64,000 nucleotides of DNA from NCBI RefSeq assembly GCF_018122735.1, contig NZ_JAGRRD010000001.1, forward strand, positions 4,326,615-4,390,614, in the 5' to 3' direction. The position numbers were made by a program, and so were the translations under genes. The notes beneath the pieces were generated by a model. It did no database searches. It was not told the DNA's origin and saw only the letters and a program-made list of their open reading frames with translations. This DNA comes from Azoarcus sp. L1K30 (GTDB taxonomy: Bacteria > Pseudomonadota > Gammaproteobacteria > Burkholderiales > Rhodocyclaceae). Of the stretch, positions 1 to 64,000 are shown piece after piece; position 1 is the stretch's first letter, and every line of letters begins with the position of its first letter.

Positions 1-1
1 C

Positions 2-232
2 GATGGTAGCAAGTTCGACTCAAGCAGGGATCGCAACGACCCGTTCAACTTTCCGCTCGGTGCAGGCCATGTCATTCGTGGTTGGGATGAAGGCGTGCAG
101 GGCATGCAGGTGGGCGGCAAGCGCAAGCTGACGATTCCCCCCGCGCTTGGATACGGGATGCGTGGCGCGGGTGGCGTGATTCCGCCCAATGCGACGCTGG
201 TGTTCGAGGTTGAACTTCTCAAGCTCCTTTGA
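2..232 (+). CDS. FKBP-type peptidyl-prolyl cis-trans isomerase, C-terminal part
   Basis: This is the C-terminal 76 codons of a gene that begins before the window. The frame reads DGSKFDSS..., then [19 protein letters not shown], then IPPALGYG and [14 protein letters not shown], which is the classic FKBP fold signature: the active-site Trp in VIRGWDEG, the ALGYG turn and the closing beta strand. The family catalyses proline cis-trans isomerisation and assists folding. The part seen is one complete FKBP half-domain without a C-terminal extension, so this is probably a small single-domain FKBP; a signal peptide cannot be judged because the N-terminus is missing. Confidence 0.93.
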
Positions 233-316
233 GGTGCGCGTGAGCTTTGGTGTGCATGCTCAGGCTTCGATCGGTCGCGGGTCGTGTCCGTGCTTCAAGG
301 CGCAAGAGAGGGTGGC

Positions 317-775
317 ATGAAACTCGATCAGACCCAGTTGCGCATCCTCTCGCTATTGCAGAAAGACTCTACGCTCAGTACCCAGGCGCTGGCCGACAAG
401 GTCGGCATGTCGCCGTCGCCATGCTGGCGGCGGGTGAAGGAGATGGAAGAGGCGGGATTGATCCGCGCCTACGTCGCGCTTGTCGATCGACAGAAACTGG
501 GACTGGGAACCTGTGTCTGGGTCCGCGTCAAACTGAAGCAGCACAGTGCCGACGTGCTCGACCGGTTCGAGCAGGTGGTGAAGGGCTGCGATGAAGTTGT
601 CGAATGCTATGAACTGCTCGGCGAGACGGATTGCCTGCTCAAGCTCTATCTGCCGAGTCTGGAGGCCCTGTCGGCCTTCATGCACAACTTTCTGTTGAAA
701 ATCCCCGAGATCGACGTCACCCATTCCAGCGTGGCGCTGCGCGAGATCAAGAACGAGACGGCCCTGCCGCTTTGA
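317..775 (+). CDS. Lrp/AsnC family transcriptional regulator
   Basis: A 152-residue Lrp/AsnC protein. The N-terminal winged helix-turn-helix (about residues 5-55, with DKVGMSPSPCWRRVKEMEEAGLI) is followed by the RAM/AsnC ligand-binding domain (about 65-145, with CYELLGETDCLL). I chose ATG 317 because it has an AGAGGG ribosome site just upstream and gives the usual family length; an in-frame start at 284 would add 11 residues. Regulators of this family sense amino acids. The nearby 2-oxoacid ferredoxin oxidoreductase and amino-acid dehydrogenase make them plausible targets, which is inference from context. Confidence 0.93.
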   Translation: MKLDQTQLRILSLLQKDSTLSTQALADKVGMSPSPCWRRVKEMEEAGLIRAYVALVDRQKLGLGTCVWVRVKLKQHSADVLDRFEQVVKGCDEVVECYELLGETDCLLKLYLPSLEALSAFMHNFLLKIPEIDVTHSSVALREIKNETALPL

Positions 776-836
776 GCGGGCAGGGCCGTCGAATGCCGGG
801 GGGCTGCGCCCGTGAGCGCGCGCCTTGCCAGCGGTG

Positions 837-2180
837 TCAGAGGTTGCTGTAGAACACCACCAGCACGCCCGCCGGTGCCACGAAACGTGCCACGATGTTC
901 CACAGGCTGAACGCGCCTGCGGACAAGCCGAGCTCCTTGCGCACGCTGTCGCGGTCAATGAACCAGGCTGCAAAGACGATTGCGCCGAGGCCGGTCAGCG
1001 GCAGCAGGAATTTGCTGGTCAGTTGGTCGAGCAAGTCAAAGATGTTGAGCCCGAAGATCAGCACATCGCCCCAGATGTTGAAAGACAGTAGCGCCGCGAT
1101 GCCGAGCGCCCAGGTCGCCAGGCCTGCAAGCACGGTGGCGCCGATGCGGCTCAGCGATGTGCGCTCTTCCACGAGTTCTACGACCGGCTCGAGCAGCGAG
1201 ATCGAGGAGGTCAGGGCGGCGAAGGTCAGCAGGAGGAAGAACATCGTGCCCAGCACCAGCCCCCCCGAGATATTGCCGAAGGCCAGCGGCAGGGTGACGA
1301 AGATCAGTCCGGGGCCAGCCGCGGGGTCGAGACCATTGGCGAACACGATGGGGAAGATGGCCAGACCAGCGCCGATCGCGATCACGGTGTCCATCAGCAC
1401 GACGGTGCGCGCGGTGCGCAGCAGATTGACGTCCTGACCAAGGTAGGAACCATAGGCCATCATGATGCCCATGCCGAGCGACAGGGTGAAAAAGGCGTGG
1501 CCAAGGGCGGCGAGCACGACCTTGCCGTCGAGCTTGCTCCAGTCCGGGTTGAACAGATACTGCACTGCCGCGCCGAAGCCACCCGTCGTGGTGCCGTAGG
1601 CCACGAGCACGAGCAGCAGGATCCCGAGCGCCGGCATCATCAGTTTGGAGGCGCGCTCCAGTCCGCCGGAAACCCCCATTGCCACCACCCCCGCAGTGAG
1701 CAACATGAAGACGGTGTGCCACACGAGAAGGCTGCCTGGATTGGCGAGGAATGAGGTGAATGCGCTACCGACGGCATCCTTGTCCATGCCGCCGAAGCTG
1801 CCGCCGGCAACGTCGACCATGTAGGACAGTGCCCAGCCCCCGATCACGCTGTAGAAAGACAGGATCAGAAAGGCGCCGAGCACGCCGGTCGCCCCCACGA
1901 TCGCCCATTTGCGGCTGTGGCCGTTGGCGGCGGCGACCTCGGCCATGGTATTGATCGGATTCTTTTGCCCGCGCCGTCCGATCATCCACTCCGAGACCAG
2001 AATGGGGAGGCCGATCATGGCAATGCAGGCGAGATAGACCATTACGAACGCTGCGCCGCCGCTCTGGCCGATCATGTAGGGGAACTTCCAGATGTTGCCG
2101 AGGCCGACGGCAGAGCCGGTGGCTGCGAGCACGAAGCCCATCCGGGACGACCACTGTGAGTGGGAGTGGTTTTTTGCCAT
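837..2180 (-). CDS. Sodium-dependent transporter, NSS/SNF family (LeuT-like)
   Basis: A 447-residue polytopic membrane protein of the neurotransmitter:sodium symporter family. The N-terminus carries the diagnostic SRMGFVLAATGSAVGLGNIWKFP segment, which in LeuT forms TM1 with the Na+ and substrate sites; about 11 further hydrophobic segments follow. Bacterial members import amino acids (Leu, Trp, Tyr) with Na+. ATG 2180 is preferred over the upstream GTG at 2198 because AGGAG lies 8 bases before it. Divergent from the ferredoxin oxidoreductase gene, so it may feed amino acids into that pathway; substrate cannot be read from sequence. Confidence 0.93.
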   Translation of the reverse strand: MAKNHSHSQWSSRMGFVLAATGSAVGLGNIWKFPYMIGQSGGAAFVMVYLACIAMIGLPILVSEWMIGRRGQKNPINTMAEVAAANGHSRKWAIVGATGVLGAFLILSFYSVIGGWALSYMVDVAGGSFGGMDKDAVGSAFTSFLANPGSLLVWHTVFMLLTAGVVAMGVSGGLERASKLMMPALGILLLVLVAYGTTTGGFGAAVQYLFNPDWSKLDGKVVLAALGHAFFTLSLGMGIMMAYGSYLGQDVNLLRTARTVVLMDTVIAIGAGLAIFPIVFANGLDPAAGPGLIFVTLPLAFGNISGGLVLGTMFFLLLTFAALTSSISLLEPVVELVEERTSLSRIGATVLAGLATWALGIAALLSFNIWGDVLIFGLNIFDLLDQLTSKFLLPLTGLGAIVFAAWFIDRDSVRKELGLSAGAFSLWNIVARFVAPAGVLVVFYSNL

Positions 2181-2610
2181 GTCATCGCTCCTGCGCACAG
2201 GTATTGAAGAAGGGGCGTGACAATAGCAGCAAGCTTGGGCGAACGGTGCCCGGAATGGCGTGAATCACGGAAAGTCTCCTCTCGTTTTGGTGACACGGTG
2301 CTCATGGCACCGTGCTCAGGGCATGGCTGAAGCAATCCGTCATCCGGATGCATCACCGCCCTGTGTTGAGGCCGCGCAAACCGGTGGGGTTGGCACGGGG
2401 TGTCAGGATAGTAACGACTGATGAAAGAAAAAATTTTTCTTATAAGGTGGTCGCAGACGGGAAATCAGGACAATTTTTCCTCTCCGGCTTCCTTAGCATG
2501 GGGTTGCGTCAATAAATACGGCGCATTGACGAACAACGCCACCAACAAGGAGACAGGGCTGACAGGTCGACCGCGGTGCCACGAGCACATGCGCGCCGGT
2601 CTCGTGCCCG
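2181..2610. other. Intergenic region with AT-rich inverted repeat
   Basis: A 430-base non-coding stretch between the divergent transporter and oxidoreductase genes. It contains an AT-rich near-perfect inverted repeat, AAGAAAAAATTTTTCTT at 2425-2441, in an otherwise GC-rich background. An AAGGAG-like sequence near 2548 is too far from the annotated downstream start to serve it. I see no sigma-54 site and no credible gene here. Confidence 0.6.
2425..2441. promoter_or_regulatory. AT-rich inverted repeat, candidate Lrp-type operator
   Basis: AAGAAAAAATTTTTCTT is symmetrical about one central A. It resembles the AG...AT-rich...CT layout of Lrp/AsnC operators, although its core is two bases longer than the E. 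coli Lrp consensus. It lies between the transporter and the ferredoxin oxidoreductase, with an Lrp gene 1.7 kb away. The role is inferred. Confidence 0.35.
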
Positions 2611-5600
2611 ATGCACACGATGCTCATGACAACACTGCCCGCGGTTTCGCTTGACGACAAATATACCCTGAAGGAAGGCCGTGCCTGGATGACGGGCATT
2701 CAGGCGCTGGTCAGATTGCCGATGATGCAGCGCATGCGCGACGAGGCTGCCGGGCTCAATACCGCCGGCTTCGTCTCCGGCTACCGCGGCTCTCCACTTG
2801 GTAATGTCGATCAGGAGTTCTGGAAGGCGAAGAAGTATCTCGAGCCGATGCACATCCGCTTTCAGGCCGGGCTCAACGAGGATCTGGCCGCGACCGCGGT
2901 GTGGGGGACGCAGCAGGTTACGCTCGACCCCAATGCGCGTTACGACGGCGTGTTTTCCATCTGGTACGGTAAGGGACCCGGTGTGGACCGTACCGGTGAT
3001 GTGTTCCGTCATGCCAACGCGGCTGGCAGCTCGAAGCATGGTGGCGTGCTGGTGATTGCGGGGGACGACCACGCCGCCAAATCGTCCACGCTGCCGCATC
3101 AGACCGAGCATGTGTTCAAGGCGCTGATGATGCCGGTGCTGGCGCCGGCCGGGATTCAGGAATATCTCGAGTACGGCCTGCACGGTTTCGCCTTGTCGCG
3201 CTACTCGGGGTGCTGGGTTGCATTCAAGGCGCTTACGGATACGGTGGAAACCTCGGCATCGGTCGATGTGGATCCGTTCAAGGTGCAGACGGTGATCCCG
3301 TCCGATTTTCCGCTGCCGGAAGACGGCCTCAATCTGCGCTGGCCCGATCCACCGCTGGTGCAGGAGAAGCGCCTGCTCCATCACAAGCTGTATGCCGCAC
3401 TGGCCTACTGTCGCGCAAACGGGCTCAACCGCACTGTGATCGACAGCCCCAATGCCCGACTTGGCATCATCACCAGCGGCAAGAGCTACCTTGACGTGCG
3501 CCAGGCGCTGGATGATCTCGGCATCGACGACACCGTAGCTGCCGAGATCGGCCTGCGGGTGTACAAGGTCGGCATGGTGTGGCCGCTCGAAGCCGAGGGC
3601 GTGCGCGAGTTCGCCGATGGGCTGGAAGAGATCCTGGTGGTGGAGGAGAAGCGCCAGTTCCTCGAGTATCAGCTCAAGGAGGAGCTTTACAACTGGAACG
3701 AACATGTCAGGCCACGGGTGATCGGCAAGTTCGACGAGAAGGGCGAATGGGCGCTGCCGCACAGCGAGTGGCTGCTGCCGGCTGCGGGCGAGCTGACGCC
3801 GGCGATGGTGGCGCGGGTCATCGCCGCACGCATTGCGCGTTTTCATACATCGGACCGGATCAAGGCCCGCCTAGCCTTTTTCGATGCCAAGGAGGCGGCG
3901 CTTGCGCGCCCGCGCCAGTCGATTGCGCGCGTGCCGCACTACTGCTCGGGTTGTCCGCACAACACTTCGACCAAGGTGCCGCAGGGCTCGCGCGCCCTGG
4001 CGGGGATCGGCTGCCACTACATGGCGACCTGGCTGTCGCCGGAGTCCACCCAGACCTTCTGCCAGATGGGGGGCGAGGGCGTGCCATGGGTGGGGCAGGC
4101 GCCTTTTACCAGCACGCCGCACGTGTTTGCCAATCTCGGCGACGGCACCTACATGCACTCGGGCATTCTGGCGATCCGCGCGGCCGTGGCTGCAAGGGTG
4201 AACATCACCTACAAGATCCTCTACAACGACGCGGTGGCGATGACCGGTGGCCAGCCCCATGACGGAACACTGTCGGTACCGATCATTGCCCGCCAACTCC
4301 AGGCGGAAGGTGTGAGCAATATCGTTGTCGTTAATGACGGTACCGGTCGCGCCTACGGCCCGTCCGACCTGCCGCACGGCATTCCCATCCGCCACCGCGA
4401 CGAGCTCGATGCGGTGCAGCGCGAGTTGCGCACGGTGCCGGGCGTGAGCGCCTTGATCTACGATCAGACCTGCGCTGCCGAGAAGCGTCGGCGCAGGAAG
4501 CGCGGCACTTTTCCCGACCCGGCAAAGCGGGTCGTGATCAACGATCTGGTATGCGAAGGTTGCGGCGATTGCAGCGACAAGTCGAACTGCATGTCGGTGG
4601 GCACGGTGGAGACCGAGTTCGGCCGCAAGCGCGCGATCGACCAGTCGTCCTGCAACAAGGACTTCTCCTGCGTCAAGGGTTTCTGTCCGAGCTTCGTCAC
4701 CATCGAAGGCGGAAAGCTGCGCAAGGGCAAGGCCAGCGCAGCGCAAGGTACGGATGACTTGCCGCGCCCACAGCTGCCCTCGACGGCCGCACCCTGGGGC
4801 ATTCTGGTCACGGGTGTCGGCGGTACGGGCGTGGTGACGATCGCGGCGCTGCTGGGCATGGCCGCTCACCTCGAAGGCAAGGGCATCTCGGTGCTTGATA
4901 TGGCCGGCCTGGCGCAAAAGGGCGGCGCGGTATGGTCGCATGTGCGCATCGCCGATCGACAGGAGCAGCTCTTTGCCGCTCGCGTGGCGGCGGGCGAAGC
5001 CAATGCGGTGATCGGCTGCGATCTTGTCGTGGCCGCGAGTGACGAGTCGCTGGCGAAAATGCGCAACGGTCACACCCGGGTCGTGATCAATCGCGATCAG
5101 TCCATGACCAGCGAGTTCGTGCGTGGTTTTGCAGCACAGGCCCGCAGTGGCGACGTGGGAATGGTTCCCGATCCTCAGTTCCCGGCGGGATCAATGGAGC
5201 AGCAGATCGTCGAGGCGGTCGGTGTCGAGGCGGCCGAGTTCATCGATGCCTCCCGGTTGGCGACCAGCCTCCTTGGTGATGCGATCGCCACCAATCTGTT
5301 CATGCTCGGCTATGCCTGGCAAAAGGGCCTGGTGCCGCTTAGCGACGACGCCATTCTGCGTGCGATCGAGATCAACGGCGCCGCGGTGACGGCTAACAAG
5401 GCCGCATTCCAGTGGGGACGTCGGGCCGCGGTGGACCTCAACGCAGGGAGTGAAGCGGCAAGACCGCAGCATGGCAAGCCGGCGCATCATGCGCTGTCGG
5501 CCACGGTCGACGAGGTGATCGCCCGCCGTCAGATCCAGCTGACGGACTACCAGAATGCCGCCTATGCTGCCCGCTACACCAGGCTCGTCGATCGCGTGCG

Positions 5601-6198
5601 TGCGGCCGAATCGCAGCTGATGCCGGGGATTTCGCTGCTGACCGAGGCCGTCGCACGCGGCTACTACAAGCTGCTGGCCTACAAGGACGAGTACGAAGTC
5701 GCGCGTCTGTATACCGACAGCGACTTCCTCAAGCGCGTCGAGGAGCAGTTCGAAGGTGACTACTCGCTGGTCTTCCATCTTGCGCCGCCGATGCTGGCCG
5801 ACAAGGATCCGCTGAGCGGCGAATTGCAGAAGAAGTCCTATGGCCCGTGGATGCTCAAGGCGATGCGGATGCTGGTGAAGTTCCGTCATCTTCGCGGCAG
5901 TGCGCTCGATCCCTTTGCGCGCAGTCATGATCGCAAGCTCGACCGCCAACTGATTGCAGACTACGAACAGTTGATCGACGAAGTGCTGCGCGGGCTGGAG
6001 CTCGCCAACCATGAAACTGCGGTCGAGCTCGCTGCATTGCCCGAGCAGATCCGCGGCTTCGGCCACGTTCGCGAACGCTATCTGGCTCAGGCGAAGAAGC
6101 GCGAAGCCATGCTGCTGGCGGGGTTTCGGTCGCGTCAACCGCTCACCGCAACCGTCGGCGGCAAGGCTCGCAAGACGATTGCGGTGATTGCTGGCTGA
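2611..6198 (+). CDS. Indolepyruvate (2-oxoacid) ferredoxin oxidoreductase, fused alpha/gamma type
   Basis: A 1195-residue fusion enzyme that oxidatively decarboxylates aryl- or branched-chain 2-oxoacids to acyl-CoA and reduces ferredoxin. Visible parts in order: a pyrimidine-binding TPP region with GYRGSPLGN and AGLNEDLAATAVWG near residues 55-95; a CSGCPHNTST motif near 450; the TPP/Mg site GDGTYMHSG near 510; a cysteine cluster CEGCGDCSDKSNC near 650 for Fe-S; the gamma-type Rossmann domain GVGGTGVVTIAALLG near 735; and a C-terminal domain of unknown role. Archaeal enzymes split these between IorA and IorB; the long fusion is common in proteobacteria. ATGs at 2620 and 2626 are alternative starts, since no ribosome site is convincing. 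Followed by an amino-acid dehydrogenase. Confidence 0.93.
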   Translation: MHTMLMTTLPAVSLDDKYTLKEGRAWMTGIQALVRLPMMQRMRDEAAGLNTAGFVSGYRGSPLGNVDQEFWKAKKYLEPMHIRFQAGLNEDLAATAVWGTQQVTLDPNARYDGVFSIWYGKGPGVDRTGDVFRHANAAGSSKHGGVLVIAGDDHAAKSSTLPHQTEHVFKALMMPVLAPAGIQEYLEYGLHGFALSRYSGCWVAFKALTDTVETSASVDVDPFKVQTVIPSDFPLPEDGLNLRWPDPPLVQEKRLLHHKLYAALAYCRANGLNRTVIDSPNARLGIITSGKSYLDVRQALDDLGIDDTVAAEIGLRVYKVGMVWPLEAEGVREFADGLEEILVVEEKRQFLEYQLKEELYNWNEHVRPRVIGKFDEKGEWALPHSEWLLPAAGELTPAMVARVIAARIARFHTSDRIKARLAFFDAKEAALARPRQSIARVPHYCSGCPHNTSTKVPQGSRALAGIGCHYMATWLSPESTQTFCQMGGEGVPWVGQAPFTSTPHVFANLGDGTYMHSGILAIRAAVAARVNITYKILYNDAVAMTGGQPHDGTLSVPIIARQLQAEGVSNIVVVNDGTGRAYGPSDLPHGIPIRHRDELDAVQRELRTVPGVSALIYDQTCAAEKRRRRKRGTFPDPAKRVVINDLVCEGCGDCSDKSNCMSVGTVETEFGRKRAIDQSSCNKDFSCVKGFCPSFVTIEGGKLRKGKASAAQGTDDLPRPQLPSTAAPWGILVTGVGGTGVVTIAALLGMAAHLEGKGISVLDMAGLAQKGGAVWSHVRIADRQEQLFAARVAAGEANAVIGCDLVVAASDESLAKMRNGHTRVVINRDQSMTSEFVRGFAAQARSGDVGMVPDPQFPAGSMEQQIVEAVGVEAAEFIDASRLATSLLGDAIATNLFMLGYAWQKGLVPLSDDAILRAIEINGAAVTANKAAFQWGRRAAVDLNAGSEAARPQHGKPAHHALSATVDEVIARRQIQLTDYQNAAYAARYTRLVDRVRAAESQLMPGISLLTEAVARGYYKLLAYKDEYEVARLYTDSDFLKRVEEQFEGDYSLVFHLAPPMLADKDPLSGELQKKSYGPWMLKAMRMLVKFRHLRGSALDPFARSHDRKLDRQLIADYEQLIDEVLRGLELANHETAVELAALPEQIRGFGHVRERYLAQAKKREAMLLAGFRSRQPLTATVGGKARKTIAVIAG

Positions 6199-6350
6199 AT
6201 GCGTTTACCACCTGAGGCTGCCTGGCGTGTTCATCCGTGTTCCAGGCAGCGCCCAATCGATTTTCCACCACTGTGCAGAACGATTCCGCCCACACCACAA
6301 GTGAGGGCGTGGGTCGTGATGCAAGCATCCCTACAAGGAAGGAGACTCCC

Positions 6351-7400
6351 ATGGCTGTATTTTCATTGAGTGATTTTGCCGATCACGAGCAGGTCGTGTT
6401 CTGCAGCGACGACAAGAGCGGGCTGAAGGCGATCATCGCGGTCCACAACTCGAATCTCGGGCCCGCACTCGGTGGCTGCCGGATGTGGCCGTATGCCAGC
6501 GAAGAAGAGGCGGTCCGTGACGTGCTGCGCCTGTCGCGCGGCATGACCTACAAGTCCGCAATGGCCAACCTGAAGCTCGGTGGCGGCAAGTCGGTGATCA
6601 TCGGCAACCCGCGCACCGAGAAGACGCCGGCCCTGCTTGCAGCGTTCGCGCGCGCCCTGGAAAACCTGAACGGTCGCTACATTGCCGCCGAAGATTCGGG
6701 TACCAGCGTGGACGACATGAAGTACATGGCGCAATTCACCGCGCATGTGTCAGGCATCGTCGACAAGCCGACTGACGGCGGTACCCGCAGCGGCGATCCG
6801 TCGCCGGCCACGGCCTACGGCACCTTCGTCGGCATCAAGGCGGCGGTCAAGGCGAAGCTCGGTCGTGACTCGCTCGATGGTTTGCGAGTGGCCGTGCAAG
6901 GTGTGGGCCATGTCGGCCTGGATCTGGCACAGCAACTGAAGGAAGCAGGGGCGAAGCTGTGGATTACCGACATCCATCGCGAGTCGTTGGCCGAAGCCGC
7001 AAAGGTCCTCGGCGCCACCGTGGTGGCGCCGGAAGAGATCTTCGGGCTCGACGTCGACGTCTTTGCACCCTGCGCACTGGGCGCCATCCTGAACGATCAG
7101 ACCGTTCCGCAGCTCAAGGCCTCGATCGTGGCGGGGGCGTCGAACAATCAGCTTGCCGAGGCGCGCCATGGGGTCGAATTGATGAAGCGCGGCATCCTCT
7201 ATGCGCCCGACTACGTCATCAACGCGGGCGGCATCATCGACGTCTACCATGAACGCATCGGTTTCGACCGTGCTGCATTGGTCGGCCACGTCGAAGGCAT
7301 CTACGACAACCTGATGGAAGTTTTCGAACGCGCGCAGAAGGAGGCGCGGCCGACCGGTGAGGTGGCCGATGCCATCGCCGAGGAACGTTTCATGCGCTGA
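6351..7400 (+). CDS. Leu/Phe/Val-type amino-acid dehydrogenase
   Basis: A 349-residue NAD-dependent amino-acid dehydrogenase of the Glu/Leu/Phe/Val superfamily. It has the catalytic-lysine segment [16 protein letters not shown] (about residues 75-90), the [12 protein letters not shown] motif near 115, and a Rossmann site [17 protein letters not shown] near 183. The ATG at 6351 follows a strong AAGGAAGGAG site; upstream in-frame codons lack one. The enzyme reversibly converts a branched-chain or aromatic amino acid to its 2-oxoacid, the substrate type used by the preceding ferredoxin oxidoreductase, so the pair probably forms one catabolic route. Whether Leu, Phe or Val is preferred cannot be decided. 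Confidence 0.92.
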
Positions 7401-7427
7401 AAAGGGCTGTGTTGTCGTACTGAAATG

Positions 7428-7458
7428 AAAAATGCCGCGACTGGGTCGCGGCATTTTT
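7428..7458. terminator. Bidirectional intrinsic terminator
   Basis: AAAAATGCCGCGAC, a TGG loop and GTCGCGGCATTTTT form a perfect 14-base-pair hairpin with an A-tract on one side and a T-tract on the other. It sits between the convergent dehydrogenase and aspS genes and should stop transcription from both sides. Confidence 0.92.
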
Positions 7459-7475
7459 CGTGGAGCGTCAGTGAA

Positions 7476-9275
7476 TCAGCTCTTGCCGACTTCGACTTGA
7501 GTCTCGACTTTCTGTCGCAGACGGATGTGAAGTTCGCGCAGTTGCTTTTCGTCCACGTCGCCCGGCGCGTCCGTCAGCAGGCACTGCGCACGCTGGGTCT
7601 TGGGGAAGGCGATGACGTCGCGAATCGATTCCGCGCCGGCCATCATGGTCACTACACGGTCGAGTCCGAAGGCCAGGCCTCCGTGCGGCGGCGCGCCGTA
7701 CTTGAGGGCGTCGAGCAGGAAGCCGAATTTCAGTTGCTGCTCTTCGGGACCGATGTTGAGCGCATCGAAGACCTTGGCCTGGACGTCGGCGCGGTGGATA
7801 CGCACCGAGCCACCGCCGATCTCCCAGCCGTTGAGCGCAAGGTCGTAGGCCTTGGCGAGGCATTCGCCCGGGTTGGTGGTGAGCAGGTCGAGGTGCTCGT
7901 CCTTCGGGCTGGTGAAGGGATGGTGGCAGGCGGTCCAACGCTTGCTCTCATCGTCGTACTCGAACATTGGGAAGTCGACCACCCACAGCGGGCACCACGC
8001 CTCGCCAGTGACGAAACCCTTCTCGTGGCCGAGCTTGGTGCGCAGGGCGCCGAGGGCATCGTTGACCACCTTGGTCTTGTCCGCGCCGAAGAAGATCAGG
8101 TCGCCGGACTGTGCGCCAGTACGTTCGAGAATGGTGCGCAGCGCGGTTTCATGCAGGTTCTTGACGATGGGCGATTGCAGGCCGGTCTCGTTGGGCTGCG
8201 CAGCGTCGTTGACCTTGATGTAGGCAAGGCCGCGCGCACCGTAGATGCCGACGAATTTGGTGTATTCGTCGATCTCGCCGCGGCTCAGGCTGGCGCCACC
8301 GGGGACGCGCATCGCAGCGACCCTGCCGCCGGATGTGGCGGGGCCGGAGAACACCTTGAAAGCGACGTCCTGTACCGCATCGGTGACGTCGGTGAGCTCG
8401 AGGGTGACGCGCAGGTCGGGCTTGTCCGAACCGAAGCGGCGCATGGCTTCGGCGTAGGTCATGCGCGGGAAGGGCGAAGGCAGTTCGACGGCAAGGGTTT
8501 CCTTGAACACGAAGCGGATCATCTCTTCCATCAGGGCGGTGATCTCGACCTCGTTCAGGAACGAGGTCTCGATATCGACCTGGGTGAATTCGGGCTGGCG
8601 GTCGGCACGCAGGTCTTCGTCGCGGAAGCACTTGGTGATCTGGTAGTAGCGGTCGAAGCCGGCCACCATCAGCAACTGCTTGAACAGTTGCGGCGACTGC
8701 GGCAGGGCGAAGAACTGGCCCGGGTGGACACGGGACGGCACCAGGTAGTCGCGCGCGCCTTCCGGCGTGCTCTTGGTCAGCATCGGGGTTTCGATGTCGA
8801 TGAAGCCGGCGCTGTCGAGGAAGCGGCGGAAGGACATGGCAGCCTTGTAGCGCAGCATCATGTTCTTCTGCATCTGCGGACGGCGCAGGTCAATGACGCG
8901 ACTGGTCAGACGCACCGTTTCGGACAGGTTTTCGTCATCGAGCTGGAACGGGGGCGTGACGGAGGTGTTCAGCACTTCGATGTCGTGGCAAAGCACCTCG
9001 ATCTCGCCCGATGTGAGGTTGCTGTTCTCGGTGCCGGCCGGGCGGCGACGCACCTTGCCGCTCATCTTCAGTACGAACTCGTTGCGCACGGATTCGGCGA
9101 TATTGAAGGTCTCGGCGCGATCCGGATCGCACACCACCTGCACCAGACCTTCGCGGTCACGGAGGTCGATGAAGATGACTCCGCCGTGGTCGCGGCGACG
9201 ATGCACCCAGCCGCACAGGGTCACGATCTGGTCAAGGTTGGCGGCGGTCACCTGACCGCAATAGGAAGTACGCAT
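7476..9275 (-). CDS. aspS: Aspartyl-tRNA synthetase
   Basis: A 599-residue class II synthetase charging tRNA-Asp (possibly also tRNA-Asn in organisms that use the amidotransferase route). It starts [13 protein letters not shown] like E. coli AspS, has the OB-fold anticodon-binding domain (about residues 15-105, with [19 protein letters not shown]), motif 2 around [18 protein letters not shown] (about 215-235), the bacterial GAD insertion (about 300-415) and motif 3 [10 protein letters not shown] near 530. ATG 9275 is chosen on this homology over an upstream TTG at 9293. The gene ends at the shared terminator. Confidence 0.97.
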
Positions 9276-9334
9276 GTCTTTGATTTCCGGCAATTCTGAC
9301 GCAGCCCGGCAGGGCTGCGGGATTCAGTGATGGT

Positions 9335-9961
9335 TCATTCGTTGAGCAATGCCGACCTTTCAGGCAGCTTGCGTGTCGGGGGGGCGACGACCCCCATCGA
9401 GATGATGTATTTCAGTGCCTCGTCCACACTCATCTCGAGTTCGATGACATCCGCTCTGGGCATCATCAGGAAGAAGCCGGAGGTAGGGTTCGGTGTGGTC
9501 GGAACATACACACTGACGAAATCGCCCTCGAGGTGCCTGGCAGCATCGCCGCCCGGCTTGCCGGTGAGAAAGGCGATGGTCCATGAACCCTGCCGCGGGT
9601 ACTGCACCAGAAGAGCCTTGCGAAATGCCTGGCCGCTACTGGAGAAAAGGGTATCCGAAACCTGCTTGACGCTGTAGTAGATCGACTTCACCACCGGGAT
9701 GCGTGCAAGGATGCCCTCCCAAAGCTGCACGACCTTCTGTCCCAGCACGTTGGCGGCAACCAGACCCGTCACGAAAACGATGAGCAGGCTCGCCAGCACG
9801 CCGATGCCGGGAATATTGAAGCCGATGACGTCACGGGGCTGGGATCCGCTCGGCAGCCAGAGCAGGATCTGATCCAGCGTATTCACGATCCACGCCAGCA
9901 CCATGAAGGTGATGGTCAGCGGGATCCAGATCAACAGGCCGGTGATGAAGTATTTTTTCAC
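9335..9961 (-). CDS. DUF502 family membrane protein
   Basis: A 208-residue integral membrane protein with two transmembrane segments near the N-terminus (about residues 1-30 and 50-80) and a soluble tail containing PVVKSIYYSVKQV and FLTGKPGG, typical of the DUF502 family. The start is GTG. It lies between an FmdB-like gene and aspS on the same strand, a frequent betaproteobacterial arrangement. Function is unknown; the family has no established enzymatic activity. Confidence 0.9.
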   Translation of the reverse strand: MKKYFITGLLIWIPLTITFMVLAWIVNTLDQILLWLPSGSQPRDVIGFNIPGIGVLASLLIVFVTGLVAANVLGQKVVQLWEGILARIPVVKSIYYSVKQVSDTLFSSSGQAFRKALLVQYPRQGSWTIAFLTGKPGGDAARHLEGDFVSVYVPTTPNPTSGFFLMMPRADVIELEMSVDEALKYIISMGVVAPPTRKLPERSALLNE

Positions 9962-9985
9962 ACGAAAGTCCGCAGTGGCGGGGCC

Positions 9986-10267
9986 TCAGGAAGGGTGGCA
10001 GGCGCAACTGCCGCCGCACGCGGGCGCGCTGCCGGCATCGGACGATGCGTTGGTGCCGGTGGCCGCAGCAGAGGTGGTCTTGCCGCCTCCCTTGAAGTCG
10101 GTCGCATACCAACCGTTGCCCTTGAGCTGGAATCCGGCCGCAGAAAGCTGCTTGACGTAGCTGGTCTTCCCGCAGGAGGGGCAGGTATCGAGCACGGGAT
10201 CGCTCATTTTCTGCAGATGTTCCTTCTGGAATCCACAGCTTTCACAACGATATTCGTAAATAGGCAT
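9986..10267 (-). CDS. FmdB-family zinc-ribbon protein
   Basis: A 93-residue protein starting MPIYEYRCESCGFQKEHLQ with a second CPSCG pair, giving the two CxxC knuckles of the FmdB/CxxC_CxxC_SSSS zinc-ribbon family within residues 7-40. The tail is Gly/Ala-rich and ends CGGSCACHPS. Members are often called regulatory proteins, but the function in aspS-linked loci is unknown. It is co-directional with the DUF502 gene, 24 bases upstream of it. Confidence 0.9.
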   Translation of the reverse strand: MPIYEYRCESCGFQKEHLQKMSDPVLDTCPSCGKTSYVKQLSAAGFQLKGNGWYATDFKGGGKTTSAAATGTNASSDAGSAPACGGSCACHPS

Positions 10268-10442
10268 GACAAGCTCCGGAAAGGCAAGTGCGCAAGTCTA
10301 ACGCAACGCAGCATAAGGAAAAAGCAAAGCGCCACGCTTTGTGGACATCGGCTCAAATGGGGGCATGTCGTCGCCAGTTCAAGGGGGCTGGCGCAAGGGG
10401 GAAGAGCACGAAATGGTCCAATGTCCGGCGCGCGGGTTGCAC

Positions 10443-10477
10443 CGCATGCACCAGACACGAATGCATCTGTGCATGCG
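10443..10477. terminator. Hairpin downstream of pilD
   Basis: CGCATGCA/TGCATGCG plus CAGA/TCTG form a 12-pair stem with a single bulged C and a roughly ten-base loop, 22 bases beyond the pilD stop on the minus strand. No T-tract follows, so it may be a weak terminator or an mRNA 3'-end stabiliser. Confidence 0.45.
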
Positions 10478-10498
10478 TAACTGTCGTGAGGTGTTCGT

Positions 10499-11350
10499 TC
10501 AGATCGTGCCCAGATAGTGACGCGTGATCGATTCGCCCCAGAACAGCGCAATGACGCCCGCGGCCGCGAGATAGGGGCCGAACGGAATGGGAACGTTGCG
10601 ACCGTGACGGGCAAACGCGATCAGGCTGATGCCGACGATGGCGCCGACCACGGAGGAGAGCAGAATGGTCAGCGGCAGTGTCTGCCAGCCGAGCCAGGCT
10701 CCGATGGCGGCAAGCAGCTTGAAGTCGCCGTATCCCATGCCTTCCTTTCCCGTCGTCAGCTTGAATAGCCAGAAAATGGACCACAAGACAAGATAGCCTG
10801 CCATGGCGCCAATCACTGCGCTCTGCAGGTCGGTATAGGTGCCCGCAATATTGAAAGCCAGCCCGAGCCACAGCAGGAGAAGGGTGATATCGTCGGGCAG
10901 CAACTGGGTGTCGAAGTCGATGAAGGTGAGCGCAATCATGGCCCACAGGAACAGCAGTGCGCCGGCGGTGGCGACACTGTAACCGAAATGCCAGGCCGCG
11001 TAACCCGAGAGCACTGCGCTCAGCGTCTCCACTATCGGGTAGCGACGGCCGATCGGTGCCGAGCAGTGGCTGCAGCGACCGCGAAGGATCACGTAGCTCA
11101 CGACCGGTATGTTCTCCAGCGCTGAAATCAGGTGCCCGCAATGGGGGCAGCGTGAGCGCGGTGCGGCCAGGTTGAAGCGCTCCGCCTCGGGCACGGGCTC
11201 GCCGCGCAACTCGGCCGCCTGCGCCAGCCATTCCTGCTCCATCATTCTGGGCAGGCGGTGGATGACCACATTGAGGAAACTGCCGACAAACAGGCCGATC
11301 AGCGTGACGAGGGGTACGAGGGCGAGCGGGTCGCGCAGCAGGTCTGACAT
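10499..11350 (-). CDS. pilD: Prepilin peptidase / N-methyltransferase
   Basis: A 283-residue A24-type aspartic protease that cleaves and N-methylates type IV prepilins in the inner membrane. It has the N-terminal domain with the zinc-type pairs CPHCGH and CSHC (about residues 70-100), about eight membrane segments, and the two catalytic aspartates in FDTQLLPDD (about 150) and GYGDFKLLAAIGAW (about 210). Third gene of the pilB-pilC-pilD run. Confidence 0.95.
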   Translation of the reverse strand: MSDLLRDPLALVPLVTLIGLFVGSFLNVVIHRLPRMMEQEWLAQAAELRGEPVPEAERFNLAAPRSRCPHCGHLISALENIPVVSYVILRGRCSHCSAPIGRRYPIVETLSAVLSGYAAWHFGYSVATAGALLFLWAMIALTFIDFDTQLLPDDITLLLLWLGLAFNIAGTYTDLQSAVIGAMAGYLVLWSIFWLFKLTTGKEGMGYGDFKLLAAIGAWLGWQTLPLTILLSSVVGAIVGISLIAFARHGRNVPIPFGPYLAAAGVIALFWGESITRHYLGTI

Positions 11351-11400
11351 GGATGTGCTTGCAAGGAGGCGGTCCGGCGCCAGCCGGACCGCGGATTGGA

Positions 11401-12639
11401 TCAGACGACGGAGCCGAGTTTGAAGATCGGCAGGTACATGGCGATGACCAGACCGCCGATGACAACGCCGAGAAAGACCATGATGATCGGCTCGAGCAGC
11501 GTAGACAAGCCGGCAACGGCGTCGTCGACCTCCTGCTCGAAGAAGTCGGCAACCTTGGACAGCATGCTGTCGAGCTGGCCCGATTCCTCGCCGATCGACA
11601 CCATCTGCACCACCATGGTCGGAAACACATTGGCGTTCTGCATCGCCACGGTCAGGCTGGTACCGGTGCTGACCTCGTTCTGAATCGCCCTGGTGGCGGT
11701 CAGATATACGTAGTTGCCCGCAGCGCCGCCGACCGAATCCAGCGCCTCGACCAGCGGCACGCCGGCGGCGAACATCGTCGATAGCGTGCGCGCCCAGCGT
11801 GCGACGGTGGCCTTGAGCACGATGTCGCCCACGACCGGAAGCTTGAGGACGGCCCTGTCAACCGCGATCTGCATGGCCGAAGATCGTCGGTAAAGGTATG
11901 AGATGCCTATAATTGTCCCAATAGCGATGGCGAACATCAGATACCAGAACTCGACGACGAAGTCCGACATCGCGATGACGATCAATGTCGGGCCCGGCAG
12001 TTCGGCCCCAAAGCTCGTGAATACCTTCTTGAACTCGGGCACGACGAACAGCATGATCACGGTCACCACTAGGACGGCAACCACGACCACTGCGATCGGA
12101 TAGAAGAGCGCGGACTTGATCTTGCTCTTGATCGCGAGGATCTTTTCCTTGTAGGTCGCGATCCGGTCGAGCAGATTGTCGAGAATACCGGCCTGCTCGC
12201 CTGCGGCGACGAGGTTGCAGAACAGCTTGTCAAAATGTACCGGGTGTTTGCCGAAGGCTTGCGACAGGCTCGAACCGGTTTCGACGTCGGTGCGAACTTC
12301 GTTGAGCATGCGTGCCAGGCTCGGATTGCCCGAACCCTTGATGCCGATGTCGAATGCCTGCAGCAGCGGCACCCCGGATTTCATCATCGTGGCAAGCTGC
12401 CGGGTGAAGAGGGCCACGTCCTTGTCGGTGATCTTGTGACCACGTGACATCTTCTGCTTCTTGACCTTGGTGGTCAGTACGCCCTGGCGACGCAGGGTGG
12501 CCTGAACGAATGCCTCCCCGGTTGCGCGCATTTCACCGCGGATGATCTTGCCGGTCTTGTCCTTTCCTTCCCAGTTGTAGAGATCTTCCTTCGGCCCGAC
12601 CGGGACGCGGCGTTTGGCTGTTCGGGATGCAGTCGCCAT
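11401..12639 (-). CDS. pilC: Type IV pilus inner-membrane platform protein PilC
   Basis: A 412-residue GspF/PilC protein. Two homologous cytoplasmic GspF domains (about residues 75-200 and 280-400) are separated by membrane segments; motifs such as FTRQLATMMKSGVPLLQAF and WARTLSTMFAAGVPLVEAL are the duplicated family signature. It anchors the assembly motor in the inner membrane and couples PilB ATP hydrolysis to pilus extension. It follows pilB by 24 bases and precedes pilD, so the three are probably one operon. Confidence 0.96.
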   Translation of the reverse strand: MATASRTAKRRVPVGPKEDLYNWEGKDKTGKIIRGEMRATGEAFVQATLRRQGVLTTKVKKQKMSRGHKITDKDVALFTRQLATMMKSGVPLLQAFDIGIKGSGNPSLARMLNEVRTDVETGSSLSQAFGKHPVHFDKLFCNLVAAGEQAGILDNLLDRIATYKEKILAIKSKIKSALFYPIAVVVVAVLVVTVIMLFVVPEFKKVFTSFGAELPGPTLIVIAMSDFVVEFWYLMFAIAIGTIIGISYLYRRSSAMQIAVDRAVLKLPVVGDIVLKATVARWARTLSTMFAAGVPLVEALDSVGGAAGNYVYLTATRAIQNEVSTGTSLTVAMQNANVFPTMVVQMVSIGEESGQLDSMLSKVADFFEQEVDDAVAGLSTLLEPIIMVFLGVVIGGLVIAMYLPIFKLGSVV

Positions 12640-12663
12640 GTGTGGGTTTCCCTGTGATCCTTG

Positions 12664-14376
12664 TTATTCGTTGGTGCTTGCCAGCACTTCTTCCAGCGAG
12701 GTCACGCCCTGCCGCACCTTCAGCAGCCCGGATCTGCGCAGATCGCTGACGCCCTCGCGCTCGGCCTGCGCCGCAATATCCATCGAGTTGCCATTGGTCA
12801 TGATGATATGCGCAATCTCCTCGCTCACCGGCATGACCTGGTAAATGCCGACACGTCCCTTGTAGCCGCTGCCCTTGCAGCGTTCGCAACCGACAGGGGC
12901 ATAGGGCTGCCAGCTGCCGTCGAGTTCGTCTTCGTGAAAGCCTGCCTGCAGCAAGGCCTCGACCGGGATGTCGACCGGCTTCTTGCAGGTGCACAGGCGC
13001 CGCGCCAGACGTTGCGCGGTGATCATGATCACCGAGGACGCGATATTGAAGGGCGCCACCCCCATGTTCTTGAGACGCTCCAGCGTGGACGGCGCATCGT
13101 TGGTGTGCAGTGTCGACAGTACCAGGTGGCCGGTCTGTGCGGCCTTGACCGAGATCTCGGCCGTTTCGAGGTCGCGAATTTCGCCCACCATGATCACATC
13201 CGGATCCTGGCGCAAGAAGGCGCGCAGTGCGGCGGCGAAGGTCAGTCCCGCCTTCTCATTGACGTTAACCTGATTGATACCTGGCAGGTTGATTTCAGCG
13301 GGATCCTCCGCCGTCGAGATATTGACGCCTGCCTTGTTGAGCAGGTTGAGGCAGGTGTAGAGCGAAACGGTCTTGCCCGAGCCGGTCGGACCGGTGACGA
13401 GGATCATGCCGTAGGGGCGCTCGATCGCGTCGAGCAAGGCTCTCTTCTGCTCCGGTTCGTATCCTAGCGCATCGACCCCGAGCATGGCGGAACTCGGGTC
13501 GAGGATACGCATCACGATCTTCTCGCCATGCAGTGTGGGCAAGGACGAAACGCGGAAGTCGATGGCCTTGTTCTTCGACAGCACGAGCTTCATCCGGCCA
13601 TCCTGCGGCACGCGCTTTTCCGAGATGTCCAGGCGCGAGATGACCTTTATGCGCGCTGCAATCTTTTCCTTCAGCACCAGCGGGGGCTGCGCAATCTCGC
13701 GCAACACGCCGTCGGTACGCACGCGGATGCGATAGTACTTCTCGTAGGGTTCAAAATGGACATCGGATGCGCCTTCGTTGATGGCGTCGATGAGGATCTT
13801 CTGAATGAACTTGACGACCGGTGCGTCGTCGACCTCGGAGCTGTCTTCTGCCGTTTGATCTGCGGGACCGTCCTGTTGCAGGAGGTCCATGTCGAACTCT
13901 TCGCCGGTCAGCTCCTGCAGCGTCTGCTGCGCCGTTTCACTCAGCGACTCGGCGAGCTTTCCGAGCTTGTCGACCTCGACGATGATCAGATCGAGTTGCA
14001 GGCCGGTCTGGAAGCGAATCTCGTCCAGCACCCGCATGTTGGACGGGTCTGCGACTGCAAGCGTGATTCGGTTCTGCCGTTTTCCCAGTGCGACGACCTG
14101 ATGCTTGATCATCAGCTTTCGATCAATGGCGTCGCGCGGCAGGCTGCCGCGGTCGATCGCGCTGATGTCGAGCAGCGGATAGCCGAAGGTTTCGGCTGCA
14201 AAGCGGGCGATGTCCCGCGGGGTCATGAGCCCGCGTTGTGTCAGCTCGAGCAGGAAGGCATTGGTCGAGCCGTTGGCCTTGGGGGAACAGCCCAGCGCGT
14301 CGGCTTCGGTCAGCCGACCGTTCTGTATCAATGCTCGCGCAAGACCACTCAACGCGGTTTGTGGGTTTGCTGCCAT
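12664..14376 (-). CDS. pilB: Type IV pilus extension ATPase PilB
   Basis: A 570-residue GspE/PilB secretion ATPase. The N-terminal MshEN-type domain (about residues 30-165) precedes the RecA-like core with Walker A GPTGSGKT (near 330), an Asp box, Walker B VGEIRDLETAEIS (near 395), and a C-terminal tetracysteine zinc element (CTCKKP...CERCKGSGYKG, about 460-500). It powers pilus polymerisation. The start gives full family length; the first gene of pilB-pilC-pilD. Confidence 0.97.
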   Translation of the reverse strand: MAANPQTALSGLARALIQNGRLTEADALGCSPKANGSTNAFLLELTQRGLMTPRDIARFAAETFGYPLLDISAIDRGSLPRDAIDRKLMIKHQVVALGKRQNRITLAVADPSNMRVLDEIRFQTGLQLDLIIVEVDKLGKLAESLSETAQQTLQELTGEEFDMDLLQQDGPADQTAEDSSEVDDAPVVKFIQKILIDAINEGASDVHFEPYEKYYRIRVRTDGVLREIAQPPLVLKEKIAARIKVISRLDISEKRVPQDGRMKLVLSKNKAIDFRVSSLPTLHGEKIVMRILDPSSAMLGVDALGYEPEQKRALLDAIERPYGMILVTGPTGSGKTVSLYTCLNLLNKAGVNISTAEDPAEINLPGINQVNVNEKAGLTFAAALRAFLRQDPDVIMVGEIRDLETAEISVKAAQTGHLVLSTLHTNDAPSTLERLKNMGVAPFNIASSVIMITAQRLARRLCTCKKPVDIPVEALLQAGFHEDELDGSWQPYAPVGCERCKGSGYKGRVGIYQVMPVSEEIAHIIMTNGNSMDIAAQAEREGVSDLRRSGLLKVRQGVTSLEEVLASTNE

Positions 14377-14504
14377 CTCCCGCTCTCGAGGCGCCGACCC
14401 GTCAGGTGTCGACGTTCGTAATTATGTGACATTCGATGTTGCACGCCCGGCCATCGCTTGTAAAGCCCCGCGGGGCGCATCTTTCGACTGTCCGGCCGCG
14501 CCGG

Positions 14505-15827
14505 CTAGGCCGTGCGGAACAGGCGAGCCGTGCGCACGCGTCGGTCCTGAGTCTGAATGACCTCGATGGGCGTACCTGCAATGCGGACCGACAGACCGGT
14601 TTCCGGTATGTCCTGCAAGTATTCCAGCAGCAGCCCATTGAGCGTCTTGGGGCCATCGGTGGGAAGCTCGAGGCCCAGTTGGCGATTGATTTCCCGCAGG
14701 TTGGTGCTGCCGTCTACGGTCACGCTGCCGTCATCGCCCCAATGCAATCGTCGGCCCGACTCCGGAGTGCTGGTGGTGAACTTGCCGATCAGCTCTTCGA
14801 TGATGTCCTCAAGCGTCACCAGACCGAGCATCTCGCCATATTCGTCCACGACCAGCGCAAGGCGCTGCTGATTCTCCTGGAAAAACTGGATCTGCGAGTA
14901 AAGGGGGGTGTCGGCGGGAACAAAGTAAGGCTTGCTCATCAACTCCCGGATCAGTTCGACGTTCAGCTCCGCGTCGAGCACCTCGCCCAGCAGGCGACGC
15001 AGATGGAGTACGCCGATCACCTGCTCGCTGTCGCCGTCATGGACGGGCAGACGCGTGTGGTAACTGGTGGCAATGCGCTCACGCAATTCCTCGATCGGCG
15101 CCGAAAGGTCGATGCCGTCAATGGCGCCGCGGGGGGTCATGACATCCTCGACGGTGATGCTCTCGAGATCGAACAGGTTCATCAGGATGTTGCGGTGCGT
15201 CTTGGGAATGTACTGGCCCGACTCCAGCACCATTGCCCGCAACTCCTCGACCGAAAGCGCGGCCGCGCCGTTGTCGGCACGGGGCTGCAGTCGCAGCAGA
15301 TGGAGCAGACCGCTCGAGAACAGATTGATGAACCAGATCACCGAGTAGAACACGCGCAACAATGCGCTCAGCGGATAACTCACGATCAGGGCGAGACGAT
15401 CCGCGTGGTGTGCGCCGATGACCTTCGGGGTGATCTCGGAGAATACCAGGATCATGAACGTGACCACGAGGGTGGCCAAGCCCAGCGCCCAGCGATCGTC
15501 GCCGAAAAGCTCCATGGTGATGACGCTCACCAGTGTCGCCGCCGCGGTATTCACCAGGTTGTTGAACAGCAGGATGACGCCCAGCAAGCGATCGGTCTGA
15601 TTCAGGAGGTTGATCGCAAGCGTTGCGCCGCGATGTTCCTGTGCGGCCAGTGAGCGCAGGCGGTATCGATTTGCCGCCATCATGACGGTCTCCGACATTG
15701 AAAACATGCCCGAAACCAGGAGAAGGAAGGCCAACGCGCCGAATTGCGCAGTAATACCGATATCTAACACGTAGTGGACGATCGAATGCGGGGCTTGAGT
15801 ATCGAAGCCATGGTGAGCCGATGTCAA
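14505..15827 (-). CDS. CorC/HlyC family membrane protein with CBS domains (CNNM-like)
   Basis: A 440-residue protein with an N-terminal CNNM/DUF21 membrane domain (about residues 20-200, four hydrophobic segments including NLLNQTDRLLGVILLFNNL), two CBS domains (about 215-335, with DVMTPRGAIDGID and VVDEYGEMLGLVTLEDIIEELIGK) and a C-terminal CorC/HlyC transporter-associated domain (about 355-435). Relatives act in Mg2+/Co2+ efflux or resistance. The assigned start is TTG and no ribosome site is visible, so the N-terminus is uncertain; a GTG at 15770 is an alternative. Confidence 0.88.
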   Translation of the reverse strand: MTSAHHGFDTQAPHSIVHYVLDIGITAQFGALAFLLLVSGMFSMSETVMMAANRYRLRSLAAQEHRGATLAINLLNQTDRLLGVILLFNNLVNTAAATLVSVITMELFGDDRWALGLATLVVTFMILVFSEITPKVIGAHHADRLALIVSYPLSALLRVFYSVIWFINLFSSGLLHLLRLQPRADNGAAALSVEELRAMVLESGQYIPKTHRNILMNLFDLESITVEDVMTPRGAIDGIDLSAPIEELRERIATSYHTRLPVHDGDSEQVIGVLHLRRLLGEVLDAELNVELIRELMSKPYFVPADTPLYSQIQFFQENQQRLALVVDEYGEMLGLVTLEDIIEELIGKFTTSTPESGRRLHWGDDGSVTVDGSTNLREINRQLGLELPTDGPKTLNGLLLEYLQDIPETGLSVRIAGTPIEVIQTQDRRVRTARLFRTA

Positions 15828-15844
15828 CCGGCATGCATGCCGGT
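15827..15844. repeat. Perfect 18-bp palindrome
   Basis: ACCGGCATGCATGCCGGT is fully self-complementary and lies between the stop of the YpjD-like gene and the start of the CBS-domain gene. It could be an operator or part of a transcript end; no T-tract follows on either strand. Confidence 0.6.
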
Positions 15845-15860
15845 CGCAAGCGCCGTCCGT

Positions 15861-16691
15861 TCAGCCGACCCGTTGCAGCAGGACTTCGACGACGAATCGG
15901 CTCCCGACATAGGCCAGCATCAGGGCCACGAACCCCGCAAGGGTCCAGCGCAGCGCGAGCTTGCCGCGCCAGCCCCAGGCGTGGCGTCCGAACAGCAGAG
16001 TGCCGAAGAGAAGCCAGGACACGAACGCGAAGACCGTCTTGTGATCGAGGCGAAAAGCCTTCCCAAACAGGCTCTCGGAAAAAACGACGCCGGTGACGAG
16101 CGTCAGCGTCAGCAGCACGAAGGCAATGCCGATGAGGCGGAAGAGCAGGGCTTCCATCGTCAGCAGCGGCGGCAGGCCCGACAGCAGTCGTGAAAAACGG
16201 GCATTGTGGAGTTGCCGCTCGGCGATGGCCATCAGCATCGCGTGCAGTGCCGCGAGCGTAAACAGGCTGTAGGCCAGCATGGCGATGATGAAATGCGCGC
16301 GAAACGCCGGCGAAGTCGCATTGGTCAACACATGTTCGCCCGGAAAGACGATCGGCAGCAGGCTGGCGACGACACCCGCCGGAAGTACGGCGGCATGGAG
16401 CCCGTCGAGGCGGGTATAGAGCGTTTCCACCCAGTAGAAGCAGATGGCGAGCCACACCATCAGCGACAATGCGACGCCGAAGCCGAAGCGCATCTCGTTT
16501 CCCGGGAACAGGGCCGAATGCAGTGCGGCGCCGTGAATGAGGATCGCAAACAGCAGCAGCAGACGTTCGCGTCCGGACATGCACTGTCGACGGGGGGCGC
16601 TCGGGGCGACGAGCACGCAGGTACGCCAGAACCAGGCACCGAGGCCGGCATAAAGCGTCGCAGGGAGGAGATGAAGTAGAATTGGGTGCAT
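15861..16691 (-). CDS. Cytochrome c assembly (CcsA/YpjD-like) membrane protein
   Basis: A 276-residue polytopic protein with about eight hydrophobic segments and the CcsA/ResC-like C-terminal stretch FAFVSWLLFGTLLFGRHAWGW. It corresponds to the YpjD-type protein usually found divergent from ffh in betaproteobacteria. ATG 16691 is chosen because an earlier in-frame start at 16751 would run into the ffh coding region; the start MHPILLHLLPATLYAGL fits the family. Homologues contribute to haem handling or cytochrome c biogenesis, but for YpjD this is not proven. Confidence 0.88.
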   Translation of the reverse strand: MHPILLHLLPATLYAGLGAWFWRTCVLVAPSAPRRQCMSGRERLLLLFAILIHGAALHSALFPGNEMRFGFGVALSLMVWLAICFYWVETLYTRLDGLHAAVLPAGVVASLLPIVFPGEHVLTNATSPAFRAHFIIAMLAYSLFTLAALHAMLMAIAERQLHNARFSRLLSGLPPLLTMEALLFRLIGIAFVLLTLTLVTGVVFSESLFGKAFRLDHKTVFAFVSWLLFGTLLFGRHAWGWRGKLALRWTLAGFVALMLAYVGSRFVVEVLLQRVG

Positions 16692-16740
16692 ACAGACCCG
16701 CAGTTTACTCCAAGTCACTCCCGCCGAAGGTCTCCACAAC

Positions 16741-18108
16741 ATGCTAGACAACCTTACTCAACGCCTGTCCAAGGTCGTCAAGACCCTGCGTGGTCAGGCG
16801 CGACTGACAGAAGACAACATCCAGGAGGCCATGCGTGAGGTACGCATGGCCTTGCTGGAGGCCGACGTCGCGCTGCCAGTGGTCAAGGATTTCATCAATC
16901 GCGTCAAGGAAAAGGCCGTCGGGCAGGAGGTGATCTCCTCGCTGACGCCGGGTCAGGCTCTGGTGGGCGTCGTCCACGATGAACTCAAGGCCTTGATGGG
17001 GGGCGCGCACCAGGGCTTGAACCTTGCCACCCAGCCTCCGGCCGTGGTGCTGATGGCAGGCCTCCAGGGGGCGGGCAAGACCACGACGACCGGCAAGCTG
17101 GCAAAGCTGCTGAAGGAAACCCAGGGCAAGAAGGTCCTGGTGGTGTCGGCCGACGTCTATCGTCCGGCCGCGATCGAGCAGCTCAAGACCGTGGCGGCGC
17201 AGGCCGGGGTCGATTTCTTTCCGTCGACGGCCGAGCAGAAGCCGGTCGACATCGCGCTGGCGGCACTCGACTACGCGCGAAAGCACCACAACGATGTGCT
17301 GCTGGTCGATACGGCGGGGCGCCTCGCCATCGACGAAGCCATGATGGCCGAGATCAAGGCCTTGCATACGGCGGTCAAGCCGATCGAAACCCTGTTCGTG
17401 GTCGATGCCATGCTCGGACAGGATGCGGTGAATACCGCGCGCGCGTTCAACGACGCCTTGCCGCTGACAGGCGTGGTGTTGACCAAACTCGATGGTGATT
17501 CGCGTGGCGGCGCTGCACTGTCTGTTCGCCACGTCACCGGCAAGCCGTTGAAATACGCCGGCGTGGGTGAAAAGCTGACAGGCCTGGAACCCTTCCACCC
17601 GGATCGAATGGCCAGCCGCATTCTCGGCATGGGCGATATCCTCGGTCTGGTGGAGGAGGCTCGACGCGGTGTCGACGAGGATCAGGCGCGCGCCTTTGCG
17701 CAGAAGCTCAAGGCAGGCAAGGGGTTCGATCTCAGCGATTTCAAGGAACAGATCGGGCAGATGCGCAAGATGGGCGGGTTGTCGTCGATGCTGGACAAGC
17801 TGCCGGCACAATTCGCTCAGGCCGCCGGAAAGCTTCAGGGCGGGACGGAGGAAAAGGCGATTGGCCGCATCGAAGGCATCATCAACTCCATGACCCCGCT
17901 CGAGCGCGCCAAGCCCGAACTGCTCAAGGCCAGCCGTAAGCGGCGCATTGCGGCGGGGGCCGGGGTGACGGTGCAGGAGGTCAACCGGCTGCTCAATCAG
18001 TTCGAACAGACGCAGAAGGTGATGAAGCAGTTCTCCAAGGGCGGCATGGCGAAGATGATGCGCAGCATGAAAGGCATGTTGCCCGGCATGCCTGGAATGC
18101 CTCGCTGA
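16741..18108 (+). CDS. ffh: Signal recognition particle protein Ffh (SRP54)
   Basis: A 455-residue SRP GTPase. The N-domain (about residues 1-85) is followed by the G-domain with P-loop GLQGAGKTTTTGKLA (near 105), VVSADVYRPAAIEQL (near 135), DTAGR (near 190) and TKLDGDSRGGAALS (near 248), and the Met-rich M-domain (about 325-455, ending MKGMLPGMPGMPR) that binds signal peptides and 4.5S RNA. It directs membrane proteins to FtsY and SecYEG. The ATG is 49 bases from the divergent YpjD-like start. Confidence 0.98.
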   Translation: MLDNLTQRLSKVVKTLRGQARLTEDNIQEAMREVRMALLEADVALPVVKDFINRVKEKAVGQEVISSLTPGQALVGVVHDELKALMGGAHQGLNLATQPPAVVLMAGLQGAGKTTTTGKLAKLLKETQGKKVLVVSADVYRPAAIEQLKTVAAQAGVDFFPSTAEQKPVDIALAALDYARKHHNDVLLVDTAGRLAIDEAMMAEIKALHTAVKPIETLFVVDAMLGQDAVNTARAFNDALPLTGVVLTKLDGDSRGGAALSVRHVTGKPLKYAGVGEKLTGLEPFHPDRMASRILGMGDILGLVEEARRGVDEDQARAFAQKLKAGKGFDLSDFKEQIGQMRKMGGLSSMLDKLPAQFAQAAGKLQGGTEEKAIGRIEGIINSMTPLERAKPELLKASRKRRIAAGAGVTVQEVNRLLNQFEQTQKVMKQFSKGGMAKMMRSMKGMLPGMPGMPR

Positions 18109-18119
18109 GTGCTGCAGGA

Positions 18120-18896
18120 ATGAAGGAGATCATCCTCGCGCTCGGTCGCTCGCTGCGCAGCCTGACGCGCACCGGCATTTTCTGGCACCTGATCTGGCCC
18201 GGCATCTTCGCCACCGTGCTGTGGACGGTGGTGGCGGTGATGTCCTGGACCTTCATCGTAGAGGGCGTCGTGGCCTGGATCGATGGCTTGAGCTGGGTGG
18301 GGGGCTGGCTGGATTCGTCCGAGGTCGCGGCGGGGGTGCTGGTCGTGCTGGTCAAGATCGCAGTCGCGCTCGCCTTCGTGCCCCTGATTTACGTTACGGC
18401 GGCCATTCTGGTGGCCGTTGTGGCCTTGCCGATGATGCTGGAACGTGTTGCCAGGCGCGACTACGCCGATCTCGAGATGCGGCGGGGCGGCTCGAACATG
18501 GGAAGCGTGTGGAATGCGCTGGTTGCCACGGGACTCTTCCTCGGTGCACTGCTGCTGTCGCTGCCGTTCTGGTTGTTGCCGGGCGTGGGTTTGGTTGTGC
18601 CCGTATTGCTGACCGGCTGGCTCAACCAGCGTGCCTTTGGCTACGATGCCCTCATGATGCATGCCGATCGAGAAGAATTGGGCCGGCTGCGTGTCGACCA
18701 GCGCATGCCGATGCTGGTGCTTGGCGGCGGGACGGCGCTGCTCGCCTATGTGCCGCTGGTCAATCTGCTTGCCCCGGCGTTTTCCGGGCTGTCCTTCGTG
18801 CATTTCATGCTTGAATCGCTGCGCCGGGATCGCACCCGCAACGGCGTCACGATTCTTGACCCCCAACCCTCCAGCCTGCCCAGGATCAGCGAATGA
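18120..18896 (+). CDS. EI24/CysZ-like membrane protein
   Basis: A 258-residue membrane protein with four or more long hydrophobic segments and the EI24-domain pattern, including LPMMLERVARRDYADLEMRRGG and GWLNQRAFGYDAL. Bacterial relatives include the sulfate permease CysZ, but most are uncharacterised. It follows ffh by 11 bases and overlaps the next gene by 4 bases (ATGA), so it is probably co-transcribed with it. Confidence 0.87.
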   Translation: MKEIILALGRSLRSLTRTGIFWHLIWPGIFATVLWTVVAVMSWTFIVEGVVAWIDGLSWVGGWLDSSEVAAGVLVVLVKIAVALAFVPLIYVTAAILVAVVALPMMLERVARRDYADLEMRRGGSNMGSVWNALVATGLFLGALLLSLPFWLLPGVGLVVPVLLTGWLNQRAFGYDALMMHADREELGRLRVDQRMPMLVLGGGTALLAYVPLVNLLAPAFSGLSFVHFMLESLRRDRTRNGVTILDPQPSSLPRISE

Positions 18897-19642
18897 GCTT
18901 TGGTGCCCTCATCATCGGTGACGAGATTCTCTCCGGTCGTCGCAGCGACAAACACCTTGCCCGCCTCATCGAGCTGCTCCGTGCCCGGGGTCTGAAGCTG
19001 GGCTGGGCGCGCTACGCGGGCGACGAGCCGGGGCAACTGGTGGGCACGCTAAAGCAGACGTTTGCCAGCGGTGACATCGTGTTCAGCTTCGGCGGCATTG
19101 GCGCCACGCCCGACGATCATACCCGTCAGAGCGCGGCCACTGCGCTTGGCTGCGAGTTGGCGCTGCATCCGGATGCGGAGGCCGAGATCCGGGCGCGTTT
19201 CGGTGCCGAGCTCACGCCTGCTCGGCTGCAAATGGGGGTCTTTCCGGTGGGCAGCGAGATCATTCCGAATCCGTACAATCGCATTCCCGGCTTCTCGATC
19301 CGGAACCATCACTTCGTGCCCGGTTTTCCGGTCATGGCCTGGCCAATGGTGGAGTGGGTGCTCGATAACCGTTATCGGGAACTCCACCACGCCGAGGATT
19401 ATGTGGAGCAGTCCGTCACCGTGTGGGATGCCTATGAAGGGCAATTGATCGAGCTCATGCGTGAGCTGACCGCTGCATTTCCCGACACGACGCTGTTCAG
19501 CCTGCCCACCATCGCGGCCGAGGGGCAGCGCCGCTGCATCGAACTCGGGATGAAGGGCACATCGGCTCGGGTGATCGAGGCGATGACGATGCTCAAGGCC
19601 GGCGTCACCCAATGTGGATTTGCATGGGAAGACAGGTCCTGA
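18893..19642 (+). CDS. CinA/MoaB-type molybdopterin-binding domain protein
   Basis: A 249-residue protein with the MoCF-binding fold seen in CinA, MoaB and MogA: GDEILSGRRSDKH near the N-terminus and FSFGGIGATPDDHTRQSAATALG around residues 65-90. It has only the N-terminal CinA-type domain and lacks the C-terminal nicotinamide-nucleotide amidase domain. Substrate and role are not defined for such stand-alone versions. It overlaps its neighbours on both sides. Confidence 0.88.
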   Translation: MSFGALIIGDEILSGRRSDKHLARLIELLRARGLKLGWARYAGDEPGQLVGTLKQTFASGDIVFSFGGIGATPDDHTRQSAATALGCELALHPDAEAEIRARFGAELTPARLQMGVFPVGSEIIPNPYNRIPGFSIRNHHFVPGFPVMAWPMVEWVLDNRYRELHHAEDYVEQSVTVWDAYEGQLIELMRELTAAFPDTTLFSLPTIAAEGQRRCIELGMKGTSARVIEAMTMLKAGVTQCGFAWEDRS

Positions 19643-20415
19643 GCGCAGCGCCGCGCGGCCGGGGCGGGCGCGCGCTCGAGCGGTCGCACGTGATCGAGAT
19701 CAACGGCAGTGAGGTGGCGCTTGTATTGCGACATTCGGCGCGCCGGACTTTCGCGCTTCAGGTCGATCATCGCGGCGCCCGGGTGGCGGTCCCGCACGGC
19801 ACACCCCTGGCCGCGGTAGAGCATTTTGTTCGCGGACATGGTGACTGGTTGTTGCGCAAGTTGGATAACAGGCAGCGGACAATGGCGGCCATGCGCTTCG
19901 TGCCTGAGGATGGTGCCCGCTTTCCGCTGTTGGGCACGACCGCACGCGTACGCACCGGTCTTGCCGGTCGGAGTGCACGCTGGTGTGTCGATGTGGACGG
20001 CGTCGAAGAGCTTCACCTTCCCGGGGCGGGGGGCTCGGCCGCCCTGCTGCGGGCCCTGCGCAATCGCGCGATTGCATGGTTTCGCGGGCGGGTGGAGGAA
20101 TATTGCCTTCGCCTCGGGCAATCCGCTCCCCGGGTGGGGCTGTCGTCCGCGCGCACGCGCTGGGGCAGTTGCAGCCGGCATGGGGGCATCCGTTTGCACT
20201 GGCGACTGATCCACCTCGAGCCCGCCTTGATCGACTATGTCGTCGCGCACGAGGTTGCGCATTTGCTGGAAATGAATCATTCCCCCCGCTTCTGGTCGGT
20301 GGTGGAGAGCCTTTACCCGAATTGGCACGAAGCGCGTCGTCGACTGCGGGCGCAGGGTGCCGAGTTGCCGCTGATCACCATGAACGAGCAGCCCCCGATA
20401 TCTGACGAGGAGTGA
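19612..20415 (+). CDS. YgjP-like zinc metalloprotease (DUF45/M48-type)
   Basis: A 267-residue protein with a WGSCSRHGGIRLHWRL segment and the zinc motif HEVAHLLEMNHSPRFW (about residues 218-233), the signature of the YgjP/SprT-like family. The N-terminal half carries the usual beta-rich region with ARRTFALQVDHRGARVAVP. No signal peptide is seen, so it should be cytoplasmic. It overlaps the preceding gene by 31 bases; ATG 19624 is an alternative start. Physiological substrate is unknown. Confidence 0.88.
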   Translation: MWICMGRQVLSAAPRGRGGRALERSHVIEINGSEVALVLRHSARRTFALQVDHRGARVAVPHGTPLAAVEHFVRGHGDWLLRKLDNRQRTMAAMRFVPEDGARFPLLGTTARVRTGLAGRSARWCVDVDGVEELHLPGAGGSAALLRALRNRAIAWFRGRVEEYCLRLGQSAPRVGLSSARTRWGSCSRHGGIRLHWRLIHLEPALIDYVVAHEVAHLLEMNHSPRFWSVVESLYPNWHEARRRLRAQGAELPLITMNEQPPISDEE

Positions 20416-20418
20416 GAG

Positions 20419-20808
20419 ATGAGAATGCTGCATACGATGTTGCGCGTGGGCGATCTGGATCGCTCCATTGCCTTCTATACCGAGGTGCTGGGCATGCGCC
20501 TGCTGCGTCGCAATGACTATCCGGAAGGAAAGTTCACCCTCGCCTTCGTCGGCTACCAGGACGAATCCGAAGGTGCCGTCCTCGAATTGACGCACAACTG
20601 GGGCGTAAGCGGATACGACCTGGGCAATGCGTATGGGCATATTGCCCTTGAAGTGCCGGATGCAGCCAAAGCCTGTGCCGACATCCGGGCACGGGGCGGA
20701 AAGGTGGTGCGCGACGCGGGGCCGATGAAGCACGGTAGTACCGTCATCGCCTTCGTCGAGGACCCCGACGGCTACAAGGTCGAACTGATCGAGCACAAAC
20801 TGGCATAG
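20419..20808 (+). CDS. gloA: Lactoylglutathione lyase (glyoxalase I)
   Basis: A 129-residue glyoxalase I that converts the methylglyoxal-glutathione hemithioacetal to S-lactoylglutathione. It shows [20 protein letters not shown], the metal-ligand Glu in VLELTHNWG and AYGHIALEV, and the closing [14 protein letters not shown], the standard four-ligand VOC arrangement with length equal to E. coli GloA. An AGGAG lies just upstream of the ATG. Confidence 0.97.
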
Positions 20809-20824
20809 GCGGGCTGGCGACCGG

Positions 20825-21862
20825 CTACCAGTTGTCCTGAAAGCGTTTGCGAATCTCGAGTACCTCCTTCCAGCTGCGGAGAAAGGCGTCGGCGCAATCC
20901 GGATCGAAATGGCTGCCGCGACCTTCGCGCAGAAACGCAATTGCCTTGTCCAGTGTCCAGGCTCGTTTGTACGGGCGCTCGGAGGTGAGCGCGTCGAAGA
21001 CGTCGGCAACGGCAACGATACGGCCATCGAGCGGAATCTCCGTACCCTGGAGTTTGCGCGGATAGCCACTGCCGTCGAACTTCTCGTGGTGGGAGAGCGC
21101 GATGATCGCGCCTCTTTGCACGACGGCGGACGACGAGTCCTTGAGAATGTCGTAACCGATGGCCGGATGCCGCTTCATGATGATCAACTCGTCGGGGGTG
21201 AGCCTGCCGGCCTTGAGCAAGATGTAGTCGGGGATGCCGAGCTTGCCGACGTCATGCATGGGCGCCGCCTGCAGGATCTCGTCAACGCAGTGCGCGTCGA
21301 GGCCCATGCGTTTGGCAATCAGCGCCGAGTAATGTGCCATGCGCTGAATGTGGGCGCCTGTTTCCGGGTCGCGAAATTCGGCCGCGCGGGCGAGTCGAGT
21401 GATCGTCTCGCGCTCGCGGGCATGGATTTCTGCGGTGGCGATGCGCACCGCTTCGGCCAGTCGCGCAGCGCGATCGCGCGTGGCCAGGTGCGCTTCGCGC
21501 AATTTGAGCATGTTGCGCACGCGGGGCTGGAATTCGTGCGGATCGATCGGTTTGGTGAGGAAGTCGTTCGCGCCAAGCTCAAGGGCGTCGTAGCGCGTAC
21601 TGCGCTCGCTGTTCGCCGTGACCATCAGGATCGGCAGGTCGTCGTGGTCGTGCACTGCGCGAATCCGGCGGATGAACTCCAGTCCGTCGATGCCGGGCAT
21701 CATGTAATCGACGACGATGAGGTCAGGCTCGTGCGTCTCGCACCAGTCGAGCGCGACCACCGGGTCGGCGAAGCATCGGGCTTCGCAGCCCCCGACCCGC
21801 CCCACCAACTTGTCCATCAGGGTCAGATTCAGGGGGGTGTCGTCGATGATGGCAACAAGCAT
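20825..21862 (-). CDS. HD-GYP domain response regulator (c-di-GMP phosphodiesterase type)
   Basis: A 345-residue protein with an N-terminal receiver domain (about residues 1-125; acidic DD pair near 8, phospho-acceptor in VVDYMMPGIDG near 53, Lys in TKPID) and a C-terminal HD-GYP domain (about 150-340) with APMHDVGKLGIPD, the second HHEKFDGSGYPRKL and DVFDALTSERPYK motifs intact. All residues expected for c-di-GMP hydrolysis seem present. Monocistronic; the partner kinase is not adjacent. Confidence 0.95.
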   Translation of the reverse strand: MLVAIIDDTPLNLTLMDKLVGRVGGCEARCFADPVVALDWCETHEPDLIVVDYMMPGIDGLEFIRRIRAVHDHDDLPILMVTANSERSTRYDALELGANDFLTKPIDPHEFQPRVRNMLKLREAHLATRDRAARLAEAVRIATAEIHARERETITRLARAAEFRDPETGAHIQRMAHYSALIAKRMGLDAHCVDEILQAAPMHDVGKLGIPDYILLKAGRLTPDELIIMKRHPAIGYDILKDSSSAVVQRGAIIALSHHEKFDGSGYPRKLQGTEIPLDGRIVAVADVFDALTSERPYKRAWTLDKAIAFLREGRGSHFDPDCADAFLRSWKEVLEIRKRFQDNW

Positions 21863-21947
21863 GGCCGCCCCCTGAGTTGAGTAACCCTCAAAGTATCGCG
21901 CAGGGGCCAGCAGAGTGCCAGTATGCCAGTGACAGACGGCGGACGAT

Positions 21948-22223
21948 TCAGTCCTCGTCTTCCATGCCGCCGCGACGGGGTACCTGGGTTGGATCGCACG
22001 TGATCGGGCGGTAGATCTCCACCCGGTCGCCGGCCTGAAGTGGTGCGTCCAGTTTTACCAGCTTGCCGAAAATGCCGACCTTCTGTTGCGACAGGTCGAT
22101 ATTCGGATACATGCTCAGAACACCGGAGCGTTCGATCGCGTCCTGCACGGTGGCCTCGTCGGACACGTCGATACGCAGCCAGCAGTGCTGGGCGCCGTCG
22201 GAATATGCTATGCCAATTCTCAT
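21948..22223 (-). CDS. rnfH: RnfH family protein
   Basis: A 91-residue beta-grasp (ubiquitin-like) protein with the RnfH signature: MRIGIAYSDGAQHCWLRIDV, VGIFGKLVKLDAPLQAGDRVEIYRP. It is the last gene of the rnfABCDGEH order, 13 bases after rnfE. It is associated with Rnf in several diazotrophs but its biochemical role is unclear. Confidence 0.93.
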   Translation of the reverse strand: MRIGIAYSDGAQHCWLRIDVSDEATVQDAIERSGVLSMYPNIDLSQQKVGIFGKLVKLDAPLQAGDRVEIYRPITCDPTQVPRRGGMEDED

Positions 22224-22236
22224 CGCGGGGCTCTTC

Positions 22237-22968
22237 TCAGGGCGTAACGCCGTCGGCGGACAAGGCGCCGGGTGCGGGATGCAGCGTGGCGCGCCTGCGC
22301 TCCAGATGCTTTTGCAAGGCCATCAGGAACCCGAGCGCCAGAAACCCCCCCGGCGGCAGAATCATCATCAGGAAGCCCTTGTAGTTCGGGATCAGCGTCA
22401 ACTCTAGAAAGCTGAAGGATTGGCCGAGCAGCAGGCTGGCATTGGCGAAAAGGGTGCCACTGCCGAGGATTTCCCGGGTTGCACCGAGCACGACCAGTGC
22501 CCCGGTGAAACCGAGTCCCATGGCCACGCCGTCGGCGATCGACGCGATGATCGGCTGGCGGGAGGCGAAGGCCTCCGCACGACCGAGAATGGCGCAATTG
22601 ACCACGATCAGGGCGATGAACAGGCCGAGGACCTTGTGCAGGTCGTGGAGCCAGGCATTGAGGCTCATGTCGACGAGCGTGACCAGAGTCGCGATCAAGA
22701 CAATGAAGGTCGGGATACGTACGCTCGGGCTGACCAGATTGCGGATTGCGGCGACGATCGCATTGGATAGAACAAGCACCGCGGTGGTAGCCAATCCCAT
22801 CCCCAAGCCGTTGGTCGCCGTGCTCGTGACTGCCATCAGCGGGCACAGTGCAAGCATCTGAGTGAAGATGACATTCTGCCGCCACAGACCGTCCCGAAAA
22901 ATGTCTCCGAACGCAATGCCCTGGCGATCAACCGGGGCCGCCTGGGTTTCGCTGCAACATTCGCTCAT
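22237..22968 (-). CDS. rnfE: Rnf electron transport complex subunit E
   Basis: A 243-residue six-helix inner-membrane subunit of Rnf (RnfE/NqrD family), with QNVIFTQMLALCPLMAVTSTATNGLGMG at residues about 24-50 and NCAILGRAEAFA near 135. RnfA and RnfE form the pseudo-symmetrical pair around an intramembrane iron-sulfur site. It overlaps rnfG by 4 bases, indicating translational coupling. Confidence 0.96.
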   Translation of the reverse strand: MSECCSETQAAPVDRQGIAFGDIFRDGLWRQNVIFTQMLALCPLMAVTSTATNGLGMGLATTAVLVLSNAIVAAIRNLVSPSVRIPTFIVLIATLVTLVDMSLNAWLHDLHKVLGLFIALIVVNCAILGRAEAFASRQPIIASIADGVAMGLGFTGALVVLGATREILGSGTLFANASLLLGQSFSFLELTLIPNYKGFLMMILPPGGFLALGFLMALQKHLERRRATLHPAPGALSADGVTP

Positions 22969-23627
22969 GGTGCCAGCTCCTTCTGTTGTGCAACGGTTGG
23001 CTTGTCCTCTCCCAGCATTGCGCTACGATGGTTCGCGAACAGTTCGAGCCCGCCCCGCACCGCCTTTACGACCGCTCGCGGGGTGATGGTGGCGCCCGCG
23101 AACTGGTCGAAATCACCGCCATCCTTCTTGACGGCCCAGCGGGCCACGGGAGGACTGCCCAGTGACTTGCCGGCAAAGTCGCCGATCCATGGGTTCTTGG
23201 CGATCTCGATCTTGTCACCAAGCCCCGGCGTCTCAGTGTGGCGCGTCACACGCGCGCCGAGCACGCGCCCCTCGCGATCGACGCCCATCATGATCTGGAT
23301 CGTTCCACCGTAACCCTTTGCCTCAACGGCAAAGACGACTCCCTGCACAGTGTCGGCGCGACGGGCCCGATAGACCTTCAACGGTGAAGCGCCGTCGACG
23401 GGCAGATCGATGGCGTCGGCCAGCAGATTGTTGTCGGCGAATCCCTGCGGCAGTACTTGCGACAGCGAGGCCGCAGTATCGCGCGCGGCTGCCTCGGCAA
23501 TGGCGGGGCCGGTGGCCTGATGGGCAAAGGCAAGCGCGGCACTGGCAGTCAGTGCAATGGCGCCAAGCGAAGCCCCTTGGTACCACAAGGCTTCGATGGG
23601 CGGACGGATCGATGGCAACTTGTTCAT
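22965..23627 (-). CDS. rnfG: Rnf electron transport complex subunit G
   Basis: A 220-residue flavoprotein with one N-terminal membrane anchor (about residues 15-35) and a periplasmic FMN-binding domain. The flavinylation motif AGATITPRAVV near residue 190 supplies the Thr to which FMN is attached by ApbE. Part of the chain carrying electrons between NADH and ferredoxin. Confidence 0.96.
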   Translation of the reverse strand: MNKLPSIRPPIEALWYQGASLGAIALTASAALAFAHQATGPAIAEAAARDTAASLSQVLPQGFADNNLLADAIDLPVDGASPLKVYRARRADTVQGVVFAVEAKGYGGTIQIMMGVDREGRVLGARVTRHTETPGLGDKIEIAKNPWIGDFAGKSLGSPPVARWAVKKDGGDFDQFAGATITPRAVVKAVRGGLELFANHRSAMLGEDKPTVAQQKELAP

Positions 23628-23640
23628 GGTGGTGGGGCGC

Positions 23641-24684
23641 TCAGGGGGCAGTCAGCGAATGGCCGTCGCGGCGGCGACCGAAGATGCGCGGGCGCGTGGC
23701 GCGGTCGATCAGGGGTACGGCGGAGTTCATCAACAGAACGGCGAAGGCGATGCCTTCGGGGTAGGCGCCCCAGGTGCGAATGATCCACGTGAGGGCGCCG
23801 CAGCCGAGACCGAAGATCCACTGCCCGAGTGGCGTGCTCGGCGAGGTGACGTAGTCGGTTGCGATAAAGAAGGCGCCCAGCATGACGCCGCCTGTCAGCA
23901 GGTGGGCCAATGGGGGCAAATAGCTGTCCGGAGCGAGGAAATTGGCGAGTATGGCCGGTAGGGCGACACCGAGCATGAAGGCGGTCGGGATGCGTAAAGT
24001 GATGATGCGCAGTGCGGCAAGAAAGATACCGCCGCCCACCAGCAGCAGGGCGCTGGTTTCGCCCAGACTGCCGGCGCGCTGGCCGAACCCGAATGCCTGC
24101 GGATCCCAGAAGCCTGTCAATGATTGCGACAGTGCGATGCCACGTGAGGCCTCGGCCTTGACGTGCCCCAGAAGCGATGCGCTGGTCATCGCGTCGGTGA
24201 TGTTGCCGCCGAAGGTCACGCCAAGCGCTGCCAGAGGGGGCAGGTCGGTCGCCTGCGGTGCAACCCATTGCGTCATTTCGACCGGAAACGAAATCAGCAG
24301 CATGACCCGCGCCGCCATTGCCGGATTAAACAGATTCTGGCCCAGGCCGCCGAAGGCATGCTTGCCCACGACGACGGCGAAGGCTGCACCTGCCGCCGCG
24401 ATCCACCACGGCGCCCATGGCGGCAGCGACAGGGCCAGCAGCCATCCGGTCAGCATGGCCGAACCGTCCGCGATCATTGCGCTTGCAGAACGCTCCGCCA
24501 TGCGGGCGCAGAAGGCTTCGGCAAACAGTGCGGTCAGGATGGTGACACACCACAGCATCACCGCGGGCCAGCCAAAGTGCCAGAAGCCTGCGAGCGTCGC
24601 CGGCGTCAGCGCCAGCATCACCAGCAACATGACACGACCGACAGAACGGGCGCCGTGCGCGTGAGGCGAGGATATCGGATTCAT
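23641..24684 (-). CDS. rnfD: Rnf electron transport complex subunit D
   Basis: A 347-residue polytopic subunit (RnfD/NqrB family) with about nine hydrophobic helices and GKHAFGGLGQNLFNPAMAARV near residue 105. ATG 24684 overlaps the rnfC stop by 4 bases and has the family's usual N-terminus; a long upstream in-frame extension is not coding. The flavinylation region reads DAMTSASLL, with Ser where the family usually has the FMN-carrying Thr. Homologues translocate ions while passing electrons. Confidence 0.94.
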   Translation of the reverse strand: MNPISSPHAHGARSVGRVMLLVMLALTPATLAGFWHFGWPAVMLWCVTILTALFAEAFCARMAERSASAMIADGSAMLTGWLLALSLPPWAPWWIAAAGAAFAVVVGKHAFGGLGQNLFNPAMAARVMLLISFPVEMTQWVAPQATDLPPLAALGVTFGGNITDAMTSASLLGHVKAEASRGIALSQSLTGFWDPQAFGFGQRAGSLGETSALLLVGGGIFLAALRIITLRIPTAFMLGVALPAILANFLAPDSYLPPLAHLLTGGVMLGAFFIATDYVTSPSTPLGQWIFGLGCGALTWIIRTWGAYPEGIAFAVLLMNSAVPLIDRATRPRIFGRRRDGHSLTAP

Positions 24685-26222
24685 GCGGTGGTCTCCTCGG
24701 TGTTCGTGGCGGGTGCTGACTTGGCAGCAGCGGCCTGCGCGGCAGCGGCCTTGGCGCGCTCGCGTTCGGCCTTGCGGCGTGCTGCCGCCTCGGCCTTTTC
24801 GCGCGCTTCGCGTTCCATCCGCGATTCGCGCGCCTCGACCAACTGCTTGATGGCGTCCTGCTTCATGCGATTGCGGTCTTGCGCAGCGAGTTCGCCCTTG
24901 GCGTGGTTGAAATACTGGACAAGCGGAATCTGCGACGGGCAGACGAACGAGCAAGTGCCGCAGCTGATACAGTCCTTGAGCCCGATGTCGACGGAGGCCT
25001 TGAGGTCACCATTGCGGATCAGGGCGGCCATGTCCAGTGGCATCAAACCGATCGGACAGGCGCCGACGCAGGACGCGCAACGGATGCAGGGGCCGGGCTC
25101 GGGGAGCGCGGCGAGCTCGCTTTCCACCAGAGCGAGCAGCCCGCCGCTACCCTTGATGACCGGGATGTCGAGCGAGCGGATCGCCAGACCCATCATCGGC
25201 CCGCCCATCACCCAGCGGGCGACGGTGCCTGTGGTGCCGCCGCAGAATTCGACCAGCGCCGACAGTGGTGTGCCGATACGCACTTCCAGGTTGCGGGGCG
25301 TGCGGATGGCGCCGCCCGATACGGTAACGATACGTCGTGTCAGGGGTTCGCCAAACCGGATGGCGCGGTGGATGGCCGCCGCGGTGCCCACGTTCTGAAC
25401 CATGACGCCGATATCCGCAGGGCGGCCCTCGGCCGGAATCTCGCGGCCTGTCAGCCAGGAGATGAGCTGCTTTTCCGAACCCATCGGATAGCGACTGGGG
25501 ACGGTGACGACTTCAACGTCGGCGAGATCGGCTGCCGCCTCGCGCAGCGCGGCAATTGCCTCGGGTTTGTTGTCTTCCACCCCGATCATGGCGCGTTCAC
25601 CGCCGATGGCGCGCAGGATGATGCGCGCGCCATCGACGACCTCGGGCGCGCGCTCGCGCATCAGGCGGTCGTCACAGGACAGATAGGGCTCACATTCACC
25701 GCCGTTCAGAATCAGGGTCGGAATACGCGTCTTTTGCCCCAGCGCGAGTTTGACCGCGGAGGGAAAGGTTGCGCCGCCCATGCCGACGATGCCCGCTGAC
25801 GCGACCCGGCGTGCGATGTCTGCCGGTTCGAGCATGAACGGATCGGCAATCTCCGGCGGTAGTGCCTCGTCGAGGCCGTCGGGCTCAAGGAGGATGGCCG
25901 GACCACTGAGCCCGGATGCGTGGGGGACGGGAACCTCGGCAATGCCCAGGATTCGACCCGAGGTGGGCGCATGCAGCGGCGCCGAGATCGCCCCTTGGGC
26001 CTCCGCGATCAATTCACCGCGCAAGACCTGCTGACCGGCCTGCACCAGTGGCCGCGCCGGCGCGCCGATGTGCTGGGCGAGCGGAAGAATGAGTTGCGCA
26101 GGCAGGGGGAGTGGCGTGATCTCGGTGTCGGCCGCCGGGTGCTTGCGCCCTTCCGGGTGCGCGCCCCAGCGTTGAAACAGGCGGCGCAAGGTGCTACGAG
26201 CGGAAAATGCAGGCATGGTCAT
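24681..26222 (-). CDS. rnfC: Rnf electron transport complex subunit C
   Basis: A 513-residue peripheral subunit expected to bind NADH/FMN. It has a barrel-sandwich N-terminus, the Rossmann-like central part with ILNGGECEPYLSCDDRLM, two 4Fe-4S motifs (CIRCASCVGACP and CISCGTCSFVCP, about residues 380-430) and a charged, Ala-rich C-terminal coiled tail (about 445-513), a frequent RnfC feature. ATG 26222 or 26216 are both possible starts; upstream in-frame sequence belongs to rnfB. Confidence 0.95.
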   Translation of the reverse strand: MTMPAFSARSTLRRLFQRWGAHPEGRKHPAADTEITPLPLPAQLILPLAQHIGAPARPLVQAGQQVLRGELIAEAQGAISAPLHAPTSGRILGIAEVPVPHASGLSGPAILLEPDGLDEALPPEIADPFMLEPADIARRVASAGIVGMGGATFPSAVKLALGQKTRIPTLILNGGECEPYLSCDDRLMRERAPEVVDGARIILRAIGGERAMIGVEDNKPEAIAALREAAADLADVEVVTVPSRYPMGSEKQLISWLTGREIPAEGRPADIGVMVQNVGTAAAIHRAIRFGEPLTRRIVTVSGGAIRTPRNLEVRIGTPLSALVEFCGGTTGTVARWVMGGPMMGLAIRSLDIPVIKGSGGLLALVESELAALPEPGPCIRCASCVGACPIGLMPLDMAALIRNGDLKASVDIGLKDCISCGTCSFVCPSQIPLVQYFNHAKGELAAQDRNRMKQDAIKQLVEARESRMEREAREKAEAAARRKAERERAKAAAAQAAAAKSAPATNTEETTA

Positions 26223-26233
26223 GGCAGGCGGTC

Positions 26234-26761
26234 TCAGGCGCTGACCGGTTTGGGCCAGACCCATGTCTGCAGGGTCACCGGCACCGGTGTAAGTTCGATG
26301 GCGCCGGTGGGGCATACCCCCTCGCACTTGGCGCAGCCCGTGCAGGCTTCGCGAATGACGGCGTGAATCTGTTTGACGGCGCCCAGCACAGCGTCGGTCG
26401 GGCAGGACTTGAAACACTTCGTGCAGCCGATGCAGATCTCCTCGCGCACCTCTGCAATGCGCGGCACCTGCTCCTGTACCGCGCTGGCGTCGAGGGCCAG
26501 GCCAAGGCGGGCAGCCAGTGCTTCGGCCAACGCAAGTCCGCCCGGAGGGCAGCAGGTGGCAGCAGCGTTGCCGGCGACGAGCGCTTCGGCCGCGCCGGAA
26601 CAGCCCGGAAAGCCGCATTGCCCACAATTGGACCCAGGCATCATTGCTTCGATTTCAGCCTCGACACCGTCGCGTTCGACGTGGAAGAAGCGTGCAGCGA
26701 GTCCCAGACCCAGGCCGAAGACGATACCCAGCACGGAGATGCTAGCAACGGCGATGAACAT
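26234..26761 (-). CDS. rnfB: Rnf electron transport complex subunit B
   Basis: A 175-residue iron-sulfur subunit with an N-terminal membrane helix (about residues 2-25), the CGQCGFPGC Fe-S motif (about 48-56) and two ferredoxin motifs CIGCTKCFKSCP and CTGCAKCEGVCP (about 108-155). It is the expected exit point to soluble ferredoxin and therefore to nitrogenase. Confidence 0.96.
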   Translation of the reverse strand: MFIAVASISVLGIVFGLGLGLAARFFHVERDGVEAEIEAMMPGSNCGQCGFPGCSGAAEALVAGNAAATCCPPGGLALAEALAARLGLALDASAVQEQVPRIAEVREEICIGCTKCFKSCPTDAVLGAVKQIHAVIREACTGCAKCEGVCPTGAIELTPVPVTLQTWVWPKPVSA

Positions 26762-26783
26762 GTCGGCTCCTTGATATCGTTGT

Positions 26784-27365
26784 TCAGTGATTGGTCAGGC
26801 CGGAAAAGCCCATGAAGGCCAGTGACAGCAGTCCGGCGGTGATGAATCCGATCGGCGCGCCGGCAAAGGCGGCCGGCACCCGTGCGAGTGCGAGGCGTTC
26901 GCGCAGGCCTGCGAAGAGCACCAGTACCATGGTGAAGCCGGCCGCCGAGCCCAGACCGTAAATCACGCTGCGCGCGAAGCCGGCGCCTTCCTGGACATTG
27001 AGCAACGCGACGCCGAGCACCGCGCAGTTGGTGGTGATCAGTGGCAGATAGATACCCAGCACCTTGTACAGCGTGGGCGCATTCTTCTTTACCGCCATTT
27101 CGACGAACTGCACGGTGGCCGCAATGACGAGGATGAATCCCAGAATGCGCAGATAGCCGAGATCGAACGGCGCCAGGAGCGCATGTTCCAGCACCCAGGT
27201 GACCGCGCTCGCCAGCGTGAGCACGAACGTCGTGGCCATCCCCATGCCCAGCGCACTGTCGATCTTGCGCGACACCCCCATGAAAGGGCACAGGCCAAGG
27301 AACTTGACCAGGACGACGTTGTTCACCAGCGCCGTACCGAGCAGCAGCATCAACCATTCACTCAT
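26784..27365 (-). CDS. rnfA: Rnf electron transport complex subunit A
   Basis: A 193-residue six-helix membrane subunit (RnfA/NqrE family) with [20 protein letters not shown] (about residues 15-34) and [13 protein letters not shown] near 110, the Cys-containing helices that hold the intramembrane Fe-S centre. It is the first gene of the operon; GGAG precedes the ATG and a sigma-54 promoter lies about 40 bases further upstream. Confidence 0.96.
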
Positions 27366-27405
27366 TGCCGACGATCTCCGTCAATTTCGATCTTCACGGC
27401 CCTTG

Positions 27406-27422
27406 TTGCATGAGGCGTGCCA
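27406..27422 (-). promoter_or_regulatory. Sigma-54 promoter of the rnf operon
   Basis: On the minus strand TGGCACGCCTCATGCAA matches the -24/-12 consensus TGGCAC-N5-TTGC except A for T at the first -12 position, with GG and GC in the exact required phase. It is about 41 bases before the rnfA start codon. Confidence 0.85.
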
Positions 27423-27470
27423 TTCGGGGTGCGTTTTCAAAAGGCTGATTTAAAAGTGAATTTTGTGCAG

Positions 27471-27486
27471 TGCAGTGTCCACTGCA
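27471..27486. repeat. Inverted repeat in the rnf/nifLA control region
   Basis: TGCAGTGTCCACTGCA has perfect 7-base arms around TC. It lies between the rnf promoter and the NifA site and does not match NifA, FNR or sigma-54 patterns. Candidate operator of unknown binding protein. Confidence 0.5.
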
Positions 27487-27515
27487 TGTGTCGATTCCGC
27501 CACGCGTCAGTGATT

Positions 27516-27531
27516 TGTCGTGAAGGCTACA
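27516..27531. promoter_or_regulatory. NifA upstream activator site shared by rnf and nifLA
   Basis: TGTCGTGAAGGCTACA is an exact TGT-N10-ACA. It is about 115 bases from the rnf -12 element and about 130 bases from the nifL -12 element, a suitable distance for looping to both. It is the only such site between the two promoters other than one overlapping the nifL -24 box. Confidence 0.8.
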
Positions 27532-27642
27532 CATGAACGGCGCGCGAGATGGACGCGTACCCGCTGTCGCCCGGCGCGGTATCCCTGACGACAGCGGGTG
27601 TTCGGGCGAATGCACCGCTTGAGTGCGCAAAATTGTCGGGTT

Positions 27643-27657
27643 TGGCACATAGCTTGC
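27643..27657 (+). promoter_or_regulatory. Sigma-54 promoter of nifLA
   Basis: TGGCACATAGCTTGC is an exact TGGCAC-N5-TTGC. It lies 35 bases before the chosen nifL start (27693) and inside the longer alternative reading frame, which supports the shorter start. Confidence 0.92.
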
Positions 27658-27692
27658 TAAGGGAGTCGCAACCCTTCTCTGTCGAGACGTCA

Positions 27693-29252
27693 ATGTCAGC
27701 GCCCGATTCCATGCAAGCAGTGTTTGCCGATGCAGTGTTCCACGATGCGGTTGAGCAATCGGCGATCGCGATCTCGATTACCGACGGCAATGCTCACATC
27801 CTCTATGTAAACCCCGCGTTCTGTGCAATTACAGGCTATGCGCCGGGCGAAGTCGTCGGCAAGCGGCAATCGCTGTTGTCTTACAAGTCGACGCCCAGAA
27901 GCGTGTATCAGAAGATGTGGCAAGCGCTCAGGGCGGGACAGTCCTGGACCGGGCGGCTGTTGAACCGGCGTCGGGATGGTTCGCCTTATGTGGCCGAACT
28001 CACCGTGACCCCCTTGCGTTCGTCGGTGAGTCGGGAGGACGAGGTGCGCTACCTGGGCATGCACTGGGATGCCACCGAGGAGCATCGTCTGGCGCAGCAA
28101 CTGGGCAATCACAAACAGCTGATCGAATCCGTCATCTCGGTGGCACCCGTAGCAGTTGCACTCCTGGATGTGGATGGCAAGGTGGTGTTGGACAATCCGG
28201 CCTATCGGCGGATCGTTTCCGACATGCGGGTTGCCGAACCGGCGCACGCGGTCATGGACGAGCTGCGCCGCAGCCTGGGGGACGATTTCGGCCGTGCGCT
28301 TGCACATCGGCGGGCGTTGCTCAATCACGAACTGTGCTTCGATCTGGGTGTGTCGGATCCGCGCTGGTATTCGTGTTCGGTGACCTGGTTCGAGGAGCGC
28401 CACACCAGCCCGGATGCGTTCTATGGTGACGGCTGTTCCGATTACATGCTGCTCGTCATGCACGATATCAGTGCATCGAAGCGCCAACAGGAGGCGCTGC
28501 GCATCGCCGCGATGCGTGCAATGCTGTCCGAGGGCGAGTTCAACCAGAGTCTCAGGGAGGCCTTGTCCGGGGCAATCTTTCAGTTGCAGGGGCCGGTCAA
28601 CCTGATTGCCGCAGCCGCAAGCCTGCAGCGGCGGCGGGCCGGTGGCGCTGCAGGGGGCGACGCATTGAGCAGGGCCCTGGCTGATGCCCAGCGTGCTGGA
28701 GAGCAGGCGATCGCAACCTTGCAGTCGGCGATGCCGGCCGAACCGGAGGCGCCGTCGGGCCTGGTCAGCCTGAACGAAGTGCTGCGCGACGTGCTGATGC
28801 TGGAAACCGAGTCCTTTCTCTCCGCTGGCGTGACGGTCGACTGGCATCCGGCGCATGTCCTGCCTTCGGTACAGGGCAATCCCACGGCGCTGCGCAACCT
28901 GTTCCGCCAGTTGGTGGCCAATGCGGTGGAGGCCATGAATGTACGGGGCTGGAAGGAGCGCAGCCTCAGTGTGTCGACCGAACTCATCGGGCAGGATGTG
29001 TGCGTGGTGGTCAGCGACAGTGGTCCCGGCATTCCCGAGGCACTGAGACTGAAGGTTTTCGAGCCCTTCTTCTCGACCAAGCAGACGCGATCGGCAGGGC
29101 GGGGCGTCGGCCTGTCGCTGGCGCAGGAGATCGTCAGTCGTCACCGCGGCATGCTCAAGATTGACCCCGAGCACACGAACGGGTGCTGCATCCGCGTCAG
29201 CTTCCCGTCGATGCGCCAGAACGCCGAGGGCGCGTCAGGGGGTTCTCGATGA
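27693..29252 (+). CDS. nifL: Nitrogen fixation anti-activator NifL (PAS sensor, kinase-like)
   Basis: A 519-residue NifL. The N-terminal PAS domain (about residues 20-130: [39 protein letters not shown]) is of the FAD-binding redox type; a second PAS-like region spans about 145-250. The C-terminal GHKL ATPase-like domain has [17 protein letters not shown] and [13 protein letters not shown] (about 405-510). The position of the phospho-acceptor helix reads [17 protein letters not shown] and lacks a histidine, as expected for NifL, which inhibits NifA by direct binding in oxygen or fixed nitrogen. ATG 27693 is downstream of the sigma-54 promoter. The stop overlaps nifA. Confidence 0.94.
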
Positions 29253-30799
29253 ATGCAAACGAGCCAATCAACGAGCTCGCGCAGCGTGCAGCCTGGCTCG
29301 AGTCCTCGCTTGAGGCCCTGTATCGCGTCAGTCGGGTGCTGTCACGTTCGCTCGAGCTGCGGGAAACGCTGGCGGAGTTGCTGCGCGTGCTTGATGAGGA
29401 GTGTGGATTCAACCGTGCGCTGGTTACCCTGAATGAGCCGGGAGGTGACTCGATGGCGATTTCGGCTTTGCATGGGGTGGACGCTCCGATTAATCCGGAC
29501 ATTCGTTGGCGGGCGGGTGAGGGCGTCATCGGCACCGTGCAGCAACGTTCGCGGCCGCTCGTGCTGCAGCGCCTGGCCGACAGTCCGAATTACCTGCCGC
29601 AGCGAGGCGTTTTCGATGCCGAGGCGCCGTTCATCGGCGTGCCGATCCGTGCCGCGCATGAAACCGTCGGCGTGCTTGCGCTGCAGCCACCGGTCGCCTT
29701 GTGCGAGCGCCTCGACGACGATGCTCACTTTGCCGAGATGGTGGCGAACCTCATCGGTCAGGTTGTCCGCTTGTCGAGCCAGGTGAAGCAGGAGCGTCGG
29801 GACATCTCCGAGGAGCGCGATACCCTGAGGCGCGCGGTACGAAGTCATTTCGGCTTCGACAGCATCATCGGTCACACGGCGGCGATGCGTAAGGTGTTCG
29901 ACCAGGTGCGGCAGGTGGCGAAGTGGAACACCACGGTGCTTGTCCGTGGCGAGACGGGGACGGGCAAGGAACTCATCGCGCAGGCCATTCATTACAACTC
30001 TCCGCGCGCGGCCGGCCCCTTCGTCAAACTCAACTGTGCCGCGCTGCCGGAGAACCTGCTGGAGTCGGAGCTCTTCGGTCACGAGAAAGGGGCTTTCACC
30101 GGCGCGCTGACGCAGCGCAAGGGCCGCTTCGAAGCCGCTGATGCGGGGACGCTGTTCCTGGACGAGATTGGCGAAATTTCCGCGTCCTTTCAGGCCAAGC
30201 TGCTGCGCGTCTTGCAGGAGGGCGAGCTCGAGCGCGTCGGCGGCGCCCGAACCTTGCGCGTCGATGTTCGCGTGATTGCCGCCACCAATCGCGATCTGGA
30301 ACTCGAGGTGGAGGCCGGGAAGTTCCGCGAAGACCTGTTCTACCGGCTCAATGTCATGCCCATCATGTTGCCGCCATTGCGCGAACGGGTGGAGGACATT
30401 CCCGAAATCGCGACCTTCCTGGTCGACAAGGTGGCCAAGATGCAGGGACGGCCCCTGTCCATCACTGAAAGTGCATTGCGTATCCTGCTTCACCACGCCT
30501 GGCCGGGAAACGTGCGTGAACTCGAGAACTGTATCGAGCGCGCCGCGGTCATGAGCGAGGATGGGGTCATCGATCGCGACCTGGTGCTGATTTCGGGCGT
30601 GGATGAACGTGTCACACCGATGCGCGGGGGCGGAGCGGTCGATCTCGACGATCCTGATCTGGATGAGCGCGAACGTGTGATCGCGGCGCTGGAGCAGGCC
30701 GGGTGGGTGCAGGCCAAGGCGGCGCGGCTGCTGAACATGACACCGCGCCAGATCGCCTACCGTATCCAGACGCTCAACATCAAGGTGCGGCAAATCTGA
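29249..30799 (+). CDS. nifA: Nif-specific sigma-54 activator NifA
   Basis: A 516-residue enhancer-binding protein. N-terminal GAF domain (about residues 30-180), AAA+ domain with Walker A GETGTGKE (near 234), the sigma-54 contact loop GAFTGA (near 281) and FLDEIGE, and a C-terminal Fis-type helix-turn-helix (about 484-512, [16 protein letters not shown]). The interdomain linker lacks the Cys-x4-Cys oxygen-sensing motif of alphaproteobacterial NifA, consistent with control by NifL. ATG 29249 overlaps the nifL stop (ATGA), so the two are translationally coupled. It should activate rnf, nifLA, nifB and nifH promoters in this window. Confidence 0.96.
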
Positions 30800-30966
30800 T
30801 CCAGTGGGCCTCGATCCGAACGTGGGGCATGAACCCGGTGTGAACACGGTCTTCATCCTTCGTTCAGTGCGTACCTGTCAGTATGCGTCAGACCCTGCAG
30901 CAGATACGGGCTGTGGGGCGCAGGCGGGAGTTCCCGCCGTGCATCGCCTACCGTCAGGAGTCGACC

Positions 30967-31104
30967 ATGAAACTCAGTGAAACCGTTTTCTTTCGTGAAT
31001 TTGTTGCCGTTACCGTGGGGTTGTTGCTGGCAGTCGGCAGTATTGCCTTCATCTCGATCCCGGCGAGTATGGCCGTTGTCGGCAGTGTGACCCATTTGAC
31101 GTGA
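30967..31104 (+). CDS. Small 45-residue membrane protein
   Basis: A short gene with a good CAGGAG site 8 bases before its ATG. The peptide is MKLSETVFFREFVAVTVG..., then a single hydrophobic helix (about residues 12-40) and a short tail ending SVTHLT. It is not recognised. Its position 167 bases after nifA and before a nested stem-loop suggests it is a separate small transcript or the tail of the nifLA one. A GC-rich repeat GGCGGGAGTTCCCGCC (30927-30942) lies in its leader. Confidence 0.6.
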   Translation: MKLSETVFFREFVAVTVGLLLAVGSIAFISIPASMAVVGSVTHLT

Positions 31105-31108
31105 GCAC

Positions 31109-31178
31109 CCCGCGAGGTGATTCAGCGTGGCACTGGGTCAGGGAGGTGATCGACGACCACCTCCCGACTGCTCGCGGG
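31109..31178. terminator. Nested stem-loop between convergent genes
   Basis: CCCGCGAG (31109-31116) pairs with CTCGCGGG (31171-31178) and encloses GGGAGGTG (31141-31148) pairing with CACCTCCC (31158-31165). No T-tract follows on either strand, so it may be a factor-dependent terminator for the small membrane gene and the peroxidase, or an RNA end stabiliser. Confidence 0.45.
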
Positions 31179-31179
31179 C

Positions 31180-32256
31180 TTACTTCATTGCGCTCGCGGT
31201 CTTGAGGTGCGGGTCAACTGGCGGAACGATGGACCTGCCCTCGGTCATGGGAAGGCGTGGCATTGTCTGAACGGGGAAGGTGCCGCTGAGGCCGTTCAGG
31301 AAGGCCACCAGATCGTTGACCTGTGATTGCTCCAGATCCTTGTCGAGCTGGGTCTTGGCCATGACGCGCACGGCTTCTTCCAGCGTGGGCACTTTCCCGT
31401 TGTGCATGTATGGTGCGGTCAGCGCGATGTTGCGCAGCGTCGGCACGCGCCACATGTGTTTGTCACTGTCCTTGCCGGTCGAAGCGTGCCGGCCCGTGTC
31501 TGACAACAGATCGTACTGTTTGTCGAAGGCGCTGCCGGTAATGGTTGGGAATTTCATGAAAACACCTTCGCCCGTCGGCATTGTCGGCCCGCTGAAGTTG
31601 GCGCCCGAGTGGCAGGCGGTGCAGCCCAGCTCGCTGAAGGTCTGCATGCCGCGGATCTGTTGGGCCGACAGCGCCTTCTTGTCGCCCTTGACGTAGCGAT
31701 CATAGGGCGTATCCGGTGTGACGAGCGTGCGCTCGTAGGCGGCGATCGCCTTGGCCAGGTTATCCATCGTCAACGGCGTGGGCGAGGCCGGGAAAGCCGC
31801 CTTGAACAATGGCAGGTAGCCCGGGATCTGCTCGAGTCGGCTGATGGCGACCTTCGCATCGCTCATGCCCATTTCGATGGGGTTGGTGATGGGGCCTTTG
31901 GCCTGATCCTCGAGCGTTGCAGCGCGGCCGTCCCAGAATTGTACGGACTGGTAGGCAGCATTCCACACGGTTGGCGCGCTACGCCCGCCACGTGCATCGT
32001 GCATGCCGATCGAGTTTGGACGGTTGTCATCGCCACCGGCCATGACGTTGTGACAGGAATTGCATGACAAGGTGCCGTGTTCGCTCAGGCGGGGATCGAA
32101 AAACAGTGCTTTGCCGAGATCGACTTTCGCTTGAGTTTGAGGATTGTCGGCCGGGACTGGAGGGTGTTCGGGGAGGGCTTGCCATTGTTGGGCGTGCGCG
32201 CTCAACGCGAGGGTAAAGAGGCCCGAGAAGGTGAGATATCGTACAAGTGGCTTCAT
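31180..32256 (-). CDS. Di-haem cytochrome c peroxidase (CcpA/MauG family)
   Basis: A 358-residue periplasmic protein with an N-terminal signal peptide (about residues 1-22, ending AHA) and two c-haem sites, CNSCHN (near 62) and CTACHS (near 213). Motifs around RSAPTVWNAAYQ and RVPTLRNIALTAPYMHNG are typical of bacterial di-haem peroxidases that reduce H2O2 with electrons from cytochrome c or cupredoxin. A GGAG precedes the ATG. Lying within the nif island it may protect nitrogenase from peroxide; that is inference. Confidence 0.94.
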   Translation of the reverse strand: MKPLVRYLTFSGLFTLALSAHAQQWQALPEHPPVPADNPQTQAKVDLGKALFFDPRLSEHGTLSCNSCHNVMAGGDDNRPNSIGMHDARGGRSAPTVWNAAYQSVQFWDGRAATLEDQAKGPITNPIEMGMSDAKVAISRLEQIPGYLPLFKAAFPASPTPLTMDNLAKAIAAYERTLVTPDTPYDRYVKGDKKALSAQQIRGMQTFSELGCTACHSGANFSGPTMPTGEGVFMKFPTITGSAFDKQYDLLSDTGRHASTGKDSDKHMWRVPTLRNIALTAPYMHNGKVPTLEEAVRVMAKTQLDKDLEQSQVNDLVAFLNGLSGTFPVQTMPRLPMTEGRSIVPPVDPHLKTASAMK

Positions 32257-32584
32257 GCTGTGTTCTCCGTTTCAACGATGGGTCGGTAAGGGCAGCGTCT
32301 GATTGTTGCAGCCGCGGTGTCACTCCGCAGATGACGGCCTGAGCATGACGAGCTGGTGCCGCCACAGTGAAAATTGCATATGCAAAGTGAACGCAGGGTG
32401 AACGCGGTGAGGCAAGGGGAATTGCCCTGGCGGGGACGGGAGCCGGCATTGTCCGGCCGGGCTGCTGAGCGGGGCGCCGTACTGAGTCTTCGGCAGCGTA
32501 TCGAAGCAGTGCGAATCAAGTCATGAAAGCTTAAAGGTGTCCCGATAGCCTGCGCATTCCGACCTTCGATGACATAGGTGTTCG
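32257..32584. other. Divergent intergenic region with palindrome
   Basis: A 328-base stretch between the divergent peroxidase and nucleotidase genes. It contains the perfect 12-base palindrome TTGCATATGCAA at 32375-32386 in an AT-rich patch. No sigma-54 promoter, RNA gene or convincing open reading frame is seen. Confidence 0.55.
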
Positions 32585-34450
32585 ATGCCTTCTGCTGCCA
32601 CGCTCAAGAGCACGCTGCCGCGCGTTCTGGCGCTTCTCGTTTCCACAACTTTGCTGACTGCTTGCATCGGCGGCGGTGGCGGGGGGGGCTCCGGCGTTCC
32701 AATGGAGCTGACGATTCTGCATGTCAACGACCACCACTCCCATCTTGATGCGGAGAGCACGACGCTCACGCTGAGCAATGCCGCAGGCGCCGCCACACGG
32801 GTCGGGCTTCCCTTGGGCGGCTTTGCCCGTGTCTCGGCTGCCATGGCGCAACTGTCAGCGGCTTCGCCGAACGTTCTGAAACTGCATGCCGGTGACGCGA
32901 TGACGGGTGACCTCTATTTCACCCAGAGTGAGGGCAAGGCCGATGCGGTCATGATGAATACGGTGTGCTTCGATGCATTCGCGATCGGCAATCATGAATT
33001 CGACAATCGCGATGCAGGGCTGGTGAAGTTCATCGACTTCCTGCATGCGGATTCTGCTGTGTGCAGTACGCCCGTCCTGTCGGCCAACGTGCACGCCGCC
33101 GCTGGTTCGGCGCTGGCAAGCCGTGTCGAGCCCTATACCGTGCTTGAGCGCGGCGGGCAGAAGATCGGGGTGATCGGATTGACCGTGGCGGGCAAGACGC
33201 GCAATGCCTCGCGTCCGGATGCGAGTACGGTTTTCGAAGACGAGGTTCAAAGCACTCAGAACGCAATCGATACCCTGCAGAAGAGTGGGGTGAACAAGAT
33301 TGTTCTGTTGTCGCATCAGGGCTATTCGGTAGATGTCGCCATGGCTTCCCAGCTTTCCGGGGTGGATGTCATCGTTGGCGGTGACTCGCACACCTTGCTC
33401 GGCCCCGATAGCCTGCAGGCGGTCGGACTGTCGCCGAGTGGCGCCTACCCGACCGAGGCACTGGACAGCAAAGGGAAGCGTGTCTGCGTCGTTCAGGCCT
33501 GGCAATACAGTTATGCGGTGGGGGAGCTGAAGGTCAGTTTCGACCGCGATGGTGTGGTGTCGAACTGTGCCGGGCGGCCTCATATTCTGGTGGGCGACGT
33601 CTTCACCGAGGGGGCCGTCGCCGCGAGCGCTGCCGATGCCGCTGCTTATCGCGCGCAACTCGATGCTTCGGAGAGCTTCAGCGTAGTCGCGCCGTCGCCG
33701 GTTGCGGTTGCTGCGCTCGAGCCCTACAAGCTTGCAAAGGATGCGCTTGGGCTGCAGATTGCGGGCTCGAGCGTCGATGACCTGTGTTTGCGTCGAGTGC
33801 CTGGTACGAAGCGTGATACCTCACGCTCGCGCCTGGGGGATGCGTGCAATCTCGACCCCCATGTTATTGCACATGGGGGCGACATCCAGCAACTCGTGGC
33901 CGAGGCCTTTCTGCAGCAGGGACAACGTTTTGGCGGTGCGGATATTGCACTGCAGAACGCCGGTGGGGTGCGAGTGGATATTGCGGCAGGTGATGTGACG
34001 GTCGGCAAGGTCTATGAGCTGTTGCCCTTCAAGAACCTGCTGGTCCGTATGACCTTGAGCGGCGACGAGGTGGTGGCTACTCTGGAGGACGCGGTCGACT
34101 CGGTGATCAACGGCACGGGAACCGGCGCGTATCCCTATACCGCGGGCCTGCGCTTCAATGTCGATATGAATCAGCCCAAAGGTTCGCGCATCTCCGCCAT
34201 CGAGTGGCGGGATGCCTCCGGTACCTGGGGGGCTTTTGACACCGCCCGGAACTACAGCCTGATTACGAACAACTTCACCGCGGAAGGCGGCGACAGTTAC
34301 AACACGCTCAAGGCGGTGGATAGCGCGCGGCGCGAGGACACGTACCTGGACTATGCGGACTCCTTCCTGCAGTACGTGAAGGAGAATTCCCCTCTGCGGC
34401 GGCCCGATACCGGTGCGTTCAGCACGCAATCGTATATCGAGATGCCCTGA
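32585..34450 (+). CDS. 5'-nucleotidase/metallophosphatase lipoprotein
   Basis: A 621-residue exported enzyme. The N-terminus has a lipoprotein signal with lipobox LLTAC (Cys at about residue 27) followed by a Gly-rich linker IGGGGGGGSG. The metallophosphatase domain (about 37-335) shows LHVNDHHSHLD, GDAMTGDLYF, IGNHEFDN and LSHQGYSVD, the two-metal ligands; the C-terminal nucleotidase domain (about 350-600) has LQNAGGVRVDIAAGDVTVG. It would hydrolyse extracytoplasmic nucleotides or NAD. It is flanked by nif operons but has its own terminator. Confidence 0.93.
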   Translation: MPSAATLKSTLPRVLALLVSTTLLTACIGGGGGGGSGVPMELTILHVNDHHSHLDAESTTLTLSNAAGAATRVGLPLGGFARVSAAMAQLSAASPNVLKLHAGDAMTGDLYFTQSEGKADAVMMNTVCFDAFAIGNHEFDNRDAGLVKFIDFLHADSAVCSTPVLSANVHAAAGSALASRVEPYTVLERGGQKIGVIGLTVAGKTRNASRPDASTVFEDEVQSTQNAIDTLQKSGVNKIVLLSHQGYSVDVAMASQLSGVDVIVGGDSHTLLGPDSLQAVGLSPSGAYPTEALDSKGKRVCVVQAWQYSYAVGELKVSFDRDGVVSNCAGRPHILVGDVFTEGAVAASAADAAAYRAQLDASESFSVVAPSPVAVAALEPYKLAKDALGLQIAGSSVDDLCLRRVPGTKRDTSRSRLGDACNLDPHVIAHGGDIQQLVAEAFLQQGQRFGGADIALQNAGGVRVDIAAGDVTVGKVYELLPFKNLLVRMTLSGDEVVATLEDAVDSVINGTGTGAYPYTAGLRFNVDMNQPKGSRISAIEWRDASGTWGAFDTARNYSLITNNFTAEGGDSYNTLKAVDSARREDTYLDYADSFLQYVKENSPLRRPDTGAFSTQSYIEMP

Positions 34451-34515
34451 CCGTATCCGAAGCCTCTCGCCCTCGCTGCAGGGGGTGAGGCGTGGTAGTA
34501 CGGCGCCGGTCTCAG

Positions 34516-34548
34516 TGCCCGTGGCTTGTCCATGGGCATTTTCTCTTT
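34516..34548 (+). terminator. Intrinsic terminator after the nucleotidase gene
   Basis: TGCCCGTGG and CCATGGGCA form a 9-pair stem (one G-T) with loop CTTGT, followed by TTTTCTCTTT. It separates the nucleotidase from the nifB control region. Confidence 0.8.
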
Positions 34549-34562
34549 GTACTGCCGTAAGG

Positions 34563-34578
34563 TGTCGCGAGTCCCACA
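34563..34578. promoter_or_regulatory. NifA upstream activator site 1 of nifB
   Basis: TGTCGCGAGTCCCACA is an exact TGT-N10-ACA about 113 bases upstream of the nifB -12 element. Confidence 0.75.
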
Positions 34579-34586
34579 GCCGGGCC

Positions 34587-34602
34587 TGTTGCACATCCGA
34601 CA
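34587..34602. promoter_or_regulatory. NifA upstream activator site 2 of nifB
   Basis: TGTTGCACATCCGACA is a second exact TGT-N10-ACA, 24 bases after the first and about 89 bases upstream of the nifB -12 element. Confidence 0.78.
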
Positions 34603-34663
34603 AAGTGCTCTGGCGTTGTGAAGAAAATCCAATAAAAACAGTGTGCTGAATATCCTCTAGTGC

Positions 34664-34678
34664 TGGCACGCGGATTGC
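34664..34678 (+). promoter_or_regulatory. Sigma-54 promoter of the nifB operon
   Basis: TGGCACGCGGATTGC is an exact TGGCAC-N5-TTGC, 38 bases upstream of the preferred nifB ATG and after two NifA sites. Confidence 0.94.
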
Positions 34679-34716
34679 AGAAGTATCCGCGTCAGACATC
34701 TATTAGGGGATTGATG

Positions 34717-36228
34717 ATGGAACTCCCGGTCATTAGCAATGCCGCGCCTCCGAGTGGAGGGGGCGGGTGCAGTGAAAGTGGTTGTGGCACCGAACCGGAT
34801 GCGTTGTCGCATCTGCCCGATCACATCCGCAGCAAAGTGCAGGACCACCCCTGTTATTCGGAGGAGGCTCATCACTACTTTGCCCGCATGCACGTTGCCG
34901 TCGCACCGGCCTGTAACATCCAGTGCAACTACTGCAACCGCAAGTACGACTGTTCCAACGAATCCCGTCCGGGCGTCGTGTCGGAACTGATGACGCCCGA
35001 TCAGGCGGTCAAGAAGACACTCGCTGTGGCGGCCGCGATTCCGCAGATGACGGTACTCGGCATCGCCGGACCCGGCGACCCACTTGCCAACCCGGAGCGC
35101 ACCTTCGAGACTTTCCGTCAGCTTTCGGAACAGGCGCCCGACATCAAGCTCTGTGTTTCGACCAATGGTCTGTCGCTACCGGACTGTGTGGACGAGCTGG
35201 CGAAGCACAACATCGACCACGTCACCATCACGATCAACTGTGTCGATCCCGAGATTGGCGCCAAGATCTATCCCTGGATCTTCTGGGAGAACAAGCGCAT
35301 CCGTGGTGTGGAAGGCGCGAAAATCCTGATCGAGCAGCAGCAAAAGGGGCTTGAGATGCTCACCAGTCGCGGCATTCTGGTGAAGGTGAATTCGGTGATG
35401 ATTCCGGGGGTCAACGACCAGCACCTCAAGGAAGTGTCGAAGATCGTCAAGGCCAAGGGTGCCTTCCTGCACAACGTGATGCCGCTGATCGCCGAAGCCG
35501 AACACGGTACCTACTACGGCATCATGGGCCAGCCCGAGCCAACCCCGCTCGAACTGCAGGCGCTGCAGGACGACTGTTCCGGCGACATGTCGATGATGCG
35601 TCATTGCCGCCAGTGCCGTGCCGATGCGGTCGGCCTGCTGGGCGAGGACCGCGGCGACGAGTTCACGCTGGACAAGATCGACGAGATGGAGGTCGATTAC
35701 GCCACCGCCATGGTCGAGCGTGCCAAGGTGCATGAAGCGATCACCACCGAGCTCGAGATGAAGCGCGCGCTCAAGGCTGCCCCCAAGTTCAATCCGGATG
35801 CGCCGCTCGAGGACGAAGCCGTGCCCGCGACCCGCAACATCCGCATCGCGATTGCGACCAAGGGCGGCGGGGTGATCAACGAGCATTTCGGTCATGCGCA
35901 CGAGTTCCTGGTGTACGAGATCGGTCCGAAGGAGCATCGCTTCCTGGGTCACCGCAAATGCACGCCGTACTGCATGGGCGACGAGTCCTGTGGCGACGGG
36001 GAGACCGTGCTCGGCGGCATCATCAGGTCGCTCGAGGGGGTCGAGGTTCTGCTTGCGAGCAAGATCGGCTTCGAGCCCTGGGCCGATCTCGAAAAGGCGG
36101 GTATCCAGCCCAATGGCGAGCATGCAATGGAGCCGATCGAGGACGCGATCCGTGCGGTGTATGACGAGATGGCGGCCGCTGGCAAGCTCGCGCTGCCGCG
36201 CGCGGACAGTGCGGCACAGGCCGCCTGA
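34717..36228 (+). CDS. nifB: Nitrogenase cofactor biosynthesis protein NifB
   Basis: A 503-residue radical-SAM enzyme that fuses two 4Fe-4S clusters and inserts carbide to make NifB-co, the precursor of FeMo-co. The SAM cluster motif CNIQCNYC lies near residues 66-73, with AGPGDPLANPERTFET near 117 and further Cys/His cluster ligands at the N-terminus (CSESGCG). The C-terminal NifX/NifY-like domain (about 375-490, RIAIATKGGGVINEHFGHA) is of the two-domain NifB type. An AGGGGA site precedes ATG 34717; ATG 34714 is adjacent. First gene of a sigma-54/NifA operon ending with draG. Confidence 0.97.
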   Translation: MELPVISNAAPPSGGGGCSESGCGTEPDALSHLPDHIRSKVQDHPCYSEEAHHYFARMHVAVAPACNIQCNYCNRKYDCSNESRPGVVSELMTPDQAVKKTLAVAAAIPQMTVLGIAGPGDPLANPERTFETFRQLSEQAPDIKLCVSTNGLSLPDCVDELAKHNIDHVTITINCVDPEIGAKIYPWIFWENKRIRGVEGAKILIEQQQKGLEMLTSRGILVKVNSVMIPGVNDQHLKEVSKIVKAKGAFLHNVMPLIAEAEHGTYYGIMGQPEPTPLELQALQDDCSGDMSMMRHCRQCRADAVGLLGEDRGDEFTLDKIDEMEVDYATAMVERAKVHEAITTELEMKRALKAAPKFNPDAPLEDEAVPATRNIRIAIATKGGGVINEHFGHAHEFLVYEIGPKEHRFLGHRKCTPYCMGDESCGDGETVLGGIIRSLEGVEVLLASKIGFEPWADLEKAGIQPNGEHAMEPIEDAIRAVYDEMAAAGKLALPRADSAAQAA

Positions 36229-36242
36229 CAGGAGGAAAGGAC

Positions 36243-36533
36243 ATGTCACTTGAAATCGTCGATTCCTGTGTGGGCTGTTTTGCCTGCGAGCCCTTGTGCC
36301 CCAACAAGGCCATCTCGGCCGTCATGCAGCCGGGCGAACCACTGTTCTTCATCAACCCCGACAAGTGCACCGAGTGTCTTGGCGATCATGATCTGCCGCA
36401 ATGCGCGGAGATCTGTCCGATCGAAGGGGCAATCGTTGATGAGTACGGCGAGGCGCTCAACCCGCTTGGCTCCCTGACGGGTATTCCGCTTCACCTGCTC
36501 GAGCAGATGAGGGAAGCGGAATGCCGACAGTAA
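36243..36533 (+). CDS. NifB-associated 2[4Fe-4S] ferredoxin
   Basis: A 96-residue ferredoxin with CVGCFACEPLCP near residue 9 and CTECLGDHDLPQCAEICP near 41; the spacing of the second cluster (Cys-x2-Cys-x8-Cys-x3-Cys) marks the nif-type (FdxN/FrxA-like) family. It follows nifB by 14 bases with an AGGAGG site and is a likely electron donor to NifB or NifH. Confidence 0.94.
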   Translation: MSLEIVDSCVGCFACEPLCPNKAISAVMQPGEPLFFINPDKCTECLGDHDLPQCAEICPIEGAIVDEYGEALNPLGSLTGIPLHLLEQMREAECRQ

Positions 36534-36999
36534 GCTTCTGGTGGAAGCCCGGCTGCGCGACCAACACGCGCCAGATCGGGCTGCTGCGGGAGGCCGGTTG
36601 CGAGGTCCTCGTCCATGATCTCCTGACGGAGCCATGGACGGCGGCCTCGCTGTCGGCGTTTTTCGGCTTGAGACCGGTTGCCGAATGGTTCAATCGGGCC
36701 GCGCCTGCGGTCAAGGAGGGGCGGGTAGTTCCAGCGGACTTCGATGCCGAAAGTGCACTTGCCCGTCTGCTGACCGACCCTCTCCTGATTCGCCGGCCGC
36801 TGATCGAGGTGGCTGGCGAGCGGTGCTGCGGTTTCGATGCCGGGTGGCTCGTGCAGCACGGAATCCGCCTGGCCGACGGATCCGTGCCCGAAGGCTGCAG
36901 CCATGGCGCCAGGGGGGCTTCCGCGGAATGCAAGCCGCAGAGTCCTGCAGTGCGCAACCCCGCATATCATTGCGCGCCGCCGTCAGGTGCGAGCTTTCC

Positions 37000-37003
<4 letters not shown>
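36521..37003 (+). CDS. ArsC/Spx-like nitrogenase-associated protein
   Basis: A 160-residue thioredoxin-fold protein of the arsenate-reductase-like family found in nif clusters (NifO-like). It begins MPTVSFWWKPGCATNTRQ, where the Cys occupies the ArsC position, and has LLTDPLLIRRPLIEV near residue 85, the conserved ArsC cis-Pro loop. The C-terminal 40 residues are low in conservation. It overlaps the ferredoxin by 13 bases and the next gene by 4. Its role in nitrogen fixation is not established; an influence on molybdenum use has been proposed for NifO. Confidence 0.87.
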
Positions 37004-38587
<1,584 letters not shown>

Positions 38588-38641
38588 ACCCGACAACAAC
38601 CGGCAGAGAGGCCGTTCAATCAACCGTAGTGGAGTTTCACC

Positions 38642-39004
38642 ATGCCTAACATCACCTTTTCGAGCCCGATCCACAAGGACAAGACTGTCTATGCCGTGGC
38701 CGGTTCGCATACCCAGACCATCCTTAAGATCGCCAAGGACAATCACATCCCGATCGATTTTTCCTGTGAGGACGGCGAGTGCGCGACCTGCATGGTCAAG
38801 ATCACGCCGCTCGCGAACCACGGGCAACGTACCGACCCGATGGCCAGCCGCCTGACCGACAAGGAGCTGGTCGTGCTGCGCGAGCACAAGAAGATCAACG
38901 CGGAAGACATCGAACGCATGCGCGTCGAGGACGTTTCGGTCACGCCGTGGCGCCTTGCCTGCCAGATGATCCTGCGCGATGAGGATCTGCTGGTCGAGTA
39001 CTGA
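38642..39004 (+). CDS. 2Fe-2S ferredoxin (second of two)
   Basis: A 120-residue 2Fe-2S ferredoxin with FSCEDGECATCMVKI (about residues 40-54) and RLACQMIL near 107. A 35-residue insertion rich in charge (DPMASRLTDKELVVLREHKKI) separates the cluster loop from the last Cys, as in ferredoxins of nif clusters. It is clearly different from the preceding ferredoxin, so the two are not a recent duplication. Confidence 0.92.
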   Translation: MPNITFSSPIHKDKTVYAVAGSHTQTILKIAKDNHIPIDFSCEDGECATCMVKITPLANHGQRTDPMASRLTDKELVVLREHKKINAEDIERMRVEDVSVTPWRLACQMILRDEDLLVEY

Positions 39005-39070
39005 TTGGCAACGGGCGCACCTGACCGCACCCAGTCAGATGCGCCCAATCGAACCGCAAGGAGCAATGTC

Positions 39071-39646
39071 ATGCTGGCACCCCTGAGTTTTCGACCTTCG
39101 CCTGTTCGTGCCGCGCTGCATGCACATCTGATGACACATGCGGCTGGTCATGCAAACGACGAATTCATTGCCCACCTGATTGCCGGATGGACCGTTGGCG
39201 AAGGCATGCTGCCGGCCGATTTCGGGCTTGGTCCCGATCGATTCTCGGCCCTTGTGGCACGGCACTTCCCCGGATTGGTGTGGCGTCCGAACAGCGCCCT
39301 TGGCGCATCACCCACGCTTCATCCCGAATTCGAGGACCTGCTTCGCTTCATCTCCGAACATGCGGCCGAGACGACCGATGGCGCGTCCGACATGGCCTTG
39401 ATCGTGGCGACGGCCTGCATGGGCAACGACCACTTGTGGCAGGACCTGGGGCTGCCCTCACGGCGTGAACTGTCGCAGCTGATTGCCCTCAACTTCCCCG
39501 AACTGGCTGCGGCCAACAACCGTGACATGAAGTGGAAGAAGTTCCTCTACCGGGAGCTGTGCCAGCGCGAAGGAATCTACGTCTGCGCTTCGCCGTCGTG
39601 CGAAGCGTGTGCCGATTACGGCAACTGTTTCGGGCCCGAAGTGTGA
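39071..39646 (+). CDS. nifQ: Molybdenum donor protein NifQ
   Basis: A 191-residue NifQ, which carries a Mo-Fe-S cluster and passes molybdenum to FeMo-co synthesis. The diagnostic C-terminal motif Cys-x4-Cys-x2-Cys-x5-Cys is present as CASPSCEACADYGNC (residues about 172-186). ATG 39071 is chosen because AAGGAG lies 7 bases upstream; a start at 39005 lacks one. Its stop overlaps the draG GTG. Confidence 0.95.
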   Translation: MLAPLSFRPSPVRAALHAHLMTHAAGHANDEFIAHLIAGWTVGEGMLPADFGLGPDRFSALVARHFPGLVWRPNSALGASPTLHPEFEDLLRFISEHAAETTDGASDMALIVATACMGNDHLWQDLGLPSRRELSQLIALNFPELAAANNRDMKWKKFLYRELCQREGIYVCASPSCEACADYGNCFGPEV

Positions 39647-40599
39647 GTGCTGCGCCCGCGCAAGGACATGCCGTGGCGCGCGACGATGGCGGCGCGTTGG
39701 CGGATCGCGCACGGGGGGCCATGCTGGGCCTCGCGATCGGCGATGCGCTGGGGGCGACGGTCGAGTTCATGACGCCGCGCGAGATCAGTGCCCAGTACGG
39801 TGTGCATGAGCGGATCTGCGGTGGCGGCTGGCTGCGGCTCGAGGCCGGTGAAGTGACGGATGACACGACGATGACGCTCGCGCTCGGTGAGGCGTGGTTG
39901 CGTGCGCGCGGCGTGCCGGATGCCGAAGCCTGTGCGCAGGCATTCGATGCCTGGATGCGCGCAAAGCCGGTCGATATCGGAAATACCGTGCGCCGCGGTA
40001 TCGTGCGTTGGCGCCTGAGCGGCAGCACGGAGGCGCCGCTGTCATCGGATGCGGGCAATGGCGCCACCATGCGTTGCCTGCCGGTTGCGCTGGCGTGTCT
40101 GGGGGCGGCGCAGCAGGTCACCGCATACGCGGCCCTGGTGCAGGCTCGGGTGACCCACAACAATCCTCTGACTGATGTGGCGACCTTGTGCGTTGTGGAT
40201 ATGGTGCAGAGCGCACTGTTAGGGGCCGGTCAGCACGCCATCGTCGAACGTGCCGAGATGCTCGCAGCGCAATGTCCGGAGTTCGACTTCCACGGGCGTC
40301 ATTGTGACAATCCCAGCGGTTACATCGTCGACACCATGCGCGCGGTATGTCAGTCGATGGCGCGTCACGACGGCTTTCGCGCGGTACTGACCGATGTCGT
40401 CAATCGTGGTGGAGATGCGGATACGACAGGCGCGATCGCCGGCATGGTGATGGGCGCGTTGTGCGGGGAACGGGCCTTGCCCCCGGCGTGGGTGGGCGCG
40501 CTGCGGCCCACGGTGCGCGCGGCATGCATTTCGATGGCGACCGGGCTGATCGAACTCGCGCCCCTGTGTTATCCACAGCCGACCAGATCCGTGATCTGA
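39643..40599 (+). CDS. draG: ADP-ribosyl-dinitrogenase reductase glycohydrolase DraG
   Basis: A 318-residue ADP-ribosylglycohydrolase that removes ADP-ribose from the NifH arginine and so reactivates nitrogenase. It has GAMLGLAIGDALGATVEF (about residues 25-42), the Mn-binding TDDTTM (near 70) and NRGGDADTTGAIAGMVMGAL (about 257-276). The GTG at 39643 overlaps the nifQ stop (GTGA) and gives nearly the usual family length. Last gene of the nifB operon; its partner draT is in a different, divergent operon 1.6 kb away. Confidence 0.94.
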   Translation: MSAAPAQGHAVARDDGGALADRARGAMLGLAIGDALGATVEFMTPREISAQYGVHERICGGGWLRLEAGEVTDDTTMTLALGEAWLRARGVPDAEACAQAFDAWMRAKPVDIGNTVRRGIVRWRLSGSTEAPLSSDAGNGATMRCLPVALACLGAAQQVTAYAALVQARVTHNNPLTDVATLCVVDMVQSALLGAGQHAIVERAEMLAAQCPEFDFHGRHCDNPSGYIVDTMRAVCQSMARHDGFRAVLTDVVNRGGDADTTGAIAGMVMGALCGERALPPAWVGALRPTVRAACISMATGLIELAPLCYPQPTRSVI

Positions 40600-40707
40600 A
40601 CACGGCGCGTTTCCTCGGGAGCGCGTGGCGCTTCAAGCCCTTGTTGTCCCCGCCAGGTCCGCTTGGGTCGAACCCCCGTGCTGCAGCCCGATACCCCGGG
40701 CCGGCAA

Positions 40708-41103
40708 TCAGGCGGATTCGCGTAGCTTGCGCAGATGCGCAGCGAGTGCGGCATCCATTGTCGATAGATGCAAGTCGAACCATTCGGGCATGTTCTCGCG
40801 AACGTAGGCGCGCGCCACCATCAGCCTGCCGCCCTGGACGCTGCGATTGAAGGCCCGCAGTTCGGCAAGCACGCGCTGGTGTTCGCCGATGTGCTCGCCG
40901 GTTGCGGCAAACCGGCTGCTACGCATCAAGGCATCTTCTGCTGCAAAATGGCTGCGGCAGTGATCGAGCAGCTCGGCGAAGAGGGTCTTGAATGCTGCGT
41001 CGTCGGCTTCGCCCAGCGCAGAGACGAGGCCGATGAATGCCTGGTGGGTCGCATCCATCTCGTCAACGCCGAGTGCGTGGCGAGCCTCGTCCCATGCCGC
41101 CAT
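40708..41103 (-). CDS. Bacteriohemerythrin
   Basis: A 131-residue single-domain hemerythrin. All seven di-iron ligands appear: His in DATHQAF, His and Glu in SHFAAEDALM, two His in HIGEHQ, and His plus Asp in HLSTMDAAL. Such proteins bind O2 reversibly for storage, delivery or sensing. ATG 41103 overlaps the end of the upstream SIR2-like gene, which indicates translational coupling. Third gene of the draT operon. Confidence 0.94.
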   Translation of the reverse strand: MAAWDEARHALGVDEMDATHQAFIGLVSALGEADDAAFKTLFAELLDHCRSHFAAEDALMRSSRFAATGEHIGEHQRVLAELRAFNRSVQGGRLMVARAYVRENMPEWFDLHLSTMDAALAAHLRKLRESA

Positions 41104-41105
41104 GC

Positions 41106-41951
41106 TCAGGCGGCCTCCGTGACCGGCAGTTCGGCGAGTTCGCGCCAGTCGGCATCGACGACTTCCAGCCCGATGCGGGCGCAGAAGCGCTTTTCCTTGT
41201 CGTTGGCGCCGGGGATCAGTGCCCAGCCGGCGGGTTGGCTTGCCCCATAGATGAAATCGGCGAGGATCATGCGGATGGTGTCGCGATTGAGGCGGGCACC
41301 CATGACGAGGTAGCGCAAGCCCTGGCGGCGTTCCTTGAGGTAGGGGGGAATGGCGAAGCCGCCCATCAGTTCGGTGATGTAGTCGACGAAGTCGGCATCC
41401 GAGGCGATCCAGTTGGGCTCGGGCCACGGCGTACCACAGGGCTTGAACAGGATAGGGGCCTTGGGATCGATACCGCTCTCGTCTCCGACGGCCGCATAGG
41501 ACGCACCGTCGTGGCGAAACAGCTTGTAGCGCAGGCCCCCAGCGATGCGGGCGATGCCGACGATCAGCGTGTGGGGGCGGGTTGACCAGGCCTGCTGCAG
41601 GCCAGTGTCGCGGTTGAGGTCGATGATGTAGGGCAGGTTCAGCGAGTTGAGCCATCCGTGCATCGCTGCCTGTGACCAGCCTGTGTCGGCATAGATGGTG
41701 TCGAGTGCGCGGTTGACGGTGCTGCGACCGCGCTTGAGTTCGATATTCATCGCTGCGCGCGGGAACTCGTACATCAGCCGAGGCGCCATCGGCTGGCCGT
41801 TGTTGAGTGCAAGAATGAGCTCGTCGCTGGTGGCCGGGATTTTTGCACCGGTCTTGAGATGGCTGACATCGGCAAGCGCATCGGCGCCGATGAAGGGCAC
41901 CACTTCACCGGCAGCAAGGCCGGCGCGGATCTGGTCGAAGACGGTCGTCAT
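41106..41951 (-). CDS. SIR2-like protein in the draT operon
   Basis: A 281-residue protein with a degenerate SIR2-type start: GEVVPFIGADALADV (about residues 15-29) resembles the NAD-binding PFIGAG motif, and YIIDLNRDTGLQQAW (about 112-126) resembles the TTNYD-like strand of SIR2_2 domains. The C-terminal half (KAPILFKPCGTPWPEPNW, then RYLVMGARLNRDTIRMIL) fits no enzyme I recognise. No signal peptide or membrane segment. It lies between draT and the hemerythrin, so a link to NAD-dependent ADP-ribosylation of NifH is suggested by context alone. Confidence 0.75.
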   Translation of the reverse strand: MTTVFDQIRAGLAAGEVVPFIGADALADVSHLKTGAKIPATSDELILALNNGQPMAPRLMYEFPRAAMNIELKRGRSTVNRALDTIYADTGWSQAAMHGWLNSLNLPYIIDLNRDTGLQQAWSTRPHTLIVGIARIAGGLRYKLFRHDGASYAAVGDESGIDPKAPILFKPCGTPWPEPNWIASDADFVDYITELMGGFAIPPYLKERRQGLRYLVMGARLNRDTIRMILADFIYGASQPAGWALIPGANDKEKRFCARIGLEVVDADWRELAELPVTEAA

Positions 41952-42197
41952 GAGGCTTCCTTGTGGTTGCTGGGCGCGTACTTCGCGACTTCCCCCTTGT
42001 CCAGCAAGATCGGTGCCATCGCTGCAACGCGTCGCACTGGCCCGTACTCAGCGGCCCCCGGTATATCGCAGTGCCTGATTTGGTCGCATCTGTCGTGCGG
42101 CGGACATGCCAATGTTCGACTTCCGACAAGAGGCCGGCGTCATGTGCCATCCCCGGTCGACATTCAGTCCGGCAGGGGCGTGCCGGGCCCCCTGCGC

Positions 42198-43004
42198 TCA
42201 GCACTCGAACCGAACCGCTGCCACGCCGCCAATCACCAGGTACTCGCTTTCCCCCTGGAGCAGACCGGGCATGAGGCCGCTGAAGGCCAGAATCTTCGCC
42301 ATCGGGGTGGCGCACGAAAATACATGGTCACCGAACTCGTCTGCGCGGTCCCTGCTCCCGGAAAAGGAACTGAGGTTGTTCAGTTCGACCAGTTGCCGGC
42401 CGTCATCAAGGGTGTTCAGTGTCCGCAGCCCACCGGTGTTGGAAACGCCGCGGTAGAGCAGCAGGTGTGTCTGCCCGGCGTGTCGGCGCGCAAGTTCATA
42501 TTGTGTCCACGCGTACAACAAGTCGACCTGCGCCTCGAGTGCTGCGGTGGCATACAGGCCGGCGGCAACCTCGTGGTCGAAATCCTCACGTGATCTTTCG
42601 TCCTCGTCTGCCAGGGTGCCGCGATGGAAGCGGGTGAGCAGGCCGAAGCGGGACTCCACCCAGGCCTTGAGAATGGCGCCCTCACGCCGTTCCGCGTCAA
42701 ACAGCCAGCCTCGCAGCAGACGCAGGTAGTCCATCTTGCTGCGATCTACGCGCGCACTTTTCGACATGCCCAGTGCGGGCGGGTCGTCGAGCATGAAATG
42801 CGCGTTCATATAGGTGCGGAACAGCTGTGCTCTCGCGGCGGGCTGATCGAGGGCGTCGAGCCGATCAAACAGCGGTTGATGCAGTGGCTGGACGCCATCG
42901 AGCGTCAGCGCACACGGCGCAAGCTGGAAGGCGAAGCTGCCAAGTGCTTCGGCTGGCAGGCTGCAGCGGTTCAGGGCGCGTCGTCCGCGCGGCGGAATCG
43001 TCAT
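42198..43004 (-). CDS. draT: NAD+-dinitrogen-reductase ADP-ribosyltransferase DraT
   Basis: A 268-residue mono-ADP-ribosyltransferase that inactivates NifH by modifying one arginine when ammonia rises or energy falls. The R-S-ExE pattern of arginine-specific transferases is visible: Arg in LLYRGVSNTGG, Ser in NNLSSFSGS, and GESEYLVIGG near the C-terminus. MNAHFMLDDPP and WVESRFGLLTRFHRG are further family segments. ATG 43004 is preferred to a TTG at 43100, which would put coding sequence over the nifH activator site. Divergent from nifH. A 246-base gap separates it from the SIR2-like gene. Confidence 0.93.
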   Translation of the reverse strand: MTIPPRGRRALNRCSLPAEALGSFAFQLAPCALTLDGVQPLHQPLFDRLDALDQPAARAQLFRTYMNAHFMLDDPPALGMSKSARVDRSKMDYLRLLRGWLFDAERREGAILKAWVESRFGLLTRFHRGTLADEDERSREDFDHEVAAGLYATAALEAQVDLLYAWTQYELARRHAGQTHLLLYRGVSNTGGLRTLNTLDDGRQLVELNNLSSFSGSRDRADEFGDHVFSCATPMAKILAFSGLMPGLLQGESEYLVIGGVAAVRFEC

Positions 43005-43036
43005 TCGCGCGATGCTTGCAGGAATTGCGACGTCAA

Positions 43037-43052
43037 TGTTGTCGGCCCTACA
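43037..43052. promoter_or_regulatory. NifA upstream activator site of nifH
   Basis: TGTTGTCGGCCCTACA is an exact TGT-N10-ACA, about 118 bases before the nifH -12 element. Confidence 0.8.
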
Positions 43053-43062
43053 AATTGTAGGG
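43046..43062. repeat. Inverted repeat overlapping the nifH activator site
   Basis: CCCTACAAATTGTAGGG has perfect 8-base arms around one A. It shares seven bases with the NifA site and is 42 bases upstream of the draT start on the other strand. Candidate operator. Confidence 0.6.
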
Positions 43063-43119
43063 TCATTGTCGGGTGGTGAAGTGTGCTTGTCGGCCGGCAA
43101 TCCAGTCGAACTCCAAATA

Positions 43120-43132
43120 AAACAATGCGTTA
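43120..43132 (+). promoter_or_regulatory. Candidate IHF site upstream of nifH
   Basis: AAACAATGCGTTA matches WATCAA-N4-TTR at all but one defined position and lies between the NifA site and the sigma-54 promoter, where IHF usually bends nif DNA. Confidence 0.5.
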
Positions 43133-43149
43133 TGTGTTGCGTTCGAAGC

Positions 43150-43164
43150 TGGCACGCTCATTGC
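43150..43164 (+). promoter_or_regulatory. Sigma-54 promoter of nifHDK
   Basis: TGGCACGCTCATTGC is an exact TGGCAC-N5-TTGC, 70 bases before the nifH ATG. Confidence 0.95.
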
Positions 43165-43228
43165 AAAAGAGTGCTCGTGGTTCAACGCAACACAATCGAT
43201 TCACAAGTTCAGTTCCGACAAGGAGTAA

Positions 43229-44128
<900 letters not shown>

Positions 44129-44136
44129 TTGATTCC

Positions 44137-44154
44137 GGCAGGCTTGCGCCTGCC
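44137..44154 (+). other. Hairpin 1 in the nifH-nifD spacer
   Basis: GGCAGGC, loop TTGC, GCCTGCC: a perfect 7-pair stem 8 bases after the nifH stop, with no T-tract. Confidence 0.6.
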
Positions 44155-44161
44155 CAAGAAG

Positions 44162-44192
44162 CCTGATGGCGCAAGGATCTTGCGTCATCGGG
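44162..44192 (+). other. Hairpin 2 in the nifH-nifD spacer
   Basis: CCTGATGGCGCAAG and CTTGCGTCATCGGG form a 14-pair stem (two G-T pairs) with a GAT loop. With no T-tract it is more likely an mRNA processing or stabilising element that raises nifH over nifDK than a full terminator. Confidence 0.65.
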
Positions 44193-44253
44193 TGTCGAGC
44201 AAACCTACCCACGCCGTGCACAGATTGGTGTCGTCGTGAACAGGAGAAGCAAG

Positions 44254-45729
44254 ATGTCTACGCTCACCCGTGAAGAAACCGAGAGCCTTATCCAGGAAGT
44301 GCTCGAGGTCTATCCCGAGAAGGCCAAGAAGGATCGCGCCAAGCACCTCGCGATCAACGATCAGTCGATCGAGCAGTCCAAGAAATGCATCACCTCCAAC
44401 CGCAAGTCGCTGCCCGGCGTGATGACCATCCGTGGCTGTGCCTACGCAGGTTCGCGCGGTGTGGTGTGGGGTCCGGTCAAGGACATGATCCACATCTCCC
44501 ACGGTCCCGTCGGTTGCGGTCAGTACTCGCGCGCCGGTCGTCGTAACTACTACGTCGGCACCACGGGCGTGAATACCTTTGCCGAGATGAACTTCACCTC
44601 CGACTTCCAGGAGAAGGACATCGTTTTCGGCGGCGACAAGAAGCTCGCCAAGATCATGAACGAGATCGAATCCCTGTTCCCGCTGCACAAGGGGATCACG
44701 GTTCAGTCCGAGTGCCCGATCGGCCTGATCGGTGACGACATCGAAGCCGTCTCCAAGAAAGCTGCCAAGGAACTCAACAAGGTCGTGGTGCCGGTGCGCT
44801 GCGAAGGCTTCCGCGGCGTGTCGCAGTCTCTCGGTCACCACATCGCCAACGACGCGGTGCGCGACTGGGTGCTGTCGAACCGCGACGGTCAGCATTTCGA
44901 ATCGACCCCGTACGACGTCACCATTATCGGCGACTACAACATCGGCGGCGACGCCTGGGCATCGCGCATCTTCCTCGAGGAGATGGGCCTGCGCGTGATC
45001 GCTCAGTGGTCCGGCGACGGCACCATCGCTGAAATGGAGAACACCCCGAAGGCGAAGCTGAACCTGCTGCACTGCTACCGTTCGATGAACTACATCAGCC
45101 GTCACATGGAAGAGAAGTACGGGATTCCATGGATGGAGTACAACTTCTTCGGCCCGACCAAGATCGAAGAGTCGCTGCGTCGCATCGCGGCCTTCTTCGA
45201 CGACTCGATCAAGGAAGGCGCCGAGCGCGTGATCGCCAAGTACAAGCCGATGATGGAAGCCGTCATCGCCAAGTACAAGCCGCGTCTGCAAGGCAAGCGC
45301 GTCATGCTCTACATCGGCGGTCTGCGTCCCCGTCACGTCATTGGCGCTTACGAGGACCTGGGCATGGAAGTCGTCGGTACGGGCTACGAGTTCGGCCACA
45401 ACGATGACTACGATCGTACGATCAAGGAAATGGGCAACGCCACGCTGCTGTACGACGACGTCACCGGCTTCGAGCTGGAAGAGTTCGTCAAGCGCATCAA
45501 GCCCGATCTGGTTGGCTCCGGCATCAAGGAGAAGTACATCTATCAAAAGATGGGCATCCCCTTCCGCCAGATGCACAGCTGGGACTACTCCGGCCCGTAT
45601 CACGGCTTTGACGGCTTCGCCATCTTCGCCCGTGACATGGACATGACGCTGAACAACCCGTGCTGGGGCAAGCAGACCCCGCCGTGGAAGGCCGTCAAGC
45701 CCGCCGAAGAAGTGAAGGCCGCTGCGTAA
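44254..45729 (+). CDS. nifD: Nitrogenase molybdenum-iron protein alpha chain NifD
   Basis: A 491-residue alpha subunit of dinitrogenase. P-cluster ligands are in [19 protein letters not shown] and [11 protein letters not shown]; the FeMo-co ligands are the Cys in [11 protein letters not shown] (about residue 275) and the His in [13 protein letters not shown] (about 450). ATG 44254 is chosen for its CAGGAG site; a GTG at 44236 is further upstream. It carries the RNYYVGTTG segment typical of Mo nitrogenase. Confidence 0.98.
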
Positions 45730-45842
45730 TAGCACGCGAGTCAGCCGGGTACGACGTCGCGATCCGCCTGTGATTCCGGCCTCCCGTTTCGGGGGTCAGA
45801 TGAATCGGGTCGCGATGCTTCGCCCGGCGCGCAAAGTGTTGA

Positions 45843-45864
45843 TGCGCGGAGGCACCTCCGCGCA
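45843..45864 (+). other. Hairpin in the nifD-nifK spacer
   Basis: TGCGCGGAGG and CCTCCGCGCA are perfect complements separated by CA (functionally an 8-9 pair stem with a small loop). It lies in an unusually long 191-base nifD-nifK spacer, 56 bases before nifK, without a T-tract. Confidence 0.55.
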
Positions 45865-45920
45865 ACCCAAAACCTTGTGCCTGACGTCCGCAGATTGGCG
45901 GCGCAGGCAAGGAGCCAGAA

Positions 45921-47489
45921 ATGCAGACCGTTGACGATATCAAGCCCTGCTACCCCCTGTTCCGTGACGACGACTACAAGGCGTCGCTGAAGAACAAGCA
46001 GGATCTGTTCGAAGAACGCCACCCGGCGGACAAGGTTGAGGAAGTGTTCCAGTGGACCACCACCAAGGAATACCAGGATCTCAACTTCAAGCGCGAAGCG
46101 CTGACCATCAATCCGGCCAAGGCTTGTCAGCCGCTCGGCGCCGTGCTGTGCTCGCTCGGTTTCCACAAGACCCTGCCGTATGTGCATGGTTCGCAAGGCT
46201 GCGTGGCGTACTTCCGCACCTACTTCAACCGTCACTTCAAGGAGCCGATCTCCTGCGTCTCCGATTCGATGACGGAAGATGCGGCAGTGTTCGGTGGTCA
46301 GAAGAACATGTTCGACGGCCTGGAAAACGCCAAGGCGCTGTACAAGCCCGACATGATCGCCGTGTCGACCACCTGCATGGCCGAGGTGATCGGTGACGAC
46401 CTTAATGCCTTCATCAACAACACCAAGAAGGCGGGTCACATCGAACAGGACTACCCGGTTCCGTTCGCCCACACGCCGTCGTTTGTCGGTAGCCACACCA
46501 CCGGCTGGGACAACATGTTCGAGGGCATCGCACGTTACTTCACCCTCAACAGCATGGAAGGCAAGGTTGCCGGCTCCAACGGCAAGCTCAACTTCGTGCC
46601 GGGCTTCGAGACCTACCTCGGCAACTACCGCGTCATCAAGCGCATGATGGGCGAGATGGGCGTCGATGCAACCCTGTTGTCCGATCCCACCGAAGTGCTC
46701 GATACCCCGTCCGACGGTGAGTTCCGCATGTACTCGGGCGGCACGACGATGGATGAAGTGAAGGACGCGCCGAATGCGCACAACACCATCCTGCTGCAGC
46801 CGTGGCAACTCGAGAAGACGAAGAAGTTCGTCGAAAACACGTGGAACCACGACATCCCGAAGCTCAACATCCCGATGGGCATGGAGTGGACCGACGAGTT
46901 CCTGATGAAGGTGTCCGAGATCACCGGCAAGGAGATTCCGGAGTCGCTGGCGCTCGAGCGCGGCCGCCTGATGGACATGATGCAGGACAGCCATACCTGG
47001 CTCCACGGCAAGAAGTTCGCGCTGTACGGCGATCCCGACTTCGTCATGGGCATGGTCAAGTTCCTGCTCGAACTCGGTGCCGAACCGACCCACATCGTGT
47101 GCAACAACGCCAACAAGCGCTGGGGCAAGGCGGTCGAGAAGATGTTGGCCGAGTCGCCGGTGGGCGCGAGCTGCAAGGTTCACGTTGGCGCCGACCTGTG
47201 GCACCTGCGCAGCCTGTGCTTCACCGACAAGCCCGATTTCCTGATCGGCAACTCGTACGGCAAGTACATCCAGCGTGATACGGTCCATAAGGGCAAGGAG
47301 TTCGAGGTGCCGCTGATCCGTCTCGGCTTCCCGATCTTCGATCGTCACCACCTGCACAGGATGACCACGCTGGGTTACGAGGGCGCGATGTACATCCTCA
47401 CCACCTTGGTCAATGCTGTCCTCGAGCGGCTCGACGACGAGACCCGCGGCATGGGTACCACCGACTACAACTACGACCTGATTCGCTAA
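45921..47489 (+). CDS. nifK: Nitrogenase molybdenum-iron protein beta chain NifK
   Basis: A 522-residue beta subunit. P-cluster ligands lie in ACQPLGAVLCSLGF (about residue 70), HGSQGCVAYFRTYF (about 95) and STTCMAEVIGDD (about 153), with VGSHTTGWDNM near 190. A CAAGGAG site precedes the ATG. It pairs with NifD to form the alpha2beta2 MoFe protein. Confidence 0.98.
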   Translation: MQTVDDIKPCYPLFRDDDYKASLKNKQDLFEERHPADKVEEVFQWTTTKEYQDLNFKREALTINPAKACQPLGAVLCSLGFHKTLPYVHGSQGCVAYFRTYFNRHFKEPISCVSDSMTEDAAVFGGQKNMFDGLENAKALYKPDMIAVSTTCMAEVIGDDLNAFINNTKKAGHIEQDYPVPFAHTPSFVGSHTTGWDNMFEGIARYFTLNSMEGKVAGSNGKLNFVPGFETYLGNYRVIKRMMGEMGVDATLLSDPTEVLDTPSDGEFRMYSGGTTMDEVKDAPNAHNTILLQPWQLEKTKKFVENTWNHDIPKLNIPMGMEWTDEFLMKVSEITGKEIPESLALERGRLMDMMQDSHTWLHGKKFALYGDPDFVMGMVKFLLELGAEPTHIVCNNANKRWGKAVEKMLAESPVGASCKVHVGADLWHLRSLCFTDKPDFLIGNSYGKYIQRDTVHKGKEFEVPLIRLGFPIFDRHHLHRMTTLGYEGAMYILTTLVNAVLERLDDETRGMGTTDYNYDLIR

Positions 47490-47559
47490 GCAGAAGGTCG
47501 TCCGGAACGGCTGCGGGGGGAACCGCCCTCACGCAAGCCGACGCCGGGTGTTGTCGTGG

Positions 47560-47581
47560 CCAGGGGCAAATACGCCCCTGG
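47560..47581 (+). other. Hairpin in the nifK-nifT spacer
   Basis: CCAGGGGC, loop AAATAC, GCCCCTGG is a perfect 8-pair stem. CCGACGCC (47538-47545) and GGCGTCGG (47580-47587) could pair as an alternative outer stem sharing two bases. It ends 38 bases before the nifT start. Confidence 0.5.
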
Positions 47582-47619
47582 CGTCGGACCTTGTGTCCGA
47601 GCCTACAAGGAGGTCCGTT

Positions 47620-47844
47620 GTGGCCAATATCATGATTCGCAAGAACGACGCAGGCGGCCTGGTGTTCTACCTGCCCAAGCGCGACCTCGAGGACAACATC
47701 GCCTCGATCGAGTTCGACACTCCGGCGAAGTGGGGTGGAGAACTCAAACTCGCAAGTGGCGGAACGTATTACATCGAGCCCCAGGAAGCACCGGCACGAC
47801 TGCCGGTTTCCGTGCGTGCAAAGCGAGTGGATGCGCCCGAGTAA
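47620..47844 (+). CDS. nifT: Nitrogen fixation protein NifT
   Basis: A 74-residue small protein with IMIRKNDAGGLVFYLPKRDLE and WGGELKLASGGTYYIEP, the NifT/FixU signature. The GTG at 47620 is chosen because AAGGAGGT lies 5 bases upstream and gives the usual NifT length. Its function is unknown and it is dispensable in several diazotrophs. Confidence 0.93.
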   Translation: MANIMIRKNDAGGLVFYLPKRDLEDNIASIEFDTPAKWGGELKLASGGTYYIEPQEAPARLPVSVRAKRVDAPE

Positions 47845-47873
47845 GGGCGTTTTCTCATTGAAAGGAGTTCATC

Positions 47874-48077
47874 ATGGCGCTCAAGATCGTTCAGGCTGAA
47901 TGCACGTCATGTGGCGATTGCAAGCCGGTTTGCCCGACCAAGTCGATTACCGACAAGGGCGGCATCTTCAAGATCAACCCCGATACCTGCACCGAGTGCG
48001 AGGGCGAGTTCGACGAGCCGCAGTGCGTCGCCGTGTGCCCCGGTACCGATACCTGTATCGTGCCGCTCGCGGCCTGA
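47874..48077 (+). CDS. 2[4Fe-4S] ferredoxin, nif type
   Basis: A 67-residue ferredoxin with CTSCGDCKPVCP (about residues 10-21) and CTECEGEFDEPQCVAVCP (about 40-57). Spacing equals the NifB-linked ferredoxin but the sequence differs. An AAGGAG precedes the ATG. Located between nifT and nafY; likely an electron carrier for nitrogenase or cofactor synthesis. Confidence 0.94.
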   Translation: MALKIVQAECTSCGDCKPVCPTKSITDKGGIFKINPDTCTECEGEFDEPQCVAVCPGTDTCIVPLAA

Positions 48078-48142
48078 TCCTGAATCCGGAGCGCGTCGTC
48101 GTGGCGCGCTCCGTCCGTATTTCCTGTCCCGAGAGGTCAGTC

Positions 48143-48868
48143 ATGAACGCCACTGCCAGTTCCTCCGCCAGCCCGGTAACCCGCGAGGCCGCCTTGCGTA
48201 TTGCGCTGGCCGCCCGCGCCCTGCCCGACGTCAAAGTGTCAGCGTTCGTGCGCGCGCTAGGCGACCGACTGGGCACCCCGGTGACCGAGAGCAAGCTTGC
48301 CCGTGTTACCGTCGCCGATATCAAGGCCATGCTGCAGGGCGATGAGATCGTGGATCCGGGCGTGGACGCGCATGCGCTGAAGGCGGCCGTGCGCTATCTG
48401 TGGGGGGAGGGTATTGATGACGGGGCGCCCGTGCCGGACGCCGCTTTGCCTTCCAGCGAGGGGCTGCTCAGGGTTGCGGTGGCTTCGAACACCGGTGAGA
48501 AGCTCGATGGGCATTTCGGTTCCTGCAGCCGTTTTCTGGTCTATCTGGTCTCCGAGTCGGACGTCGTGCTCGCCGAGGTGCGGTCGACGCGGGCGGCGGA
48601 TGAAGCCGAGGACCGCAACGTCGCGCGCGCAGAACTTATTGGCGACTGTCACCTGGCGTACATGCAGTCCATTGGCGGTCCGGCCGCGGCGAAAGTGGTG
48701 CGTGCGGGTATCCACCCGGTGAAATATCCGGTGGGCGGGGATGCGCGCGAAGTGCTGGCGCAATTGCAGGGAACGCTCAGCTGCCCGCCGCCTTGGCTGG
48801 CCAAATTGCTCGGACGCGAGTCCGTCAGTCTCAGACGCTATGCCGCTAGCGAGGAGGCCGACGCATGA
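48143..48868 (+). CDS. NafY/NifY-type dinitrogenase cofactor-binding protein
   Basis: A 241-residue protein with an N-terminal helical domain (about residues 1-95, containing VSAFVRALGDRLGTPVTESKLARV) like the apo-dinitrogenase-binding domain of NafY, and a C-terminal NifX/NifY fold (about 110-225, RVAVASNTGEKLDGHFGSCSRFLVY). Homologues hold FeMo-co and deliver it to apo-NifDK. ATG 48143 follows a GAGAGG site. It overlaps the next gene by 4 bases. Confidence 0.9.
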   Translation: MNATASSSASPVTREAALRIALAARALPDVKVSAFVRALGDRLGTPVTESKLARVTVADIKAMLQGDEIVDPGVDAHALKAAVRYLWGEGIDDGAPVPDAALPSSEGLLRVAVASNTGEKLDGHFGSCSRFLVYLVSESDVVLAEVRSTRAADEAEDRNVARAELIGDCHLAYMQSIGGPAAAKVVRAGIHPVKYPVGGDAREVLAQLQGTLSCPPPWLAKLLGRESVSLRRYAASEEADA

Positions 48869-49131
48869 TTACCACCGAGATATTGAACAAGACGGTCGAA
48901 ATCGTGGGACGGGTCGGACACGGCGACGGCTGCGTGAGTGTCTTGCGCAAGGAATGGCCGGGGCTGCGCTTCGTCGCGTGTTCCGAAGACGACGTTCCTG
49001 CCCGCCTCAAGCCTGCACTTGAGGCTGATGGCTTCAACCTGTACTACGTTGGCGGTGGGGAGCATTGCCTGGCGTTGTCGCAAGATGCGGAGTCGGCGAT
49101 CGGCCTTGTGGTGGCGACTGTCGAAGCCTGA
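48865..49131 (+). CDS. Small nif-cluster protein of unknown function
   Basis: An 88-residue soluble protein starting MITTEILNKTVEIVGRVG, with WPGLRFVACSEDDVPARLKPALE and a C-terminal half FNLYYVGGGEHCLAL. It has two Cys but no cluster motif. It is coupled to the NafY-type gene by an ATGA overlap and a similar small protein is common in nif regions of diazotrophic proteobacteria. I do not assign a function. Confidence 0.82.
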   Translation: MITTEILNKTVEIVGRVGHGDGCVSVLRKEWPGLRFVACSEDDVPARLKPALEADGFNLYYVGGGEHCLALSQDAESAIGLVVATVEA

Positions 49132-49134
49132 TGC

Positions 49135-49151
49135 CCGGCAGGCGCTGCCGG
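49135..49151 (+). terminator. Hairpin after the nif operon
   Basis: CCGGCAG, GCG, CTGCCGG forms a 7-pair stem 4 bases after the last nif stop. Followed only by a weak T-rich stretch, so termination may be partial. Confidence 0.5.
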
Positions 49152-49252
49152 ATGCGCATGGAGATTGATTTCTCGACCGCTTGAGTCAGCGGGGTGAATG
49201 CCCCGCCGACTATCGAAGTTTCGGTCTCACGCCGGGTTTTCGGCAGTCCCGA

Positions 49253-49702
49253 TCAGCCGCGAGGCGGGAGGAAGATCTCCGCTTCGCCACTCAGTACCTC
49301 GGTCGCGCCCACCGAGCATACGGTAGCAAACACGGCTCGCCGTTTCTCCGGCTTGAGCGATGTCAATGTGACGCGTGCGACTACGGTGTCTCCTACCTTT
49401 ACCGGCGCCTTGAACTTGAGGGTCTGGGACAGGTAGATGCAGCCTGGCCCGGGCAGGCGTGTGCCGAAAACCGTCGAAATGAAGGCGGCCGACAACATGC
49501 CATGGGCGATCCTGCCGCCAAACATGGTGCTGGCCGCGAATTCGGCGTCCATATGGACGGGGTTGGTGTCGCCCGACACTCCGGCAAACATCAGGATGTC
49601 GGCTTCACTGACAGTGCGCGATACGGCCGCAGTCATGCCCTCCATGAGTTCTTCGAAGTTGTAGCCATACATTTCCTGAAAATTGCGTGTTTCAGCCGAC
49701 AT
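49253..49702 (-). CDS. MaoC-like hydratase (R-specific enoyl-CoA hydratase type)
   Basis: A 149-residue hot-dog-fold protein. The hydratase 2 motif appears as VSGDTNPVHMDAEFAASTMFGGRIAHGM (about residues 40-67), with catalytic Asp and His, followed by YLSQTLKFKAPVKVGDTV. ATG 49702 has GGAG 6 bases upstream. Such enzymes make (R)-3-hydroxyacyl-CoA for polyhydroxyalkanoate or act in fatty-acid metabolism. It is convergent with the nif operon. Confidence 0.93.
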   Translation of the reverse strand: MSAETRNFQEMYGYNFEELMEGMTAAVSRTVSEADILMFAGVSGDTNPVHMDAEFAASTMFGGRIAHGMLSAAFISTVFGTRLPGPGCIYLSQTLKFKAPVKVGDTVVARVTLTSLKPEKRRAVFATVCSVGATEVLSGEAEIFLPPRG

Positions 49703-50065
49703 TGCGTTCTCCAAGTTGTGGCACGTGTGGTGTTCAAGGCGCGTCTGGCGCGCAAAGCATATCGTAAGTACCTGCTGATGGTCGCATGGATCTCACTGCA
49801 ATGGCGTCATTCGTGCAGTGCAGCAGAAATGCAAAGCGGCTGTGTTAATATCGCGCATTCGATTGCAAATAGAATCAAAAATTTCCTTAAATACAGCCAG
49901 TTAGTGGGAAATTCAGGTGGCAATGGTACGTCTGAACGCTTTCGTGACTAGTTTAACGGGTGGGTATGGGCTGATGCGTTATCTTTGTGCCGAGGACGCT
50001 TCGCGGGTGATTTCGGGTGCGTCCAGCGCGCAGTGGCGCTCAATGATTGGTTTCAAGGAATAATC
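49703..50065. other. Intergenic region before the exopolysaccharide genes
   Basis: A 363-base stretch between divergent genes. It is noticeably AT-rich around 49840-49905 and probably holds the promoter of the sugar transferase, but I find no exact -24/-12 element, no RNA gene and no real reading frame. Confidence 0.5.
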
Positions 50066-51448
50066 ATGGTGAAGGTCTTCAGCCACTATTTCCCCTCACA
50101 TACGTTGCAACAGATCCTGCTCGACGCATTGCTGCTCTTTGCTGCGGTGGTCATCGCGATTACTTTCCAGTCCCATGCCGAGACTGTCGAGTGGATCGTC
50201 GTGTTGCCTTCGGCATTGGTTTTCGCATTGCTGATGGTGGGCTTGAATTCGGCAATGGGCTTGTATCGACCCGCAGCCGAATACTCCCATCGCGCTGCTA
50301 TTGCACGGGTCTTGTTGTCGGTCGTCGTCAGTGTGCCGGTCGCCTTTGCCGTCTTTCGCTGGCTGCCGTGGTCGGGCTTCAATTCCGGGGCCATGCAGGC
50401 CTCGGTACTGCTCATCCTTGGCGTCGTGCTGTCGATGCGGGCAACGGTAAACCGCCGTCAGTCGTCTTCCTTGTTTGCGCCGAGGGTGCTGATTCTTGGG
50501 ACCGGCCCCGATGCAGTGTCGGTGCAGCGTGCCCTTACCGCGCCCGGTCAGGGCGGAATCGAAATCGTCGGGTTTTTCTCCGGTGGAGGGGACGACCCCA
50601 TTGAGGTTGATGCGCGGCAAGTGGTGTCTGGGACCGGTTTGGTCGATCTGGTGCGCCGCCTGCGTGTGAATGAGGTCATCGTGGCGGTGCGTGAGCGTCG
50701 AGGAGGGGTCTTGCCGCTGCGCGAACTGCTCGATTGCAAGCTCGCGGGTGTGCGCGTGCTGGATCTGTCCTCGTTTTTCGAGCGTGTACAGGGGCAGGTC
50801 AGGGTTGATTCGCTGCGCGCGAGCTGGCTGATTTACGGGGACGGCTTCAGGCAGAGTCTCGGGCGCGCCATCGTGAAGCGCTGTTTCGATCTGGTCGCCG
50901 CCACCATTCTGCTGATTCTGTCCGCACCGGTCATGTTGATCACCGCACTGTTGATTCTGCTCGAAGATGGCGGGCCGGTTTTCTATCGGCAGGAACGTGT
51001 CGGCCTGGGCGGCAAGATCTTCAAGGTGACGAAGTTCCGCAGCATGCGTACCGATGCCGAGAAGGATGGCAAGCCACGCTGGGCTAGCTCCAACGATGAT
51101 CGGGCCACCCGTGTGGGAAGCTGCATCCGCAAGATGCGGATTGATGAGTTGCCGCAGTTGTTCAATGTGCTGGTGGGCAACATGAGCCTGGTGGGGCCGC
51201 GGCCTGAGCGCCCCTACTTCGTGGATCAGTTGGCGCGCGAGATTCCCTTCTATGGAGTGCGCCACTGCGTCAAGCCGGGTGTGACGGGCTGGGCACAGGT
51301 ACGGTATCAATACGGATCGTCGGTGGATGATGCAATCCAGAAGCTGCAGTACGATCTGTTCTACGTGAAGAACCATACCCTCGTGCTCGATATACTCGTG
51401 CTCTTCGAGACGGTGCGGGTCGTGCTGACGGGAGAAGGCGCGCACTGA
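50066..51448 (+). CDS. Exopolysaccharide sugar transferase (PEP-CTERM/EpsB-type polyprenyl glycosylphosphotransferase)
   Basis: A 460-residue membrane enzyme starting exopolysaccharide repeat synthesis by moving a sugar phosphate to undecaprenyl phosphate. Four N-terminal membrane segments and a Rossmann-like region (LILGTGPDAVSVQRAL near residue 148) are followed by another helix near 290 and the bacterial sugar transferase domain (about 270-460: QERVGLGGKIFKVTKFRSM, MRIDELPQLFNVLVGNMSLVGPRPE, VKPGVTGWAQV). ATG 50066 follows CAAGGAA. It heads the prs gene set. Confidence 0.93.
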   Translation: MVKVFSHYFPSHTLQQILLDALLLFAAVVIAITFQSHAETVEWIVVLPSALVFALLMVGLNSAMGLYRPAAEYSHRAAIARVLLSVVVSVPVAFAVFRWLPWSGFNSGAMQASVLLILGVVLSMRATVNRRQSSSLFAPRVLILGTGPDAVSVQRALTAPGQGGIEIVGFFSGGGDDPIEVDARQVVSGTGLVDLVRRLRVNEVIVAVRERRGGVLPLRELLDCKLAGVRVLDLSSFFERVQGQVRVDSLRASWLIYGDGFRQSLGRAIVKRCFDLVAATILLILSAPVMLITALLILLEDGGPVFYRQERVGLGGKIFKVTKFRSMRTDAEKDGKPRWASSNDDRATRVGSCIRKMRIDELPQLFNVLVGNMSLVGPRPERPYFVDQLAREIPFYGVRHCVKPGVTGWAQVRYQYGSSVDDAIQKLQYDLFYVKNHTLVLDILVLFETVRVVLTGEGAH

Positions 51449-51519
51449 CGGACTCGCCGGGCTTTGGCACAAGGGCTCTGTCGCGGGTTTTTTGCTGCCG
51501 AAGGCTGAGATAGGGGTCT

Positions 51520-53607
51520 GTGTTGGCTGATTTCGCGGTTTGGGGCTACGGACTGGCGGCCCTTGTCTACTTCATTTTCGGCATCTATCTCTATGCCGCT
51601 TGGCGAGGTGCCCTGAAGGGTGGCTTGCTGCTGCTCACAATCTCGGTGTCCTTCCTCTGGGCGCTGAGCTCGGCCGTATTTGCCAGCACGCAGGTCGCCT
51701 GGCTCAATCAGCTTGCCTTGGCGCTCGATGTGTTCCGTTCGGCAAGCTGGTTTGCGTTCCTGGTCTTGCTCTTGCGTCCGCTCCTGGCGCCAGCGGCACG
51801 CTGGCCGCTAGGCATTGCCGCGTTCATTGTCGGGTCTCAACTGATCGGCGTGCTGGTCTCCGGCTTCGAACTCGTCGGTGCGGAACTGGGAATGCGCTTT
51901 CACATCGCCTTGTCACTGGCGTCCGCCGTGTATGGACTGGTGCTGGTCGAGCAACTCTACCGCGGCATGCCTACGGAGTCGCGTTGGGGGCTCAAGCCGC
52001 TGTGTGTAGGACTGAGCGCAAGCTACATGTTTGAGCTTTACCTGTTTGCCGAGGGTTTCCTGTTCGGCAGGCTGGACATGGATGTCTGGGCCGTCCGTGG
52101 TCTTGCGCACGCGCTCGTCGTGCCGCTGGTGGCGCTTTCGGGTGCGCGGAATTCCTCCTGGTCATTGCGGATGTCGATGTCCAGAGAGGCGGTCTTCCAT
52201 TCGACGTCGCTGGCCGTTGCAGGCTTGTATCTGCTGGCAGTCGCAGGCGCAGGTTACTACGTCCGCTATTTCGGCGGGGGATGGGGACGCGCGCTGCAGG
52301 CGGCTTTGTCCTTTGCGGCATTGCTGTTGCTGGCGCTGTTCTTCTTTTCCGGCGCTCAGCGGGCGCGAATGAGGGTGTTGATCAACAAGCACCTTTTTCC
52401 GTATCGCTATGATTACCGGAATGAATGGTTGCGGTTTACGCAGGCCCTGTCGTCTGCCGATGGCAAGCTGGATCTGGGGGAGTCGGTCATCAAGGCATTG
52501 TCCGATCTGGTCGAAAGCCCGGGTGGAACACTCTGGTTGCGGGGGCTGGACGGGACGGTGCGAACGCACTCGAGGCTCAATCAGCCCCGAATCGACGCAT
52601 CCGAGCCCTCGGGGTCCCCTTTTCTCGCCTTTCTCGAAGCGCGCGAGTGGGTGGTCAATCTGGAAGAGTATCGGACAAGTCCGGCTGTATATAAGGGGCT
52701 CGAATTGCCGGAGTGGCTGGCGCTGTTTCCCGATGCCTGGCTGCTGATCCCATTGAAGAGCGCGGGCAGTCTCGTCGGTTTCGTCGTCCTTACGGCGCCG
52801 CGGGCGAGTTTCGAGGTCGACTGGGAGGTTCTCGACCTGCTCAAGACCGCACAGCGCCAAGCCGCCAGTTACCTGGAAAGAATGCTGTCCGCCGAGGCGC
52901 TGTTGGAGGCACGCAAGTTCGAATCCTTCAACCGTATGTCGGCGTTTGTGGTGCATGATCTGAAAAATCTGGTCGCGCAGCTGTCGCTGATGCTGAAGAA
53001 TGCCGAGCGTCATCGCCATAATCCGGCGTTTCAGGAGGACATGCTGGAAACTGTTGCGCACGTGGAGGCACGCATGCGCGCATTGATGGCACAGTTACAG
53101 GAGAAGCGCTCGATCGACCCGACCCGGAGCGTGGATGTGGCGGCGGTACTCGAATCGATTTGCCGTCGTCGCAAGGATCAACTTCCGCGTGTCGATCTGC
53201 TCCTGCCTGCCGACGGTACATGCATCGTGCGGGCGCATCCCGAACGGCTCGAGCGGGTGATCGGGCATATCGTGCAAAATGCGCTCGAGGCGACGCCAGA
53301 GAATGGTAAGGTAATAGCCCGTCTGGGTGGGAATGATGCCGATCGGGTTGTCGTCGTGGTGCAGGATACGGGGTGCGGTATGTCCGACGACTTTCTTCGC
53401 GAGCGCCTCGCGCGCCCGTTCGAGACGACCAAATCAAGCGGTATGGGGATCGGCGTGTTCGAGACCAGACAGTACATCAGGGAATTGGGAGGCGACGTTC
53501 GCTTTGAAAGCGAAGCGGGCGTCGGAACATGTGTGACCATCGAGTTGCCGCGCGTGGCCAGAGGCCATTCGGGCCAGGAGCAGGGAGTGGTCAGTCAGCA
53601 TGACTGA
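51520..53607 (+). CDS. prsK: PEP-CTERM system histidine kinase PrsK
   Basis: A 695-residue sensor kinase. About eight hydrophobic segments (residues 1-290), a GAF domain (about 315-455), and a kinase core with VVHDLKNLVAQLSLMLKNAERH (phospho-acceptor His near 479), NALEATPENG and DTGCGMSDDF and MGIGVFETRQYIRELGG (about 580-675). The start is GTG preceded by AGGGG. It overlaps prsR by 8 bases, and the pair should form a two-component system for exopolysaccharide expression. Confidence 0.94.
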   Translation: MLADFAVWGYGLAALVYFIFGIYLYAAWRGALKGGLLLLTISVSFLWALSSAVFASTQVAWLNQLALALDVFRSASWFAFLVLLLRPLLAPAARWPLGIAAFIVGSQLIGVLVSGFELVGAELGMRFHIALSLASAVYGLVLVEQLYRGMPTESRWGLKPLCVGLSASYMFELYLFAEGFLFGRLDMDVWAVRGLAHALVVPLVALSGARNSSWSLRMSMSREAVFHSTSLAVAGLYLLAVAGAGYYVRYFGGGWGRALQAALSFAALLLLALFFFSGAQRARMRVLINKHLFPYRYDYRNEWLRFTQALSSADGKLDLGESVIKALSDLVESPGGTLWLRGLDGTVRTHSRLNQPRIDASEPSGSPFLAFLEAREWVVNLEEYRTSPAVYKGLELPEWLALFPDAWLLIPLKSAGSLVGFVVLTAPRASFEVDWEVLDLLKTAQRQAASYLERMLSAEALLEARKFESFNRMSAFVVHDLKNLVAQLSLMLKNAERHRHNPAFQEDMLETVAHVEARMRALMAQLQEKRSIDPTRSVDVAAVLESICRRRKDQLPRVDLLLPADGTCIVRAHPERLERVIGHIVQNALEATPENGKVIARLGGNDADRVVVVVQDTGCGMSDDFLRERLARPFETTKSSGMGIGVFETRQYIRELGGDVRFESEAGVGTCVTIELPRVARGHSGQEQGVVSQHD

Positions 53608-54958
53608 GAAGCAGCGTACCCTACTGATTGTTGAAGACGACCCCGCGCTGCAAAAGCAGATGCGCTGGGCGTTCGACGGCTTTGAAACCGTTCTTGCAAG
53701 CGACCGGGAGAGCGCGATCGCTCAATTGCGGCGCCATGAACCGGCCGTGGTCACGATGGATCTCGGTCTTCCACCGAGCCCCGATGATGTCTCCGAGGGA
53801 TTCTTGTTGCTGGCCGAAATGCTTGCGCTGGCGCCGGATACGAAAGTGATCGTGCTGACCGGGCAACACGACCGCGAGAATGCCGTGCGTGCAGTTGGCA
53901 TGGGCGCCTATGACTTCTTCGGCAAGCCATTCGAGCCCGAGTTGCTCTCCCTGACCATTGACCGGGCGTTTCGGCTGCATGATCTCCAGGCCGAGAATGC
54001 CCGCTTGCGTGAAAGTCAGGCCGGCCCGCTTGCCGGTTTGCTGACTCGCGATCCGTCGATGCTGAAGGTCTGCCGGATGATCGAGCGGGTGGCCACCGCC
54101 ACGGTCACTGTCGCGCTTCTGGGAGAGAGCGGGACCGGAAAGGAGGTGCTGGCGCGAGGCTTGCACTCCATGTCGCCGCGCGCAAAGGAGCGTTTCGTTG
54201 CGATCAATTGCGCGGCGATTCCGGAAAACCTGCTCGAAAGTGAGCTGTTCGGTTACGAGAAGGGTGCATTCACCGGCGCCGCCAAGCAAACCCTTGGAAA
54301 GATCGAGACGGCACACAAGGGAACGCTGTTCCTGGATGAAATCGGTGATCTGCCCATGCCTCTGCAGGCAAAGTTGCTGCGATTCCTGCAGGAGCGGGTC
54401 ATTGAACGCATTGGCGGGCGACAGGAGATCCCGGTCGATGTGCGCGTGGTCTGTGCGACCCACCGCGATCTCAAGGCGCAGATTCAGGCGGGCCAGTTTC
54501 GCGAAGACTTGTACTATCGTCTGGCGGAGATCGTGGTTGACATACCCGCCTTGCGCGACAGGGAGGGGGATGCCGTGCTGCTGGCGCATGCGTTTGCCCA
54601 GCGCTTTGCAAGCGAGAATGGCCGCGGAAGCCTTCATCTGGCGGAGGACGCGATTCCTGCAATCGAGTCGCACCCTTGGCCAGGGAACGTGCGTGAACTG
54701 GAAAATTGCCTGAAACGCGCCGTGATCATGGCCGACGGAAACCGCATTACCGCCGAAGACCTTGGCCTTGCGAGTGCGGACGAGGATCTTGAAAAGCTCA
54801 ATCTCAGGCACGTCCGTGACGAGGCCGAGCGCAAGGCCGTCGTCAGGGTCCTTGCTCGAACCAACGGCAATATTGCCAAAGCCGCAGAGGTGCTCGGCGT
54901 GAGCCGGCCGTCACTCTACGACCTCATGAATCGTTTCGGATTGAAGAAGGAGAGTTGA
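53600..54958 (+). CDS. prsR: PEP-CTERM system sigma-54 response regulator PrsR
   Basis: A 452-residue NtrC-type regulator. Receiver domain (about residues 1-130, acceptor Asp in VVTMDLGLPPS near 53), AAA+ domain with GESGTGKE (near 174), GAFTGA (near 222) and FLDEIGDLPMP, and a Fis-type HTH at the end (about 425-448, AAEVLGVSRPSLYDLM). The GAFTGA loop means it activates sigma-54 promoters. Kinase partner is PrsK directly upstream. Confidence 0.95.
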   Translation: MTEKQRTLLIVEDDPALQKQMRWAFDGFETVLASDRESAIAQLRRHEPAVVTMDLGLPPSPDDVSEGFLLLAEMLALAPDTKVIVLTGQHDRENAVRAVGMGAYDFFGKPFEPELLSLTIDRAFRLHDLQAENARLRESQAGPLAGLLTRDPSMLKVCRMIERVATATVTVALLGESGTGKEVLARGLHSMSPRAKERFVAINCAAIPENLLESELFGYEKGAFTGAAKQTLGKIETAHKGTLFLDEIGDLPMPLQAKLLRFLQERVIERIGGRQEIPVDVRVVCATHRDLKAQIQAGQFREDLYYRLAEIVVDIPALRDREGDAVLLAHAFAQRFASENGRGSLHLAEDAIPAIESHPWPGNVRELENCLKRAVIMADGNRITAEDLGLASADEDLEKLNLRHVRDEAERKAVVRVLARTNGNIAKAAEVLGVSRPSLYDLMNRFGLKKES

Positions 54959-54960
54959 AC

Positions 54961-57765
54961 TTGTCTACGAAGCGAATCAAGCTGAAATCATCCCGGTGGG
55001 GCAGGTCGGCTCGCCACGTCTTCGTGGCGGTGATTTCCGCTGCAACGCTCGCCGGATGCAGCGATAGCCCGGAAGAAATGGTCGCATCGGCGAAGGCCTA
55101 TCTGGCAAAGAACGACGTGAATGCGGCATCGATCCAGCTCAAGAATGCACTTCAGGAGAACGGTAAGCTGGCCGAAGGGCGCTTCTTGCTGGGCAAGATC
55201 AACCTGCAGCAGGGCGATATGCGAGGTGCCGCAAAGGAACTCGAGCGTGCCGCCGAGTTGGGCTACGATGCCGAGGCGGTTGCACCGCTGCTTGCGCGGG
55301 CCCTGCTGGGTTCGGCCCAGGCGGATCGTGTTATTAAGGACTTCGCCGCGATGACGATGCGGGACAAGGTCGCTCAGGCTCAATTGCTGACGACCGTCGG
55401 CGAGGCGTACCTGGTCAAGGCGATGGCGCCCGAGGCCCGCCAGAGATTCGAAGCAGCGCTCAGTCTGAGCCCGGAAGACAATCTCGCAAGAGTCGGGCTG
55501 GGGCGTGCGAAGCTCGTCGCGGGCGATCCCGCTGGCGCCCAGGCCGAGGCGGAGACGGTGATTGCGCGCAAGGCGGATCTTGCGGAGGCACAGGTTCTCC
55601 TCTCCGACGCCATGCTGGCCCAGGGGAAACCTGACGCGGCTATCGTGGCGCTGGAAGCGGCGGTGAAGGCCAAGCCGAATTCCGTGACACATCATTTTGC
55701 GCTCGCCTCGCTGCTCCTGCGGCAAAACAGCCTTGAAGCAGCCACACGGCAACTGGCGGAAATGAAGCGGATTGCGCCCAATCACCCCTCAACGCTTTAT
55801 GTGCAGGCCTTTCTCGACTTCCGTAACGGGCGTCTGACGGAGGCGCGCGATGGAATGGCGCTGGTGGTCAAGAATGCACCGGACTTCTTGCCCGGCCGCC
55901 TGCTTGCGGGGTCTGTGCTTTTTCGCCTGAACGATCACCTGCAGGCCCGTCAGCACCTGCTCAAGGTGCTGGAGGGCGCGCCGCGGCAGGAGACGGCAAG
56001 ACGCCTGCTCGCCGCATCCTACCTCGCGACCGGGGAGCCCGTGCGGGCGCTTGAATCCGTCCAGCCGCTTTTCGATCGTGCCGATCAGGATCCTGGCCTG
56101 GCTGGGCTTATTGGCCAGATCTACTTGGCAAAGGGGGATTTCGACAAGGCTCAGACCTACTTGGCGAAATCGGCGAAGGGGGCCCCCGAGGATGTCGCCG
56201 CCCGCACCCGCCTGGGCATTGCCCGACTGGCAGGGGGGGATGCGGAGCGCGCATTTGCGGATCTCGAAGCCGCCTCGGCGCTGGACGAGAAGGCGGGCGA
56301 AGCGGATCTGGCCCTGATTCTGGCCTACATGCAGCGCAACGAGTTCGACAGGGCGCTTGCCGCCTACGCCACGCTTGAGCACAAGCAGCCGGACAATCCT
56401 CAGACGTACAACTTGAAGGGCGGCATTCTTCTCGCCAAACGCGATCTGGCAGGTGCGCGTGCCGCGTTCGAGAAGTCACTCCAGGTCAGGCCGGACTTCC
56501 TGGCGGCCGTCGTCAATCTGGCGCGGCTGGATCTGGCGGACAACAAGCCCGAGCTCGCCAGGGGCCGGTTTGAGCGCATCCTGCAGGACAATCCAAAGAA
56601 CGTCGATGCCTTGCTGGCTTTCGCTGATTTGCAGGTGACGACGGGTGACCCGCAGGCCGCAGTTCTCGATACGCTCGAGCGCGCTGCGCAGGCCGGGCCA
56701 GGCATGCTCCCGCCACAGCTCGCCCTGATCCAGCAGCACCTGAGGATGCGCGACTCGGCCAAGGCGCTGACTATTGCACAGCAAGCAGCCGCGGCACAGC
56801 CAGGCGATCCGCGTGCCCTCGAGGCATTGGCGCGGGCGCAACTGGCGACGGGTGAAGCAAGGCAGACCATCGCGACCTTGCTCAAGCTGGTCAATGTTCA
56901 GCCGCAGTCGCCTGCCCCCCTGGTGATGCTTGCGGATGTCCAGCGGCAGGTGAAGGAGGACGCTGCTGCGGAACAGACCCTGTTGAAGGCGCTGGCGCTG
57001 AAGCCGGATTCGGCAGATGTGCTTCAGCGCCTGGTCGGTGTGCAGGTCACGCGCGGTGACAAGAGCGCCGCACTTGCGACTGCTAAGCAGGCTCAGCGAC
57101 AGTTTCCGGCAATGGCTCTCGGGTATGCGCTCGAAGGCGATGTTCTGGGGAGCGGGGGGCAGTGGGCTGACGCCGTGGCGGCATACAAGAAGGCGCTGGA
57201 TCGCAGCAAGAGCGGCGAGTACGTCAATAAGCTGCATTCCGCGCTGCTGCGGGTCGATCGCAAGCAGGAAGCCGACAAACTGGTGTCGGATTGGCTGCGG
57301 GCTGAACCGAAAGATCTGCTCGTGCGTGGCTACCTTGCCGAACGTGCGCTTGCCGAGAAACGTTACGGAGAGGCAGTCCAGCTGTTTCGCAGCATGAATG
57401 AAATCGCGCCGAGGAACGCGCTGATACTGAACAATCTGGCCTGGAGTGCAGCGGCGGTAAAGGACGCGCAGGCATTGAACTATGCGGAACAGGCGCTTGC
57501 GCTGGCGCCGGACAATCCGGTTGTGCTCGATACGGTGGGCGTAATCCAGATCGACAATGGGCAGCCAGGCAAAGGCATGGCAAACCTCGAGCGGGCGGTG
57601 ACGCTGGCGCCAGAGCTCCCGCAATTGCAGATGAACCTTGCCAGGAGTTATGCAAAGCTTGATCGCAAGGCGGAGGCCCGCAGGGTGCTGGAAGCATTGA
57701 TGCCCAAATTGTCTGCCGGTACACCGGCGCATGCCGAGGCCTCGGAACTGTTGAAAACACTTTGA
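54961..57765 (+). CDS. prsT: PEP-CTERM system TPR-repeat lipoprotein PrsT
   Basis: A 934-residue lipoprotein composed almost wholly of tetratricopeptide repeats. The N-terminal signal ends in the lipobox LAGC (Cys near residue 30). Repeats such as APEARQRFEAALSLSPEDNLARVGLGRAK run from about 45 to the end. TTG 54961 is preferred because AAGGAG is 8 bases before it; a TTG at 54955 overlaps the prsR stop but is only 2 bases from the site. It follows prsK-prsR, the usual order in exosortase-linked loci, and probably scaffolds export of polymer or protein. Confidence 0.91.
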   Translation: MSTKRIKLKSSRWGRSARHVFVAVISAATLAGCSDSPEEMVASAKAYLAKNDVNAASIQLKNALQENGKLAEGRFLLGKINLQQGDMRGAAKELERAAELGYDAEAVAPLLARALLGSAQADRVIKDFAAMTMRDKVAQAQLLTTVGEAYLVKAMAPEARQRFEAALSLSPEDNLARVGLGRAKLVAGDPAGAQAEAETVIARKADLAEAQVLLSDAMLAQGKPDAAIVALEAAVKAKPNSVTHHFALASLLLRQNSLEAATRQLAEMKRIAPNHPSTLYVQAFLDFRNGRLTEARDGMALVVKNAPDFLPGRLLAGSVLFRLNDHLQARQHLLKVLEGAPRQETARRLLAASYLATGEPVRALESVQPLFDRADQDPGLAGLIGQIYLAKGDFDKAQTYLAKSAKGAPEDVAARTRLGIARLAGGDAERAFADLEAASALDEKAGEADLALILAYMQRNEFDRALAAYATLEHKQPDNPQTYNLKGGILLAKRDLAGARAAFEKSLQVRPDFLAAVVNLARLDLADNKPELARGRFERILQDNPKNVDALLAFADLQVTTGDPQAAVLDTLERAAQAGPGMLPPQLALIQQHLRMRDSAKALTIAQQAAAAQPGDPRALEALARAQLATGEARQTIATLLKLVNVQPQSPAPLVMLADVQRQVKEDAAAEQTLLKALALKPDSADVLQRLVGVQVTRGDKSAALATAKQAQRQFPAMALGYALEGDVLGSGGQWADAVAAYKKALDRSKSGEYVNKLHSALLRVDRKQEADKLVSDWLRAEPKDLLVRGYLAERALAEKRYGEAVQLFRSMNEIAPRNALILNNLAWSAAAVKDAQALNYAEQALALAPDNPVVLDTVGVIQIDNGQPGKGMANLERAVTLAPELPQLQMNLARSYAKLDRKAEARRVLEALMPKLSAGTPAHAEASELLKTL

Positions 57766-57769
57766 ACGT

Positions 57770-57825
57770 CTAGCGCGGAAGGCGCTAGGGTGCGATGCCG
57801 TCGAGCCAGTGATTCGCATCGCACC
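57770..57825 (+). other. Two hairpins between prsT and the dehydrogenase gene
   Basis: CTAGCGC-GGAAG-GCGCTAG (57770-57788) and GGTGCGATGC paired with GCATCGCACC (57789-57825) lie end to end just after the prsT stop. Neither has a T-tract. Confidence 0.5.
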
Positions 57826-57860
57826 ACCCAGTTATGTCGAATTGATCAAGGAATGTGTCG

Positions 57861-59141
57861 ATGAACACCATTGCAGTTATCGGTCTGGGCTATGTCGGGT
57901 TGCCGCTGGCGGTTGAATTCGGCAAGAAATTTCGTACCATCGGTTTCGATCTCTCTGCGGAGAAGGTCGCAGCCTACCGCGAGTTCATCGATCCGACCGG
58001 TGAGGTGTCGACTGCGGACCTGCGTGCGGCCACGCAGCTGAGTTGCCATACCGATCCGGCCGTGCTGCGTGAAGCCGACTTCATCATCGTGGCGGTGCCA
58101 ACTCCGGTCGACGACGCGCATCAGCCTGACTTCACGCCCTTGGAAAAGTCTTCTCAGACCGTAGGACGTCATCTCAAACCCGGCGCCATCGTGGTCTATG
58201 AGTCTACTGTCTATCCGGGGGCGACGGAGGAGATCTGCATTCCGATACTGGAACGCGAGTCCGGTCTGAAATGGAAAGAGGGGTTCTTTGTCGGCTATTC
58301 GCCGGAGCGAATCAATCCGGGAGACAAGGAGCGCACTGTCACCAAGATCGTGAAGGTGGTCTCCGGCGATACCCCGGAGACACTGGCGACAGTGAGCCGG
58401 ATCTATGGAGAGGTGATCACTGCAGGAGTCTACCCCGCAAGTTCGATCAAGGTCGCCGAGGCTGCGAAGGTCATCGAGAATACCCAGCGCGACCTCAATA
58501 TCGCATTGATGAACGAACTCTCGCTGATCTTCCACAAGATCGGCATCGACACGCTCGAGGTGCTCAAGGCTGCGGGCACCAAATGGAACTTCCTGCCTTT
58601 CCGACCGGGCCTGGTCGGTGGCCATTGCATCGGCGTGGATCCCTACTATCTGACGCACAAGGCCGACATGCTCGGCTACCACCCGCAGGTGATTCTTGCC
58701 GGGCGCAGGATCAACGATGGCATGGGCAAGTATGTTGCCGAGCAGACCGTCAAGGAGATGATCAATGCGGGTTCGAGCATCAAGGGGGCCGATGTCATCG
58801 TCCTCGGGCTGACGTTCAAGGAAAACTGTCCGGATCTGCGTAACAGCAAGGTCATCGACGTGATCCGTGAGCTTCAGAGCTATGGCTGCAATGTGCATGT
58901 GCACGACGCGGTCGCTGCGGCAGACGAGGCCATGCACGAATATGGTGTCCCCCTGACCGAATGGGATGCCCTTCCACGCGCCGATGCCATCGTTGCAGCA
59001 GTCTCGCACGCCGCTTACCTCGACATGCCCATTGACCGCATATTGGCTAAACTGGTCCCCAAGGGCGTGTTTGCCGATGTCAAGTCGGCCTACGACAAGG
59101 ACGCCCTGAGTGCGACAGGTGCGCAGGTGTGGCGACTATGA
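57861..59141 (+). CDS. UDP-N-acetyl-sugar 6-dehydrogenase (TviB/WbpA type)
   Basis: A 426-residue NAD-dependent nucleotide-sugar dehydrogenase. N-terminal Rossmann motif IGLGYVGLPLA, VAVPTPVDD, YESTVYPGATEE, the central NTQRDLNIALMNEL, and the catalytic Cys in GLVGGHCIGVDPYY (about residue 255-268) are all present. Members oxidise UDP-GlcNAc or UDP-GalNAc to the uronic acid for capsule or exopolysaccharide. ATG 57861 follows AAGGA by 8 bases. Confidence 0.92.
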   Translation: MNTIAVIGLGYVGLPLAVEFGKKFRTIGFDLSAEKVAAYREFIDPTGEVSTADLRAATQLSCHTDPAVLREADFIIVAVPTPVDDAHQPDFTPLEKSSQTVGRHLKPGAIVVYESTVYPGATEEICIPILERESGLKWKEGFFVGYSPERINPGDKERTVTKIVKVVSGDTPETLATVSRIYGEVITAGVYPASSIKVAEAAKVIENTQRDLNIALMNELSLIFHKIGIDTLEVLKAAGTKWNFLPFRPGLVGGHCIGVDPYYLTHKADMLGYHPQVILAGRRINDGMGKYVAEQTVKEMINAGSSIKGADVIVLGLTFKENCPDLRNSKVIDVIRELQSYGCNVHVHDAVAAADEAMHEYGVPLTEWDALPRADAIVAAVSHAAYLDMPIDRILAKLVPKGVFADVKSAYDKDALSATGAQVWRL

Positions 59142-59157
59142 ACTTTGTGCGGCGGAC

Positions 59158-60102
59158 ATGATGCAACAGAGGCCGACCAGTCGTGTCCGGCCGCGCTGGT
59201 GCTGGCTATCGCTGGCGGCGGCATTCTGTTGGCACATCGTTCCTGCAAGCGCCGCAACGGCTGCCGAGGTTTCGGACGCTTTCGCCCGGCAGGCACGCTA
59301 TCTGGCGCAACAGGCGCAGAGCTACGAGCATGGCGAGGGCGTACGGCGAGATCCCGAGCACGCGGCCGTGCTTTATTGCGAGGCAGCGCGATTGGGTGAT
59401 CCGGAGGCCATCTATGCGCTTGGCTGGATGTACGCGAATGCGCGCGGCGTCGCGCGCAACGATGCGTATGCCGGCACCCTGTTCGCGATGGCCGCCTTTC
59501 TCGGCAACGAGCACGCGGCGCGCATGATGCGCTATACGGGGGACTACACCGGTGCGGTTCCCGACTGCCTGCATCCGCCACCGAGCACCGTGCTGGAATA
59601 TTGGCCCGCGGACGAAATGATTGCTTCCATGTCCGGCGACCGGCAGCGAATTGCGAGGATTCTGGTCGAACATGCGCCGAAATTCGGTATTCAGCCGCGC
59701 CTTGCGCTGGCCATCGCACTGGCCGAGTCCAACCTCGACGCGACCGCACTCTCGCCCAAGAATGCCATGGGGGTTATGCAGCTGATACCGGATACCGCCG
59801 CGCGCTTCAACGTCAGGAAGCCGCTGGATCCTGAGGACAACATCAAGGGCGGACTTGCTTATCTGCGCTGGTTGCTGTCCTACTTCGAGGGCGATATCGC
59901 CCTCGCGGCCGCTGGCTACAATGCTGGTGAGGGGGCCGTAGAGCGATACCGCGGCGTTCCCCCATACCCGGAAACCCGACGCTACGTGGAACGCATTCTT
60001 GCCTTCGTGCGCAATCGTCGGCACCCCTTCGACAGCAGCATCGTTTCTCCAAGCCAGGTAACTTCGGCTTCGAACTTGAGTGCTCAAAAGGAGCAGGATT
60101 GA
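59158..60102 (+). CDS. Sel1-repeat lytic transglycosylase
   Basis: A 314-residue exported protein with an N-terminal signal (about residues 1-35, ending ASA), two Sel1/TPR-like repeats (about 60-125: AARLGDPEAIYALGWMYANARG) and a C-terminal SLT domain (about 170-295) with ALAESNLDATALSPKNAMG, MQLIPDTAARF and AAGYNAGEGAVERY, including the catalytic Glu. It cleaves peptidoglycan. The ATG at 59158 or 59161 is likely; ribosome site weak. It lies among exopolysaccharide genes and may open the wall for export. Confidence 0.9.
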   Translation: MMQQRPTSRVRPRWCWLSLAAAFCWHIVPASAATAAEVSDAFARQARYLAQQAQSYEHGEGVRRDPEHAAVLYCEAARLGDPEAIYALGWMYANARGVARNDAYAGTLFAMAAFLGNEHAARMMRYTGDYTGAVPDCLHPPPSTVLEYWPADEMIASMSGDRQRIARILVEHAPKFGIQPRLALAIALAESNLDATALSPKNAMGVMQLIPDTAARFNVRKPLDPEDNIKGGLAYLRWLLSYFEGDIALAAAGYNAGEGAVERYRGVPPYPETRRYVERILAFVRNRRHPFDSSIVSPSQVTSASNLSAQKEQD

Positions 60103-60896
60103 TGACAGCGACCCATTCGGTGTTTCGCGCATGCCGCCATCTTGGCGTGCTGGTCTGCGCGGCAGCCCTTTGCATCGTGTTTTCGGCGCACGCGGGTCTG
60201 GTCGAGACCGTGCCTCAGGTCAGGGCCTCGGTGGTCGCGATCGGAACCTACCAACGTACGCGGAGCCCGGCGTTCCAGTTTTCGGGCACGGGATTCGTGG
60301 TCGGAAGCGGCTTTCTGATTGCCACCAACGCACACGTGATTCCCGACGCGGTCTCGGAGGAGCGGCTGGAGTACCTGGCCGTCGTGATGCCGGGGGATGA
60401 TGGTGAGCGGACCGTGCGTCCGGTCAAACTGGTAGCGAAGGATCGCGACCATGATCTCGCGGTTCTGCGGTTCGAAGGTGGGGCACCGCTTCCATCGCTG
60501 ACGCTTGGCGACACCACGAAGGCGAGCGAAGGGCAGAACGTCGCCTTCATGGGCTTTCCGATCGGCGGCGTGCTGGGGATGACGCCTGTGACGCACACGG
60601 GCATCATTTCAGCGATCACCCCGATCGGCATTCCCCAGGGCAATTCGCGCGACCTGAATCCGGCACTGGTGCGTCGCCTCGCGTCGGACGCCTTTCACGT
60701 GTATCAGCTGGATGCAACCGCGTACCCGGGCAACAGCGGAAGTCCTTTGTTCGATCCGGATTCGGGCGCGGTGCTGGGGGTGTTGAACATGGTCTTCGTG
60801 AAGTCCACGAAGGAAAGCGTACTCAGTAATCCGTCAGGTATCAGCTACGCGATCCCGGTCAGATACCTCAGGAAGCTGATCGAACATCTGGACTGA
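60102..60896 (+). CDS. Exported trypsin-like serine protease
   Basis: A 264-residue S1-type (DegP-like) protease without a PDZ domain. A signal peptide (about residues 1-31, ending AHA) precedes the core with His in IATNAHVIP (near 74), Asp in DHDLAVLRFEG (near 122) and Ser in YPGNSGSPLFD (near 209), so the triad is complete. ATG 60102 overlaps the previous stop and follows AAAGGAGCAGG. Substrate unknown. Confidence 0.92.
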   Translation: MTATHSVFRACRHLGVLVCAAALCIVFSAHAGLVETVPQVRASVVAIGTYQRTRSPAFQFSGTGFVVGSGFLIATNAHVIPDAVSEERLEYLAVVMPGDDGERTVRPVKLVAKDRDHDLAVLRFEGGAPLPSLTLGDTTKASEGQNVAFMGFPIGGVLGMTPVTHTGIISAITPIGIPQGNSRDLNPALVRRLASDAFHVYQLDATAYPGNSGSPLFDPDSGAVLGVLNMVFVKSTKESVLSNPSGISYAIPVRYLRKLIEHLD

Positions 60897-60917
60897 CGGA
60901 CGTTGAAGGATGTTGGC

Positions 60918-60992
60918 TGGTCTCCTCGGCGGGAATCGAACCCACATTTGCCGCTTAGGAGGCGGCTGTTCTATCCATTGAACTACAAGGAG
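60918..60992 (-). tRNA. tRNA-Arg (anticodon CCU)
   Basis: On the minus strand a 75-base cloverleaf can be drawn with encoded CCA: acceptor CTCCTTG/CGAGGAG (one G-T), D stem GTTC/GAAC, anticodon stem GCCGC/GCGGC with loop CTCCTAA, T stem GTGGG/CCCGC with loop TTCGATT. The anticodon CCT reads AGG (Arg). Confidence 0.95.
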
Positions 60993-61140
60993 GCCGGCGG
61001 GCATTCTATCCGCTTGGCGCCCGGGTTCAAAGTGGCGATTGCGACCGCGGCGGTTTTTCCTGGTCTGTGGGGCGGGTTCCGTTGCGGCGGTGCGGGGTCG
61101 TCGACGTGGATGGTCGCGGGTTAGCATCGGTGGATGTCAC

Positions 61141-63204
61141 CTAGCTTTCCTTTTGCTTGCGTGGCGGAATGATCAGGTCTTGTGGGCGTCTCAGGATGCG
61201 TCGCAGCAGCAGGCCGCTGAGCGTGCGGCCTTGGGCGAAGCTGATCCGGCGCGAGCGCATGGCGACGTAAAGGGTAAGGGCGAAGCTTACCGTCAGATTG
61301 ACCAGGCCGATCAGCAGCACACCGGCTGCTGCAAGCTGTACGCTCTGCAGCGGCACAATGAAGTCGTGTGCCACCGCCGCATATCCCACGTAGGCCGACG
61401 AAAATGCGATGTGGCGGATGTCCATCGGGAGACCGAAAAGAACACCGAGCGCGGTGGCGCCGCCGAGCAGGAATCCAAAGAAGAAGTTGCCGGCCAGCGC
61501 GCCGAGATTGTTTTCGATGTATTGCGTGATGCGGGCCATCCGTGCCTCGCCGAAGACGCGGCGCGGCCAGCGTAGTTGCAGCAGGCGCTGTGGAATGCGA
61601 TTGTAGGCGGAAAGGTTGTCGTAGTAGCCGGCAATCAATCCCGAAAGGAACAGACACACGCCCGCAACGGCCGCAAAGAACAAGGTGCTGATGTGGGGTG
61701 CCGCCTCGTCGATGAGTGTGGAGGCCTTGGCGGTGTCGATGAAGTGGGCGCCGGACAGTTCGAGCACGGCAAGGGATATCAGCATGGCGACCGGTATCGC
61801 GACACCGACATTGCCTACAATGGCCGTGAACTGGCTGCGGATGGTACGGATGATGAGGTCGGCAAGGTTATCCAGGCTGCGTGTCTTGCCACGGGTGTCA
61901 CTGCGTGTTTCGCCGATCGACGCGGCGATCGCGTTCGCCGTCATTGCCGGTTGCTTGGTGGCGACCGTGCCGCCAAGCACATGGATCAATACGAAACCAA
62001 GGCCGTAGTTCAGGCAGAAACCGAGCAGTTCGTTGAGCGGCGCGAAGTTCTGGCGATCGAGAATGATCTTCAACGCGGCCATGATCGCGATCACCATGCC
62101 GCCGAGGGCCGCCGATCGCAGAAGTTCGAAGTGTTCGCCTCGACTCGCCGCGATGTAGCGCTCGCCGGTCTTGCTCGCACTTGTCGTCATGCGCAGCGAC
62201 AGCAGCTCGACATTCTTGCCCCAGTAGTCCGACAGCCGGTTCTTGCGGCATTGCGCGCGCACGAGTTCCTTGAACAGGGTCACCACGCGGGGCAGCAAGG
62301 GGGCGAGCTGACGCGATGGCTGCAGATCGATCAACAGCCCCAGGAGGTCGGTGATGCGATCGAGATGCTGGCGCAGGCGTTCGAGCTTGAATGTCAGCGT
62401 CAGACTCGTGCCCAGACGCATTGCACGACGGCGTATCCGGACCAGTACTTCCGCGCATTGATCGAGCATTACCGTGAGGTGGTCAGGGTTCTCGAGCATG
62501 CTATCGGGCGTGGTCCACCATGCCCGATAGTGGGCGAGGTAGCGCACGATCTCCGCATTCTGGGCCAGGAAAGGGGATTCGAGCTCCTCCAGTTTGGGAT
62601 CCACCCGGACCAGTTCGGGATCCAGGCCGATGGCCGAAACATGGTAGGACAGCATGCGTACCGCCTCGAGTATCTCGGTCACCGCCGTCGGCGTCGTGTT
62701 GTCCGCCGCCAACGGGCCGGGCGCAGCATCGGGTGCCAGCAGGGCCTCAATGAAATCGATCCATACGCCGTCGCTGACCGCATTGACCCATACTTCGTCG
62801 TCGGGTCGATGAAAGACGACCGACAACAGGTCCTTCATGTAGCTCGTATCGATGACGTCGGGCAACAGCTTGTCCGAAATGCGCCGGGCGGTTTCGGAAA
62901 AGAACCCCGTTGAGGGCAGGAGACCAGACGAAACATACATCGACACCTGCTTGCGTTCCATGAACAAACGCAGGAGCGCGTCGCGCAAGGGCAGGCGCAG
63001 GTCGGGGCGGCGAGCAAGGATATGCGTCAGCGAACGTATCGATTCGCTTGTCGTCTCGTGGCGACCGGCATGGGGCGGGCGAATGCTATCGACCAGTTCG
63101 ATCCAGACCTGAGTTTGATCCGGCGCATGCGCAGCGCGTTCGGCGAGTCGTGAGAGCAGGACGTCCAAGCTGTGTCTATCCCGGGGTTTCGTTGCGAAGA
63201 ACAA
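61141..63204 (-). CDS. Large membrane protein of the Gcr 'site-specific recombinase' family
   Basis: A 687-residue protein matching the family annotated as Gcr site-specific recombinase in betaproteobacteria. The N-terminal 330 residues are soluble and helical (MFFATKPRDRHSLDVLLSRLAERAA, SDGVWIDFIEALLAPD); about seven membrane segments follow (about 345-665: GGMVIAIMAALKIILD, FFAAVAGVCLFLSGLIAGYYDNL). I see no recombinase catalytic motif and the topology is that of a membrane protein, so the family name is doubtful. No adjacent partner on the same strand. Confidence 0.85.
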   Translation of the reverse strand: MFFATKPRDRHSLDVLLSRLAERAAHAPDQTQVWIELVDSIRPPHAGRHETTSESIRSLTHILARRPDLRLPLRDALLRLFMERKQVSMYVSSGLLPSTGFFSETARRISDKLLPDVIDTSYMKDLLSVVFHRPDDEVWVNAVSDGVWIDFIEALLAPDAAPGPLAADNTTPTAVTEILEAVRMLSYHVSAIGLDPELVRVDPKLEELESPFLAQNAEIVRYLAHYRAWWTTPDSMLENPDHLTVMLDQCAEVLVRIRRRAMRLGTSLTLTFKLERLRQHLDRITDLLGLLIDLQPSRQLAPLLPRVVTLFKELVRAQCRKNRLSDYWGKNVELLSLRMTTSASKTGERYIAASRGEHFELLRSAALGGMVIAIMAALKIILDRQNFAPLNELLGFCLNYGLGFVLIHVLGGTVATKQPAMTANAIAASIGETRSDTRGKTRSLDNLADLIIRTIRSQFTAIVGNVGVAIPVAMLISLAVLELSGAHFIDTAKASTLIDEAAPHISTLFFAAVAGVCLFLSGLIAGYYDNLSAYNRIPQRLLQLRWPRRVFGEARMARITQYIENNLGALAGNFFFGFLLGGATALGVLFGLPMDIRHIAFSSAYVGYAAVAHDFIVPLQSVQLAAAGVLLIGLVNLTVSFALTLYVAMRSRRISFAQGRTLSGLLLRRILRRPQDLIIPPRKQKES

Positions 63205-63302
63205 GCGGAATGTTGCGCTGCATTATGCGGGTTTGTGCCTGTAAGGTGTGCGGGCCGTTAGAATCCCTCTTCTTTCCAGCTTTCGCCACAATCGAGCACG
63301 CC

Positions 63303-64000
63303 ATGCCTCTTCTCTCTGTCGACAATGCCTGCCTGGCTTTCGGTCACGTCGACCTGCTCGCGCACGCAGAGTTTCAACTTGACGCCGGTGAACGCGTCGC
63401 GCTCATTGGACGTAACGGTTCCGGGAAGTCCAGCCTGTTGCGTGCGCTGGCCGGCCAATCCTCGCTCGATGACGGCACGGTCTGGCGCCAGTCCGGCCTC
63501 ACCGTGGCCTACGTGCCGCAGGAGGCGGACTTCGACCTTGAACGCGATGTCTACGCAACCGTAGCCGACGGCGTGGGTGACGCCGCGCAGTTACTGGTCG
63601 ACTATCATGCCGCGATGCTCGCCGTTTCCGAAGACGGAGGGGCCGATGCGATGTCGAGGCTCGATGCATTGCAGCATGCTGTCGAGGCTGCAGATGGATG
63701 GCGCCTTGGCCAGCGGGTGGAGCAAATGCTCGGGCTGCTCAGCTTGCCGGGGGAGGTGAGGGTGTCCAGCCTGTCGGGGGGCGGCATCAAGCGCGTTGCG
63801 CTTGCGCGTGCCCTGGTCGCCGAGCCTGACCTGCTGTTGCTTGATGAGCCGACCAACCATCTCGACCTGGACGGTATCCTGTGGCTCGAGGGCCTGATCC
63901 GGGACTTTCGCGGTGCGGTGATGCTGATTACCCACGACCGGGTGTTTCTCGACAATGTAGCCACCCGGATCGTCGAACTCGACAGGGGCCGGCTGGCGAG
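63303..64000 (+). CDS. ABC-F family ATPase, N-terminal part
   Basis: The first 232 codons of a Uup-type ABC-F protein that runs off the window end. Walker A GRNGSGKS (about residue 38), signature LSGGGIKRVALARAL (about 158), Walker B LLLLDEPTNHLD (about 178) and ITHDRVFLDNV are present for the first ABC domain; the signature has Gly-Gly-Gly-Ile in place of the usual Gly-Gly-Glu/Gln. It has no membrane domain, as expected for ABC-F ribosome-associated ATPases. Confidence 0.92.
   Translation, partial: MPLLSVDNACLAFGHVDLLAHAEFQLDAGERVALIGRNGSGKSSLLRALAGQSSLDDGTVWRQSGLTVAYVPQEADFDLERDVYATVADGVGDAAQLLVDYHAAMLAVSEDGGADAMSRLDALQHAVEAADGWRLGQRVEQMLGLLSLPGEVRVSSLSGGGIKRVALARALVAEPDLLLLDEPTNHLDLDGILWLEGLIRDFRGAVMLITHDRVFLDNVATRIVELDRGRLA

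Follow-up and report, generated by a model that had tools for sequence, protein, structure and literature searches.

A PnfA-like protein with a predicted SIR2 fold, encoded beside a hemerythrin gene in the nif region of Azoarcus sp. L1K30

What do the two genes that lie between draT and draG, close to nifH, contribute to nitrogen fixation in Azoarcus sp. L1K30? One encodes a SIR2-like protein and the other a hemerythrin (Hr), and an earlier note on this DNA had joined both to draT in a module that would couple NAD state and oxygen to nitrogenase shut-off. We analyzed the locus within the window, that is, the whole 64-kb stretch of DNA under study, and compared it with related loci and genomes.

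Gene layout and promoter sites

Open reading frames together with Pfam and NCBIfam scores bore out the three same-strand genes, draT, SIR2-like, and Hr, where the earlier note had placed them, and draT is indeed divergent from nifH (Table 1). The window draT was the single match to the DRAT profile in the whole genome; a gap of 246 bp separates it from the SIR2-like gene. The last two genes had been described as overlapping, but they are 2 bp apart if Hr starts at its own ATG (41103 to 41101), the TGA stop of the SIR2-like gene being at 41108 to 41106. On the other side, draG, which is preceded by nifQ, is convergent with the Hr gene; this gene beside the trio was absent from the earlier note. 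The order nifH-draT-SIR2-like-Hr-draG was found again in Azoarcus indigens (locus L085), with a wider gap between Hr and draG. The closest named relative of the SIR2-like protein among the matches listed was from an Azoarcus MAG (86%), and an NCBIfam search gave no match for either DraT or the SIR2-like protein.

The Hr protein scored over the cut-offs of PF01814 (34 bits; cut-off, 25.3) and TIGR02481 (60.8 bits; cut-off, 51.75). Seven residues, H20, H52, E56, H71, H75, H112, and D117, the iron-ligand set of hemerythrins, were each conserved in 49 of 49 or 50 of 50 relatives covering the column, and its description as a complete hemerythrin stands on these two grounds. The score against the bacteriohemerythrin model NF033749 (61.3 bits) fell below the curated cut-off of 84, so the protein is named hemerythrin only.

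Table 1. Features of the nifH-draG region, in window positions
Feature	Position	Strand	Evidence
draG, ADP-ribosyl-dinitrogenase-reductase hydrolase, start approximate	~39679..40599	+	TIGR02662 342.2 bits (cut-off 337.05), PF03747
Hemerythrin (Hr), 131 aa, full iron-ligand set	40708..41103	-	PF01814, TIGR02481
PnfA-like SIR2-fold protein (predicted), 281 aa	41106..41951	-	SIR2_2 (PF13289) 21.9 bits (cut-off 24.5), AlphaFold2 fold
Sigma54 (-24/-12) site TGGCAC-N5-TTGC, 5' of SIR2-like/Hr pair	42004..42018	-	perfect match
NifA upstream activator-type site TGT-N10-ACA, first	42091..42106	.	pattern match
NifA upstream activator-type site TGT-N10-ACA, second	42113..42128	.	pattern match
draT, NifH ADP-ribosyltransferase, 268 aa	42198..43004	-	PF07357 293.9 bits (cut-off 25), 1.1e-87
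Activator-type site of nifH	43037-43052		pattern match
Sigma54 site of nifH	43150-43164		pattern match
nifH, divergent from draT	43235..44128	+	TIGR01287 475.8 bits

The three genes had been proposed to form one operon. This is doubtful because the SIR2-like/Hr pair has promoter sites of its own, although read-through from draT could still contribute: the SIR2-like ATG lies about 53 bp downstream of a perfect sigma54 site, and farther from the ATG are two NifA-type sites. Perfect -24/-12 sites numbered 4 in the 64 kb versus 0.23 expected, and 0 of 100 shuffles reached four; the other three are 5' of nifH and at the start positions called for nifB and for a nifL-like open reading frame. The TGT-N10-ACA pattern was not enriched in the window (11 versus 7.5 expected), so a NifA-type site is weak evidence when taken alone. 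Upstream of draT, on its own strand, no -24/-12 site was found at up to one mismatch.

The same kind of site recurs in front of related genes. Among 79 upstream regions (350 bases for 78 of the 79 named loci) from the best 80 of at least 510 relatives, and against first-order Markov control sequences, 33 had a sigma54 site within one mismatch of the pattern (1.2 expected) and 6 had a perfect match (0.06 expected); in 11, including the window, a NifA-type site accompanied the sigma54 site (none in 50 control rounds). Related loci among the 79 are not independent of one another. In 46 of these 79 regions there was no sigma54 site at that threshold. For comparison with Azoarcus BH72, we take dcrH1 of that strain, from its name, to be a hemerythrin gene. 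RpoN and NifA sites were predicted for azo0536 of BH72 (PMC3916325), and under N2-fixing conditions azo0536 and dcrH1 were reported to be induced and draT not to respond; a common polycistronic mRNA for draT, azo0536, and dcrH1 had been proposed (PMC8467165). A SIR2 protein of Rhodobacter capsulatus, listed beside NifT, was reported as not detected in a nifA mutant (PMC6925177). The best reading of the predicted sites is that the SIR2-like and Hr genes form a NifA/sigma54-driven unit that could be transcribed apart from draT.

Co-occurrence with nif genes and with DraT

Two samples were searched, 300 genomes of the window's order and a draw from the phylum. In the order, the SIR2-like gene was present in 48 genomes, nifH over its cut-off in 46, and DRAT in 35. 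The first two occurred together in 45 genomes, nifH alone in 1 (G132), the SIR2-like gene alone in 3 (G030, G135, and G161), and neither in 251 (Fisher p 1e-48, kinship ignored), which amounts to 45 of 46 nifH genomes versus 3 of 254 genomes without nifH. A repeat nifH search gave a fragment in G161 and none in G030 or G135; the G030 locus had nifB, nifT, draG, and draT matches. DRAT was absent from 14 of the 48 carriers.

In the phylum draw, nifH was detected at 1e-100 in 39 of 398 genomes (38 over cut-off), and 14 of these 39 carried the SIR2-like gene, 9 of the 14 being without DRAT. A search of the draw with the family profile yielded 17 carriers in 396 genomes. nifH was found in 14 of them; the other three (G341, G366, and G538) had no nifH match even at 1e-20, and their SIR2-like genes lie beside nifA-, nifB-, and nifT-like genes in two cases; in the third, the neighbor is a hemerythrin gene, close to the end of a contig. 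When the 39 phylum-draw nifH genomes and G132 were taken as a set of 40 tested genomes, the SIR2-like gene was missing in 26, 22 of them with DRAT; thus, 22 of the 27 DRAT genomes in that set, G132 included, were without it. Heme-copper oxidase (PF00115) was tried as a marker separating nifH genomes with and without the gene and proved uninformative, being present in 39 of the 40. Plasmid records with a family match numbered 72, across six genera that include diazotrophs, and in all 3 of the 72 that were inspected the gene was in a nif cluster. By these co-occurrence counts, the SIR2-like gene tracks nif and not DraT. The 26 of 40 tested genomes without the gene indicate that nitrogen fixation is possible in its absence.

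The family splits into two branches. One, the close branch, comprises 13 of the 48 carriers in the order (at least 56% identity) and is found near nifH and draT, often with a hemerythrin gene. The distant branch, 23 to 31% identical, is embedded in nif genes, with nifT and nifB as frequent neighbors; of its 36 stretches, one had a hemerythrin match, and that on the opposite strand. The 80 named loci are the best 80 of at least 510 confirmed relatives and so lean toward the close branch. With that limit, their fetched stretches, of varied length, contained Hr in 51 cases, DraT in 47, and NifH in 43; Hr was within 700 bp downstream of the SIR2-like gene on the same strand at 46 of 78 loci, DraT within 1.5 kb upstream at 24 of 71, both together at 12 of 70 judgeable loci, and nifH divergent upstream at 31 of the 54 loci reaching far enough. 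In this neighborhood survey of the best 80 of at least 510 relatives, the counts speak for a link between the SIR2-like and Hr genes and against a module centered on DraT. Elsewhere, the neighborhood on R. etli p42d consists of fix genes, nifA, nifB, nifZ, nifT, and SIR2; nifT and nifZ were near the SIR2-like gene in the three plasmid records inspected; and in Rhodovulum a SIR2-like gene is listed after nifT (PMC9412634). A truncated hemoglobin gene was seen near the SIR2-like gene of Paraburkholderia pBN1.

These counts bear on the proposal of the earlier note that the SIR2-like and Hr proteins act as NAD and O2 sensors that steer DraT, with ADP-ribosylation of NifH as the outcome at low energy or high oxygen. 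The shared nifH-draT-SIR2-Hr order in Azoarcus relatives and the single mRNA proposed for BH72 are what such a module would lead one to expect. However, DRAT is missing from 14 of 48 carriers, most DRAT genomes tested (22 of 27) do without the SIR2-like gene, the pair has its own promoter sites, and draT of BH72 did not respond when both downstream genes were induced (PMC8467165). We consider steering through DraT unlikely.

SIR2 fold and the catalytic-histidine column

The SIR2_2 score of the window protein is below the cut-off, so a SIR2 name from Pfam alone would be weak. Among the members of alignment A1, 25 of 26 matched SIR2_2 at E 0.01 or better, and the R. etli relative reached 67 bits. 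An AlphaFold2 model of the window protein (70 sequences) had a pLDDT of 93.8 and a pTM of 0.92. Foldseek matched it to KomC (E 6e-10, TM 0.64), and in the VIA comparison the SIR2 chain of the KomBC complex aligned with it over 237 residues at Z 19.1 and rmsd 3.1, ahead of ThsA (Z 18.3), DSR2 (Z 18.0), and a Sir2 homolog-NAD structure (Z 11.9). Searched against PDB sequences, profile A1 found KomC at E 2e-4, and profile A2 gave one chance-level match (E 0.67). As modeled, the protein is a complete SIR2 fold, nearest to antiphage NADases.

For the protein comparison, one locus cut by a contig end (L130) was excluded, leaving 79 of the 80 named loci; alignment A2 holds 69 of these 79 and the window protein. 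A set of 116 proteins combined 80 close relatives with 36 distant ones, and 12 close-branch loci (L032 to L043) were left out because they were assumed to overlap with named genomes. An SIR2 protein bearing the HG motif, from a 532-residue frame in a relative's genome, aligned with the family over nearly its full length (71.6 bits, E 3e-22, 111 frames), its K-M-H-G falling on K-P-x-G of the nif family. The catalytic column, 172, was set by this sequence alignment and not by superposition.

A histidine and an asparagine are the catalytic residues of sirtuins. Column 172 held His in 0 of 116 proteins and instead held L in 57, M in 32, I in 11, C in 10, F in 4, T in 1, and W in 1; the window protein has Cys172 there, and the R. 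etli p42d protein, read by eye, has Tyr. On either side of this column, P171 and G173 do not vary. An alternative KomC profile alignment puts HG at 148 to 149, where no His is conserved, with His in 27 of 116 proteins at column 147. Of the 116 proteins, 113 retain His98, which is in the helix preceding the N-x-D strand, and KomC has a His there too. All 80 close relatives have N113; in 35 of 36 distant ones the residue is Trp. The SIR2-type, NAD-binding start claimed earlier is degenerate, the window protein reading GADAL where sirtuins have GAGxS. Because at least 115 of the 116 proteins agree at 21 columns, the protein appears to be under constraint, though probably not for the usual sirtuin chemistry. 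E71, R76, D115, D185, D187, and R227 are among the residues that do not vary.

The best reading of this alignment is a catalytically dead sirtuin. Loss of one residue falls short of proof of inactivity, and the Asn is kept in all 80 close relatives. Control of NAD supply by catalysis, one of the roles put forward for the protein, is unlikely with the catalytic His missing. The same column weighs on the idea of an active lysine deacetylase dedicated to nif, with NifA or nitrogenase as its substrate. That idea is in keeping with the modeled SIR2 fold and with Zymomonas, where acetylated nitrogenase and NifA were reported together with an induced ZMO1821, a suggested deacetylase (PMC8600466). However, every one of the 116 relatives has L, M, I, C, F, T, or W in the catalytic-His column, and the R. 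etli p42d protein has Tyr, which makes a deacetylase role distinctly unlikely for the window family. The nearest folds, the SIR2 domains of KomC, ThsA, and DSR2, could also suggest a phage-defense device captured by nif clusters and still depleting NAD by hydrolysis. Against it stand the lost His, a PADLOC search of the DraT, SIR2-like, and Hr proteins that gave no match, and NifA-driven expression during N2 fixation, by which such a device would presumably poison its own cell; we regard such retained NAD hydrolysis as highly improbable.

PnfA, hemerythrin, and known systems

The trio had been put forward as a candidate undescribed system. By position and regulation, its middle gene corresponds to a nif gene that has been described and left unexplained, pnfA (PST1325) of Pseudomonas stutzeri A1501, which is divergent from nifH and NifA/sigma54 dependent (PMC2820453). 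Homologs of PnfA were reported from BH72 (55%), Dechloromonas (54%), and others, in diazotrophs only and not in Klebsiella (PMC2820453); PST_1325 is elsewhere labeled a SIR2 family protein (PMC11332353). The window gene shares the family traits of a place near nifH in a nif cluster, predicted NifA/sigma54 sites, and a link to diazotrophs. By position, regulation, and reported relatives, we infer that it is pnfA, a link that rests on the reported 55% to the BH72 protein, gene position, and the SIR2 label. The distant branch may be the second PnfA subfamily of the same report (20% identity; PMC2820453), possibly working differently. A search of the open-licence literature found no description of PnfA as a sirtuin lacking the catalytic His; the name pnfA was outside the terms searched, which makes this a weak negative.

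A nonpolar pnfA mutant of A1501 had 23% of wild-type nitrogenase activity at 0.5% O2 with nifH transcription unchanged, and its activity was far below that of the wild type when it respired nitrate anaerobically (PMC2820453). Under argon, mutant and wild type were equal, but wild-type activity was much lower there, and the mutant was still able to grow without fixed nitrogen (PMC2820453). The authors suggested that the protein functions in electron transfer or in protecting against oxygen, and they reported no DraT or DraG in A1501 (PMC2820453). A pnfA phenotype in such a strain is a further argument against steering of DraT. Of the earlier proposal of a module coupling NAD and O2 to nitrogenase shut-off, the nif link, the modeled SIR2 fold, the proximity of Hr (46 of 78 loci among the best 80 of at least 510 relatives), and an effect at low O2 in A1501 survive; dependence on DraT looks unlikely (14 of 48 carriers without DRAT, and the trio at 12 of 70 loci). 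A factor for nitrogenase maturation or stabilization, with the SIR2 fold as a scaffold that holds no nucleotide, would suit the 21 columns kept in at least 115 of 116 proteins and the distant branch, often near nifT and, in the three plasmid records inspected, near nifT and nifZ. A maturation defect would not be expected to vanish under argon, as it does in the A1501 mutant at the low wild-type activity found there (PMC2820453), and we find this role doubtful.

We favor, with a probability of about 0.55, the reading that PnfA and Hr form a NifA/sigma54 unit in which a dead sirtuin supports nitrogenase posttranscriptionally during respiration, with Hr as its O2 partner. The SIR2-like protein would most likely bind a nucleotide or a protein partner, neither cleaving NAD nor deacetylating. 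It would act after transcription, keeping nitrogenase active during respiration at low O2 or on nitrate, and may either sense something that respiration produces (nucleotides are what SIR2 pockets naturally bind) or aid electron flow to nitrogenase; the pnfA phenotype, clear when cells respire O2 or nitrate, fits both. In the close branch, Hr would be its O2-binding or O2-buffering partner, and it may also be simply a neighbor. Orthology with PnfA of A1501, ligand binding, the role of Hr, and the point of action are all parts that we infer. A further reading, which we hold tentatively, takes the whole family as dead sirtuins that arose from antiphage NADases and became a diazotroph-specific sensor, with a nucleotide such as NAD(H) or ADP-ribose in the former active-site pocket gating electron supply to, or protection of, nitrogenase during respiration and with Hr as O2 partner in one branch.

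A pnfA-type gene is present in 45 of the 46 sampled nifH genomes of the order, and its apparent counterpart in A1501 is needed for 77% of activity at 0.5% O2. Recognizing a predicted sirtuin fold that lacks the catalytic His turns attention toward ligand binding and away from deacetylation or NAD cleavage; the Hr partner directs it to oxygen. The question bears on how O2-sensitive nitrogenase is protected in respiring cells and on the choice of genes when nif clusters are transferred to new hosts. In the open-licence literature, no treatment of draT, hemerythrin, and nitrogenase together was found.

Among known systems, PnfA of A1501 resembles the window gene in being near and divergent from nifH, in its NifA/sigma54 promoter, and in its size of ~31 kDa; it differs in that its genome is described as having no DraT or DraG and in that its authors compared it with UspA and ETF, not SIR2 (PMC2820453). 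The window gene, unlike that of A1501, has a hemerythrin gene as its partner. ZMO1821 of Zymomonas mobilis and Rcc03262 of R. capsulatus, likened here by description, are SIR2-annotated, in nif clusters, and induced or NifA dependent (PMC8600466, PMC6925177), and the authors of the Zymomonas study found no DraT (PMC8600466). The SIR2 domains of the antiphage proteins KomC, ThsA, and DSR2 share the predicted fold over its whole length (best Z 18 to 19 over ~235 residues, 11 to 16% identity). KomC and DSR2, however, have the catalytic His (H146 and H171, from the PDB entry names of the H146N and H171A mutants), and the window family is without it. The nearest counterpart in arrangement is draT-azo0536-dcrH1 of BH72, which has the same gene order as the window and in which both genes after draT were induced (PMC8467165).

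Presence and copy number of the SIR2-like gene

Among the 46 nifH-bearing genomes of the window's taxonomic order (300 genomes sampled), a single one, G132, lacks the SIR2-like gene, and the nif cluster of that genome (locus L178) has matches to nifH, draT and draG. At another locus, L083, two SIR2-like matches were observed, the second lying 2.5 kb downstream of the first, and this second match is perhaps a duplicated gene.

Relatives and neighboring genes

The top-scoring frame among the relatives encountered in this analysis that bear HG, the sirtuin motif with the catalytic histidine, is a 532-residue open frame at L189 (genome G714), in which the SIR2 domain is C-terminal. On Paraburkholderia pBN1 (L208), a gene for a group II truncated hemoglobin sits between the SIR2 gene and nifH; its product is a further O2-binding protein near a SIR2 gene of a nif cluster.

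Sigma54 sites within called reading frames

Two called reading frames in the window contain perfect sigma54 sites (-24/-12 promoter matches without mismatch), the first ORF of the NifL-like/NifA-like tandem and nifB. Because the called nifB ORF overlaps its site, found in the window scan, the real nifB start probably lies downstream of the called GTG.

Coordinates of the features (window positions unless marked L208)
Feature	Position	Remark
NifL-like (PAS/HATPase) and NifA-like (GAF/sigma54-activator) genes	27549-30799	tandem
Sigma54 site in first ORF of tandem	27643	
nifB ORF	34660-36228	start as called, GTG 34660
Sigma54 site in nifB ORF	34664-34678	
Truncated hemoglobin gene	10155-10574	L208
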